Notes under the pieces: model-generated
What the model saw: only the letters and a program-made list of their open reading frames with translations
Database searches by the model: none
Told to the model about the DNA's origin: nothing
Source of the DNA: an uncultured bacterium
GTDB taxonomy: Bacteria > Actinomycetota > Actinomycetes > S36-B12 > CAIKAW01
DNA length: 43,886 nucleotides
NCBI GenBank assembly: GCA_903825575.1
Contig: CAIKAW010000078.1
Location: 1-43,886, forward strand
Direction of reading: 5' to 3'
Part shown: positions 1 to 43,886 of the stretch, piece by piece
How positions within the stretch are numbered: position 1 is the stretch's first letter
Layout: each line of letters opens with the position of its first letter
Program-made: the position numbers and the translations under genes

Positions 1-23
1 AGGGCCACACTCACGGCTAAATC

Positions 24-40
24 GACCCCATCTCAGGGTC
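24..40. repeat. small inverted repeat upstream of creatinase
   Basis: GACCC (24-28) and GGGTC (36-40) form a short inverted repeat about 25 bases before the creatinase start. It could be an operator half or a leader hairpin. The window begins here, so the promoter cannot be placed. Confidence 0.3.
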
Positions 41-64
41 GTGCAAAGGCGTGGAGGCCCCACC

Positions 65-1288
65 GTGACGGCGCAACTGGATCGACCTCAACTGCTTCGG
101 CTCCCCAATGGCGAGCGAGCAGTCCCTACCTTCTCTGCGACCGAGATGGAGCGTCGGCTCACGCTGCTCCGCGGCCTGATGGCCGAGCTCGATCTGGATG
201 CCGTGGTTCTCACGAGTTACCACAACATCAATTACTTCGGAGATTTCCTCTACTGCTACTTCGGGCGTAACTACGCGCTCGTCGTTACGAAGACCGATCA
301 GGTTTCGGTCTCAGCCAACATCGATTACGGCCAACCGTACCGACGTACCTTCGGCGACAACATCGTTTACACCGACTGGCAGCGTGACAACTACTTCCGC
401 GCCGTTCGCGAAGTTGTTCCCCAGTCGGCCAAGCGAGTTGGCATCGAATTCGACCACGTCAATCTGACCAATCGCGCCAAGTTCGAGGCTGCGCTTCCGG
501 GCGTCGAATTGCTCGACGTTGCGCCAGGAACAATGCGCCGTCGAATGATTAAGTCGGGCGAGGAAATCGAAATCATCCGCGCCGGCGCCCGTACGGGCGA
601 TATCGGCGGGGCAGCCGTTGCGGCCGCTATCCACGAGAACGTGCCGGAGTACGAAGTGGCCCTTGCCGGTACACAGGCAATGGTTCGCGAGATTGCCCGG
701 GCCTACCCCAATGCCGAATTGCAGGACACGTGGGTTTGGTTCCAGTCCGGAATAAACACCGACGGAGCGCACAATCCGGTCACCAGCCGCAAGGTACAAA
801 AGGGCGACATCCTCAGTCTGAACTGCTTCCCGATGATCAGCGGTTACTACACGGCGCTAGAGCGGACGCTGTTCTATTACCATGTAGATGACGCCTCGCT
901 TCGCTACTGGGAAATCAACGTGGAGGTGCACCGGCGGGGCCTCGAACTAATTAAGCCCGGAGCCCGGTGCTGCGACATCGCAAATGAGCTCAACGAAATC
1001 TTCCAGGGCTACGGCCTTTTGGAGAACCGCACATTCGGCTACGGTCACAGTTTCGGAGTCCTGTCGCACTACTACGGTCGCGAGGCAGGACTGGAATTGC
1101 GTGAAGACATCGAGACTGTGTTGGAACCTGGAATGGTCGTCTCAATGGAGCCGATGATTACCATCCCAGAAGGCCAGCCCGGTGCCGGTGGGTATCGCGA
1201 GCACGACATTCTGCTCGTCGGTGCAGATAGCGTTGAGAACATTACGAAGTTCCCATTTGGTCCCGAGCACAACGTCATCCGGAACTGA
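65..1288 (+). CDS. creatinase (creatine amidinohydrolase)
   Basis: A cytosolic M24/pita-bread-fold enzyme predicted to hydrolyse creatine to sarcosine and urea (EC 3.5.3.3). The product is 407 residues, close to the Pseudomonas enzyme as I remember it, and can be aligned with it almost end to end. Shared blocks include FTSYHNINY-like SYHNINYFGDFLYCYFGR (about 51-68), NIVYTDWQRDNYF, WFQSGINTDGAHNPVT with the expected catalytic His at 236, GYYTALERTLF, FGYGHSFG and SMEPMI. This extent of identity favours creatinase over the related Xaa-Pro aminopeptidases, which need a metal site. I chose GTG at 65 because GGAGG (53-57) sits seven bases before it; an in-frame GTG at 41 has no ribosome site. It is the first gene of an operon with an NCS1 permease and a creatininase, which fits creatinine-to-sarcosine catabolism. 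Confidence 0.93.
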   Translation: MTAQLDRPQLLRLPNGERAVPTFSATEMERRLTLLRGLMAELDLDAVVLTSYHNINYFGDFLYCYFGRNYALVVTKTDQVSVSANIDYGQPYRRTFGDNIVYTDWQRDNYFRAVREVVPQSAKRVGIEFDHVNLTNRAKFEAALPGVELLDVAPGTMRRRMIKSGEEIEIIRAGARTGDIGGAAVAAAIHENVPEYEVALAGTQAMVREIARAYPNAELQDTWVWFQSGINTDGAHNPVTSRKVQKGDILSLNCFPMISGYYTALERTLFYYHVDDASLRYWEINVEVHRRGLELIKPGARCCDIANELNEIFQGYGLLENRTFGYGHSFGVLSHYYGREAGLELREDIETVLEPGMVVSMEPMITIPEGQPGAGGYREHDILLVGADSVENITKFPFGPEHNVIRN

Positions 1289-1295
1289 GGTCACT

Positions 1296-2774
1296 ATGTC
1301 GGAGCACCACCACCACATGCTCGAAGAAGTCCCGGGCGGCGAGCGCGAGCTCGAGCTTGAGATTAAGCATGACTACTCGTCCAGCCACGACGGCATCGTC
1401 CCGCTCAGCGTTCGACGCGGCACGTGGTCTCACCACGTTCCGCTGTGGGTAACGCTGTACGCCGGTTTCTCGTACATGGCCTTAGGTTCGGAGTTGTACT
1501 CCTTCGGATACAAGCTCAGCCAAATGTTGACGGTCGTTCTGGTCAGCACGGTGTGCTACTTGGCCTACTCGATTCCGGCCGCTTACCTCGGCGCAGTTAA
1601 GGGTCAGACCCACGCGCTCATGGGCCGTTCGGTCTTCGGCCTTACGGGCTCCATGATTGTGTCGGTGTTCGTGCTCGTCGCCCCGCTCGGCTGGGTTGGC
1701 TACCAGGCCAACACGCTGGCGATCATGTGGAACTCGCTGTTCAACTGGACCCCAGTTGTATGGATCGGTGTCGGTATTGCAGTAGTCGGTATCACCAACA
1801 ACGTTCTCGGATTCACGGGCATCACAGCGTTCGCCCGTTGGATCGCGGCACCCGTAACTGTGCTTTGGGTGCTCTGGATGGTTATTAAGGCATTCGCGAA
1901 TACGCCCAGCGCAGTACTGCACTCGTCGATCCCTGGGACACCAGTAAGTCCGTTGACTCTCGGAATCATTGCGGCCCTCGGCTTCGCAACATACGGAAAC
2001 GAGCCTGACCTGTTCCGTTACGCCAAACCGCAAATGAAAGCAACGGTGCCGCCGTTGTTCTTTGGGTTACTCGTTGGTCAGATCCTCTTCCCACTTGCTG
2101 GTTGGGTCTTGGCGGCTCGGGTGCAGAGCGCTGATTTCGGTAAGGGCTTCGCTGAGGCAGTTACGTTCTCGCTGTTCGGTCTGACATTCCTTGCGTTCCT
2201 GCTCGCTACCGCGACCCAGGTTGCCGTCAACGACGCCAACTACTACGAGTCGTTGAACGCCGGGCAGAACCTGTTTGGCGGTTGGGCAAAGTGGCGCCGC
2301 TTCTACACTTGCATCGTGATTGCGCTTGGTGGCGGATTCATGGCGTGGTGGGTGCCTCAGAACAGTGCGAACTTCTTCCGCGTCACGACTTGGTTGGCTG
2401 TATCGATCCCGACAGCAACCGTCATCATGTACGTGGACCAGTTGTTGCTGCCCAAGATCTTCAAGGGCTATGACCGGAATATGTCCAAGGTTCCGGCTTG
2501 GGATCAGGTCGCCAAGGGCAACTGGCCGGGCATCGTCTCGTTGTTGGTAGCCGTTTGCTTTGGCGCTTACGGCAGTGGCGTATTCCCGGGTCAGTCTGGC
2601 TATCCGCTGGACGGCTGGGGCATCGTCCCAGTTGAAGCGTGGATTATCGCCGCAGTGCTTTACACGATCCTGGTCGGTCTGACATGGAGGTTGCCGAACG
2701 GTAAGGCGATCCTCGGGTTCCCGAAGACTGCACTCGAGTCTGAGCAGGCGGCGGCCACGTCCGCTTCGCTGTGA
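1296..2774 (+). CDS. NCS1-family permease, candidate creatinine/creatine importer
   Basis: A 492-residue integral membrane protein with about twelve hydrophobic segments, of the nucleobase-cation-symporter-1 (cytosine/purine permease, CodB-like) family. Family-type features include the first helix region with WVTLYAGFSYMALGSE, the loop GRSVFGLTGS, GWVGYQAN and FATYGNEPDLFRY. The N-terminus is soluble, acidic and carries a natural run of four histidines. ATG at 1296 was chosen because GAGG (1287-1290, overlapping the creatinase stop) lies five bases before it. The gene sits between creatinase and creatininase and overlaps the latter by four bases, so I infer that the substrate is creatinine or creatine rather than a nucleobase. 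The substrate is inference only; the family is clear. A second NCS1 gene lies at 24.6 kb beside a cytosine deaminase. Confidence 0.85.
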   Translation: MSEHHHHMLEEVPGGERELELEIKHDYSSSHDGIVPLSVRRGTWSHHVPLWVTLYAGFSYMALGSELYSFGYKLSQMLTVVLVSTVCYLAYSIPAAYLGAVKGQTHALMGRSVFGLTGSMIVSVFVLVAPLGWVGYQANTLAIMWNSLFNWTPVVWIGVGIAVVGITNNVLGFTGITAFARWIAAPVTVLWVLWMVIKAFANTPSAVLHSSIPGTPVSPLTLGIIAALGFATYGNEPDLFRYAKPQMKATVPPLFFGLLVGQILFPLAGWVLAARVQSADFGKGFAEAVTFSLFGLTFLAFLLATATQVAVNDANYYESLNAGQNLFGGWAKWRRFYTCIVIALGGGFMAWWVPQNSANFFRVTTWLAVSIPTATVIMYVDQLLLPKIFKGYDRNMSKVPAWDQVAKGNWPGIVSLLVAVCFGAYGSGVFPGQSGYPLDGWGIVPVEAWIIAAVLYTILVGLTWRLPNGKAILGFPKTALESEQAAATSASL

Positions 2775-3562
2775 GTCGTAGCAGCAGATACTCCGACCTA
2801 ACTTGGCCGGAGGTCCGCGAAGCTGCCGGTCGGGGTGCCATCATCGGCATCCCGATCGGCGCTACCGAACAGCACGGTCCGCACCTGCCCTTGAGCACGG
2901 ACTATTTGATCCCTGAGGCTATGGCCTTTGAGGTCGCCAAGAAGCTGGACTTTCTGGTTGCCCCACCGATTACATACGGCAACCGCAGCCGTCCACTAGC
3001 TGGCGGAGGTGAAGGCTTCCCGGGCACGATCAGCCTTAGTGCGACGGCATTCATGAAGCACCTAGAGGACGTAATCTTCGCGTTCGCCAAGTCGGGTTTT
3101 CGCAAGATCGTTCTGATGAACTGGCATTACGAGAACTCCAACTTCATCTACGAAGCGGCTTACGTCGCGCGTGAGCGATCAGGCGCTAAGGATCTACGCA
3201 TCATGGTTTGCGAAGCGACTTTCTCGGGTATTTCCGACGAAGTGGTCGAGATGATGTTCGGCGACGAGTTCCCCGGTTGGGATGTCGAGCACGCGGCCGT
3301 CATGGAAACCTCGGTGATGCTGCACCTGCGCCCTGATCTGGTGTTGATGGATCGAGCGGTCGACGACGCGGCCAAGCGCCATCCGTCGTACGACGTCGTT
3401 CCACCGCCGGCCGACTTCGTCACCGACAGCGGATCCCTATGGAAGGCGACCCCGGCGACGACCGAGAAGGGCGCTGCCGCGTGGGCAAACATTGTCGATC
3501 GAATTACCGAGTCGATCGCGTTTGAGCTAGGCGAAGATCGGCCGACCGCCCCGGGCTTCTGA
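2771..3562 (+). CDS. creatininase (creatinine amidohydrolase family)
   Basis: 263 residues, cytosolic, predicted to interconvert creatinine and creatine (EC 3.5.2.10). The binuclear metal ligands known from the Pseudomonas enzyme are all present with a one-residue offset: Glu33 and His35 in ATEQHG, Asp44 in LSTD, His119 and Glu121 in NWHYENS. The family blocks GGGEGFPGT and GWDVEHAAVMETS are also intact. The GTG start at 2771 overlaps the permease stop (GTGA, 2771-2774), so translation is probably coupled. Creatininase-fold proteins also include MftE-like and F420 or riboflavin-pathway amidohydrolases, but the creatinase two genes upstream and the NWHYENS block make creatininase the best reading. 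Confidence 0.92.
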   Translation: MSRSSRYSDLTWPEVREAAGRGAIIGIPIGATEQHGPHLPLSTDYLIPEAMAFEVAKKLDFLVAPPITYGNRSRPLAGGGEGFPGTISLSATAFMKHLEDVIFAFAKSGFRKIVLMNWHYENSNFIYEAAYVARERSGAKDLRIMVCEATFSGISDEVVEMMFGDEFPGWDVEHAAVMETSVMLHLRPDLVLMDRAVDDAAKRHPSYDVVPPPADFVTDSGSLWKATPATTEKGAAAWANIVDRITESIAFELGEDRPTAPGF

Positions 3563-3580
3563 TAGCCGTGCGGCTAGCCT
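3563..3580 (+). promoter_or_regulatory. inverted repeat plus leaderless -10 box of the SCO1 gene
   Basis: TAGCCG (3563-3568), TG, CGGCTA (3571-3576) form a perfect 6-bp inverted repeat right after the creatininase stop. Its right arm overlaps TAGCCT (3575-3580), a TANNNT -10 box ending six bases before the ATG at 3587. It could serve as a small hairpin ending the operon or as an operator on the SCO1 promoter. Confidence 0.5.
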
Positions 3581-3586
3581 GATCGC

Positions 3587-4369
3587 ATGCGCGTGATTCG
3601 GGTGGCCTCGGCCGGTTTTGCTCTTGCCTGTGTTTCCGTCTTAAGCGCCTGCGGTACCGGAGAGAACCCAGGCATCAATGCCACCCCCTCGGGTGCGCCA
3701 ACGCCGACGGCGGGGACGGTTTTCGACAAGACGATCGATCCCGCGGTTACAGCGCTGAGGTTCACTAATCAGGACGGTCAGTCGGTCACTCTGGATTCGC
3801 TTAAGGGCCAGACAGTGGTGCTCACCGATTTCCTGACGCTATGCCAAGAGATTTGTCCGTTGACGACTGCCAATTACTTGCAGATCGCGGCCAAGGTCAA
3901 GGCGGCCGGCGCTACCAACGCGATCACGTTGCTTGAGATCACCGTTGATCCGGCCCGCGACACCGCAGCCCGCCTAAAGGCCTATCAGGCTCGTCTCGGA
4001 GCCGAACCGAACTGGGCCTTTTGGACCGGGTCAGTCGCCGATATAACCAAACTGTGGGCGGCCATGGGGATCTCCTACGAAAAGGTGATGTCGGAGCCAG
4101 GCTCCAAGCCGATCGACTGGATGACCGGCAAGGTGTTGACGTATGACGTCACGCACCAAGATGTGCTGTTCGTGCTTGGGGTCGACGGACACGAGAAGTG
4201 GTTGATCCAGGGGAATCCGAATCTGTCGGGTTTCCAGATTCCGGGTTTTCTGAGCAAATTCCTCAACGACGCCGGGAAGTCGAACCTGACCTCACCGGGG
4301 GATCAGTCGTGGACCGCCGCCGATGTGGAAATGGCGCTTTCGTACGTCAGCGGCAGCAAGATCGGTTGA
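3587..4369 (+). CDS. SCO1/SenC-family lipoprotein
   Basis: 260 residues, exported and lipid-anchored: a basic hydrophobic signal ends in the lipobox LSAC with the lipidated Cys at 22, followed by a Pro/Thr/Gly-rich linker. The thioredoxin-like domain holds the copper-site CxxxC motif (Cys86 and Cys90 in CQEIC) and the distant His at 190 (DVTHQD), the three ligands used by SCO proteins in delivering copper to cytochrome oxidase CuA or in redox control. The ITVDPARDT block is also typical. No ribosome site precedes the ATG; instead TAGCCT lies six bases upstream, so the mRNA is probably leaderless. Its 3' end overlaps the convergent signal-peptidase gene by 78 bases. Nothing suggests that it belongs to the creatinine operon. 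Confidence 0.85.
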   Translation: MRVIRVASAGFALACVSVLSACGTGENPGINATPSGAPTPTAGTVFDKTIDPAVTALRFTNQDGQSVTLDSLKGQTVVLTDFLTLCQEICPLTTANYLQIAAKVKAAGATNAITLLEITVDPARDTAARLKAYQARLGAEPNWAFWTGSVADITKLWAAMGISYEKVMSEPGSKPIDWMTGKVLTYDVTHQDVLFVLGVDGHEKWLIQGNPNLSGFQIPGFLSKFLNDAGKSNLTSPGDQSWTAADVEMALSYVSGSKIG

Positions 4370-5356
4370 GTTTTCCGGACCTGGACTCCAGCCGTATGAC
4401 CCGTCTTTGGCGGTGACTAGTAGGAACTCGTGGAGTCCGGTTGCAGCGTCAATGCGATGTAGTACTGGCAGTCGGTACTTCTCTGCGATTCCTCGCAACG
4501 CCACCGCCGAACCAACCGGCTGCAATTCACCAACGTCGGGAAAGTCTTCGACGATGCGTAACCGGCCCGAAAGCGCATACATTGACTTGCTCGGCTCAAC
4601 GACTCCGCGACCGTCGTAGAGGCGGTAGATCAAGTACAGCGAAGTGCCGCCTGACCAAGCCAGCGACACTGTTGCGACAACACCTCGAAAACTTATGAGA
4701 TTGTGGCTAACGCCCAGCAAGCCGACGAGTGCGAGGCATGTCATCGTAGCCAAAGCGCTGAGGATCAGGACCGCGTATTCTCCATTGGAGCGGCCATCGC
4801 GTCTGGGCTCCCGCTTTGCCTGAGCAAGCGCGACGGCAAGTTCTGGTGTCAACTTGCGACGCCGCCAAGGAACGTACGAAAGCAGCGCAAGCCCAGCGCA
4901 GAGTGCAGCGAACGGGAGCGAATGTTGGTTGACCCAACCGAGATAGGCACCGAATCGAGGAACGCCAGCAAAGTACTTGCCGGCGATTTGATTGTTCTTG
5001 ACTGTCCATGGGTCGACCCAAGAGTTGTTGTCTCCCTTGGTTTTCCAGCCCGTGGCAGCGTTGCCCGAGACGATCCGATGGATAATCATGCCGCCGCTAC
5101 TTGACCGATAAACCACTAGGTCACCGGTTGCATACGTGGATTCGGTGCGGGCCACTGCAAGGGCGCCGGAATGCAAAAGTGGTTGCATGCTGTGCCCATT
5201 TACGACGGCGAATGTTGCTGGTCCCCCGATGCTGGTGGGCGCGAGCAGGAAGAACCAGGCAATCGCTAGGACCGTAAGAGCAACCGTCGACACGATCCCT
5301 GGTAGGCCGCGTATCTGCGACCGACCAGGGATTTCGTGAATCGCGCTATCCACCAT
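4292..5356 (-). CDS. SipW-like type I signal peptidase (S26B, Ser/His)
   Basis: 354 residues. A TM segment (about 21-40) is followed by the peptidase domain with catalytic Ser56 in NGHSMQP, His93 in IIHRIV replacing the Lys of ordinary bacterial LepB, and Asp109 in KTKGDNN. This Ser/His/Asp set is that of SipW, archaeal and ER signal peptidases. Two further hydrophobic regions lie near 147-165 and 195-235. A hydrophilic tail of about 120 residues has no family I recognise and is longer than in SipW. The gene starts 12 bases after the stop of the small secreted protein at 5369-5761 with no clear ribosome site, suggesting coupling. As in the sipW-tasA arrangement, the neighbour is the likely substrate. 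The 3' end overlaps the SCO1 gene by 78 bases. Confidence 0.85.
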   Translation of the reverse strand: MVDSAIHEIPGRSQIRGLPGIVSTVALTVLAIAWFFLLAPTSIGGPATFAVVNGHSMQPLLHSGALAVARTESTYATGDLVVYRSSSGGMIIHRIVSGNAATGWKTKGDNNSWVDPWTVKNNQIAGKYFAGVPRFGAYLGWVNQHSLPFAALCAGLALLSYVPWRRRKLTPELAVALAQAKREPRRDGRSNGEYAVLILSALATMTCLALVGLLGVSHNLISFRGVVATVSLAWSGGTSLYLIYRLYDGRGVVEPSKSMYALSGRLRIVEDFPDVGELQPVGSAVALRGIAEKYRLPVLHRIDAATGLHEFLLVTAKDGSYGWSPGPENSTDLAAADVRKRHFHIGGGPRLIPR

Positions 5357-5368
5357 TCTCGGCCGAAC

Positions 5369-5761
5369 TCAGGAACCGGTAATTGCAACCGTGAACGCAT
5401 TGTCGCCGGTACTAAGGGTGCCACCGGTGACCGTGATAGCAGCTGTCCCACTCGAGAAAGTTGCTGAGCCAGTGCCACCTACCGACAGCGTGGCCAAGAG
5501 GCCCTCGCAGCCCAATTGTGAGGTGGTGAGGGTTACCGTGGTTACGGCGGTTCGTCCGACGTTGTAGGCGTAGGCAACTGAATCCATCGTTCCGCACGTA
5601 GGCGCCGCGGCGGAAGTGATCGTTAGTCCGCCCGAAGTAGAAATGTACTTTGCGGTTACCGAGGGGGTGTCACCCGATGTAAACGTCAGGCCACTCGCCC
5701 CAGCTGCCGTCATTGCAAAAACTGATCCTGTTGCCATGATCGCGAGTACTGCTTTGCGCAT
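5369..5761 (-). CDS. small secreted protein, likely substrate of the adjacent SipW-like peptidase
   Basis: 130 residues. A signal peptide (MRKAVLAIMATGSVFAM, then an AAGAS cleavage region) precedes a mature part made almost wholly of Thr, Ser, Gly, Ala and Val with alternating hydrophobic residues, suggesting an all-beta fold. It has two cysteines, in APTCGT and LGCEG, that could form a disulphide. ATG at 5761 was chosen because GGAGG lies five bases before it; the in-frame ATG at 5773 overlaps that ribosome site. I recognise no named family. The position directly upstream of the SipW-like peptidase recalls TasA/camelysin-type surface proteins and similar small actinobacterial exports, so fibre or surface protein is an inference. 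Confidence 0.7.
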   Translation of the reverse strand: MRKAVLAIMATGSVFAMTAAGASGLTFTSGDTPSVTAKYISTSGGLTITSAAAPTCGTMDSVAYAYNVGRTAVTTVTLTTSQLGCEGLLATLSVGGTGSATFSSGTAAITVTGGTLSTGDNAFTVAITGS

Positions 5762-5780
5762 GACTTCCTCCATCTCGTAG

Positions 5781-5792
5781 CCCAGATCTGGG
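5781..5792. promoter_or_regulatory. perfect 12-bp palindrome before the secreted-protein gene
   Basis: CCCAGATCTGGG reads the same on both strands and lies 20-31 bases before the ATG at 5761 on the minus strand. It could be a dimeric repressor site or an RNA hairpin near the ribosome site. Confidence 0.45.
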
Positions 5793-5829
5793 CACTCACC
5801 AACTTCAGACGGAGTTGGCGGCCTTTGGG

Positions 5830-5905
5830 CGAGGGGTGGATTCCGGGACGGAGCCGGATATGCAAAGCCGTGCTGCTTAGGTGCCCCGTTGCGGTCGACC
5901 CCTCG
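5830..5905. ncRNA. candidate structured RNA element (strand uncertain)
   Basis: CGAGGGGT (5830-5837) pairs perfectly with ACCCCTCG (5898-5905), closing a 76-base element. Inside are a TCCGG/CCGGA hairpin (5842-5846 / 5854-5858), a GCAAAGCC segment (5862-5869) and a palindrome GGTCGACC (5893-5900). A closing helix around inner hairpins is the layout of a riboswitch or similar cis-regulatory RNA. Read on the minus strand it lies in the leader of the secreted-protein/SipW operon. GCAAAGCC on the plus strand recalls the core of the GEMM-I (cyclic di-GMP) aptamer, but I cannot match the rest of that consensus and no plus-strand gene follows. Confidence 0.35.
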
Positions 5906-6042
5906 ACCTATTTAGAAAAGAGTCCCACGGGATTCTGGCGATTACTAGGGGGGTGGATTCAACTACCTTCCGTAATCAAAGAACTCCTCGCGCGAATAGA
6001 CCAAAACGGCAAAAGATCTTGTGAAATAAGGGTTTCTGGAGG

Positions 6043-6792
6043 CTAGCGGGCTAACGACCAAGCCCTGACCCCACCGACTATCCCGGCATCGTTCGGGACG
6101 GTCACCACGTCCGAGCCAAGATCAGCAACGTCGTCGGGACGAATTCGCTTGCCGTTTCCACCGCCGATGGTCAAGCGGTCCCAGTGGAAGACGGGGCGAA
6201 GTTCGGCTACCACCTTGACCACGCGTCTCGACCAGCGGTCGGTGCCGATCCGGCGGCGTTCGTGATCACCGATGTAGTGATCGAACGAGCGGCCCTTTCG
6301 CAAAGTGGCATGGGCAAACTCCAAATGCGGAGCCAACCGTCCGCCGTCGAAGAACGCGCAGCCGAAACCGGTGCCAAGAGTGACGGCTAGTTCGAATCCG
6401 ACGCCCGTGATAGATCCGGCGCCGTGAACTTCGGCATCGTTAAGCACCAACGTTGGAAGGGCTAATTGCTCGGAAATTGCCTGCTGGGCATCAAATCCGA
6501 ACCACTCAGCGCGAAGGGTCGGATCAACTACGGTGTGGGGTCCGGCAGTTGTCGTGTAGTGATTGGTCCAGATGACCACGCCGTGTCTGATCATGCCCGG
6601 GATACCCACGGTCACGCGGTTCGCGGGCGGAAGCCAGGCCGCTAGTTGGCCGATCGTGTGCAAGAACAGATCTGGTGACATTGGGTAAGGGGTAGGGATC
6701 CGGATCCGGGCGGCATGCTGGGTGCCAGCGGCATCGAGTACCGAAGCCTTAATTCCGGACCCGCCGCAGTCGATAGCAAGCGTCATTTCCAT
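6043..6792 (-). CDS. ROK-family polyphosphate glucokinase-like protein
   Basis: About 249 residues, cytosolic. The N-terminal phosphate-binding loop DCGGSGIK (about 9-16) and the second phosphate motif TLGTGFGCA match polyphosphate/ATP glucokinases of Actinobacteria, which phosphorylate glucose with polyphosphate. VLNDAEVHG supplies the expected catalytic Asp. The C-terminal TIGGGNGKRI block closes the ATPase fold. The usual family length is about 250-270. Two starts are possible (6792, and 6786 giving MTLAIDCGG); CACAAT six bases before 6792 could be a weak leaderless -10. It stands alone, with intergenic regions on both sides. Confidence 0.85.
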   Translation of the reverse strand: MEMTLAIDCGGSGIKASVLDAAGTQHAARIRIPTPYPMSPDLFLHTIGQLAAWLPPANRVTVGIPGMIRHGVVIWTNHYTTTAGPHTVVDPTLRAEWFGFDAQQAISEQLALPTLVLNDAEVHGAGSITGVGFELAVTLGTGFGCAFFDGGRLAPHLEFAHATLRKGRSFDHYIGDHERRRIGTDRWSRRVVKVVAELRPVFHWDRLTIGGGNGKRIRPDDVADLGSDVVTVPNDAGIVGGVRAWSLAR

Positions 6793-7001
6793 GACGACAT
6801 TGTGACCGCATTTGATCGGGAAGTCCCAGACATGCGAATCGGCCCGGCCCTGGAGGGGGTTAGGCCGATCCGTTAGTCACCGGCTGGGGGGAGTCGGGTG
6901 ACCGTGGTGTTTCACGAATGATTACACCGATCGCCCGATTCGGCTACTAGGGGCTTACGTCCTAGTACTCAGAGTGATCATGAAGCGGCCGGTTTCCTCG
7001 C
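6793..7001. other. intergenic region with three inverted repeats
   Basis: This 209-base gap lies downstream of the EamA gene and upstream of the glucokinase-like gene (both minus strand). It holds GTCACC/GGTGAC (6876-6881 / 6897-6902), GGTGT/ACACC (6906-6910 / 6924-6928) and ACTAGG/CCTAGT (6946-6951 / 6961-6966). None is followed by a clear T-run. Likely roles are transcription end of the upstream operon and promoter control of the glucokinase. No ORF was found. Confidence 0.45.
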
Positions 7002-7829
7002 TCAACTAGCTATCAGAGCGACGGCGGCGAGTGCCAGCGCTAAGCCAGCCACCTGGATTCGGCGTAGGTGTTCGTGCAGGAAGAGCCAGGCGGGTAGCAC
7101 CGTGAAGGCAGGGAAGAGCGAGACGATGACCGCCGCCAGCGCCAGCCCATCGCGGTGTGCGGCAAACAGGAACAGCGCTCCGGCGAAGGCCGCAAGGGCG
7201 CCGGACAGTGCGGATTCAAGGAGGGCACGTCTGAACTGGCTCCCGGTCCGGTCGCGCCGCCGCCAGGCCACAGGGGCAAGGATCGCGGCGGCGACCAGCA
7301 GCTCCAATGCAACGGGCCAGCTTCCGTAACCGGTGCCCGCGCGTTGCAATCCCAGATACAAACCGCCGAGTGCGACCCCTGCCACCAATCCATCGGCAGC
7401 TCCAGAAGGTCCGTCGTGCCGACTGCTATCGATCGCAGACACCATGGCGGTTGCCGGGATACCCAGAGCAACTCCCACCCATGCCAACGCGCTAGGCCGC
7501 TCGCCGAGTAGGACACCGAAGACGACCGGAAGCGCGGAACCGACGACGGCGCAGATCGGGGCTACAACACCGATGCGACCACGTTCGAAACCGCGAAATA
7601 GCGCCAAACTCAGGATGGCCGAACAGGTGCCGCTAAAGACGCCCCAGCCCACGACGTGATGCGACGGAAGAGGTGAAAACAGCAGCCCGAGGGTGAGGCC
7701 AGTCAGGCCGCCGAAGAACGAAACGTAGAAGGCGACCAACTGGTTGTAACTTCGTCGAATTGCAACTGCTGCTACGAAGTCGGAGAAGCCGTAGAGAGCT
7801 GCTGAAATCGTTGCCAGCAAAGCAATCAC
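7002..7829 (-). CDS. EamA/DMT-family membrane transporter
   Basis: 275 residues with about ten predicted TM helices in two homologous halves, the layout of drug/metabolite exporters with EamA domains. The first half carries LYGFSDFVAAVAIRR and RGFERGRIGVVAPI; the second ends in FLHEHLRRIQVAGLALALAAVALIA, a typical EamA end. The GTG start at 7829 overlaps the stop of the upstream membrane gene by four bases (GTGA on the minus strand), so it is probably translated by coupling. Longer in-frame starts would run deep into that gene and are unlikely. The substrate cannot be told. Confidence 0.85.
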   Translation of the reverse strand: MIALLATISAALYGFSDFVAAVAIRRSYNQLVAFYVSFFGGLTGLTLGLLFSPLPSHHVVGWGVFSGTCSAILSLALFRGFERGRIGVVAPICAVVGSALPVVFGVLLGERPSALAWVGVALGIPATAMVSAIDSSRHDGPSGAADGLVAGVALGGLYLGLQRAGTGYGSWPVALELLVAAAILAPVAWRRRDRTGSQFRRALLESALSGALAAFAGALFLFAAHRDGLALAAVIVSLFPAFTVLPAWLFLHEHLRRIQVAGLALALAAVALIAS

Positions 7830-8959
7830 GCGGTCTGGGACTTCGGTCCGAAGAGGACAAGCCCAACTATTCCGACGCACCAGATCAGGTGAATCCAGCC
7901 AACGACTTGCAGGTGAGAAAACCACCAATGTGCGTAGCCAGTAGTCGTGGTCAGTCGGTGGTTCCAGTCTGCTGTGAATGGTTGCCAGAAGATGATTGTT
8001 GAAATCAACGTGAGCCACGGTCCGCGCCAGTGCGTTCCGAACAGGTCGTAGACGACAGCGGCCAGCGCAATGCTGCCGACGTAGTAGGCGTTGTTCTGCG
8101 GATCAAGAAGAACGCGTACCGCGACTGCGATGATCAGAATGCCGGCCCAGCGTTCGCGTAGTTGTGCGACGACGGCAGCAACTGTGGCCGCAACAAAAGC
8201 CAGGCTGCGATCCCAGGCGGGAACAATCTGACCGCGCAGGCCCAGGGCGTAAAGCCCGGATCCCGGCGCCAGCAAGACATTGGGCTTTAAGGCTTGCAGG
8301 GTCGCTGGTGCCGCTGCGATGAAAGGACCCCAAGTCAGCGCGAGTCCCGCAACAAGTGCAGCCAGAGCGGACCGCAGCGCCCGGCGATCGAGTACCAACA
8401 GAAGTGGCGCGAATTCAATGGCCCAGGGCTTCGACGCCGCAGCTAGCGCGATAGCCACCCCTGCCCAAATCGCACGGCCCGCGACTACGGCTCGGATAGC
8501 CAGGATGGCGAAAAGCATCGCCAGAACGTCGTCGAGGTGCGCCCAGCGGACGCTCAGGATCGTCCAGCCGGGGATCAGGACGAAGGCCGCGAGGAAGACC
8601 CGTCGCCCGCGCAGGCGCCCTGGCAGAGCCGGGGCAAGCAGCGCAATGCACAGCGGCCCAACCGCTGTCATCAGCAGCTGGGCGGTGATTCGAGCGCCCG
8701 TGGTGCCAAGCAGGCCCAGAACGCCGGAAACTACGAACGCGATCGGTCCGATCTGTAGCCCAGAGTTGTTGGCGTACAGGTGCAGACCGTCAGTGCCGAA
8801 TAGCGAAGTTCCGCCATCCCGGAAGAAGTGCCACGAAAGCGCAGAGGTTGGCCAGAAGCGCGCCGCGGTCAGGCCGGCCCAGACGATCAGGACCGCAACC
8901 GAAACAAACATGCTCCGCGAGGGGCGGATCTTGCTGTCGACACCGCTTTCGTCGGTCAC
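7826..8959 (-). CDS. polytopic GT-C-like membrane protein
   Basis: 377 residues, mostly hydrophobic, with about ten TM helices. The long first external loop after helix 1 (SALSWHFFRDGG region), the SVRWAHLDDVLAMLFAILA segment and AAASKPWAIEFAPLLL resemble GT-C membrane glycosyltransferases of the DUF2029/GT87 or mannosyltransferase type, though no named family is certain. GTG at 8959 is preceded by TAGTGT with a seven-base gap and no ribosome site, so a leaderless start fits. It is the first gene of a two-gene operon with the EamA transporter; a glycosyl transferase paired with an exporter or flippase-like protein could act on an envelope glycan (inference). Confidence 0.7.
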   Translation of the reverse strand: MTDESGVDSKIRPSRSMFVSVAVLIVWAGLTAARFWPTSALSWHFFRDGGTSLFGTDGLHLYANNSGLQIGPIAFVVSGVLGLLGTTGARITAQLLMTAVGPLCIALLAPALPGRLRGRRVFLAAFVLIPGWTILSVRWAHLDDVLAMLFAILAIRAVVAGRAIWAGVAIALAAASKPWAIEFAPLLLVLDRRALRSALAALVAGLALTWGPFIAAAPATLQALKPNVLLAPGSGLYALGLRGQIVPAWDRSLAFVAATVAAVVAQLRERWAGILIIAVAVRVLLDPQNNAYYVGSIALAAVVYDLFGTHWRGPWLTLISTIIFWQPFTADWNHRLTTTTGYAHWWFSHLQVVGWIHLIWCVGIVGLVLFGPKSQTA

Positions 8960-8966
8960 GTCGGCG

Positions 8967-8972
8967 ACACTA
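8967..8972 (-). promoter_or_regulatory. leaderless -10 box (TAGTGT)
   Basis: On the minus strand TAGTGT ends seven bases before the GTG at 8959, matching the actinobacterial TANNNT leaderless pattern. Confidence 0.55.
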
Positions 8973-9019
8973 GCGGGACGGGTGTGGCACCTGGGTCGAC
9001 ACGACGCAACGGGAAAGGT

Positions 9020-9056
9020 GGGGCGAATGACATCGATGGGATTCGCCCCCTACGAT
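9020..9056 (+). promoter_or_regulatory. promoter with 9-bp perfect inverted repeat before DUF3263
   Basis: GGGGCGAAT (9020-9028), a 12-base spacer containing ATCGAT, then ATTCGCCCC (9041-9049): a perfect inverted repeat. It ends one base before TACGAT (9051-9056), a TANNNT -10 candidate 60 bases before the DUF3263 start. The repeat would cover the -35 region, the position expected for a repressor operator. Confidence 0.5.
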
Positions 9057-9116
9057 GGCTCTACCGAGGCCGATCAGACCAGCCCCGGTACTGGTTGCGC
9101 TGCCGAGGGGAGCCAA

Positions 9117-9407
9117 ATGGATCCGGCCCGTGTCATTCGTGACGACGTAGCCGAGGTCGGGCTTTCGCAGCGAGACCAAGACCTGCTGGCGTTCGAGCGG
9201 CAATGGTGGAAGTACGCCGGCGCCAAGGAACAGGCGATCCGCGAATTGTTCGACATGAGCGCCACCCGGTACTACCAGGTTCTCAATGCCCTGATTGATA
9301 CACAGGAAGCTCTCGAGTTCGACCCGATGCTCGTCAAGCGCCTGCGTCGGATGCGTGCGACCCGGCAGCGAGCCAGATCCGCCCGCCGGCTCGGCATCGA
9401 ACCCTGA
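9117..9407 (+). CDS. DUF3263 family protein
   Basis: 96 residues, soluble. It matches the actinobacterial DUF3263 family: LSQRDQDLLAFERQWWKY (about 15-32), then a helix-turn-helix-like stretch AKEQAIRELFDMSATRYYQVLNAL split over two predicted helices, and a basic C-terminus rich in Arg. The sequence looks like a small sigma-70 region 4 or HTH DNA-binding unit, but no function is established to my knowledge. ATG at 9117 is preceded by GGGGAG five bases upstream; the open frame continues far upstream but lacks a better start. The gene is divergent from the GT-C-like gene. Confidence 0.8.
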   Translation: MDPARVIRDDVAEVGLSQRDQDLLAFERQWWKYAGAKEQAIRELFDMSATRYYQVLNALIDTQEALEFDPMLVKRLRRMRATRQRARSARRLGIEP

Positions 9408-9414
9408 CCCGAAG

Positions 9415-9444
9415 AAAGTGCCGTGCGTACGCATAGGCGGCACA
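9415..9444 (+). repeat. 30-bp dispersed repeat, copy 1
   Basis: Begins AAAGTGCCGTG and ends TAGGCGGCACA; 27 of 30 bases match the inverted copy at 12325-12354. The ends GTGCCG/CGGCAC can pair, so the unit is an imperfect palindrome able to form a hairpin. It lies eight bases after the DUF3263 stop and could end its transcript. Confidence 0.65.
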
Positions 9445-9573
9445 CGTCGCACATTCACAGTGGAATGGTTGTTCCGCCATTCCCTATCCACATCCGGAAG
9501 CAAGTGTCGGAAGCCTCGGTCATTCGCACCGCCGAAGGGTCATGATGTAGGCAGTTAGATGAAGGAGGCGGTC

Positions 9574-9897
9574 ATGACCCGTTACGACCGCACCACTCCC
9601 ACGTGGCGCGAAGATCCAGCACACGACGTCGTTGACGAATTGCTCCACGAAGTCTCCGAGGAGCTCGGGACTGACGGGCCGGAGGAAACCTTCGGGCATC
9701 CTGACGAGTCCGTCGTTGGCCGCCTGGTGGACGACGACGAGGGTTCGCACCCGCACCGAAACGCTGAGGCCACCGCTTGGGACAGCCACGACAAGGTCGA
9801 CCTATCGGCTGAGGAGGCGGCGATGCACTTCGTCGACCTTGACGCCGAGGACGACCTGGAAGCTGAACCTGGTGACGAGGAGCAGCTCGACCGCTGA
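9574..9897 (+). CDS. DUF5709-like acidic protein
   Basis: 107 residues, very acidic (many Asp and Glu), with no membrane segment. The middle GRLVDDDEGSHPHRNAEAT and the block LSAEEAAMHFVD resemble the actinobacterial DUF5709 family, whose members share a GRLV..DEG...EEAA.H.VD pattern. Function unknown. ATG at 9574 is preceded by AAGGAGG with a five-base gap, an excellent ribosome site, so the in-frame start at 9559 is less likely. The gene lies between DUF3263 and the groEL operators. Confidence 0.7.
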   Translation: MTRYDRTTPTWREDPAHDVVDELLHEVSEELGTDGPEETFGHPDESVVGRLVDDDEGSHPHRNAEATAWDSHDKVDLSAEEAAMHFVDLDAEDDLEAEPGDEEQLDR

Positions 9898-9933
9898 TTG
9901 ACCGTCCGATCAGCCACTGATTGCCCCCTCCGG

Positions 9934-9960
9934 CTTGCACTCTCGTGGGTCGAGTGCTAA
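9934..9960 (+). promoter_or_regulatory. CIRCE operator 1 of groEL, overlapping the promoter
   Basis: CTTGCACTC, nine bases, GAGTGCTAA: a CIRCE element (consensus TTAGCACTC-N9-GAGTGCTAA) with two mismatches in the left arm. The same bases contain a likely promoter, TTGCAC (9935-9940), 17 bases, TAATTA (9958-9963), so HrcA bound here would block RNA polymerase. Confidence 0.85.
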
Positions 9961-9968
9961 TTATTGGG

Positions 9969-9995
9969 TTAGCACTCGGAAGGTTCGAGTGACAA
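9969..9995 (+). promoter_or_regulatory. CIRCE operator 2 of groEL
   Basis: TTAGCACTC, nine bases, GAGTGACAA: a second CIRCE element with a perfect left arm and two mismatches in the right arm. It starts eight bases after the first, so two HrcA dimers could bind side by side. Confidence 0.8.
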
Positions 9996-10009
9996 CACCC
10001 GGCCAACCC

Positions 10010-11770
<1,761 letters not shown>

Positions 11771-11788
11771 GTCCTAACGCTGTTCGGT

Positions 11789-11824
11789 GGGGGTGGGCCT
11801 TCGGGTCCACCCCCGCTGGCTTTT
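11789..11824 (+). terminator. intrinsic terminator of groEL
   Basis: An 11-bp stem with one G-U pair (11789-11799 / 11804-11814) closes a TTCG tetraloop and is followed by TTTT at 11821-11824. Confidence 0.85.
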
Positions 11825-11882
11825 GTGGCACGGTCGGCTTGGGCGCGTGTGGCGTCGTGCGTCGACGTGCGACGCTGGCGGG

Positions 11883-12284
11883 GTGCAGGTACTAGTTGAC
11901 GCGGACAACGTTCCGGTCTCTCGGCTACGGGTGGTGGCTGCCGCGTTGGCTGAGTTGCCGGACGCGGTCGCGCGGATTGTCGTCGCTGGTCGAAGCTCAG
12001 CGGTAGATGCCCTGGATTGGCCTGAGCACGCCGTCATCGTCCGTATCGCGGGTTGGCAGGAGGCCGATCTTGCGTTGGCTGACGCCTACGTCGCCGACCG
12101 CGAACCGCTGCTTCTGGTCTCGGGTGACGGCGATTTCGGGCTACTGGCGGCACGGCATTCGGGCCCGGTTTTGGTGGTCAGCACAGCTGCTTCTGGGCGG
12201 CTTCGTGACGCGGCGCGCGTCGTCGATCCGGTGCTCGACGGGGGCCGCGGCTTGCGGGATTGGCTGACGGCGGCGGAGGTTTAG
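11883..12284 (+). CDS. NYN-domain (PIN-like) protein, putative RNase
   Basis: 133 residues, soluble. QVLVDADNVP at the N-terminus supplies the first acidic site (Asp6, Asp8) and Asn9, AGWQEADLALADAYV the middle acids (Glu60, Asp62), and LLLVSGDGDFGLLA the last pair (Asp82, Asp84). This is the NYN/PIN-like nuclease arrangement, so an RNA-cleaving role is plausible but untested. I chose GTG at 11883 because conserved sequence starts there; the open frame upstream runs back through the groEL terminator. GACGCT six bases before the GTG is a weak leaderless -10. Converges on the XPB gene. Confidence 0.7.
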   Translation: MQVLVDADNVPVSRLRVVAAALAELPDAVARIVVAGRSSAVDALDWPEHAVIVRIAGWQEADLALADAYVADREPLLLVSGDGDFGLLAARHSGPVLVVSTAASGRLRDAARVVDPVLDGGRGLRDWLTAAEV

Positions 12285-12373
12285 CCGAACCGCGGCACGC
12301 CGCGCACATTCATCGTGCACCGAATGTGCCGCCTAGGCGCACCCACGGCACTTTCATGCAGAAGGGGCGGGGG
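12285..12373. other. convergent intergenic region with inverted repeats
   Basis: This lies between the stops of the NYN and XPB genes. It contains the second 30-bp repeat and a GCACATTC / GAATGTGC inverted repeat (12304-12311 / 12322-12329) that shares bases with it, so a hairpin can form on either strand. It probably ends transcription from both sides. Confidence 0.45.
12325..12354 (-). repeat. 30-bp dispersed repeat, copy 2 (inverted)
   Basis: Reverse complement of copy 1 (9415-9444) with three mismatches. Both copies sit just after gene ends. Confidence 0.65.
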
Positions 12374-14026
12374 TTAGGGGAGGGGAGCGGGGGGCAGGTC
12401 GGTGCTGTCGATGATTCGGTAGGCATAGCCCTGCTCGGCCAAGAAGCGCTGGCGGTGGGCCGCGAAATCTTGATCGACGGTGTCCCGGGCCACAACCGCG
12501 TAGAACCTGGCTGTCCGCCCGTCGTGCTTAGGACGCAGAATCCGTCCCAGCCTTTGGGCTTCTTCCTGGCGTGAACCAAACGAGCCCGAGATCTGAATCG
12601 CGACGGTCGCTTCCGGCAGGTCAATCGAGAAGTTCGCGACCTTGGAAACCACCAGTGTCTTCACGGCTCCGTTCCGGAATTCCTCGTAAAGACGTTCCCG
12701 TTCGCGCACGGTTGTCTCGCCGGTGATCACCGGTACGCCAAGGCGGTCGCCGAGTTCGTGTAGTTGATCGAGGTACTGCCCGATGATCAAGGTCTGCTCG
12801 CCGGCGTGGTGTGCCAACAGTTCTTCGACGACTTGGGTCTTACCGTCGGCGGTCGCAGCCAACCGATAACGCTCTTCTGGTTCGGCAGTTGCGTACGCCA
12901 AGCGCTGCGAGTGCGGCAAGGTAACCCTGACCTCCACGCAATCGGCGGGAGCAATCCACCCTTGGGCTTCGATGTCCTTCCAAGGCACGTCGTACCGCTT
13001 CGGGCCAATGAGACTGAACACATCGCCTTCATGGCCGTCCTCGCGCACCAAGGTCGCGGTCAGGCCCAAACGGCGCCGCGCCTGAATGTCAGCCGTGAAA
13101 CGAAAAATCGGTGCTGGAAGCAGGTGGACCTCGTCGTAAAGGATCAGTCCCCAGTCGCGAGCGTCGAAAAGTTCGAGGTGCGTGTACACGCCTTTGCGGC
13201 GAGTGGTCATCACTTGGTAGGTGGCGATAGTGACCGGACGAACTTCCTTCTTGTTGCCCGAGTATTCGCCGATTTCGTCTTCGGTCAATGTCGTACGCAT
13301 CAGCAGTTCGTGTCGCCATTGGCGAGCTGACACCGTGTTCGTCACCAGGATCAACGTTGTTGCTTGAGCGAGTGCCATTGCGGCCGCACCGACCAGCGTC
13401 TTGCCAGCACCACAGGGAAGTACGACAACACCGGAGCCGCCGTGCCAGAAACCCTCGGCCGCTTCGCGTTGGTATTGGCGAAGTTCCCACCCGTCTTCGA
13501 CCAAGGCCATCGGGTGGCTTTCGCCGTCCACGTAACCGGCCAGATCCTCGGCCGGCCAACCCAAGCGAAGCAACACCTGCTTCATGTGCCCGCGCTCGCT
13601 GGGGTGAACGACAACCGTGTCGGCGTCGATACGAGCACCGACTAGTGGCTTGATTTTGGCGCTGCGCAACACCTCTTCGAGTACCGCTTGGTCAACCGCA
13701 TGCAGCACCAAGCCGTGCACTGGATCGAGTTGGAGTTGCATCCTTCCGTAGCGTGACATCGTTTCGGCGACGTCGACCAACAACGCATGGGTTACCGGGT
13801 AGCGCGAGTAGCGCAGCAATACATCTACGACGTGTTCGGCATCCTGACCTGCGGCGCGCGCATTCCACAATCCAAGTGGGGTAAGTCGATAGGTGTGAAT
13901 ATGTTCGGGTGCGCGCTCAAGTTCGGCGAACGGCGCAATCGCGCGGCGGCATTCATCTGCAAGTGGGTGATCGGTTTCGAGAAGCAGGGTCTTGTCGCTC
14001 TGGACGATAAGCGGTCCGTCGGTCAC
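12374..14026 (-). CDS. XPB/Rad25-type DNA helicase
   Basis: 550 residues, a superfamily 2 helicase of the bacterial XPB group (3'-5' DNA unwinding; repair role in mycobacteria suspected, not settled). The order is an N-terminal domain (1-175), LRQYQREA (about 182), Walker A PCGAGKT (204-210), DEVH box (298-301), LTATLVREDG with the XPB-typical RED motif (328-330), then helicase motifs V and VI ending QEEAQRLGRILRPK. Length and motif set are complete. The GTG start at 14026 overlaps the stop of the upstream helicase-associated gene by four bases, so the two are co-translated. The 3' end converges on the NYN gene. Confidence 0.93.
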   Translation of the reverse strand: MTDGPLIVQSDKTLLLETDHPLADECRRAIAPFAELERAPEHIHTYRLTPLGLWNARAAGQDAEHVVDVLLRYSRYPVTHALLVDVAETMSRYGRMQLQLDPVHGLVLHAVDQAVLEEVLRSAKIKPLVGARIDADTVVVHPSERGHMKQVLLRLGWPAEDLAGYVDGESHPMALVEDGWELRQYQREAAEGFWHGGSGVVVLPCGAGKTLVGAAAMALAQATTLILVTNTVSARQWRHELLMRTTLTEDEIGEYSGNKKEVRPVTIATYQVMTTRRKGVYTHLELFDARDWGLILYDEVHLLPAPIFRFTADIQARRRLGLTATLVREDGHEGDVFSLIGPKRYDVPWKDIEAQGWIAPADCVEVRVTLPHSQRLAYATAEPEERYRLAATADGKTQVVEELLAHHAGEQTLIIGQYLDQLHELGDRLGVPVITGETTVRERERLYEEFRNGAVKTLVVSKVANFSIDLPEATVAIQISGSFGSRQEEAQRLGRILRPKHDGRTARFYAVVARDTVDQDFAAHRQRFLAEQGYAYRIIDSTDLPPAPLP

Positions 14027-16413
14027 GCCTTCTCCTCGATGAACTCGACGCCTGTGATGCGGGTGGCCGCGAAAGTCCTTACTTCAGCAGCTCGGTGGTC
14101 GTATGCAGTGAGCACCCCACCGAGCAGTTGCAGAGGATCGACAATTCTTTCGGTTGATGAACCGTGTGTGTCGGCGTATCCGATTCGAATGGCCATCGAT
14201 GCCTGAACCGCCAACTTCAGCGCTGCGACTGTCTCCGCGGTAGTTGAGCGAGGCAAACCGGTGCCGGAAACTGCTGTGTTTGTAACTGTTTCTGGGCCGA
14301 GCGAACCGCTGCCGCTGGCACGCTCTCCGGCCCGCAGCGCACGGACTGCGGCGGTGACTAGGGGTCCGGTCGGTGCACCTGGGCCACGTGGCGCTTCGAG
14401 CGAGAAGCTGCTTGTTCCTGCGCGACGGGAGTCCTTGCGACGAATAACTACCGTGCCGTCTGCAGTTTCAGCAGCAGGTGCAAAACCGGCAGCGCGCAGA
14501 GTGCCCAGAACCTCGTCCAGTGGTGCCGAGACTGCAACGACGGTTGGGGCCAATCGCACCGGCCGCAACGCAGCAGTTCGCTTGTCAGCGCAGATCGATG
14601 TCAGCGCAGATTCGTCATCACTTCGCAGATAAGCAGTGGCCAGGCCGACTCGGATTCCGCCGTGGCGTCGGGCAACATCGGTTACTAGATATTCCAGCGG
14701 CTGTGGGACTCCGGTGCTTGATAGGTCAGTTAGGAACTCAAGAACGTCGGCCTGGGTCATTCCCGCATCAAGTCCGCGGCGGACGCTGACGTCTGAGAAT
14801 CGATAGACAGCGGCACCGCCTGTCGATTCAACGTCGGCGATGAGCGCCAAGCGCCGGGCGAGGTTCGATTCAAGTGGTCCTGGTGCAACGGCAGTTAGGT
14901 CGGCCTGCAGCAGGACGTGCACAACTGGCTCTGGAAGCAGTGGCGTCACGGCCGCAACCAGTTCACTCGGCGGCAGTTCTAGTCGGCTGCGAGTTGTGTT
15001 GCGTTGGTCCGGGATCGATAGCAGAGCGCGGCCGGTGACGGCCAAGGATCCAAGCCCGGTCAGGCCAAGCGTTTCGGCTTCGAGCAAGGTGGCCCGCACC
15101 AACGCGGACCGCAATTCGCCGGTCCTGCGAGGTGAGCCCCAGTCGAGGACGGTGAGCAAGTTGTGTTCGTCCACGTAGCCGCCGGCCTCGACGGTCGCTA
15201 GGAGCGCTAGGACCTCCGCACGGACGGCTGGGGTGATGCTGCGTCCGGCTTCGGCGGTTAGGGCATTGACCACGTTTCCGTTGCGAGCGCCAGTTTCTGA
15301 CTTCATCCCAATCAACGCCGGGGTACGCGTTGTTGTGAACCAGTTATGCGCCAGATGCGCCCACCGTTGGGCGGTGGTCCACGAGCGCCATAGGTCGTAA
15401 TTCGTTGTTGGCAGCCAAACTTCGCCGTCTTCGGTTAGAAGTCCGGAGGCGGCCGAAAGCTCGATAACCAGCGCGACGGTGGAAGGATCGGTGTCGATGA
15501 TGGAGGCGGCAGCAGTCAGCGTTCGAACGCCGAGTCCGCCCGATTTCAACCGATCGGGCGGGTCGATTGCCCAGGAATCCAGCAGGTCTTCGACCTTGCG
15601 GACGAGCGTGAATGCGTGTTGGCCTGCGGTGCGATCGATCAGCGCTGGTTCGCGTTTCGTTTGGCTGCGCAAGGTCGGCGCTTGAGGTTGTGGTTCGCGC
15701 AGGAGTCGGCCTTGGCGCAATTGGAGCGATACCGCCCGCGGCAGGATTACGGTCTCGGCATCGTCGCCGACTAGCAGGTCGCGTGAGAGCAGCCATTCGA
15801 CGGGAGTGCGGGCGTTAGCTTCGCTAACTACGCGATCGGCGGCTGAGACTCGACCGATCGGCGGTCCCCACGTCAATCGGTCAAGCAGTTCCTTGGCTTC
15901 GGCAGGTGCGCTGGCAAGTACCTCGTCGGGCACCGCTGATTCTTCGTAGCGGGCAAGTTTGATTCGGCCTTGGCTTGGTGCAGCTAGTCCACACGGGTAT
16001 GGGCCGAGCAAATCGCGAACGGTCCGAGTCAGGTAGATCGACCCACTGGGCTTGGCCTTGGCCTTGCCGCCGCCATCACGCCACAGGAGTGCGAGTTCGT
16101 CTAGATGGTCGACTGCGGCCACGACGGCTCCGGTGCCAGTGCCAGGCAATGCCGCGAGTAGCGCGGCGTAGGTCGCATCAGGGATGGCCGCAATGACCTC
16201 GGCTACCTGCAGGGTCCAACGGTCTAGGGCATCCAGGGCTCGTCCGGTGGAAGCGGTCGTGGTGGCCCGGGCTGCTAGGGCAGCTAAGTCGGCCGGCACC
16301 GGGTGCATCAGGTCTTGGCGCAGTTCCAGCAGCCGCGCGAGCGCCTGATCCGAACGGCGCCGTAATTCGTCGGCAAGGCTTCGCGGACGAGGAGCCGGGG
16401 TCTGGGTGGACAT
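14023..16413 (-). CDS. helicase-associated (Helicase_C_3/XPB-partner) protein
   Basis: 796 residues, soluble. It matches the large actinobacterial protein that always precedes XPB and carries a helicase C-terminal-domain-3 region (roughly 440-640: LPDQ..VHVLLQADLTAVAPGP with strands typical of that domain), but it has no Walker A or DEAD box of its own. The last 80 residues (AALKLAVQASMAIRIGYADTHGSSTERIVDPLQLL, split here by helices) resemble a WYL-type ligand domain. I chose ATG at 16413 because TAACGT lies seven bases upstream without a ribosome site; a GTG at 16422 falls inside the -10 box. It overlaps XPB by four bases, suggesting a functional complex. Confidence 0.8.
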   Translation of the reverse strand: MSTQTPAPRPRSLADELRRRSDQALARLLELRQDLMHPVPADLAALAARATTTASTGRALDALDRWTLQVAEVIAAIPDATYAALLAALPGTGTGAVVAAVDHLDELALLWRDGGGKAKAKPSGSIYLTRTVRDLLGPYPCGLAAPSQGRIKLARYEESAVPDEVLASAPAEAKELLDRLTWGPPIGRVSAADRVVSEANARTPVEWLLSRDLLVGDDAETVILPRAVSLQLRQGRLLREPQPQAPTLRSQTKREPALIDRTAGQHAFTLVRKVEDLLDSWAIDPPDRLKSGGLGVRTLTAAASIIDTDPSTVALVIELSAASGLLTEDGEVWLPTTNYDLWRSWTTAQRWAHLAHNWFTTTRTPALIGMKSETGARNGNVVNALTAEAGRSITPAVRAEVLALLATVEAGGYVDEHNLLTVLDWGSPRRTGELRSALVRATLLEAETLGLTGLGSLAVTGRALLSIPDQRNTTRSRLELPPSELVAAVTPLLPEPVVHVLLQADLTAVAPGPLESNLARRLALIADVESTGGAAVYRFSDVSVRRGLDAGMTQADVLEFLTDLSSTGVPQPLEYLVTDVARRHGGIRVGLATAYLRSDDESALTSICADKRTAALRPVRLAPTVVAVSAPLDEVLGTLRAAGFAPAAETADGTVVIRRKDSRRAGTSSFSLEAPRGPGAPTGPLVTAAVRALRAGERASGSGSLGPETVTNTAVSGTGLPRSTTAETVAALKLAVQASMAIRIGYADTHGSSTERIVDPLQLLGGVLTAYDHRAAEVRTFAATRITGVEFIEEKA

Positions 16414-16420
16414 CCGTGCC

Positions 16421-16426
16421 ACGTTA
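16421..16426 (-). promoter_or_regulatory. leaderless -10 box (TAACGT)
   Basis: On the minus strand TAACGT ends seven bases before the ATG at 16413. It overlaps the alternative GTG start at 16422 and so argues for the shorter protein. Confidence 0.6.
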
Positions 16427-16454
16427 CGCGGTCGGCCGCCTCCGACCCAACTCG

Positions 16455-16460
16455 TAGGGT
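16455..16460 (+). promoter_or_regulatory. leaderless -10 box (TAGGGT)
   Basis: TAGGGT ends six bases before the GTG at 16467. Together with 16421-16426 it forms a compact divergent pair, 28 bases apart. Confidence 0.6.
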
Positions 16461-16466
16461 GGTGCC

Positions 16467-17072
16467 GTGCAAACCGACGTGGGTTTCGACCTCGATATGA
16501 CGCTGGTCGATTCGGCGGCTGCCATCGTCGACGCGGTCCGCCATACCTGCAGTTTCTATGGCGTCAGCGTTGATGAAGGCCGGGTTCGCACTGGATTGGG
16601 TTTGCCGCTGGATCAGGTCTTTCCGGATTTCATCCCGACGGTGCCCTACGCGGCCGCGTTGGGGGTCTACCGCGAGCGGTACCTCGAGGTGGGCATCGGT
16701 CTGACTTTGCCTTTGGCGGGCGCTGCCGAGTCGATGGCAGCGGTTCGTGCGTCAGGCGGGCGGGTGCTGGTAATCAGCGCCAAGCATGCCCACCACGTCG
16801 CTGCGTCCCTTTCTGCCGTTGGCCTAGTGGCGGACCACATCGTCGGTGAGCGCTTTGGTGCGGCGAAGGGCGAGGCGCTGGTCGAATTTGGCGCCGCTGT
16901 CTACGTTGGTGACCACATCGGTGATGTGGCTGGGGCTCTGGCTGCCGGTGCGGTTGCGGTTGGCGTGCCCACGGGGCCGACTTCGAGGCAAGAACTTCTA
17001 GCCGCAGGCGCCCACGTGATCCTGACCAGCTTGATCGAATTCCCGGCTTGGAACGCTGCAAGGTTGGCCTGA
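16467..17072 (+). CDS. HAD-superfamily hydrolase
   Basis: 201 residues, cytosolic phosphatase-like protein. Motif I is FDLDMTLVDS with the nucleophile Asp8 and the acid/base Asp10; motif II lies in VLVISAK (Ser); the motif III Lys is in FGAAKGEAL; and motif IV is YVGDHIGD. An alpha-helical cap (about 15-85) follows motif I, as in phosphoglycolate-phosphatase-like members. The substrate is unknown. The GTG at 16467 has no ribosome site but a TAGGGT box six bases upstream. It is divergent from the helicase-associated gene. Confidence 0.85.
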   Translation: MQTDVGFDLDMTLVDSAAAIVDAVRHTCSFYGVSVDEGRVRTGLGLPLDQVFPDFIPTVPYAAALGVYRERYLEVGIGLTLPLAGAAESMAAVRASGGRVLVISAKHAHHVAASLSAVGLVADHIVGERFGAAKGEALVEFGAAVYVGDHIGDVAGALAAGAVAVGVPTGPTSRQELLAAGAHVILTSLIEFPAWNAARLA

Positions 17073-17246
17073 CAATCCATTTGGGGCTCATTGGACGGGC
17101 TGAAAAGGTTCGATTTACGAGCGGTTTCGGGTCCTTTTCACGAAGGGAACCGGGGGCTGGACGAGAATCCGGCGCCACGGGTACCTCATCCGGCGGTATC
17201 CTCGCGGTCGCACTTGCTTCCGCAGTGCTAACGAGAGGGGCTCGAG

Positions 17247-17630
17247 GTGCCAACCGGCAAGGTTAAGTTTTTCGATACCGAGAAGGGTTTCGGCTTCCTC
17301 GGCACGGACGAAGGCGAAGATGTCTTCGTGCACACCTCCGCGCTGCCCGAGGGCGTCACGTCGCTCAAGCCGGGCATGCGAGTCGAGTTCGGTGTTGCCT
17401 CAGGCAAGAAGGGCCTGCAGGCACTGTCGGTGCGAATCCTTGAGCCCGCCCCTTCTGTGACGAAAGCCAGTCGCAAGCCCGCCGACGATCTGGCGGTCAT
17501 CATGGAGGACTTGATCAAGCTCCTCGATGGCTTGTCGAACAACTTGAGACGCGGCAAGTACCCGGACGACAAGTCGGCTAGTCGGATCGCAGCAATGTTG
17601 CGGGCCGTCGCGGACGACGTCGACGCCTGA
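17247..17630 (+). CDS. cold-shock-domain protein with C-terminal extension
   Basis: 127 residues. The N-terminal 65 residues form a cold-shock domain with RNP1-like GFGFLGT (about 14-20) and RNP2-like DVFVHTSAL (about 25-33), which bind single-stranded RNA or DNA. The family norm of about 67 residues is exceeded by an alpha-helical tail of about 55 residues (ADDLAVIMEDLIKLLDGLSNNL), as in the longer CspB-type proteins of Actinobacteria. The GTG start at 17247 follows a GAGGGG site. The 174-base leader region holds TATCCT near 17197, a possible -10 that would give a leader of about 45 bases. Converges on the GT87 gene. Confidence 0.9.
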   Translation: MPTGKVKFFDTEKGFGFLGTDEGEDVFVHTSALPEGVTSLKPGMRVEFGVASGKKGLQALSVRILEPAPSVTKASRKPADDLAVIMEDLIKLLDGLSNNLRRGKYPDDKSASRIAAMLRAVADDVDA

Positions 17631-17663
17631 CGCAACACCGCGCAGGCGCTTCAAACGCCCCGG

Positions 17664-18944
17664 TCAGTTCTCGACGCTGTAGTTCTCGGCTTTACGCAGG
17701 GCGCTTAGCTCTAGGACGAAGCGCCGCGCTATTGCAACGGCAATGCCGAGGACGAGCACGTCTCGCATAGTCATAGCCACTAGGCCGAACCATGCGCGAT
17801 TCAGCACATCGCCGTAGAACCACGGGAAGACGAGTGCGGTAAGACCACACACTGTGAGTACCCACTTGATGTACGGCTGCCACGTCTGGGGGTCCAGTAC
17901 GCATGCGCCGGCCATGATTGCCAACAGCCACAACAAATACTGCGGACTGAAGACCTTGTTCGTCACCAGTGTTAGGAAGATGAATCCCATTGCTGACAGT
18001 GCGACGAGTCGTGGTCCCGCATCGCGTTTCATAAAGCGCCAGTGGAATATGCTGAGCACAAAGAGCCCGACGAAGTACAGGTACGTTACGAGGTGGCCGA
18101 GTGCTGCGGTATGCGGCCCTGCTACCTGGAACGAGCCGAACTGGAAGCTCTGTGAGTAGCCGGACACGTGCAGGTGCGTCATCCAAACAAGCGGCAGTGC
18201 GACAAGTGATTCGATCTGAAGCCCGCGTTGCGTTTGGTAGTGCAACACCTGTGCGAAGCCGGTTTCTCCGGTTAGCAGCAAGGTAATAGCTCCAGCTGCT
18301 GCCATGACTCCAACGGTCATCGCTGTTGCGGTGACGGCCGCGCGCCGAGTCCGTTGCAGCGGTGCGAGCAGGATGGGCCAGATCTTCAGAGTGCCGCCGA
18401 GGCCAGCCGCGATCCCGGAACGCCGGCTGAGTCCGAAGCCGGCTGCCACAATCGCCATCAGCGAAGTAGCGGCAGGCACCATGTCGTAGCGGGCCCAGCA
18501 GAGCCCGCCCAACAGTGGTAGTCCGTAGAGCCAGACCTGCGCAGCCGGATGACTCAGTGACCGGCTGGTGCGTCGCAGTAGGAACCACCAGATAGCCGCG
18601 TCAATCAGCAGCATCCAAAGCACCCAGAGGACGCCGTAAAGCCCGAAATACAGATGGGTAGGCGGGTGCGTCGGCAACAGTGGGGCGTATAGCCCCGGAA
18701 CCAACATGATGGGCAGGGCGCCGGGCGGGTATTCCCACGCGAAATCTTGGTAGGGCACCTGATAGCCGTTAAGCGCGCCATGAGCCCAGTTGCCGTAGTA
18801 ACTGGTGTCGAAGAAGACGTTGCCGCGCACCATCAGGACCGCGAGCCCGCCTAGGCCTAAGCCGATCACTCGGGCGACGACCCACGCCAACCACGGTTTG
18901 GCCGCTAGCGGCCGCAGCGCACCAACAAGATTGGCGCCGCTCAC
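17664..18944 (-). CDS. GT87/DUF2029-type membrane glycosyltransferase
   Basis: 426 residues with about ten TM helices. Family landmarks of polyprenyl-phosphate-mannose-dependent GT-C enzymes (GT87) are present: WEYPPG (after the first helix), GLCWARYDMVP, GGTLKIWPILLAP and KVFSPQYLLWL. Such enzymes add mannose to envelope glycolipids outside the membrane. GTG at 18944 has GGAGG seven bases upstream and was chosen; an in-frame GTG at 18968 with TACCCT eight bases before it is an alternative. Divergent from DUF3027. Confidence 0.85.
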   Translation of the reverse strand: MSGANLVGALRPLAAKPWLAWVVARVIGLGLGGLAVLMVRGNVFFDTSYYGNWAHGALNGYQVPYQDFAWEYPPGALPIMLVPGLYAPLLPTHPPTHLYFGLYGVLWVLWMLLIDAAIWWFLLRRTSRSLSHPAAQVWLYGLPLLGGLCWARYDMVPAATSLMAIVAAGFGLSRRSGIAAGLGGTLKIWPILLAPLQRTRRAAVTATAMTVGVMAAAGAITLLLTGETGFAQVLHYQTQRGLQIESLVALPLVWMTHLHVSGYSQSFQFGSFQVAGPHTAALGHLVTYLYFVGLFVLSIFHWRFMKRDAGPRLVALSAMGFIFLTLVTNKVFSPQYLLWLLAIMAGACVLDPQTWQPYIKWVLTVCGLTALVFPWFYGDVLNRAWFGLVAMTMRDVLVLGIAVAIARRFVLELSALRKAENYSVEN

Positions 18945-19048
18945 TTGTAGACCTCCACGTTTGCTCACTTGGGCTCAGGGTAGTCGGTCTCGTCCGGGCT
19001 TTCTGCCCGCTGGCTCTGGCTGCGGGACCGGCGTGGGATGATCCCGAC

Positions 19049-19798
19049 ATGACCCGTGACGCCGCCCTCGCATCGGATGCTGACTTCGCGCGCGAGCAAC
19101 TGCTTACCGAGGTCAGCGCGGACCACGTCGGCGAATTGCTGGTCACGACCGCCGAAACCGAAGTCGTCACCTCGTACTTCTTCCAGTGCCAGTCGCCTGG
19201 TTACGTTGGTTGGCGTTGGTCTGTGTCCGTGGCTCGGTTCGAGCCCAAGGCCGCCCCGACCATCGCCGAGGTAGTCCTGCTGCCGGGCGCTGACTCGCTT
19301 CTGGCACCAGCTTGGGTGCCTTGGGGCGAACGGCTTCGCCCCGGTGATCTTGGCACCGGCGATGTCTTGCCGACCGCGCCGGAAGATCCTCGATTGGTCC
19401 CTGGGTACACCGGCGCCGATGATCTAGCCGGTGAGGCTGCGGACGAGCCGCTCACCCCCCGTGGTTGGCAGTTGGGTTTTGGTCGCGAACGCGTCTTGTC
19501 GGAGCACGGTCGAGCCACGGCAGCCGACCGCTGGCGTGAAGGCGATTTCGGACCCGACGGCGCGTCCGTACGCGTGTCGCCTGGGCCATGTTCGACGTGT
19601 GGCTTTCTGTTGCCGATCGGTGGTCCGCTCGGTACGGCATTCGGGATCTGCGCGAATGCTTTTGCGACTTCGGATGGCCGGGTCGTCACTCTTGACCACG
19701 GTTGTGGCGGGCACTCGGAGGTCATTGCCGATCCGGTCCCCGTAGTGCAGATCACCGAACCTTTGATCGACGAGTTCGGTTACGACGACGTCAACTAG
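19049..19798 (+). CDS. DUF3027 family protein
   Basis: 249 residues, soluble, of the actinobacterial DUF3027 family (function unknown). The N-terminal half has TSYFFQCQSPGYVGWRW and VLLPGADSLLAPAWVPW. The C-terminal part has a possible zinc site, CSTCGF followed by GICANAF and HGCGGHSE. No ribosome site is visible; GATGAT (19037-19042) ends six bases before the ATG, a weak leaderless -10. The stop shares a CTAG with the stop of the convergent DUF2530 gene. Confidence 0.85.
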   Translation: MTRDAALASDADFAREQLLTEVSADHVGELLVTTAETEVVTSYFFQCQSPGYVGWRWSVSVARFEPKAAPTIAEVVLLPGADSLLAPAWVPWGERLRPGDLGTGDVLPTAPEDPRLVPGYTGADDLAGEAADEPLTPRGWQLGFGRERVLSEHGRATAADRWREGDFGPDGASVRVSPGPCSTCGFLLPIGGPLGTAFGICANAFATSDGRVVTLDHGCGGHSEVIADPVPVVQITEPLIDEFGYDDVN

Positions 19799-20061
19799 TC
19801 GCTGACGTCGGGCCCTCGCCGGTAGGCGGCCCGGCGCCGCAATACGAACCACAGCGCTGGAACACCTAAAGCCCCACCAGTCGCCGCAACTTGGATCCAC
19901 CAAGAATGCCCGTGTGCCGCCAACCAATTGTGGTTCAGCAGCAGCATGACTAGGGCGACGAGCCACAACGCGGTTCCGACAATCGCCGCTGCTACTCCGT
20001 CGACCGGCAGTGGCTCGATGACCGGAGCCGTTGGGGTGGCATCGGCGGGTGCGTCGCTCAT
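19795..20061 (-). CDS. DUF2530 family small membrane protein
   Basis: 88 residues. Two TM helices (about 24-43 and 52-72) follow a Pro/Ala-rich N-terminus; the C-terminus RRRAAYRRG is basic and cytosolic. It matches the actinobacterial DUF2530 family (function unknown). TAACCT ends six bases before the ATG with no ribosome site. The stop codon shares CTAG (19795-19798) with the DUF3027 stop. Confidence 0.85.
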   Translation of the reverse strand: MSDAPADATPTAPVIEPLPVDGVAAAIVGTALWLVALVMLLLNHNWLAAHGHSWWIQVAATGGALGVPALWFVLRRRAAYRRGPDVSD

Positions 20062-20067
20062 GTGCTG

Positions 20068-20073
20068 AGGTTA
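20068..20073 (-). promoter_or_regulatory. leaderless -10 box (TAACCT) of DUF2530
   Basis: On the minus strand TAACCT ends six bases before the ATG at 20061. Confidence 0.6.
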
Positions 20074-20090
20074 TCCGGTTGCCGTACACC

Positions 20091-20096
20091 TAGGCT
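20091..20096 (+). promoter_or_regulatory. leaderless -10 box (TAGGCT) of the 26-residue ORF
   Basis: TAGGCT ends seven bases before the ATG at 20104. It forms a divergent pair with 20068-20073. Confidence 0.55.
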
Positions 20097-20103
20097 GTGG
20101 CAT

Positions 20104-20184
20104 ATGAACCCCCGCAGCCGACGCGCAGTAACCCTCGCGGTGCTGATCGGGGTCTTGATCGTGATTGCGCTGGTCAAGCGTTAG
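20104..20184 (+). CDS. 26-residue single-helix membrane protein (small ORF)
   Basis: ATG to TAG encodes 26 residues: a basic N-terminus (MNPRSRR), one hydrophobic helix (AVTLAVLIGVLIVIALV) and a Lys-Arg end. That is a textbook single-pass micro-protein with positive charges on both sides. A TANNNT box lies seven bases before the ATG, and the ORF fills the gap between the divergent DUF2530 promoter and the convergent gene at 20188 with only three bases to spare. I recall similarly tiny membrane ORFs in other Actinobacteria but cannot name a family. It could regulate or stabilise a membrane complex (inference). Confidence 0.6.
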   Translation: MNPRSRRAVTLAVLIGVLIVIALVKR

Positions 20185-20187
20185 AGA

Positions 20188-20862
20188 TCAAGGAGCAGCA
20201 ACGAAGATGAACCCCTTCGTTGGCCCGCTCACATAAAGGGCAGTCGAGGACTTGAGTGTGATGGCGGTTCCCGAGCCTCCGGCCGGCGTGTGAACCTGTG
20301 CTGTCAAGGATCCAGTCACGGTTCCGATGTAGACCGCGTTCTTGTAGACGTAGACGGTGAACGAGCCCGACCGGGTTGTAGCGCTGGCATTGGCGATGTA
20401 CCCGTTGAGCCACAAGTGGTTCCCGGTCCCGGCAACGACCGTGTAGTTGTTGAAGACCCAGTTCGCGCTGCTGGTGACGTCAACGGTGTATGCGGGGATT
20501 CCGGTCGCCGTCGGGCTTGCCGAGGTGGTGGGGCTTGCAGTTGGCGACTTGGAAATTGTCGGGCTGGCCGAGGCGGTCGGCGACTTCGACGCGCTGGCCG
20601 AAGGGCTTGCCGAAGTGAATGTCGGAGTCGGGCTTGCAGAAGTCAGCGTCGGAGTTGGGCTAGCGGAAGTCAGCGTCGGCGATGCGGAAGCCGAACTTTG
20701 CGACGGCAAGGGCACTGGCGGCGCGGCGTTACCGCCAGAACTCGCTAGGCCCCACACAACTCCACCGATAAGTCCAAGGACAGCCGCAACGGCCACCGCA
20801 CCAAGAACTATGGGCAGCATTGAACTTTGTTTGTCCAGCCCGGTGCGCCGACGATTTGCCAT
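20188..20862 (-). CDS. membrane-anchored Ser/Thr/Ala/Pro-rich protein with beta domain
   Basis: 224 residues. A basic N-terminus (MANRRRTG) and one TM helix (about 16-40) place the rest outside the cell. Residues 50-120 are a low-complexity stalk of Ser, Thr, Ala and Pro with repeats of the type SASPTPTLT. The last 100 residues form a compact, Tyr/Val/Thr-rich domain (ANWVFNNYTVV ... SFTVYVYKNAV) resembling FxLYD-type extracellular beta domains, though this is not certain. TATCCT ends six bases before the ATG, so the transcript is probably leaderless. The stalk is a likely site for O-mannosylation in Actinobacteria. Confidence 0.7.
   Translation of the reverse strand: MANRRRTGLDKQSSMLPIVLGAVAVAAVLGLIGGVVWGLASSGGNAAPPVPLPSQSSASASPTLTSASPTPTLTSASPTPTFTSASPSASASKSPTASASPTISKSPTASPTTSASPTATGIPAYTVDVTSSANWVFNNYTVVAGTGNHLWLNGYIANASATTRSGSFTVYVYKNAVYIGTVTGSLTAQVHTPAGGSGTAITLKSSTALYVSGPTKGFIFVAAP
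20603..20674 (-). repeat. 27-bp tandem repeats in the stalk coding region
   Basis: Units at 20621-20647 and 20648-20674 differ at three positions, with a degenerate partial unit at 20603-20620. They encode the repeated SASPTPTLT-like peptide and could vary in number between strains. Confidence 0.7.
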
Positions 20863-20868
20863 GCGCTC

Positions 20869-20874
20869 AGGATA
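20869..20874 (-). promoter_or_regulatory. leaderless -10 box (TATCCT)
   Basis: On the minus strand TATCCT ends six bases before the ATG at 20862. Confidence 0.6.
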
Positions 20875-20900
20875 CGGCCCGATTGTCGATCAGTTGCACC

Positions 20901-23205
<2,305 letters not shown>

Positions 23206-23347
23206 TGTTGCTCCTGTACTTGCTGCTTCTGCTGACTGCGAGGGAAGGGTGAACCGGCCCTAAATGTAACTGCCAGCCGCCTGCCGCCCAAAGTGAGTAG
23301 GTGTGACCTACGGCACGCCAGTGAGGTGGGCATGGTTCGATCGTGGG

Positions 23348-24022
23348 ATGAACGAGCATCCGAAAGTGCCGTCGTTGCCTGGCCTGCGGGTCTCCTACGA
23401 CAAGGGGTCATTGGCGCAGGACGAGCTGGCTGCGACCCCTTTGGAGCAATTCAGGGCGTGGCTGTCGGAGGCTGTGGCAGCCGAACTGCCCGAACCAAAC
23501 GCGATGGTGCTTGCCACGGCTGGGGTTGACGGACAGCCTTCGGCTCGAACAGTGCTTCTCAAGGAAGCAGACTCGCGCGGTTTTGTGTTCTTCACCAACC
23601 ACGGTTCCCGCAAAGGACTCGAACTTGCGGCGAACCCGCGAGCGTCTCTGGTATTCCCGTGGTTTGCGTTGCACCGGCAAGTGGTTGTGGTGGGTCAAGT
23701 TGAGCACGTATCCGCAGCTGAGACAGCCGCGTACTTCGGCGTCCGCCCGCGTGCCTCGCAACTTGGGGCGTGGACAAGTCGGCAATCGCAGGTGATTACT
23801 GACCGCGTAGGCCTCGAGACTAGGTACGACGACTTGGCCGCACGCTGGCCTGACGCAGTTCCGGTGCCCGACTTTTGGGGAGGCTACCTAATTCGGCCGG
23901 TGAGCATTGAGTTCTGGGTGGGGCGCCGGGATCGACTGCACGATCGACTTCGCTATTCCGCTGCGACGCCGGGCCCACTCGATGATCCCCAGCACTACAG
24001 CGTCGAACGGCTCTCGCCATAG
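23348..24022 (+). CDS. pdxH: pyridoxamine 5'-phosphate oxidase
   Basis: 224 residues, cytosolic FMN enzyme that makes pyridoxal 5'-phosphate (EC 1.4.3.5). Landmarks: VSYDKGSLAQDEL near the N-terminus, PNAMVLATAGVDGQPSARTVLLK, FFTNHGSRKG, FPWFALHRQVVVVGQVE, SRQSQVI and the C-terminal WGGYLIRPVSIEFW, SRLHDRLRY-like DRLHDRLRY and VERLSP. I prefer ATG at 23348, which gives a normal N-terminal length; an in-frame GTG at 23303 adds 15 residues. Divergent from the citrate synthase gene and so probably linked to serC through B6 metabolism. The stop overlaps a perfect hairpin. Confidence 0.93.
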   Translation: MNEHPKVPSLPGLRVSYDKGSLAQDELAATPLEQFRAWLSEAVAAELPEPNAMVLATAGVDGQPSARTVLLKEADSRGFVFFTNHGSRKGLELAANPRASLVFPWFALHRQVVVVGQVEHVSAAETAAYFGVRPRASQLGAWTSRQSQVITDRVGLETRYDDLAARWPDAVPVPDFWGGYLIRPVSIEFWVGRRDRLHDRLRYSAATPGPLDDPQHYSVERLSP

Positions 24023-24043
24023 TCTTCGCACCTAGCGAAGACT
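24021..24043 (+). terminator. 9-bp perfect hairpin overlapping the pdxH stop
   Basis: AGTCTTCGC (24021-24029), ACCTA, GCGAAGACT (24035-24043). The first arm includes the last two bases of the pdxH stop codon. There is no T-run, so termination would not be classical; it may instead protect or separate the pdxH and deaminase messages. Confidence 0.5.
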
Positions 24044-24071
24044 GAGTGCTCGTCGAAACAAAGGAGCGGAC

Positions 24072-24515
24072 GTGGACGACCAAACAGGAATGACTGCGGC
24101 GCTGGCCGAGGCCCGGTTAGGTCGCGCCGAGGGCGGCGTGCCGGTGGGGGCCGCTTTGGTTGTCGACGGGGAAATCCTTGGAGTTGGGCACAATCGACGC
24201 GTCCAACAGGGCAGTGCGATCCGCCATGGCGAGACCGACTGCTTGGAGAACATCGGACGGCTACCGGCAAGTACGTACCGGCGAGCCACCATGTACACGA
24301 CCCTTTCACCCTGTGACATGTGCACGGGGGCGATCCTGCTGTATGGGATTCCGAGGGTGGTTATCGGTGAGAATCAGACATTCCTCGGAGGCGAGGACCT
24401 GCTTCGTTCGCGCGGCGTCGAGGTAATCGTTTTGCAGGATCCGGACTGCGTTCAGTTGATGCAGCAGTTCATTTCTGAGGCTCCTGAACTCTGGAATGAA
24501 GACATCGGCGTTTGA
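24072..24515 (+). CDS. yeast-type cytosine deaminase
   Basis: 147 residues, cytosolic zinc enzyme of the CDA fold. It lines up with yeast Fcy1 over nearly its whole length: GGVPVGAALV, GHNRR, QQGSAIRHGETD (zinc His52 and proton-shuttle Glu54), TTLSPCDMCTGAILLYGIPRVV (zinc Cys81 and Cys84, segment split for length) and the C-terminal ELWNEDIG. Predicted reaction: cytosine to uracil and ammonia, possibly also acting on related pyrimidines. AAGGAG five bases before the GTG fixes the start. A second NCS1 permease follows 77 bases downstream, giving an uptake-plus-deamination pair. It differs from the amidohydrolase-type CodA usual in bacteria. Confidence 0.88.
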   Translation: MDDQTGMTAALAEARLGRAEGGVPVGAALVVDGEILGVGHNRRVQQGSAIRHGETDCLENIGRLPASTYRRATMYTTLSPCDMCTGAILLYGIPRVVIGENQTFLGGEDLLRSRGVEVIVLQDPDCVQLMQQFISEAPELWNEDIGV

Positions 24516-24592
24516 GCTACGGCGCGCCGCTGGCGCTGCAGGGCTGTTGCTGATTGGGTGCGATGACCCCATACGCAGCAGCAGGAGGTTCA

Positions 24593-25987
24593 ATGTCGTT
24601 GGCACCAGATGAAGCACCGGTCGAGTTCCGTGAAGGCGAGTATGGCGAGCGAGTCGCCACCGTCGAACCGGGCGGCATCGAGGAAATCCCGGACAGTGAT
24701 CGGCATGGCAAGCCCATCCAACTGCTCTGGACTTGGACTTCGCCGAACCTTGAGTTTGCAACAGTGTTTGTGGGGGCACTGGGCACGCTCTTCTTCGGCC
24801 TGACGATCTGGCAAGCATTGGCGGCCATCGTGCTCGGCAATGGGCTAGGCGCACTCGGGCAGGGCGTTCTTTCAGCCAGGGGGCCGCTGTACGGCGTCCC
24901 GCAGATGGTCTTGAACCGCGCACCTTTCGGCTACAAGGGCAACTTCTTGCCGGCGGGAATCATGTCCCTCACCGGCGGAATCGGCTGGTTCGCCGTCAAC
25001 TCGGTCAGTGGCACTTTCGCCCTCTCGTCGCTGACAAAGATGCCCGACTGGCTCTCGTTGCTGGTCATCGTGCTAGTTCAGGTGCTCGTCGCGTTCTACG
25101 GCCACAACTTGGTGCAGGCATACGAGCGCTTCGCCTTCCCGCTGCTGGCGGTGGTCTTCTTCATCGCCTGCGTGGTCAGTTTGAGCCACTCCGGTGCGGG
25201 GACGGCTAAGGGCGGTGGCGGTCTCGGTGGCTTCTTGCTGATGACTGCTGCTGTCTACGGTTACGCCGCCGGGTGGAACCCGTACGCCAGCGACTACGCC
25301 CGTTACCTGCCGCGCGATGTCAGCTCCAAGACAGTTGCCCTGTATGCCGGGCTCGGACTGTTCATTTCGACGACCTTCCTTGAGTTCGTTGGTGCAGCTG
25401 CCGCAAGCAGTTGGGACCCGAATGCGAACCCGACCACAGCGTGGATCGCGGTCATGCCGACCGTGCTCGCCAAGGTCACCCTGTTGGCAATCGTGGTCGG
25501 TTCAATTGCTGCGAACGTGTTGAACATCTACTCCGGATCCCTTGCGTTCTTGACGCTTGGAATCCGGATGAAGGCTCACCTGCGTCGCGCAATTACGGCC
25601 TTGGTATTTGGTGTGGCTGGCTTTGCATTGGCCTTCAGCGCGCTGAAGAACCCAGCAAACAAGTACGAGGGCTTCTTGCTCGTTGTCTCGTACTGGCTCG
25701 GCCCATGGCTAGGCATTGTGTTGGCCGACCAGTGGCTGCGCAAGGGACGTCGGGTCGACGGCTTGCTCTACAGCCGGGTTCACGAAAACTGGGTCGCACC
25801 GATCCTGTTCTTGGTCTCGCTCGTAGTGTCGATCTTCCTGTTCTCGAACCAGTACGGCACGTACGTTGGGCCGATCCCAACCAAGTATTCCAGCGTCGGA
25901 GACATTACGTTCTTCGCTGGGTTCTTGATCTCGTTCATCGGGTATTCGTTGCTGGGCAAGAAGTCCAAGGCGCCCGCATCGGTGTAG
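24593..25987 (+). CDS. NCS1-family permease, candidate cytosine/nucleobase importer
   Basis: 464 residues, about twelve TM helices. Family landmarks: WTSPNLEFATVFVGALG (helix 1), GAPLGAL-like LGNGLGALGQG, SARGPLYGVPQMVLNR, FGYKGNFLPA, YAAGWNPYASDYARYLP (a strong NCS1 signature, shortened here) and WLGPWLGIVLADQW. ATG at 24593 has AGGAGG just upstream. It follows the cytosine deaminase gene on the same strand and is most simply its cytosine importer. It is distinct in sequence from the NCS1 protein at 1296-2774. A strong terminator follows. Confidence 0.88.
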   Translation: MSLAPDEAPVEFREGEYGERVATVEPGGIEEIPDSDRHGKPIQLLWTWTSPNLEFATVFVGALGTLFFGLTIWQALAAIVLGNGLGALGQGVLSARGPLYGVPQMVLNRAPFGYKGNFLPAGIMSLTGGIGWFAVNSVSGTFALSSLTKMPDWLSLLVIVLVQVLVAFYGHNLVQAYERFAFPLLAVVFFIACVVSLSHSGAGTAKGGGGLGGFLLMTAAVYGYAAGWNPYASDYARYLPRDVSSKTVALYAGLGLFISTTFLEFVGAAAASSWDPNANPTTAWIAVMPTVLAKVTLLAIVVGSIAANVLNIYSGSLAFLTLGIRMKAHLRRAITALVFGVAGFALAFSALKNPANKYEGFLLVVSYWLGPWLGIVLADQWLRKGRRVDGLLYSRVHENWVAPILFLVSLVVSIFLFSNQYGTYVGPIPTKYSSVGDITFFAGFLISFIGYSLLGKKSKAPASV

Positions 25988-26004
25988 TCCTAAATTCGAT
26001 TGGC

Positions 26005-26032
26005 AAGGGGCGTCACTTCGGTGGCGCCCCTT
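26005..26032. terminator. bidirectional intrinsic terminator
   Basis: A 10-bp stem with one U-G pair (26007-26016 / 26021-26030) closes TTCG and is extended by AA/TT on both sides. It lies between convergent genes and can serve both. Confidence 0.85.
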
Positions 26033-26040
26033 CGCTGTTG

Positions 26041-26454
26041 CTAGTTGTCCAACCAGGCGCGGACGAGCAACTCGATTACCTCGGTTGGTTCGTAGCCGTG
26101 AGCCTCCGCCTTGCGCGTCAAATCCTGCAGCAGCTCGGGGGTAAGGACGAGCCCTGTCGGTGGGTCGAGTTTGGCCTTTGCTTGGACCTTGTCTTTGCCC
26201 TTGGTCTTGTCTTTAGCTTTCTTCTTTGCCTTACCTTTGTGCTTGGGCTCGAGTTCGTCCGGCACCACAATGACCGGTCCGGTCAGGGTGTCGCTGGTAC
26301 TTGGGCGCTTCGATTTCTTTGATTTGGCGTCAGCCGAGTGGCCTGGGCTCTCGGTTGGCAGCGAACGCAGCGGAATTGGAAGTGCCGGACGGGCCGGATG
26401 GACCTCGGCGTCGGCTGATTTTGTTAGTGCCGGCCGCGGTGGCGGATTTGTCAT
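26041..26454 (-). CDS. Lys-rich protein with C-terminal RHH-like motif, ParA partner
   Basis: 137 residues, soluble. The N-terminal third is Pro/Ala-rich, the middle (about 70-95) is a run of Lys, Ala, Asp and Gly with repeated KGK, KAK and KDK units, and the C-terminus (about 101-135: LVLTPELLQDLTRKAEAHGY then EPTEVIELLVRAWL) has the strand-helix-turn-helix pattern of ribbon-helix-helix DNA-binding proteins. Its ATG overlaps the ParA stop by four bases (ATGA), so the two are co-translated. By analogy with ParA plus small RHH ParB-type adaptors it could bind DNA and stimulate ParA; the polylysine segment may bind nucleic acid non-specifically. No named family recognised. Confidence 0.65.
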   Translation of the reverse strand: MTNPPPRPALTKSADAEVHPARPALPIPLRSLPTESPGHSADAKSKKSKRPSTSDTLTGPVIVVPDELEPKHKGKAKKKAKDKTKGKDKVQAKAKLDPPTGLVLTPELLQDLTRKAEAHGYEPTEVIELLVRAWLDN

Positions 26455-27266
26455 TTCCGATCTCCAAACGCTAGAGCCCTGCCGAGAGCTGCCGTCTCGG
26501 AGACTTCGCGCCCCCTGATCAGCATCGTGTCAAGTAGATCATCGAACACGTCCGCAGCTTGCTGCGCGCCGGCTGAGTGCCACGCCTGAATTGGCAGGCA
26601 CGCACCTTGGGCTTGAGATAGCGCCGTGCGCTCCGGCACCGTCGGATCAAGTACTAGGTCGCCGTACACGGTACGCAGTTCAGCGAGCCGGAATACGTGC
26701 TCGGCCGTGTTGGGCCGGACCCGGTTGACGACGACCCCAGCCGTCTGAAGTCCCAGATTCGCCGCCGATCGGACCACTTCGATTGCTCCGATTGCTTGGG
26801 CCGCGCCTTGGAGTGCAAAGAACGATGGTTCGGTGACTACCAAGGCCAACTGAGCCGCCGCCAAGGCGTTTCGGGTTAGTTCACCGAGGGACGGCGGGCA
26901 ATCGATTAGGACCAGGTCGTAGTTATCGACCACACCTGTTAGGGCGATGCGTAGTCGTAGCGTCGACGCCCTGCCCTCTGGCACATTTCGGTGCTCCAAG
27001 GCTCGCTCGGCGCCAAGTACTTCAATGTGCGGACCCCAACCCGAAACACGAATGGCCTCAGCAGCGATGCCTTCACGGGCATCCGCCAGCACATCGTTGG
27101 TCGTGTATATCGGAGTTACGTCCAGGGCGGCGGTCGCATTCGCTTGGGGGTCAAGGTCAATCACTAGGGTGCGCAGCCCACGTTTCCAAGCCGCACCGGC
27201 CAGCCCAAGCACCACGGTGCTCTTGCCGACTCCTCCTTTGAGGGAGATAACTGCGATCGAGGGCAC
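26451..27266 (-). CDS. ParA/Soj-family ATPase
   Basis: 271 residues, cytosolic. The deviant Walker A motif SLKGGVGKST has both lysines (Lys10 and Lys15), and Walker B is VLIDCPPSLGELT. The body contains DLDPQANAT and VVTEPSFFALQGA, typical of ParA partition and positioning ATPases. It is not next to a ParB gene or replication origin, so it is an orphan ParA that may place a protein cargo or a plasmid-derived locus. GTG at 27266 has no ribosome site; AAACTT six bases upstream is a weak leaderless -10. Co-translated with the RHH-like gene. Confidence 0.88.
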   Translation of the reverse strand: MPSIAVISLKGGVGKSTVVLGLAGAAWKRGLRTLVIDLDPQANATAALDVTPIYTTNDVLADAREGIAAEAIRVSGWGPHIEVLGAERALEHRNVPEGRASTLRLRIALTGVVDNYDLVLIDCPPSLGELTRNALAAAQLALVVTEPSFFALQGAAQAIGAIEVVRSAANLGLQTAGVVVNRVRPNTAEHVFRLAELRTVYGDLVLDPTVPERTALSQAQGACLPIQAWHSAGAQQAADVFDDLLDTMLIRGREVSETAALGRALAFGDRK

Positions 27267-27302
27267 GATGCGAAGTTTGGCACGTTCATGGGTCCGGCGC
27301 GA

Positions 27303-28652
27303 TCAGTTCGCGCGCAGTCTGCGCAAGGATTCCGTGCGTTCGACGCCGTGATCAACGATTCGCTCGGGATAGCCGAATGGGACAACACCTGCCAACTTCC
27401 ACGGTTCGTGCGCCGATGCGCCAGTTAACGTGCCAAGTTCCGGGAGGTAGCGGCGCACGTAGTCGCCGCTGGGATCGAATCGCAGACCTTGGGTGATCGG
27501 GTTGAACACGCGGTAGTAGGGCGCGGCGTCGGTTCCGGTGCCGGCTACCCATTGCCAGCCGTGCTGATTGCTCGCTAGGTCGCCGTCGCGCAACCAGTGC
27601 ATGAAGTGGCGAGCGCCCACTTGCCAGGGCAGGTGGAGGTCCTTGATCAGGAATGATGCGGTGATCATGCGGACCCGGTTGTGCATCCACCCTTGTGACC
27701 GCAATTGGCGCATCCCAGCATCGACTATCGGATACCCGGTCAACCCGCTCTGCCACGCGAGCAGTCGGGCCTCGGCAGTCGGGCCGGCGTCGGTAGTGAC
27801 ATGCGACAAGTTGGGCCGCAGGTCGTTACGGGCACTTCCCGGATGACGAGCAAGGATGTCTGCGTAAAAGTCGCGCCACGCAAGTTGGCGCCGGAACGCA
27901 TCGTCGCCCGCGCCGGAACCCAGGTCGGCCAGCAGGGTCCGCGGATGGATCTCACCCCACTTAAGGTGTGCCGAAAGCGCGCTGGTGCCCGATTGATCAG
28001 GGCGGTCGCGTTGCGTCGCATAGTGGGCCAGCCGGCTTTTGCGAAAGCCATCCCAAATCAGCGTGGCGGCGGCTTCACCCATGGGAGGCAGGACGGTTCT
28101 GCCTAGTTCGGGGGCTGCAGGTAATGGTTCGCTGCCGCTTGGATCCAACAACGGCATTGGCCCAGCGGGGGCAGCAACTGGCCGACGCCAGCCGTGGGTT
28201 GACCACGCGCGGTAGAACGGCGTGAAAACCAAGTAGGGCGTTGCGTCGGACTTCAGGACCCGACCGGGGGATACGGCATATGCCGAACCAGTTTCGCGCA
28301 GTTCGGTTCCGTTGCCGCCAAGTGCCTTAGCCACAGCTAGGTCGCGCTTGCGTCCGTATGGGCCAAAGTCAGCTGCGATGTGCACCGTGCGTGCGGCGTA
28401 TTCGCGAGCTACGTCAGGGACTACCGATTCGGGATCACCGGTGCGGATCAGCAATCGGCCGTCCAGTGATTCGCTCAGTGCGTTCAACGAGCCGATGAGC
28501 CACGCGCGCCGGACATCGCCAGAAGTGCGCCAAAGCGTGGGATCAATGACGAACAGCCCGACGGTTTCGCCAGCACCCTCGCTGAGCGCGTCGAGCAGGG
28601 CTGGGTTGTCGGCAAGCCGAAGGTCGCGGCGAAACCACATGACACTGGGCAC
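27303..28652 (-). CDS. deoxyribodipyrimidine photolyase (class I type)
   Basis: 449 residues. An N-terminal antenna domain begins MWFRRDLRLADNPAL, and the C-terminal FAD domain carries TGYPIVDAGMRQLRSQGWMHNR (split by helices), KDLHLPWQVGARHFM, QWVAGTGTDAAPYYRVFNP and a final YPERIVDH. This set fits cyclobutane pyrimidine dimer photolyase, which repairs UV lesions with light; a cryptochrome or (6-4) enzyme is less likely. GTG at 28652 has TAGCGT six bases upstream and no ribosome site. It runs in the same direction as the upstream TmsAB-like operon but has its own promoter. Confidence 0.9.
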   Translation of the reverse strand: MPSVMWFRRDLRLADNPALLDALSEGAGETVGLFVIDPTLWRTSGDVRRAWLIGSLNALSESLDGRLLIRTGDPESVVPDVAREYAARTVHIAADFGPYGRKRDLAVAKALGGNGTELRETGSAYAVSPGRVLKSDATPYLVFTPFYRAWSTHGWRRPVAAPAGPMPLLDPSGSEPLPAAPELGRTVLPPMGEAAATLIWDGFRKSRLAHYATQRDRPDQSGTSALSAHLKWGEIHPRTLLADLGSGAGDDAFRRQLAWRDFYADILARHPGSARNDLRPNLSHVTTDAGPTAEARLLAWQSGLTGYPIVDAGMRQLRSQGWMHNRVRMITASFLIKDLHLPWQVGARHFMHWLRDGDLASNQHGWQWVAGTGTDAAPYYRVFNPITQGLRFDPSGDYVRRYLPELGTLTGASAHEPWKLAGVVPFGYPERIVDHGVERTESLRRLRAN

Positions 28653-28658
28653 TCCGGA

Positions 28659-28664
28659 ACGCTA
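28659..28664 (-). promoter_or_regulatory. leaderless -10 box (TAGCGT) of the photolyase gene
   Basis: On the minus strand TAGCGT ends six bases before the GTG at 28652. Confidence 0.6.
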
Positions 28665-28695
28665 CGTCCAACCGGCAACTAGTGCGCGGCCAAGT

Positions 28696-29952
28696 TCAGG
28701 GCGAGAGGTCTCGCTGTTGTTCCAACTGCAACCGCAATGGCATGCCGCTCTTGCCACTCGGGGCCGCCTTGACTGCAAGAAATTGGTGCAACTGGATTCG
28801 GTTCGCCTCGAAAGCCACTTGGCTGGCCACCAAGTAGAGCCGCCAGACTCGGGCCTTGCCAGGACCGACTTCGGCAACTGCCTGGTCCCAATGGGCATCA
28901 AGATTGGCTGCCCACGCTGCCAGCGTGAGGGCGTAGTGCTCACGCAAGTTCTCTTGGTGACGGCCTTCAAGTCCTTGGTTGGACATGACCGAAAGCAGAT
29001 GGCCGGGACCGGTCAGCTCCCCGTCGGGGAACACGTACCGGTTGATGAAGCCGTCGGGATACAGCGTTTGGCCAAGATCGTTCGGGCGAGTGATCGAATG
29101 GTTAAGCAGTCGTCCTTCGTAGCGAAGGCGATCTCGCAGGAATGAGAAGTAGAACGGGTAGTTGGCCTTCCCGATGTGTTCGGTCAATCCGATCGACGAG
29201 ACCGCGTCGAAGTCAGATTCGGTGATATCGCGGTAGTCACCGTGACGAATCTCGGCTCGGTCGGATATCCCACGTTCGATGATGACCTGTTGTCCCCAAC
29301 CGGCTTGCTGGGCGCTCAGGGTTACGCCGATTGCGCGGACGCCATAATTCTCCACGGCGTGCCGGACCATGCCTCCCCAGCCACAACCGACATCAAGAAG
29401 CCGTTGTCCGGGCTGTAGATCAAGTTTGCGGCAGACCAAGTCGAACTTCTCGGCCTGAGCTTCTTCCAACGATGCATCGGCGTGTGAGTAAACGGCACAG
29501 GTGTACGCCATCGATGGGCCAAGTACCCACGAGTAGAACTTGTTCGAAACGTCGTAGTGATGGCTGATTGAAGCGGCATCCCGACGCTTCGTGTGTCGGT
29601 CCCCTGCCAGATTGACTTCCTCAGGTGGTACCTCAATTCGGCGACGGTAATAAGGCAACAGCGTTCGCCCGATCTGGAATTTCTCGGTCGGCGTGAACTG
29701 CCGCTTACCCACGTCACCAAGGCGGCTTAGTGCTCCGTGCAGGCTGCCTTCGATGTCAATCTCTCCGGCGACATATGCGCGAGCCAAGCCGAGTTCGCCG
29801 GGCGAGGAGGCCAAGTACTGCAGCGCCCGCTCTGATCGCAAGTTGATCTGGACGTCGGCGTCAGGATTGCCGGCTCGGCTGCCATCAAAGGCCCGAAACT
29901 CCAAGTCCGGACGTTCGCCTGCGATCAACTCAAACAGGTTTGCCAGCTTCAT
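28696..29952 (-). CDS. CFA-synthase-like fatty acid methyltransferase (TmsB-like)
   Basis: 418 residues, a SAM-dependent methyltransferase of the cyclopropane-fatty-acid synthase family that acts on unsaturated phospholipid acyl chains. An N-terminal lipid-binding domain (1-110) is followed by ISHHYDVSNKFY (about 129-140), the SAM loop LLDVGCGWGG (185-194) and GLTEHIGKANYPFYF. The gene directly upstream encodes a TmsA-like flavoprotein, and such pairs make 10-methylene and then 10-methyl stearate (tuberculostearate-type) in Actinobacteria, so I read it as TmsB-like rather than a cyclopropane synthase. ATG at 29952 has AGGAG in a good position; the in-frame GTG at 29967 overlaps that ribosome site. 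Confidence 0.82.
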   Translation of the reverse strand: MKLANLFELIAGERPDLEFRAFDGSRAGNPDADVQINLRSERALQYLASSPGELGLARAYVAGEIDIEGSLHGALSRLGDVGKRQFTPTEKFQIGRTLLPYYRRRIEVPPEEVNLAGDRHTKRRDAASISHHYDVSNKFYSWVLGPSMAYTCAVYSHADASLEEAQAEKFDLVCRKLDLQPGQRLLDVGCGWGGMVRHAVENYGVRAIGVTLSAQQAGWGQQVIIERGISDRAEIRHGDYRDITESDFDAVSSIGLTEHIGKANYPFYFSFLRDRLRYEGRLLNHSITRPNDLGQTLYPDGFINRYVFPDGELTGPGHLLSVMSNQGLEGRHQENLREHYALTLAAWAANLDAHWDQAVAEVGPGKARVWRLYLVASQVAFEANRIQLHQFLAVKAAPSGKSGMPLRLQLEQQRDLSP

Positions 29953-29974
29953 CTTCAACTCCTTCACGCCGGCA

Positions 29975-31354
29975 TCAGCTTCGACCGACGGTCTTCGCGT
30001 ACAGCCCCGGAAATCTGCTGACCGGATCGTACTTGCTCTTCAGTTCTTGGTAGGTCAAACCACCATAAAGTTTGGCGAACTCGTCTTCGTCGTAGTACGC
30101 GGTTGAGTACAGAGACTTGCGGCCAGCTAACTCGGTGACCTTGGCTTCGATCAAGCGATTGATACGAGCAGCTTCGCCCGATTCGCCTGGGGGCAGCGCC
30201 ACGCTGGACCAGAAGCCGACGTTGACGTAGGTGGTCTGCGGGTCGAGCTCGTAGAGCGGCCAGCGCAAGCTTGCATCACGTTGTTTGAGCGGGCAAAGCC
30301 AGATTGGACTCAGTCCGACGCACGCGTCGAAGAACTCGAGGAACTCACCAAGGGCCGCAATCGGGATCTCAACGTCTTGGACGACATACTCGCGCTCCGG
30401 TCGACCGCGCAAACGGTCCACGCGGCGACTGAACCCGTAGTGGCGATCGGCCGAGACGAGCTTCCAGTAGACGTCGCTTCGGCGCAGGTGTCGGGGCCAG
30501 AACCTGCGGACGATGGGGTGTTGAGCGCCGAACGCCCGCGAGCACCAGAACCAGTCGGTATCCCAGCGCCACAGATAGTCATGCGTGGTAAGTACGTCCG
30601 TCGAGCGACGCGGGATCGAGCGGTAGTAGATGTCCTGCCCCGTGTAGTTACTCGGCACCGTTGCGGGGTCGATCGAGTCGACTAGGCGCCCCAGCGTCAG
30701 GTATGACTCCTGCGCCGAGAATCGGGTGCCGTCCATGAAGTCAACTTGCTGGCCATCCCAAACGTGTGACCCGGTGATTTGCGCGATAGCTTCGGATAGC
30801 GACGCAACGTCCGCAAACTTGATGTGTCGCATTTGAACGAACTGAGGTGCCGGTTCCAATTCGATGCGTAACCGCAAGGCGTAACCGAGACTTCCGTACG
30901 AGTTTGGGAATCCGAAGAACAATGCGCGATTTGGATCGTCGTGTGCTGGCGTCACCGTAAGAACTTCACCGCTGCCTAGCAGCAGGTCCATTTCGAGAAC
31001 GCTCTCGTGTGGGCAGCCATTGCGGAAAGATGCCGACTCGATGCCGAGGCCGGTTACGGCGCCGCCCAAGGTGATCGTCTTCAACTGTGGAACGCACTTG
31101 GGCATAAGCCCGTGCGGCAAGGTAGCCGCAACAAGGTCGCCGTAAGTTGTCATACCGCCGACATCGGCCGTTTGGGCGGCCTGGTCGATGCTGAACACGT
31201 GTGCGAACTCACTTACGTCAAGGCGACTACCGGCATGCGCGGAGCGAGGTCGAAACAGATTTGAGGTCGGCTTTCGCAGTCGAATCGGACTGCCTTCCGG
31301 CAATGATCGATAGGCGCGTTGCAGGCGGTCTCGGGCCGCGATGTATTCAGTCAT
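29975..31354 (-). CDS. FAD-linked oxidoreductase (TmsA/BfaA-like)
   Basis: 459 residues. The FAD-binding PCMH/VAO-type domain includes ADVGGMTTYGDLVAATL, PKCVPQLKTITLGGAVTGLG (a DHCR24-like block) and GFPNSYGSLGYALRLRIELE. Homologues of this type reduce the 10-methylene group of a fatty acyl chain to 10-methyl, next to a TmsB methyltransferase. The gene lies 22 bases upstream of the TmsB-like gene and its start overlaps the end of the acyl-CoA ligase gene by eight bases, so all three are one operon. Function is inferred from family and context; a different alkene reductase role is possible. Confidence 0.8.
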   Translation of the reverse strand: MTEYIAARDRLQRAYRSLPEGSPIRLRKPTSNLFRPRSAHAGSRLDVSEFAHVFSIDQAAQTADVGGMTTYGDLVAATLPHGLMPKCVPQLKTITLGGAVTGLGIESASFRNGCPHESVLEMDLLLGSGEVLTVTPAHDDPNRALFFGFPNSYGSLGYALRLRIELEPAPQFVQMRHIKFADVASLSEAIAQITGSHVWDGQQVDFMDGTRFSAQESYLTLGRLVDSIDPATVPSNYTGQDIYYRSIPRRSTDVLTTHDYLWRWDTDWFWCSRAFGAQHPIVRRFWPRHLRRSDVYWKLVSADRHYGFSRRVDRLRGRPEREYVVQDVEIPIAALGEFLEFFDACVGLSPIWLCPLKQRDASLRWPLYELDPQTTYVNVGFWSSVALPPGESGEAARINRLIEAKVTELAGRKSLYSTAYYDEDEFAKLYGGLTYQELKSKYDPVSRFPGLYAKTVGRS

Positions 31355-33407
31355 GGGTCGAACCCAGCACGATGCGCGCGTCCAGGGCTACGACCCCAGT
31401 TGGCGACACGAACAGTGGGTTGATCTCGAACTCTGCAATCTCGGGGTGCGCGGAAGCTAGTTCACTGAACTTGGCGATCGCTTCGGCTGCAGCGTCGACG
31501 TCCAAGGAAGGTCGCCCGCGAGCGCCAGTCAGCAGCCCCGCACCGCGCAAATCCATCAACAACTCTTTAGCTTGCTGCGCGGAGACCGGCGCTAGGGCCA
31601 GTGCAGTGTCGCGAATGATCTCCGTGTAGACCCCGCCGAGCCCGACGAGGAGCACAGGGCCGAAGCGCGGATCCTGTCGCACCCCGACGATTAGCTCGAC
31701 CCCGACACTTAGATCGGCCTGTTCTTCAACGGAATAGGAAGTCGCAAGCAATGCGGTGTCCATCACGGCGTACGCAGCGCGCAATTGTTGTTCGTCTTCA
31801 AGACCCAGTGCGACTCCTCCGCTGTCGGACTTGTGCAGCAACCCGTTCGCCTTCAGTACCAACGGATACCGCAGAGAGCGTGCCGCATCCAGCACCTGTT
31901 GGGCCGTTGTTGCATTGGTGGCGCGCACGATCGGCAAGCCGGCCTTAGCCAGGACTTCACGGGCAGCGACGTAGTCGTCAGCAACCACGGGAGCGGCTGA
32001 TGCCGGGAGCGGCAAGACCAGTTGTGGTGGGTCAAACGTGGCTCGCGACAGTGCGTAGATCGCGTCCTCGACGGCGGCAAACACGGCAACTCCGCCGTCA
32101 CGCAGCGCCTGCATGGAGCGGCTGTCCGGAAACATCGAATGAACGACGGTTGGGAGATTCTGTGCGGTCATGATCTCGGCCATCCGAGTTGTCGCAGCGA
32201 CCTCCAACTCGGCAAGTCCTTGCGCAAAGGCGTCCTCTGTGGAGTAGCCGCCAAAGTAGCCAGTGACCAAAAGTGCGTCTATCTCGCCCGATTCCAGTAG
32301 CCGCTGGGTACCGCGAGCGAAACACATCGGGTCCTGTTCGCCGTAACCGGCGACATCGACGGGGTTAGACGTGCCTGCTCTTTCCCATAGATCGCGGGCA
32401 AGGTCAGCCTGCAGTGCCGTCGAGAGTTCAGGAACGGTTAGGCCATGGGTTTCCGCCAAGTCGGCCGAGATCGTTCCGTGTCCGCCACCGTCGGTAAGGA
32501 TGGCCATGCGATGGCCGGGCCGCCGCTGTGGCCGAGTCAGCATGGAAAGTACATCGGCGAGTTCGCGCGGCGTATGTACGAGATGCGCACCGGCTGCGCG
32601 ACAGGCCGCCGCAACGACATCCCCGTCGGACGCGAGCGAACCGGTGTGTGACGCAGCGCTACGCGCTGCCGCGGCGGAACTGCCTGGTGCCAGCACGACC
32701 ACTGGCTTGCCGCTCGCGACAGCGCTTGCAGTGGCGGAGACGAAGCCACGACCGTCGCGGAAGTCCTCGGCGTAGATGGCGATGGCCTTTGTGGCTGGAT
32801 GGGCCGCGCAATCGGCAATGAAATCGGTCAACGTTACGTCGGCCTGGTTGCCGATCGATACAAAGCGCGAGAACCCCATTCCGCGGCGCACCAACAACTG
32901 CTGCAGCTCGAGGGCAAGGTTTCCACTCTGCGATAGCAGCGCGACCGACCCTGATTCGAAAGGGTCAGATGCAAGGTATAGCTCAGTCGTGTTGTCGACG
33001 ATGCCAAGACAATTCGGGCCCACCAGCATCGCCCCGGCCGACCGTACGGCTGCAACAACTCGGTCCTGCGTTTCCAGTCCGGCTGAGTCGGTCTCGCCGA
33101 GCCCGGCGGTGATCGCCAGAATCACTTTCGCGCCCTGCGCTAACGACGCAACCACGCTACTTTCGAACGAGGCTGCAGGGACGCAGATCACTGCCAGATC
33201 GACGCTTCCTGGAATGTGTGCCAGCGACGGCAGGGTCGCTTGGCCGTAGACGTCTCCGCCGCGGTGATTGATCAAGTAGATCGGCCGATGCGACGTGCGT
33301 AACGCCTGTCGGGATACCGCGTTTCCCCACTTGCTCGCGTCACTACTGGCGCCGACGATGGCGACGCTGGCTGGGTCGAACAGCGCGGACAGGTTCCGGG
33401 TCGCCAA
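31347..33407 (-). CDS. ADP-forming acyl-CoA ligase (acetate--CoA ligase family)
   Basis: 686 residues with the fused alpha-beta layout: CoA-binding Rossmann domain (LFDPASVAIVGASSDASKWG, residues split at 10-27), ligase domains with GPNCLGIV and the phosphorylated His in ASHTGSLASDGD, then a C-terminal ATP-grasp domain (YPLVLKANGLLHKSDSGGV, about 510-528, and FGPVLLVGLGGVYTEI). It makes an acyl-CoA from an acid, ATP and CoA or runs in reverse. I prefer the TTG start at 33407: GAGGAG lies five bases before it, whereas the GTG at 33413 directly abuts the site. Overlap with the TmsA-like gene suggests a role in activating or releasing fatty acids, which is unusual beside tms genes. Confidence 0.85.
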   Translation of the reverse strand: MATRNLSALFDPASVAIVGASSDASKWGNAVSRQALRTSHRPIYLINHRGGDVYGQATLPSLAHIPGSVDLAVICVPAASFESSVVASLAQGAKVILAITAGLGETDSAGLETQDRVVAAVRSAGAMLVGPNCLGIVDNTTELYLASDPFESGSVALLSQSGNLALELQQLLVRRGMGFSRFVSIGNQADVTLTDFIADCAAHPATKAIAIYAEDFRDGRGFVSATASAVASGKPVVVLAPGSSAAAARSAASHTGSLASDGDVVAAACRAAGAHLVHTPRELADVLSMLTRPQRRPGHRMAILTDGGGHGTISADLAETHGLTVPELSTALQADLARDLWERAGTSNPVDVAGYGEQDPMCFARGTQRLLESGEIDALLVTGYFGGYSTEDAFAQGLAELEVAATTRMAEIMTAQNLPTVVHSMFPDSRSMQALRDGGVAVFAAVEDAIYALSRATFDPPQLVLPLPASAAPVVADDYVAAREVLAKAGLPIVRATNATTAQQVLDAARSLRYPLVLKANGLLHKSDSGGVALGLEDEQQLRAAYAVMDTALLATSYSVEEQADLSVGVELIVGVRQDPRFGPVLLVGLGGVYTEIIRDTALALAPVSAQQAKELLMDLRGAGLLTGARGRPSLDVDAAAEAIAKFSELASAHPEIAEFEINPLFVSPTGVVALDARIVLGSTHD

Positions 33408-33461
33408 GATCACTCCTCTACGTCGGCTTTCGGACCCTACCGGGGTGGCCTTGAAACAACC

Positions 33462-34214
33462 TCACGTGGCGTAGTCAGGCGCAACCCTGTCGAGCAGCCG
33501 CAGCAGGGCCGCCCAGGCTAGGTCGTAGCCGTACGGATCTGGGTAGTCGACCACTACGTCGCCCCGGAACTGGGCGGCCGTGAACTCGCAGACTTCCGGC
33601 CTGGGCAGGCGCACGGGCCCGGCAGCGAGTGCGTCGATTTGGATTTGGCAGGCCTGGTCTAGGTAGTACATCCGCAGGAACGCTTGGGCGGGCGTCGAAC
33701 CGACCGTTAGTAGGCCGTGGTTCCGCAGGATCAGCGCCGGGTAAGCGCCAAGGCTGGCCACGAGTCGCTCCTGCTCGGCCAGACTCTGGGCGATCCCTTC
33801 GTAGTCGTGATACCCGACTTGGTCGTAGAACTCCAAAGAGATCTGGTTAACCGGTAGCAGTCCCACTTCGCTCGCCGCGACGGCGCAACCGGCCCGCGAG
33901 TGAGTGTGCAGAACGCAGTGGGCGTCCGGTCGGGCTCGGTGAATGGCCGAATGAATCACGAACCCGGCCGGATTTATGGCTAGGGCGTCCGGGTCGAGCA
34001 GGGCCCCGGCGTTGTCGACCCTGACGAGCGAACTTGCCGTGATCTCGTCGAATAGCAGCCCGTAAGGGTTGATTAGGAAAGTCGCTTCTGGGCCAGGCAG
34101 GCGGGCTGAGATATGGGTGAAGATCAAATCAGTCATTCGGAAGTGGTGGACCAGGCGGTAAGTGGCAGCAAGTTCGCAGCGCAGTCGCCATTCAACGGTG
34201 ACCGGATCGTCCAT
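33462..34214 (-). CDS. class II aldolase/adducin-family protein
   Basis: 250 residues, cytosolic. The zinc-binding pair His103 and His105 (LHTHSRAG) and a third His in RNHGLLTVG are conserved. The family Glu used as acid/base in fuculose-phosphate aldolase is replaced by His88 in FVIHSAIH, as in many adducin-like members whose reaction is not known. ATG at 34214 has GGAGG upstream; the longer open frame begins inside the promoter region of the divergent transporter gene. It may handle a sugar or hydroxy-acid substrate, but the sequence does not say which. Confidence 0.8.
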   Translation of the reverse strand: MDDPVTVEWRLRCELAATYRLVHHFRMTDLIFTHISARLPGPEATFLINPYGLLFDEITASSLVRVDNAGALLDPDALAINPAGFVIHSAIHRARPDAHCVLHTHSRAGCAVAASEVGLLPVNQISLEFYDQVGYHDYEGIAQSLAEQERLVASLGAYPALILRNHGLLTVGSTPAQAFLRMYYLDQACQIQIDALAAGPVRLPRPEVCEFTAAQFRGDVVVDYPDPYGYDLAWAALLRLLDRVAPDYAT

Positions 34215-34348
34215 AGGCGCTCCTCCGGAGTTCACGGCAGGGTAGCCGAAAGTCAGCAACTTCACGCGATTTCGGACTCGCCTACAGGTCCGCCGCGCCA
34301 TACTGACGCTCGGATCGTTGCTATTTGCGAACAGTCTGCCTTTCTTCA

Positions 34349-34377
34349 TTGACACCGCCCGTTCGCGCCTGTTGCAT
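34349..34377 (+). promoter_or_regulatory. possible promoter of the ABC operon
   Basis: TTGACA (34349-34354), 17 bases, TTGCAT (34372-34377). The -35 is perfect and the -10 poor (second base T). It lies 26 bases before the GTG start of the substrate-binding gene. Confidence 0.45.
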
Positions 34378-34402
34378 GCACGCACAACCCAATGGAGGTC
34401 TT

Positions 34403-35563
34403 GTGGAGCAATCCTCGTTCGATCGTCGTAAGTTCCTCGGCGGCACTGCTGGTGCAGTCGGTGGAGCGGCGCTCTTGGCAGCCTGTGGTAGCCCGGCGAG
34501 CAATACCACGCCGTCAGCGTCCGTTTCTCGGCCGGCCGTCGCTGCCGAGTCTGGCAATTTGTCGATCCTCGAATGGGGCGGCTACGAAGCCGCCGGAACC
34601 AAGGCCCAGACGGCAGGCATGACAGTCGCCGGGGCGGACTACACCACGAAGTACGGCACGAGTGGCCTGACGTATACCTACATCACAAACGACGACCAAG
34701 GCCTGCAGAAGGCGACGTCGTCAGGACCGTTCGACATCATGCATCCGTGCCACGAGAACATCAAGGACTACGTGGACCGTGGGCTGGTACAGCCGTGGGA
34801 CCCAGAACTGCTAGCAAGTTTCGGTGACCTGAACCCGTATCTGGTGAAGCAGGGGCAGGTAGACGGCAAGCAGTACATGATTCCGTGGGACTGGGGCTAC
34901 GCGAGCCTTACCTACCGCACCGACCATGTCGATGCGGCCGACGCCACCGGATGGGACCTGCTGTGGAACCCGAAGTACAAGGGCAAGGTCTCGATGTGGA
35001 ACGGTGCGTCATCGGCCTTCGAAGTCGCCGCTTTGGTGCTCGGGTACCCAGACATGGACAACTTGACCGCTGACCAGATTTCGGCGGCCAAGGCCAAGCT
35101 GATCGAGCAGAAGCCGAATAACAAGTTCTACTGGGATAGCGAGTACAGCCAGATGCAGCCGGCGGTTAAGTCCGGGACTGTATGGGTTGCCTACTCCTGG
35201 CAGGACACTTTGGTGTCGATGAAGTCGGCCAATGTGCCGGTGGCATTCATGAACCCGACTCAGGGCCGGCTGTCTTGGTTCTGCGGCTTCATGCTTGGCG
35301 CCAAGACAGAGAACTACTACCACGCCCACGACTACGTTGAGTCGTTCATCAACGAGGCGGCCTGCGTCCAGATGACGAACGCCTACGCCTATGGCACCTC
35401 GAACACCAAGGTGACGCCTGACAAGGTCACCGACCAGGCCCTTGCGACATCGCTGGGTCTTGGCGACCCGCACGCGCTCGAAGGTGCCAGCGTGCACCTG
35501 CAGAGTTGGCAGGCCAACAAGGCTGCTGTGGAACTGGCGTGGCAGGAGGTCAAGTCCGCCTAA
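34403..35563 (+). CDS. spermidine/putrescine-type ABC substrate-binding lipoprotein
   Basis: 386 residues. The signal has a Tat-like twin-arginine stretch (FDRRKFLGG, Arg8 and Arg9) and ends in the lipobox LAAC with Cys28, so the protein is probably folded, exported and lipid-anchored. The mature part is PotD-like: NLSILEWGGYEAAG, FDIMHPCHENIKDYVDRG, IPWDWGYASLTYR and WVAYSWQDTL. GTG at 34403 has GGAGG upstream. It is followed by two permeases and an ATPase, a complete polyamine-type importer. The exact ligand is inferred from family only. Confidence 0.9.
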   Translation: MEQSSFDRRKFLGGTAGAVGGAALLAACGSPASNTTPSASVSRPAVAAESGNLSILEWGGYEAAGTKAQTAGMTVAGADYTTKYGTSGLTYTYITNDDQGLQKATSSGPFDIMHPCHENIKDYVDRGLVQPWDPELLASFGDLNPYLVKQGQVDGKQYMIPWDWGYASLTYRTDHVDAADATGWDLLWNPKYKGKVSMWNGASSAFEVAALVLGYPDMDNLTADQISAAKAKLIEQKPNNKFYWDSEYSQMQPAVKSGTVWVAYSWQDTLVSMKSANVPVAFMNPTQGRLSWFCGFMLGAKTENYYHAHDYVESFINEAACVQMTNAYAYGTSNTKVTPDKVTDQALATSLGLGDPHALEGASVHLQSWQANKAAVELAWQEVKSA

Positions 35564-35579
35564 TTTGGCGGCCCTGACC

Positions 35580-36506
35580 ATGGCCATTTCGACAAAGGTG
35601 ACTGCGCAACGCAGCCCTGGCCCTGGGCGTTTTCGCCCGGGCCGGGGCTCGTTGGCGATTCCGCCGTTGCTGTTTGTGCTGGTCCTGTTACTTGGCCCCA
35701 TCATCTTTATCGGGCTGTTTAGTGTTGGACTTCGCTCAAATATCCCCGGCGCGTCGGTTGCGTTCACGTCGACTAACTGGCATGACTTCCTGTTCTCGGC
35801 CGGGAATCCGTTCCGAAAGCGCTTTGCCTACTCAATGGAAGTAGCTCTCGCCGTCAGTATTTTGACAACTATCGCGGCGTTCCCGTTGGCGTATTTCCTT
35901 TCCTTTGTCGCTCGTAAGCACCGATATACCTACTTGCTCCTGTTATTGGCTCCGTTCTTTACAAGTTTCCTGCTGCGCGTCATTGCTTGGCAGATCATGC
36001 TCAACGACAACGGAGTCGTGAATTGGCTGGTTCAAGCGATCGGACTACAGCCCCATGGCGACCCAGTGAAGTGGCTGATCTATTCCAACTTCTCGGTTGG
36101 ACTTGTCTTGTTCTACTCGTGGGTCCCGTTTGTGGCGCTGCCGATCTTCGCGGTACTAGAGAACATGGACCACAAACTGCTCGAAGCGGCATCAGACCTA
36201 GGTGCCTCACGGTTGGCGACTTTTCTACGCGTGACGCTGCCGCTGAGTCTGCCCGGCGTTATCGCCGGCTTCGTTTTTGTGCTGATCCCAACGACCGGCG
36301 AGTTCATAACACCGCTGTTCGTTGGTGGGCCGAACAACCAACTATTCGGCAATTCGATCCAGTCGTTCTTCAGTGATTCCCCTGACTGGAACTACGGCTC
36401 AGTGCTCGCGGTCACGTTGGTTGCAATCGTCCTGCTGCTCATGCTCGTTTTTGGGCGGTACCTGAATACTGATCTCCGGGCTGCCCCCTCTGGTGGTGAC
36501 AAGTGA
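35580..36506 (+). CDS. ABC permease, PotB-like
   Basis: 308 residues, six TM helices after a cytosolic Arg/Pro-rich N-terminus. The coupling-helix motif for the ATPase is EAASDLGASRLATFLRVTLP (EAA motif) near residue 200. PotB-like features include the long first external loop and the block FFTSFLLRVIAWQIML. The ATG at 35580 lies 16 bases after the binding-protein stop with only a weak ribosome site. It overlaps the second permease by four bases (GTGA). Confidence 0.88.
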   Translation: MAISTKVTAQRSPGPGRFRPGRGSLAIPPLLFVLVLLLGPIIFIGLFSVGLRSNIPGASVAFTSTNWHDFLFSAGNPFRKRFAYSMEVALAVSILTTIAAFPLAYFLSFVARKHRYTYLLLLLAPFFTSFLLRVIAWQIMLNDNGVVNWLVQAIGLQPHGDPVKWLIYSNFSVGLVLFYSWVPFVALPIFAVLENMDHKLLEAASDLGASRLATFLRVTLPLSLPGVIAGFVFVLIPTTGEFITPLFVGGPNNQLFGNSIQSFFSDSPDWNYGSVLAVTLVAIVLLLMLVFGRYLNTDLRAAPSGGDK

Positions 36507-37372
36507 GAGCCACCGGGCGCTTTGGATCGGCAGCCCTCACGCTGTACTTCTGGGCTTTTGTGGTGTTCCTGATTTCGCCGCTCGTAGTGCTCGTCGTGTT
36601 CTCGCTAAACAACAGCACGACACCGTCGCTGCCGCTGTCGGGATTCACGACAAAGTGGTTCCATGCGGCGTTTACAAATGGCGAACTCACTGGCGCGCTG
36701 CTGCGAAGTGCCGAGATTGGGGTTGCCGCGTCGGTCGGCGCGACTCTGCTGGGAATCATGGCGTCAATCGGTCTCACGGCAAAGAAACTGCGCCTGCGTT
36801 CATTCACTGTCGCGCTGCTTCTGCTTCCCTTGGTTATCCCCTACATCTCGTTAGCGGTCGGACTTCTTATTCTGCTGCAGGCGCTGGGAATCCAAACGTC
36901 CCTGGCAGCTGTCGTACTTGGGCATGTGGTTATAACACTGCCCTTCTCGATCTTGGTTGTCTTGCCGCGACTTCGCTCACTCGACCCTTCAATGGTGGAG
37001 GCAGCCCGCGATCTAGGTGCGTCCGACTTGACGGCCTTCCGCCTGATCACGTTGCCGTTGCTAGGGCCATCCCTGATTTCGAGCTTCCTGATCTGCTTTG
37101 TCACGAGCTTTGACGAGTTTGCGATCGCGAACTTCCTTGCCCCTTCTGGCACTCCGACCTACCCGGTATTCCTTTACTCGAGCTCACGAACGCCAGCGCT
37201 ACTTCCGGAGGTGATCGCCGTCGGCACTTTGGTAATCGCTGTTTCGTTGGTGCTCGTGCTGCTGGCCGAAGGCGGACGCCAATGGGCTGAGCGACGTATC
37301 GTCGGCACTTCGAAGCCTGACTTCGATGGTGCTGAGTTATCCAACGATCTGGCCGCGCTTGGCCGGGCCTAA
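36503..37372 (+). CDS. ABC permease, PotC-like
   Basis: 289 residues, six TM helices. The EAA motif is EAARDLGASDLTAFRLITLP. PotC-like pattern: N-terminal LISPLVVLVVFSLNNSTTPS (partly periplasmic) and FDEFAIANFLAPSGTPTYPV. The GTG start at 36503 overlaps the PotB-like stop (GTGA), so the permease pair is translated together. The ATPase follows after 14 bases. Confidence 0.88.
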   Translation: MRATGRFGSAALTLYFWAFVVFLISPLVVLVVFSLNNSTTPSLPLSGFTTKWFHAAFTNGELTGALLRSAEIGVAASVGATLLGIMASIGLTAKKLRLRSFTVALLLLPLVIPYISLAVGLLILLQALGIQTSLAAVVLGHVVITLPFSILVVLPRLRSLDPSMVEAARDLGASDLTAFRLITLPLLGPSLISSFLICFVTSFDEFAIANFLAPSGTPTYPVFLYSSSRTPALLPEVIAVGTLVIAVSLVLVLLAEGGRQWAERRIVGTSKPDFDGAELSNDLAALGRA

Positions 37373-37386
37373 GAAGAGGAGAAGTC

Positions 37387-38481
37387 GTGACGGGTGGGCA
37401 GGTGCGGCTTACCGCACTGACCAAGCGCTTCGGTGATTTTATTGCCGTTGACGGCATCGACCTTGATATCCCGGCCGGCGAGTTCTTCTCGCTGCTCGGA
37501 CCTTCCGGGTGTGGCAAGACCACAACGTTGCGGATGATTGCTGGCTTTGAGCAACCGACGAGCGGCGAGGTGTTGATTGACGGGCAGGACGTTGCAGGGA
37601 CTTCGCCGAGCAAGCGACCCGTCAACACCGTTTTCCAAAGCTATGCGCTCTTTCCCCATTTGAAGATCTGGGACAACGTTGCTTTCGGCCTAAGACGCGC
37701 CCGAGTCCGCGGTGACGAACTTAAGCGGCGCGTTGACGATGCGCTCGAGCTCGTGCAGCTCGGCAGTCTTGGCAACCGCAAGCCGGGCCAACTATCTGGC
37801 GGACAGCAACAACGCGTTGCGCTGGCTCGGGCGCTTGTCCTCAAGCCGTCGGTGCTGCTGCTTGACGAACCGCTCGGCGCCTTAGATGCGAAACTTCGCC
37901 GGGCTTTGCAGGTTGAACTCAAGCAACTGCAAGAGCAGGTCGGCATAACCTTCGTCTACGTGACGCATGACCAGGAAGAGGCACTGACTATGAGCGACCG
38001 GATCGCCGTGATGAACGGCGGCCGGGTGGAGCAAGCTGCGCCTCCCAATGAGGTGTACGACGAACCCGAGACTGCGTTCGTCGCGGATTTCCTCGGGGTC
38101 TCGAACTTGATGGATGCGACAGCGGAGGGGGCTGACGGGGGCGCGGCTGCAGCAGTGACTCTCGCCGATGGTGTTGTGCTTGAAGCCCGGCGCGGCGATG
38201 TGCACATGCGTGGGCCGGCGAAGGTCGTCATCCGTCCGGAGCGGATTCGGATTGAGGCCGCTGGCGGTACCGGACCGAATCGAGTCGCGGGCATGGTGCT
38301 GCGCACGGTGTATCTCGGTGCCAGTCGCCAAGTCTTCGTTCAACTTGCCACTGGGCACTCGGTCACAGTCCTTGTGCAGAACAGCGGGGACGAGACCGGT
38401 GCCGATACGACCGTTGATCTGCCAAGCGGGACGCCCGTTACATGTTTTCTTCCGGCTACCGCCTTGCGAGTTCTTTCCTGA
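37387..38481 (+). CDS. ABC ATP-binding protein, PotA-like
   Basis: 364 residues. Walker A GPSGCGKTT (38-46), Q-loop VFQSYALFPH, signature LSGGQQQRVALARAL, Walker B VLLLDEPLGALD and H-loop VYVTHDQEEAL are complete; a C-terminal TOBE-type domain (about 240-364) follows, as in PotA. It powers the permease pair upstream. GAGGAG precedes the GTG. The stop overlaps the ATG of the next gene by one base (TGATG, 38479-38483). Confidence 0.92.
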   Translation: MTGGQVRLTALTKRFGDFIAVDGIDLDIPAGEFFSLLGPSGCGKTTTLRMIAGFEQPTSGEVLIDGQDVAGTSPSKRPVNTVFQSYALFPHLKIWDNVAFGLRRARVRGDELKRRVDDALELVQLGSLGNRKPGQLSGGQQQRVALARALVLKPSVLLLDEPLGALDAKLRRALQVELKQLQEQVGITFVYVTHDQEEALTMSDRIAVMNGGRVEQAAPPNEVYDEPETAFVADFLGVSNLMDATAEGADGGAAAAVTLADGVVLEARRGDVHMRGPAKVVIRPERIRIEAAGGTGPNRVAGMVLRTVYLGASRQVFVQLATGHSVTVLVQNSGDETGADTTVDLPSGTPVTCFLPATALRVLS

Positions 38482-39092
38482 TGCCTTGCGCCGACCGGCG
38501 GCGCATGTCCCGCAATTTGCTGACGGGAGTAGCCGTGGGGGTACTCGCTGCTTGCGGCGTGGCTGCCTCGCCTGGGTCGGCGACACCATCGGCCACTGGC
38601 CCGACGGCCGCCCAGGTTGCTTCACTGCTGCAAATCCCTGCATTGCCCCAATTGGCTGTGGTGACCAAATTGGTGACGGCGGCCGACATTGCTAAAGATG
38701 CCTCGATCCCAGGCTTTGCTGACTCCATCACGGGCTTCGGCTATGCCGCTGGCGTTCAACGCACGTTTCAAGGGCCGTCGAAACACCTAACTCTGGCCAT
38801 TAGTCGAACGTTGACGTTTGCTACTCCAACGGGTGCCGCCGGATACGTCGCTTATGTGCGCACGCACGCAACTACGTATTTTGGCATCGGCGCAGATATC
38901 AGCGCGCTGACATCAAGCGGGCGCCGCGGGTGGCTCTACGTGCCCCCAGCCTGCGCCTGCCACATGGCTAATCCCGATGTGATCGGACTTGTGAGTGACG
39001 GCCCGTACGTCGTCTCCCTTGAGATCAACGGCCCAGACGCGACACCAGCGCTGCTGCGCCGGCTACTTAACAACGTCGGACCCAGAACGTGA
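38481..39092 (+). CDS. exported lipoprotein of unknown function
   Basis: 203 residues (195 if ATG at 38505 is used). A basic start (ADRRRMSRN), hydrophobic helix and lipobox LAAC (Cys25) make it a lipoprotein; then a Ser/Thr/Ala-rich linker and a soluble domain with no family I recognise. Near residues 155-164 is VPPACACHMANP, where Cys158, Cys160 and His161 could bind metal or haem. The one-base TGATG overlap with the PotA-like gene favours 38481 and makes it part of the ABC operon. It could be an accessory of the importer or of the HbpS/GlcG-type neighbour. Confidence 0.6.
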   Translation: MPCADRRRMSRNLLTGVAVGVLAACGVAASPGSATPSATGPTAAQVASLLQIPALPQLAVVTKLVTAADIAKDASIPGFADSITGFGYAAGVQRTFQGPSKHLTLAISRTLTFATPTGAAGYVAYVRTHATTYFGIGADISALTSSGRRGWLYVPPACACHMANPDVIGLVSDGPYVVSLEINGPDATPALLRRLLNNVGPRT

Positions 39093-39148
39093 CGCTCAAT
39101 TCGCCAAGTCGGCCTTGCGCCGGATGATTCACACTGATTGGAGTTGCT

Positions 39149-39580
39149 GTGTCGGACAAAGTTGTGCCCGGTAATGACATCGCTCTTGCGGCCGCACTGC
39201 GAATGATCGCGGACGTCGTAGTCGGAGCGGAGGGGCAAGGCCTAGCGGTTTCCGTCGCCGTTGTGGATCGCGCTGGGAATGTGGTCGCGTCCGGGCGGAT
39301 GCCAGGTGCGGCGCTGGGGACCATGCGCTTTGCCACCGACAAGGCCTACACGTCGGCGATTTGGCAGTACCCGTCAGGGGCGTTCAGGGAGTCGTCGCAG
39401 CCAGGTGGTGATGACTGGGGGCTTACCTCGACTGAGTCTGGGCGGATCGTCGTCTACGACGGCGGATTGCCAATTCACGTAGCCGGCGAATTCGTTGGGG
39501 CCATTGGCGTCAGCGGGGGGACCGGTGAACAAGATGCTGCGCTGGCGGCTGCCGCGCGAGGAGTGGAGTTTGGGGTTTAG
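39149..39580 (+). CDS. GlcG/HbpS-family protein
   Basis: 143 residues. Matches the GlcG/HbpS (haem-degrading domain) family: LAVSVAVVDRAGNVVASGRMPGA (split by strands), a helix with TMRFATDKAYTSAIW, and VAGEFVGAIGVSGGTGEQD near the C-terminus. Members bind haem or related cofactors or act in glycolate and diol metabolism; the role here is unknown. No signal peptide. GGAG lies before the GTG. It follows the CxCH lipoprotein by 56 bases. Stops overlap with the convergent VOC gene. Confidence 0.82.
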   Translation: MSDKVVPGNDIALAAALRMIADVVVGAEGQGLAVSVAVVDRAGNVVASGRMPGAALGTMRFATDKAYTSAIWQYPSGAFRESSQPGGDDWGLTSTESGRIVVYDGGLPIHVAGEFVGAIGVSGGTGEQDAALAAAARGVEFGV

Positions 39581-39981
39581 TCCCTAGCTCCCAAGTCATG
39601 GGGCTGCAACTGGCAGACACAGAACTCGTTGCCCTCCGGGTCGGTCATCCGGATCCAGGCGGTGCCGGCCTCGCGGAGCGGCTCAGGGTCCAATCGTTGC
39701 GCGCCTAGTGCGACTAACCGGTCCGCTTCGACCTCGATGTCTTGGGCGTGCAGATCCAAGTGCATTCGGTTCTTGTCGTGCTTGACGTCGTCCACCTGCT
39801 GCAGCAGCAAATTCGGGCCGTGCCCGTTCGGGTCGATCAGTGATCGGTACTGGCCCGCGGTCCCAGCTGGGGCATAGCCGAGAGTTTCGGTCCAAAAGGC
39901 CGTAGCGCGGTCTAAGTCGGACACGTCTAAGCACAACTCGATTCGAGCAATCGGGTGGGCGCGCACGGTAGGCCCTGTCAT
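39577..39981 (-). CDS. VOC-family (glyoxalase/bleomycin-resistance-like) protein
   Basis: 134 residues, two beta-alpha-beta-beta-beta modules. The N-terminal IELCLDVSDLDRATAFWTETLGYAP and the C-terminal TDPEGNEFCVCQL are family-typical; MHLDLHAQDIEVEADRLVALGA lies between. Metal ligands cannot be assigned with certainty. Similar proteins serve as resistance proteins, isomerases or dioxygenase relatives, so no substrate is proposed. TATGGT ends six bases before the ATG with no ribosome site. Its stop overlaps the GlcG/HbpS stop by four bases. Confidence 0.82.
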   Translation of the reverse strand: MTGPTVRAHPIARIELCLDVSDLDRATAFWTETLGYAPAGTAGQYRSLIDPNGHGPNLLLQQVDDVKHDKNRMHLDLHAQDIEVEADRLVALGAQRLDPEPLREAGTAWIRMTDPEGNEFCVCQLQPHDLGARD

Positions 39982-39987
39982 GAGCAG

Positions 39988-39993
39988 ACCATA
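39988..39993 (-). promoter_or_regulatory. leaderless -10 box (TATGGT) of the VOC gene
   Basis: On the minus strand TATGGT ends six bases before the ATG at 39981. Confidence 0.6.
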
Positions 39994-40130
39994 TCGTTCG
40001 CGATACCCGTCGGGCCTTAGTAATTCGTTACCGCCGACCTAGTGCGCTCCGAGCGGTTGGCGCCTAGTCTGCGGAGGTGCCTAGGTGCGATTACGCTGCG
40101 GTGCCGATTCACTAACCAAACGGAGGATCC

Positions 40131-40772
40131 ATGCGCATTTCCCGTATCGCCGCCGGTCTTGCGGCTACTGCCGCAGTCGCCATCGGTGTTGCAGTCATTC
40201 CAGCCGGCGCCGTTACCGCGCCCCCAACCCGTCCCGCGACGATCGCGACAAATCTTGGCACTTTGGGCCTGCTTACCGCCAATGGCGTGACCCTCGGTGA
40301 GACAGGCGCCCTCAGCGCAACCGTCGGAGGAATCTCCCTGGGCGGATATCCCTACCCGACCGTCCCGAACCTAACGATGTCCTTCGCGACGACCAAGCTA
40401 AGTGCGACCAAGTTGGCCTTGGCTGGAACGCTCGTGTTCCGTCGCGGTGCTCACATCGTGACGATCAGCAACCTGAAGCTTTCGCTTAATGCGGCAGGTA
40501 CGGGCGGTTCCGTGAGCGGTTGGATTGCCGCCACTGGCTTCCCGGCACCGACGGCGGCGGCTAGCGCCTTCTACCTGCACAACGTGCATGTGACCGTTAC
40601 CTCGAAGTATGGCCACACTTGGACGACTGTCACTGCCGTTGTCCAACTCCCGACTGGAGCCGTGGGTACTGCTGTGGTTGGGGCACTTACTGCTTACCTC
40701 GGCTTGGGCGCACCGATCTTCGCCCCTGGCACCGACATCGCGACTGCGGCGGCCTTCGTCCTGCGCAGCTAA
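40131..40772 (+). CDS. secreted protein of unknown function
   Basis: 213 residues. A signal peptide (MRISRIAAGLAATAAVAIGV, cleavage near AGAVTA) is followed by a Gly/Thr/Ala/Val-rich mature domain with many short predicted strands and no cysteine. No family recognised. GGAGG lies five bases before the ATG. The 149-base upstream region repeats CCTAG-based motifs at 40038, 40063 and 40080. A perfect 13-bp terminator follows, so the gene is monocistronic. Confidence 0.75.
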   Translation: MRISRIAAGLAATAAVAIGVAVIPAGAVTAPPTRPATIATNLGTLGLLTANGVTLGETGALSATVGGISLGGYPYPTVPNLTMSFATTKLSATKLALAGTLVFRRGAHIVTISNLKLSLNAAGTGGSVSGWIAATGFPAPTAAASAFYLHNVHVTVTSKYGHTWTTVTAVVQLPTGAVGTAVVGALTAYLGLGAPIFAPGTDIATAAAFVLRS

Positions 40773-40779
40773 TTTCGAT

Positions 40780-40823
40780 CTGACTTGGTGGGGGCTTCTC
40801 AGCGGTTCCCACCAAGTCAGTTT
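40780..40823 (+). terminator. intrinsic terminator of the secreted-protein gene
   Basis: A perfect 13-bp stem (40780-40792 / 40808-40820) with a 15-base loop, followed by TTT. Confidence 0.85.
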
Positions 40824-40942
40824 CCAGCAGATCTTGACCCAACGCTCGGTATGTTTGCGCCTTGGGGGCTGTGCCGCTGCCCGGTTTGGGTGTACCCATA
40901 GGGCTGGGGGCGACCGTTGACGCTACTAGGCATGGAGGCCAC

Positions 40943-41500
40943 ATGCGCAGGACGCTGATTATCGGTTTGAGCGCTGCAGTTCTGGGGGCTCTGGCGGTGC
41001 TGCTGGGCAGTTTGCTAAACCTTGGCTTGACCGATGTTCTCTTGGGCGCCGCGTTGGGCGCAGCTCTCGGGTTGATTCCCGGTGTTGGGCCCGGTCGCAA
41101 GCTTGCTGCCTTCCTTGTCGGCTTTGTCTTGGCGTGGGTCGGCTACGCCATTCGCGCTGCTGTGCTTCCCGATGTCACGGCGTCTAGGGCGATCGTCGTA
41201 TTCCTGTCGGTATTCCTGATCACAATCGCCTGCGCCTTCTCGCGCGGTCGGTTGCCTTTGTGGGCTGCGTTCCTCGGTGCAGTCGCCATGACCGGTGCTT
41301 ACGAGTTCACGTATGCGGCCGCACCCTACAACTTCATTAGTGACTCGGTATCGACGGCGACCGGCATCCTCGTCCCGATCGGCTTTGGCTTTCTCGTCTC
41401 GGTGATCGCGGCGTTGTTGCCGGAAGAGGATCGGCATTGGGATCCCCCGCAGGATCCCATGCCAAGCGCTTCTTCGGCTAAGGCTGAGGTGAGTTCATGA
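40943..41500 (+). CDS. polytopic membrane protein coupled to the xxxLxxG-repeat gene
   Basis: 185 residues, about five TM helices rich in Gly, Ala and Leu (for example VLLGAALGAALGLIPGVGPG, about 32-51), a charged loop GPGRKL and a hydrophilic, acidic-then-Ser-rich C-terminus (about 160-185). No named family recognised. ATG at 40943 has GGAGG four bases upstream. The stop overlaps the next start by four bases (ATGA), so the two products are made together and probably work together in the envelope. Confidence 0.75.
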   Translation: MRRTLIIGLSAAVLGALAVLLGSLLNLGLTDVLLGAALGAALGLIPGVGPGRKLAAFLVGFVLAWVGYAIRAAVLPDVTASRAIVVFLSVFLITIACAFSRGRLPLWAAFLGAVAMTGAYEFTYAAAPYNFISDSVSTATGILVPIGFGFLVSVIAALLPEEDRHWDPPQDPMPSASSAKAEVSS

Positions 41501-43233
41501 GCGCCCGACGCAGCAGAGTTACTCGGTTGGTTGTACCCGGAGTTGCGGGGCTTTTGGTGCTCGCAAGTGCGAGCGCAGGTGTTGCGGGCGGGTCGGTCAA
41601 CGTCGTAGTACGTAAGACGGTACTGATCACGCTCGGGCCTGACGCGAAGGCGACGAGTCAGCGGACTTACACCCAGATCACCGCGACTGGCAGCGGTTCG
41701 GTTCAGATTAGCGACCTGATCGGGCCGGCACCACTTCGCAATCTGAACGGTTTCGCCGCGCCAAACGTCTCTAATCTGAAGGCCTCCTACGACCTCAGCG
41801 TCAATGGACGTTCCGACCGTCGCACGGTTCAGGATTTCACCTGGAAACTGCCAATCGGAATCTCGGTGGCCGCCACCCTAGACGGGGCAGCGATATCCCC
41901 CGCCGACGTGGTGGGGAAGACCGGTTTGCTTAAAGTCACCTACACGGTGACGAACACCTCGGGGGTTAGCCAGACCTTGCAGGTGCCAGACGGCCACGGT
42001 GGCACCGTTGCTAAAGACGTGCTCGTGCCGATCCCGCTGGTTGGCACTATGGCCACAACGCTTCCTGCTTCCTTTGCCGCTGTTGACGCGCCGGGTGCTG
42101 CTGCCGGTGGCGATGGGCATGGCGGAACCTTGTTGTCGTACACGCTGCTGATGTTCGACCCGTTGGGCGCAAGCACTGCGACATTGAGCTACCAAGCCCA
42201 GTTGTCGAATGGGTCCTTGCCTTCGGTTGAGTTCCAGTTCTTGCCAGTGGCTCCGGATGCTAACCCCACGACTAAGAGCGCCCAGGACCAGTACCAGGGC
42301 GGCCAGAACACCGGTCAGCAACTGACCGACGGCGCAACCACAATCGACTCGAACCTGTTGAAACTGCAGGCCGGAGCCGGGCAGTTGCTTGCGGGATTGC
42401 AGAAGTTGCAGGCCGGTGCCACACAGCTCTCGGATGGGTTGAACGGTCAGGCAGCCCCAGGTGCGAGGCAACTAGCCGGGGGGCTTGATCAGGCGAAGGC
42501 CGGCGGAGTCAAGTTGGCGGGCGGGGCGAGTTCCCTGTCAAGTGGATTGCAATTGGTGAACGTGATCCTTTCGTCACTGGGGACTACCGGATACACCGAA
42601 GCAGGTCAGCCAGGATCGGACCTGTCCAAGGCTTGTCTGGCCGCGAGCGTCACTTGCCCATCGCCTGCAGTGGCTCGCGTGGTTGCCACCTGGGCGGCTT
42701 CGCAGGCCCTGATTTTCTTCGGGTCCAGTGCCAAGGGTTGCGACCCGACTGCTGGGCTGGTTTGCGGTGCCGCAGCGCTCGCAGCCGGAGCCTCTCAGTT
42801 GCTGGCCGGTTTGACCCTGCTCGATGCTGGTTCGCACACGCTGTCAACTGGTCTGGATGCAGCTGGCAGCGGCGCTGCGCAGATCGCCGCCGGGCTTGGG
42901 CTTGCTGTTCCCGGGGGGACCCAAATCCACTCGGGCGCCGGACAACTATCTGCGCTCGGTACCAAGAAGTTGATCGCCGCTGGGGTTGACACCGTGAGCA
43001 CCTTCGGACAGAAGTACGCATTGATGCAGGCACTTAATGCCCGCATCGCGGCCGGCGACGGCATCCCGAACGGCCCGGCCACGGGTACGGGCGTGGTCAC
43101 CACCGGGGCATATGACTTCCGGTTAGCGGCCGCGAGCCGAGACGCAAACACGAATCTGATTCGACTTCTGCTCATCGTGATCCTGTTTGCAGGTGGGTTG
43201 GGGCTCACGAAGGTGCTGCACCGCACGCATTAG
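41497..43233 (+). CDS. exported, membrane-anchored protein with X-X-X-Leu-X-X-Gly repeats
   Basis: 578 residues. A signal peptide (about 1-30) is followed by a beta-rich domain (about 35-250, with VGKTGLLKVTYTVTNTSG typical of extracellular Ig-like folds), then heptad-like repeats of the X-X-X-L-X-X-G type (about 275-365 and 425-480: LQAGAGQLLAGLQKLQAGA, ASQLLAGLTLLDAGS), and one C-terminal TM helix (LLLIVILFAGGLGLTKVL). Such repeats are known from YhgE/Pip-type and other actinobacterial envelope proteins and probably form long helices. Four cysteines in the middle (about 375-424: KACLAASVTC and KGCDPTAGLVC) may form disulphides. Coupled to the upstream membrane protein; function unknown. Confidence 0.78.
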   Translation: MSARRSRVTRLVVPGVAGLLVLASASAGVAGGSVNVVVRKTVLITLGPDAKATSQRTYTQITATGSGSVQISDLIGPAPLRNLNGFAAPNVSNLKASYDLSVNGRSDRRTVQDFTWKLPIGISVAATLDGAAISPADVVGKTGLLKVTYTVTNTSGVSQTLQVPDGHGGTVAKDVLVPIPLVGTMATTLPASFAAVDAPGAAAGGDGHGGTLLSYTLLMFDPLGASTATLSYQAQLSNGSLPSVEFQFLPVAPDANPTTKSAQDQYQGGQNTGQQLTDGATTIDSNLLKLQAGAGQLLAGLQKLQAGATQLSDGLNGQAAPGARQLAGGLDQAKAGGVKLAGGASSLSSGLQLVNVILSSLGTTGYTEAGQPGSDLSKACLAASVTCPSPAVARVVATWAASQALIFFGSSAKGCDPTAGLVCGAAALAAGASQLLAGLTLLDAGSHTLSTGLDAAGSGAAQIAAGLGLAVPGGTQIHSGAGQLSALGTKKLIAAGVDTVSTFGQKYALMQALNARIAAGDGIPNGPATGTGVVTTGAYDFRLAAASRDANTNLIRLLLIVILFAGGLGLTKVLHRTH

Positions 43234-43250
43234 CGCGAAGGGTTAGGTCG

Positions 43251-43292
43251 GGAAGGGTCGTCCGAGCTAGGCGCGGGCGACCCTTCCTTGTC
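43251..43292 (+). terminator. intrinsic terminator after the xxxLxxG-repeat gene
   Basis: GGAAGGGTCG (43251-43260) pairs with CGACCCTTCC (43278-43287); three more pairs extend the stem inward. TTGTC follows. Confidence 0.8.
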
Positions 43293-43321
43293 TTGACAAT
43301 CAGACCTGCGCTACCTAACAT
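43288..43321 (+). promoter_or_regulatory. sigma-70-type promoter of the GntR gene with overlapping inverted repeat
   Basis: TTGACA (43293-43298), 17 bases, TAACAT (43316-43321): a near-ideal promoter. The -35 is overlapped by TTGTC-TT-GACAA (43288-43299), an inverted repeat that could be an operator for autoregulation. The leader of about 35 bases ends with a purine-rich ribosome site. Confidence 0.75.
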
Positions 43322-43358
43322 GCGTGTCGTTTGTAATGTCTAAAAGGGGGGCGGCACC

Positions 43359-43886
43359 ATGGCCGATCCGATGCCGCTAATCCCCACTTCGCTGGCCCTT
43401 CAGATCGATCGCACCAGCCCCATACCGCTGTACTTCCAAGTGGCCCAGCAGTTCGAGCGTGCGATCCGCGCCGGTGACCTGCCGGCGGGCACCCGATTGG
43501 ACAATGAGGTGCAGCTAGCCGAGGTGCTGGAGGTCTCCCGTCCGACCGTTCGCGCGGCCTTCCTCTACCTGGTAAACCACGGCCTGGTCGAACGCAAGCG
43601 CGGTTCGGGCACGGTCGTAATTCGCGAAAAGGTGAACCGGACCGTCCAGCTTTCTAGCCTCTACGACGACCTCGTTGCGGCGGGTAAGCGGCCAGTGAGT
43701 CGTGTCTTGGTAAACGACATTACGCCGGCAAGCGAACTAGTGGCGGAAGTGCTTCAAATCCCAGTGGATACCCCAGTTCTGCGCCTCGAGCGATTACGTT
43801 TGGTTGACAACGAACCGATTGCGCTCATGCACAATTACCTACCGGCACAGTTCGGCCCGATGGACTCATCCGCCCTGGAATCGAGG
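43359..43886 (+). CDS. GntR-family (HutC-type) transcriptional regulator, 3' end cut by the window
   Basis: The first 176 residues are present and remain open at the window end. An N-terminal winged helix-turn-helix starts at about residue 19 (TSPIPLYFQVAQQFERAI, then LAEVLEVSRPTVRAAFLYL with the recognition helix and GSGTVV wing), as in GntR proteins. From about 95 a UTRA ligand domain of the HutC type begins (VLQIPVDTPVLRLERLRL, NEPIALMHNYLP). Such regulators sense small amines, amino sugars or histidine breakdown products. The target genes are probably downstream of the window; regulation of nearby nitrogen-uptake genes is possible but unsupported. An excellent promoter lies upstream. Confidence 0.9.
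   Translation, partial: MADPMPLIPTSLALQIDRTSPIPLYFQVAQQFERAIRAGDLPAGTRLDNEVQLAEVLEVSRPTVRAAFLYLVNHGLVERKRGSGTVVIREKVNRTVQLSSLYDDLVAAGKRPVSRVLVNDITPASELVAEVLQIPVDTPVLRLERLRLVDNEPIALMHNYLPAQFGPMDSSALESR

Follow-up and report, generated by a model that had tools for sequence, protein, structure and literature searches.

The closest described counterparts of the locus analyzed here are the BfaAB proteins, which convert phospholipid-bound oleate into a 10-methylene intermediate and then into 10-methylstearate; BfaAB alone yields this product in E. coli, with neither a partner ligase nor further genes (PMC5660069, PMC7791843). Conservation of the bicarbonate site serves as a criterion for BfaB (PMC7791843).

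The window, i.e., the whole stretch of 43,886 nucleotides that was analyzed, contains such a pair on its minus strand. The genes tmsA/bfaA (29975-31354), coding for a predicted FAD-dependent methylene reductase of 459 aa, and tmsB/bfaB (28696-29952), coding for a predicted SAM-dependent 10-methylene transferase of the CMAS family (418 aa), are preceded by a gene for a 686-aa ADP-forming acyl-CoA ligase of the ACD/NDP-forming superfamily (31347-33407). The ligase gene starts with TTG at 33407, preceded by gaggag, and its end overlaps the start of tmsA by eight bases (atgactga, 31354-31347), as read directly from the sequence; tmsA stops at 29975, and 22 bases separate it from tmsB, whose ATG at 29952 is preceded by a good ribosome-binding site (gaaggag). 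This spacing confirms that given in the preliminary description of the locus, which had also spoken of a three-gene operon. The adjacency and the overlap stand, but a functional three-gene unit is not supported, and the boundaries of such an operon are arbitrary: the same-strand run extends from a class II aldolase/adducin family gene (PRK07044 subfamily; 33462-34214), located 54 bases before the ligase gene, to a DNA photolyase gene (phr; 27303-28652), 43 bases after tmsB, and, 36 bases further, a ParA-family ATPase gene (parA; 26451-27266). Divergent from the aldolase gene, the plus strand carries a potD-potB-potC-potA-type ABC transporter (substrate-binding protein, two permeases and ATPase; 34325-38481), in which the exact start positions of potD and potB are uncertain. 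These four flanking features were assigned by their domains. Co-transcription of the ligase gene with the tms genes is plausible, and the short overlap probably means that, in this lineage, the genes are transcribed together and translationally coupled without belonging to one pathway. Based on gene order, gene families, conservation and the missing linkage elsewhere, all of which were directly observed, we consider it very probable that independent modules abut here in a single uncultured lineage; a pathway shared by the ligase and the tms genes is unsupported.

The ligase combines CoA_binding_2, Succ_CoA_lig and ATP-grasp_5 domains in one chain (Pfam and NCBIfam), and the region of the catalytic phosphohistidine is conserved, as is characteristic of ADP-forming acyl-CoA synthetases. 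Its nearest characterized relatives are 3-hydroxypropionate, 4-hydroxybutyrate, acetate and DMSP enzymes. The protein is thus predicted from its sequence to be a catabolic ADP-forming enzyme, and its substrate is most likely a short or polar carboxylate rather than a long-chain fatty acid. The genomic contexts of 21 relatives provide a catabolic setting, and the ligase most likely forms part of a separate cluster for the import and degradation of small molecules. Neighbors were counted by tblastn, ORF clustering having given spurious long ORFs in high-GC neighbors. A Pot-type ATPase gene (at least 50% identity) lies within about 8 kb of the ligase gene at 13 of the 21 loci, 11 of which display the divergent order found in the window, with potA, potC and potB pointing away from the ligase gene. 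Pot-type ATPase genes at that identity number only about 1-5 per genome, and a single, weaker match (43%) was found among 110 tmsA loci, the same locus having been fetched twice. Further neighbors include acyl-CoA dehydrogenase, enoyl-CoA hydratase, Rieske oxygenase, BetI-type regulator, amine oxidase, amino-acid dehydrogenase and TPP decarboxylase genes. At three loci (L137, L140 and L172), the ligase relative sits in a tight run with amino-acid dehydrogenase, TPP-dependent decarboxylase and acyl-CoA dehydrogenase genes, which looks like an uncharacterized route of amino-acid breakdown.

Could the ligase act on DMSP as a DddX-like lyase, or on a quaternary-ammonium carboxylate, with the transporter supplying the substrate? 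DddX (7cm9) is among its best solved relatives (E 1.4e-71), and BetI-type TetR, GbcA-like Rieske and amine oxidase genes occur near some ligase relatives. Nevertheless, the cation-pi contacts of DddX are made by Trp391 and Phe435 (PMC8163506), and the window has Ala and Val at the aligned positions; DddX identity was rejected on the absence of these substrate-binding residues, and the broader proposal appears very unlikely.

The order potD-potB-potC-potA recurs at four loci (L177-L180), and, together with a further orf, these genes form their own module in relatives and recur without tms; at L180 (G206), the aldolase gene, whose product is 74% identical to that of the window, diverges from potDBCA-orf. 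This orf corresponds to the small gene 3' of potA in the window (38442-39092, plus strand), which codes for a putative lipoprotein with no Pfam match; relatives are found directly after potA at five loci (L177-L181), a position that assigns the predicted gene to the transporter module. Near the contig end, the window also carries three co-directional ORFs (40131-43233; 213, 212 and 578 aa) whose products appear exported or membrane-like and have no Pfam matches. The window PotA is 70-73% identical to copies located elsewhere in the same genomes, not to the ligase-adjacent ones; the window transporter is therefore not the orthologue of the transporters found next to ligase relatives. The ligase-adjacent transporter in relatives is another paralogue, which weakens the case for a conserved pairing of the ligase with the window's own transporter. 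As judged from these comparisons, the ligase-transporter association holds at the level of the subfamily, and membership of the ligase in the aldolase-transporter module of the window is tentative.

The preliminary description had suggested that the ligase might serve the 10-methyl pathway, either by recycling released acids or by supplying acyl groups. In a survey of 102 distinct tmsA loci, comprising those of named genomes and those from genomes of the window's own order, no ADP-forming ligase gene was found near tmsA with four ligase queries (E at or below 1e-3), the upstream sequence available being at least 500 bases at 100 loci, at least 1 kb at 96 and about 8 kb at 49. An order-level sample of 80 genomes contained TmsA in 49, a close ligase relative in nine and both in five; this co-presence (five of nine) is what chance would give and shows no co-occurrence. 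Drawing on 166 order-level genomes and 395 sampled from the class, TmsA was sought in 27 genomes besides the window's own that have a ligase relative: 12 lack it and 15 carry both genes, never together but on separate contigs or at a distance. The closest pair among these 15 is separated by about 12 kb and several genes (G020), and in the complete genome G444 the two genes lie at 2.1 versus 5.0 Mb, almost 3 Mb apart. Linkage outside the window thus amounts to none of 102 tmsA loci and none of 27 ligase-bearing genomes; linkage found only here, the outcome that the preliminary description had named as contrary to its proposal, was what the survey returned in all genomes searched. The window's family was represented by a single genome, its own, and linkage could be conserved in close relatives that have yet to be sequenced.

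The proposed tie is thereby left unsupported, because linkage and co-occurrence are missing, the ligase keeps other neighbors and BfaAB functions independently of a ligase. A lineage-specific helper of the 10-methyl pathway, re-activating acids released from phospholipids or supplying acyl-CoA, would agree with the eight-base overlap, the common strand and the short gaps. Set against this, neither linkage nor co-occurrence is seen elsewhere, BfaB works on phospholipid-bound chains and requires no ligase (PMC7791843), and the characterized ligase relatives use acetate, 3-hydroxypropionate, 4-hydroxybutyrate or DMSP; we therefore give the helper role very little credence. No greater weight attaches to the specific version in which a catabolic ADP-forming ligase was recruited to the tms operon in an uncultured Nanopelagicales-like lineage and activates phospholipid-released fatty acids. 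If true, a ligase-tms link would add a new salvage route to the synthesis of branched lipids. More generally, close spacing of genes in a single genome says little about a shared pathway when the gene order is not conserved.

The flanks of the tms genes bear on how the junction may have arisen. Downstream, the order tmsA-tmsB-phr-parA is common to four relatives (L007, L008, L009 and L014). Immediately upstream of tmsA, 22 of 37 order-level relatives carry a conserved divergent, head-to-head gene that is absent from the window. Its product, of about 204-250 aa, apparently has a single membrane anchor and an outer domain, and gives no Pfam match; examples include L001:2569-3258, L002:1179-1790, L004:7199-7948, L006:7313-7960 and L007:7254-7904, among others. 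No match to this gene was found anywhere in the window's genome, an empty search being weak evidence. The head-to-head gene is a better tms-associated candidate than the ligase. In the ligase tree, the window sequence groups with other families (f9, f13 and f24) and not with its own order (support 99/96), although its branch is long and its finer placement weak; this position would agree with horizontal acquisition or with old paralogy. By GC content, the ligase gene does not stand out as foreign. Together, the conserved downstream flank, the altered upstream flank and the ligase tree suggest that the ligase block may have arrived beside tmsA in this lineage.

The identification of TmsA and TmsB made in the preliminary description held up well. 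TmsB matches the CMAS domain (3e-93) and TmsA the FAD_binding_4 domain (1.5e-11), and the adjacency of a CMAS-family methyltransferase and an FAD_binding_4 oxidoreductase in the order A-B is that of BfaAB/TmsAB. Scanning named genomes for TmsA revealed 80 loci with 54-64% identity, in Nanopelagicales, Micromonospora, Actinomadura, Nocardia, Rhodococcus, Gordonia, Mycobacterium and others. TmsB adjoins TmsA at all 80, and accompanies it in 102 of the 102 distinct TmsA relatives. Of the near-invariant residues, the window retains 129 of 133 in TmsA and 99 of 100 in TmsB (the latter defined from 96 relatives). In an alignment with the CFA synthase of E. coli (6bqc), TmsB conserves the Cys, Glu, His, Ile and Tyr positions that we take to form the bicarbonate site. 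These sequence features support an ordinary actinobacterial pair for 10-methyl branched membrane fatty acids. That TmsB is instead a cyclopropane synthase beside an unrelated oxidoreductase is scarcely credible: it belongs to the CMAS family and its best solved relatives are CFA synthases, but its relatives are universally paired with TmsA, its near-invariant residues are kept, and its GLTEHIG motif is common to 90 of 97 TmsB sequences, versus GMFEHVG in solved cyclopropane synthases. The window's genome encodes one candidate fatty-acid desaturase, which could provide the unsaturated substrate for TmsB. It also encodes one other CMAS paralogue, 29% identical to TmsB and with no TmsA neighbor. 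This paralogue (L175; G000:C81:22660-23460) carries VEMIEAVG in place of the Glu-His motif usually found at the bicarbonate site, and lies next to an apparent DUF1365-type gene and a GGDEF-EAL gene.

Independent modules abutting here would number two, probably three: the aldolase-transporter module, the ligase, whose relatives favor a different Pot-type transporter, and tmsAB-phr-parA. Judging from their families and from published work, TmsB would add a SAM-derived methylene at C10 of a mono-unsaturated acyl chain bound in a phospholipid; the flavoprotein TmsA would reduce this methylene to a 10-methyl group. In the ligase, ATP would phosphorylate the conserved histidine, and the phosphate would move from the histidine to the carboxylate before being displaced by CoA; this carboxylate would most likely be imported or produced by the neighboring aldolase/Pot-type transporter cluster. 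Against the independence of the modules speak the tightness of the eight-base overlap, the single genome from the family and the mismatch of transporter paralogues. With this locus, canonical 10-methyl fatty acid genes are assigned to an actinobacterial lineage that is uncultured and freshwater/environmental, a finding of modest value for lipid biomarkers.

Within the ACD superfamily (3-hydroxypropionate-/4-hydroxybutyrate-CoA ligases 9y43/8wzu, acetate-CoA ligase and DddX 7cm9), the window ligase shares the domains and the phosphohistidine region, but its NCBIfam scores fall far short of the cut-offs set for the named enzymes, and it lacks the sulfonium-binding aromatics of DddX. TmpBA resembles the window in pairing a methylene transferase with a flavoprotein, yet has a reversed gene order and an unrelated reductase (PMC7791843); the window is of the Bfa type. 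With BfaAB/TmsAB of Mycobacterium chlorophenolicum, Thermomonospora curvata and Thermobifida fusca (PMC5660069, PMC7791843), compared at the level of genes, the upstream gene is the sole difference: the A-B order, the families, the near-invariant residues and the short spacing are those of the window, and the loci found are, like the window, confined to Actinobacteria.
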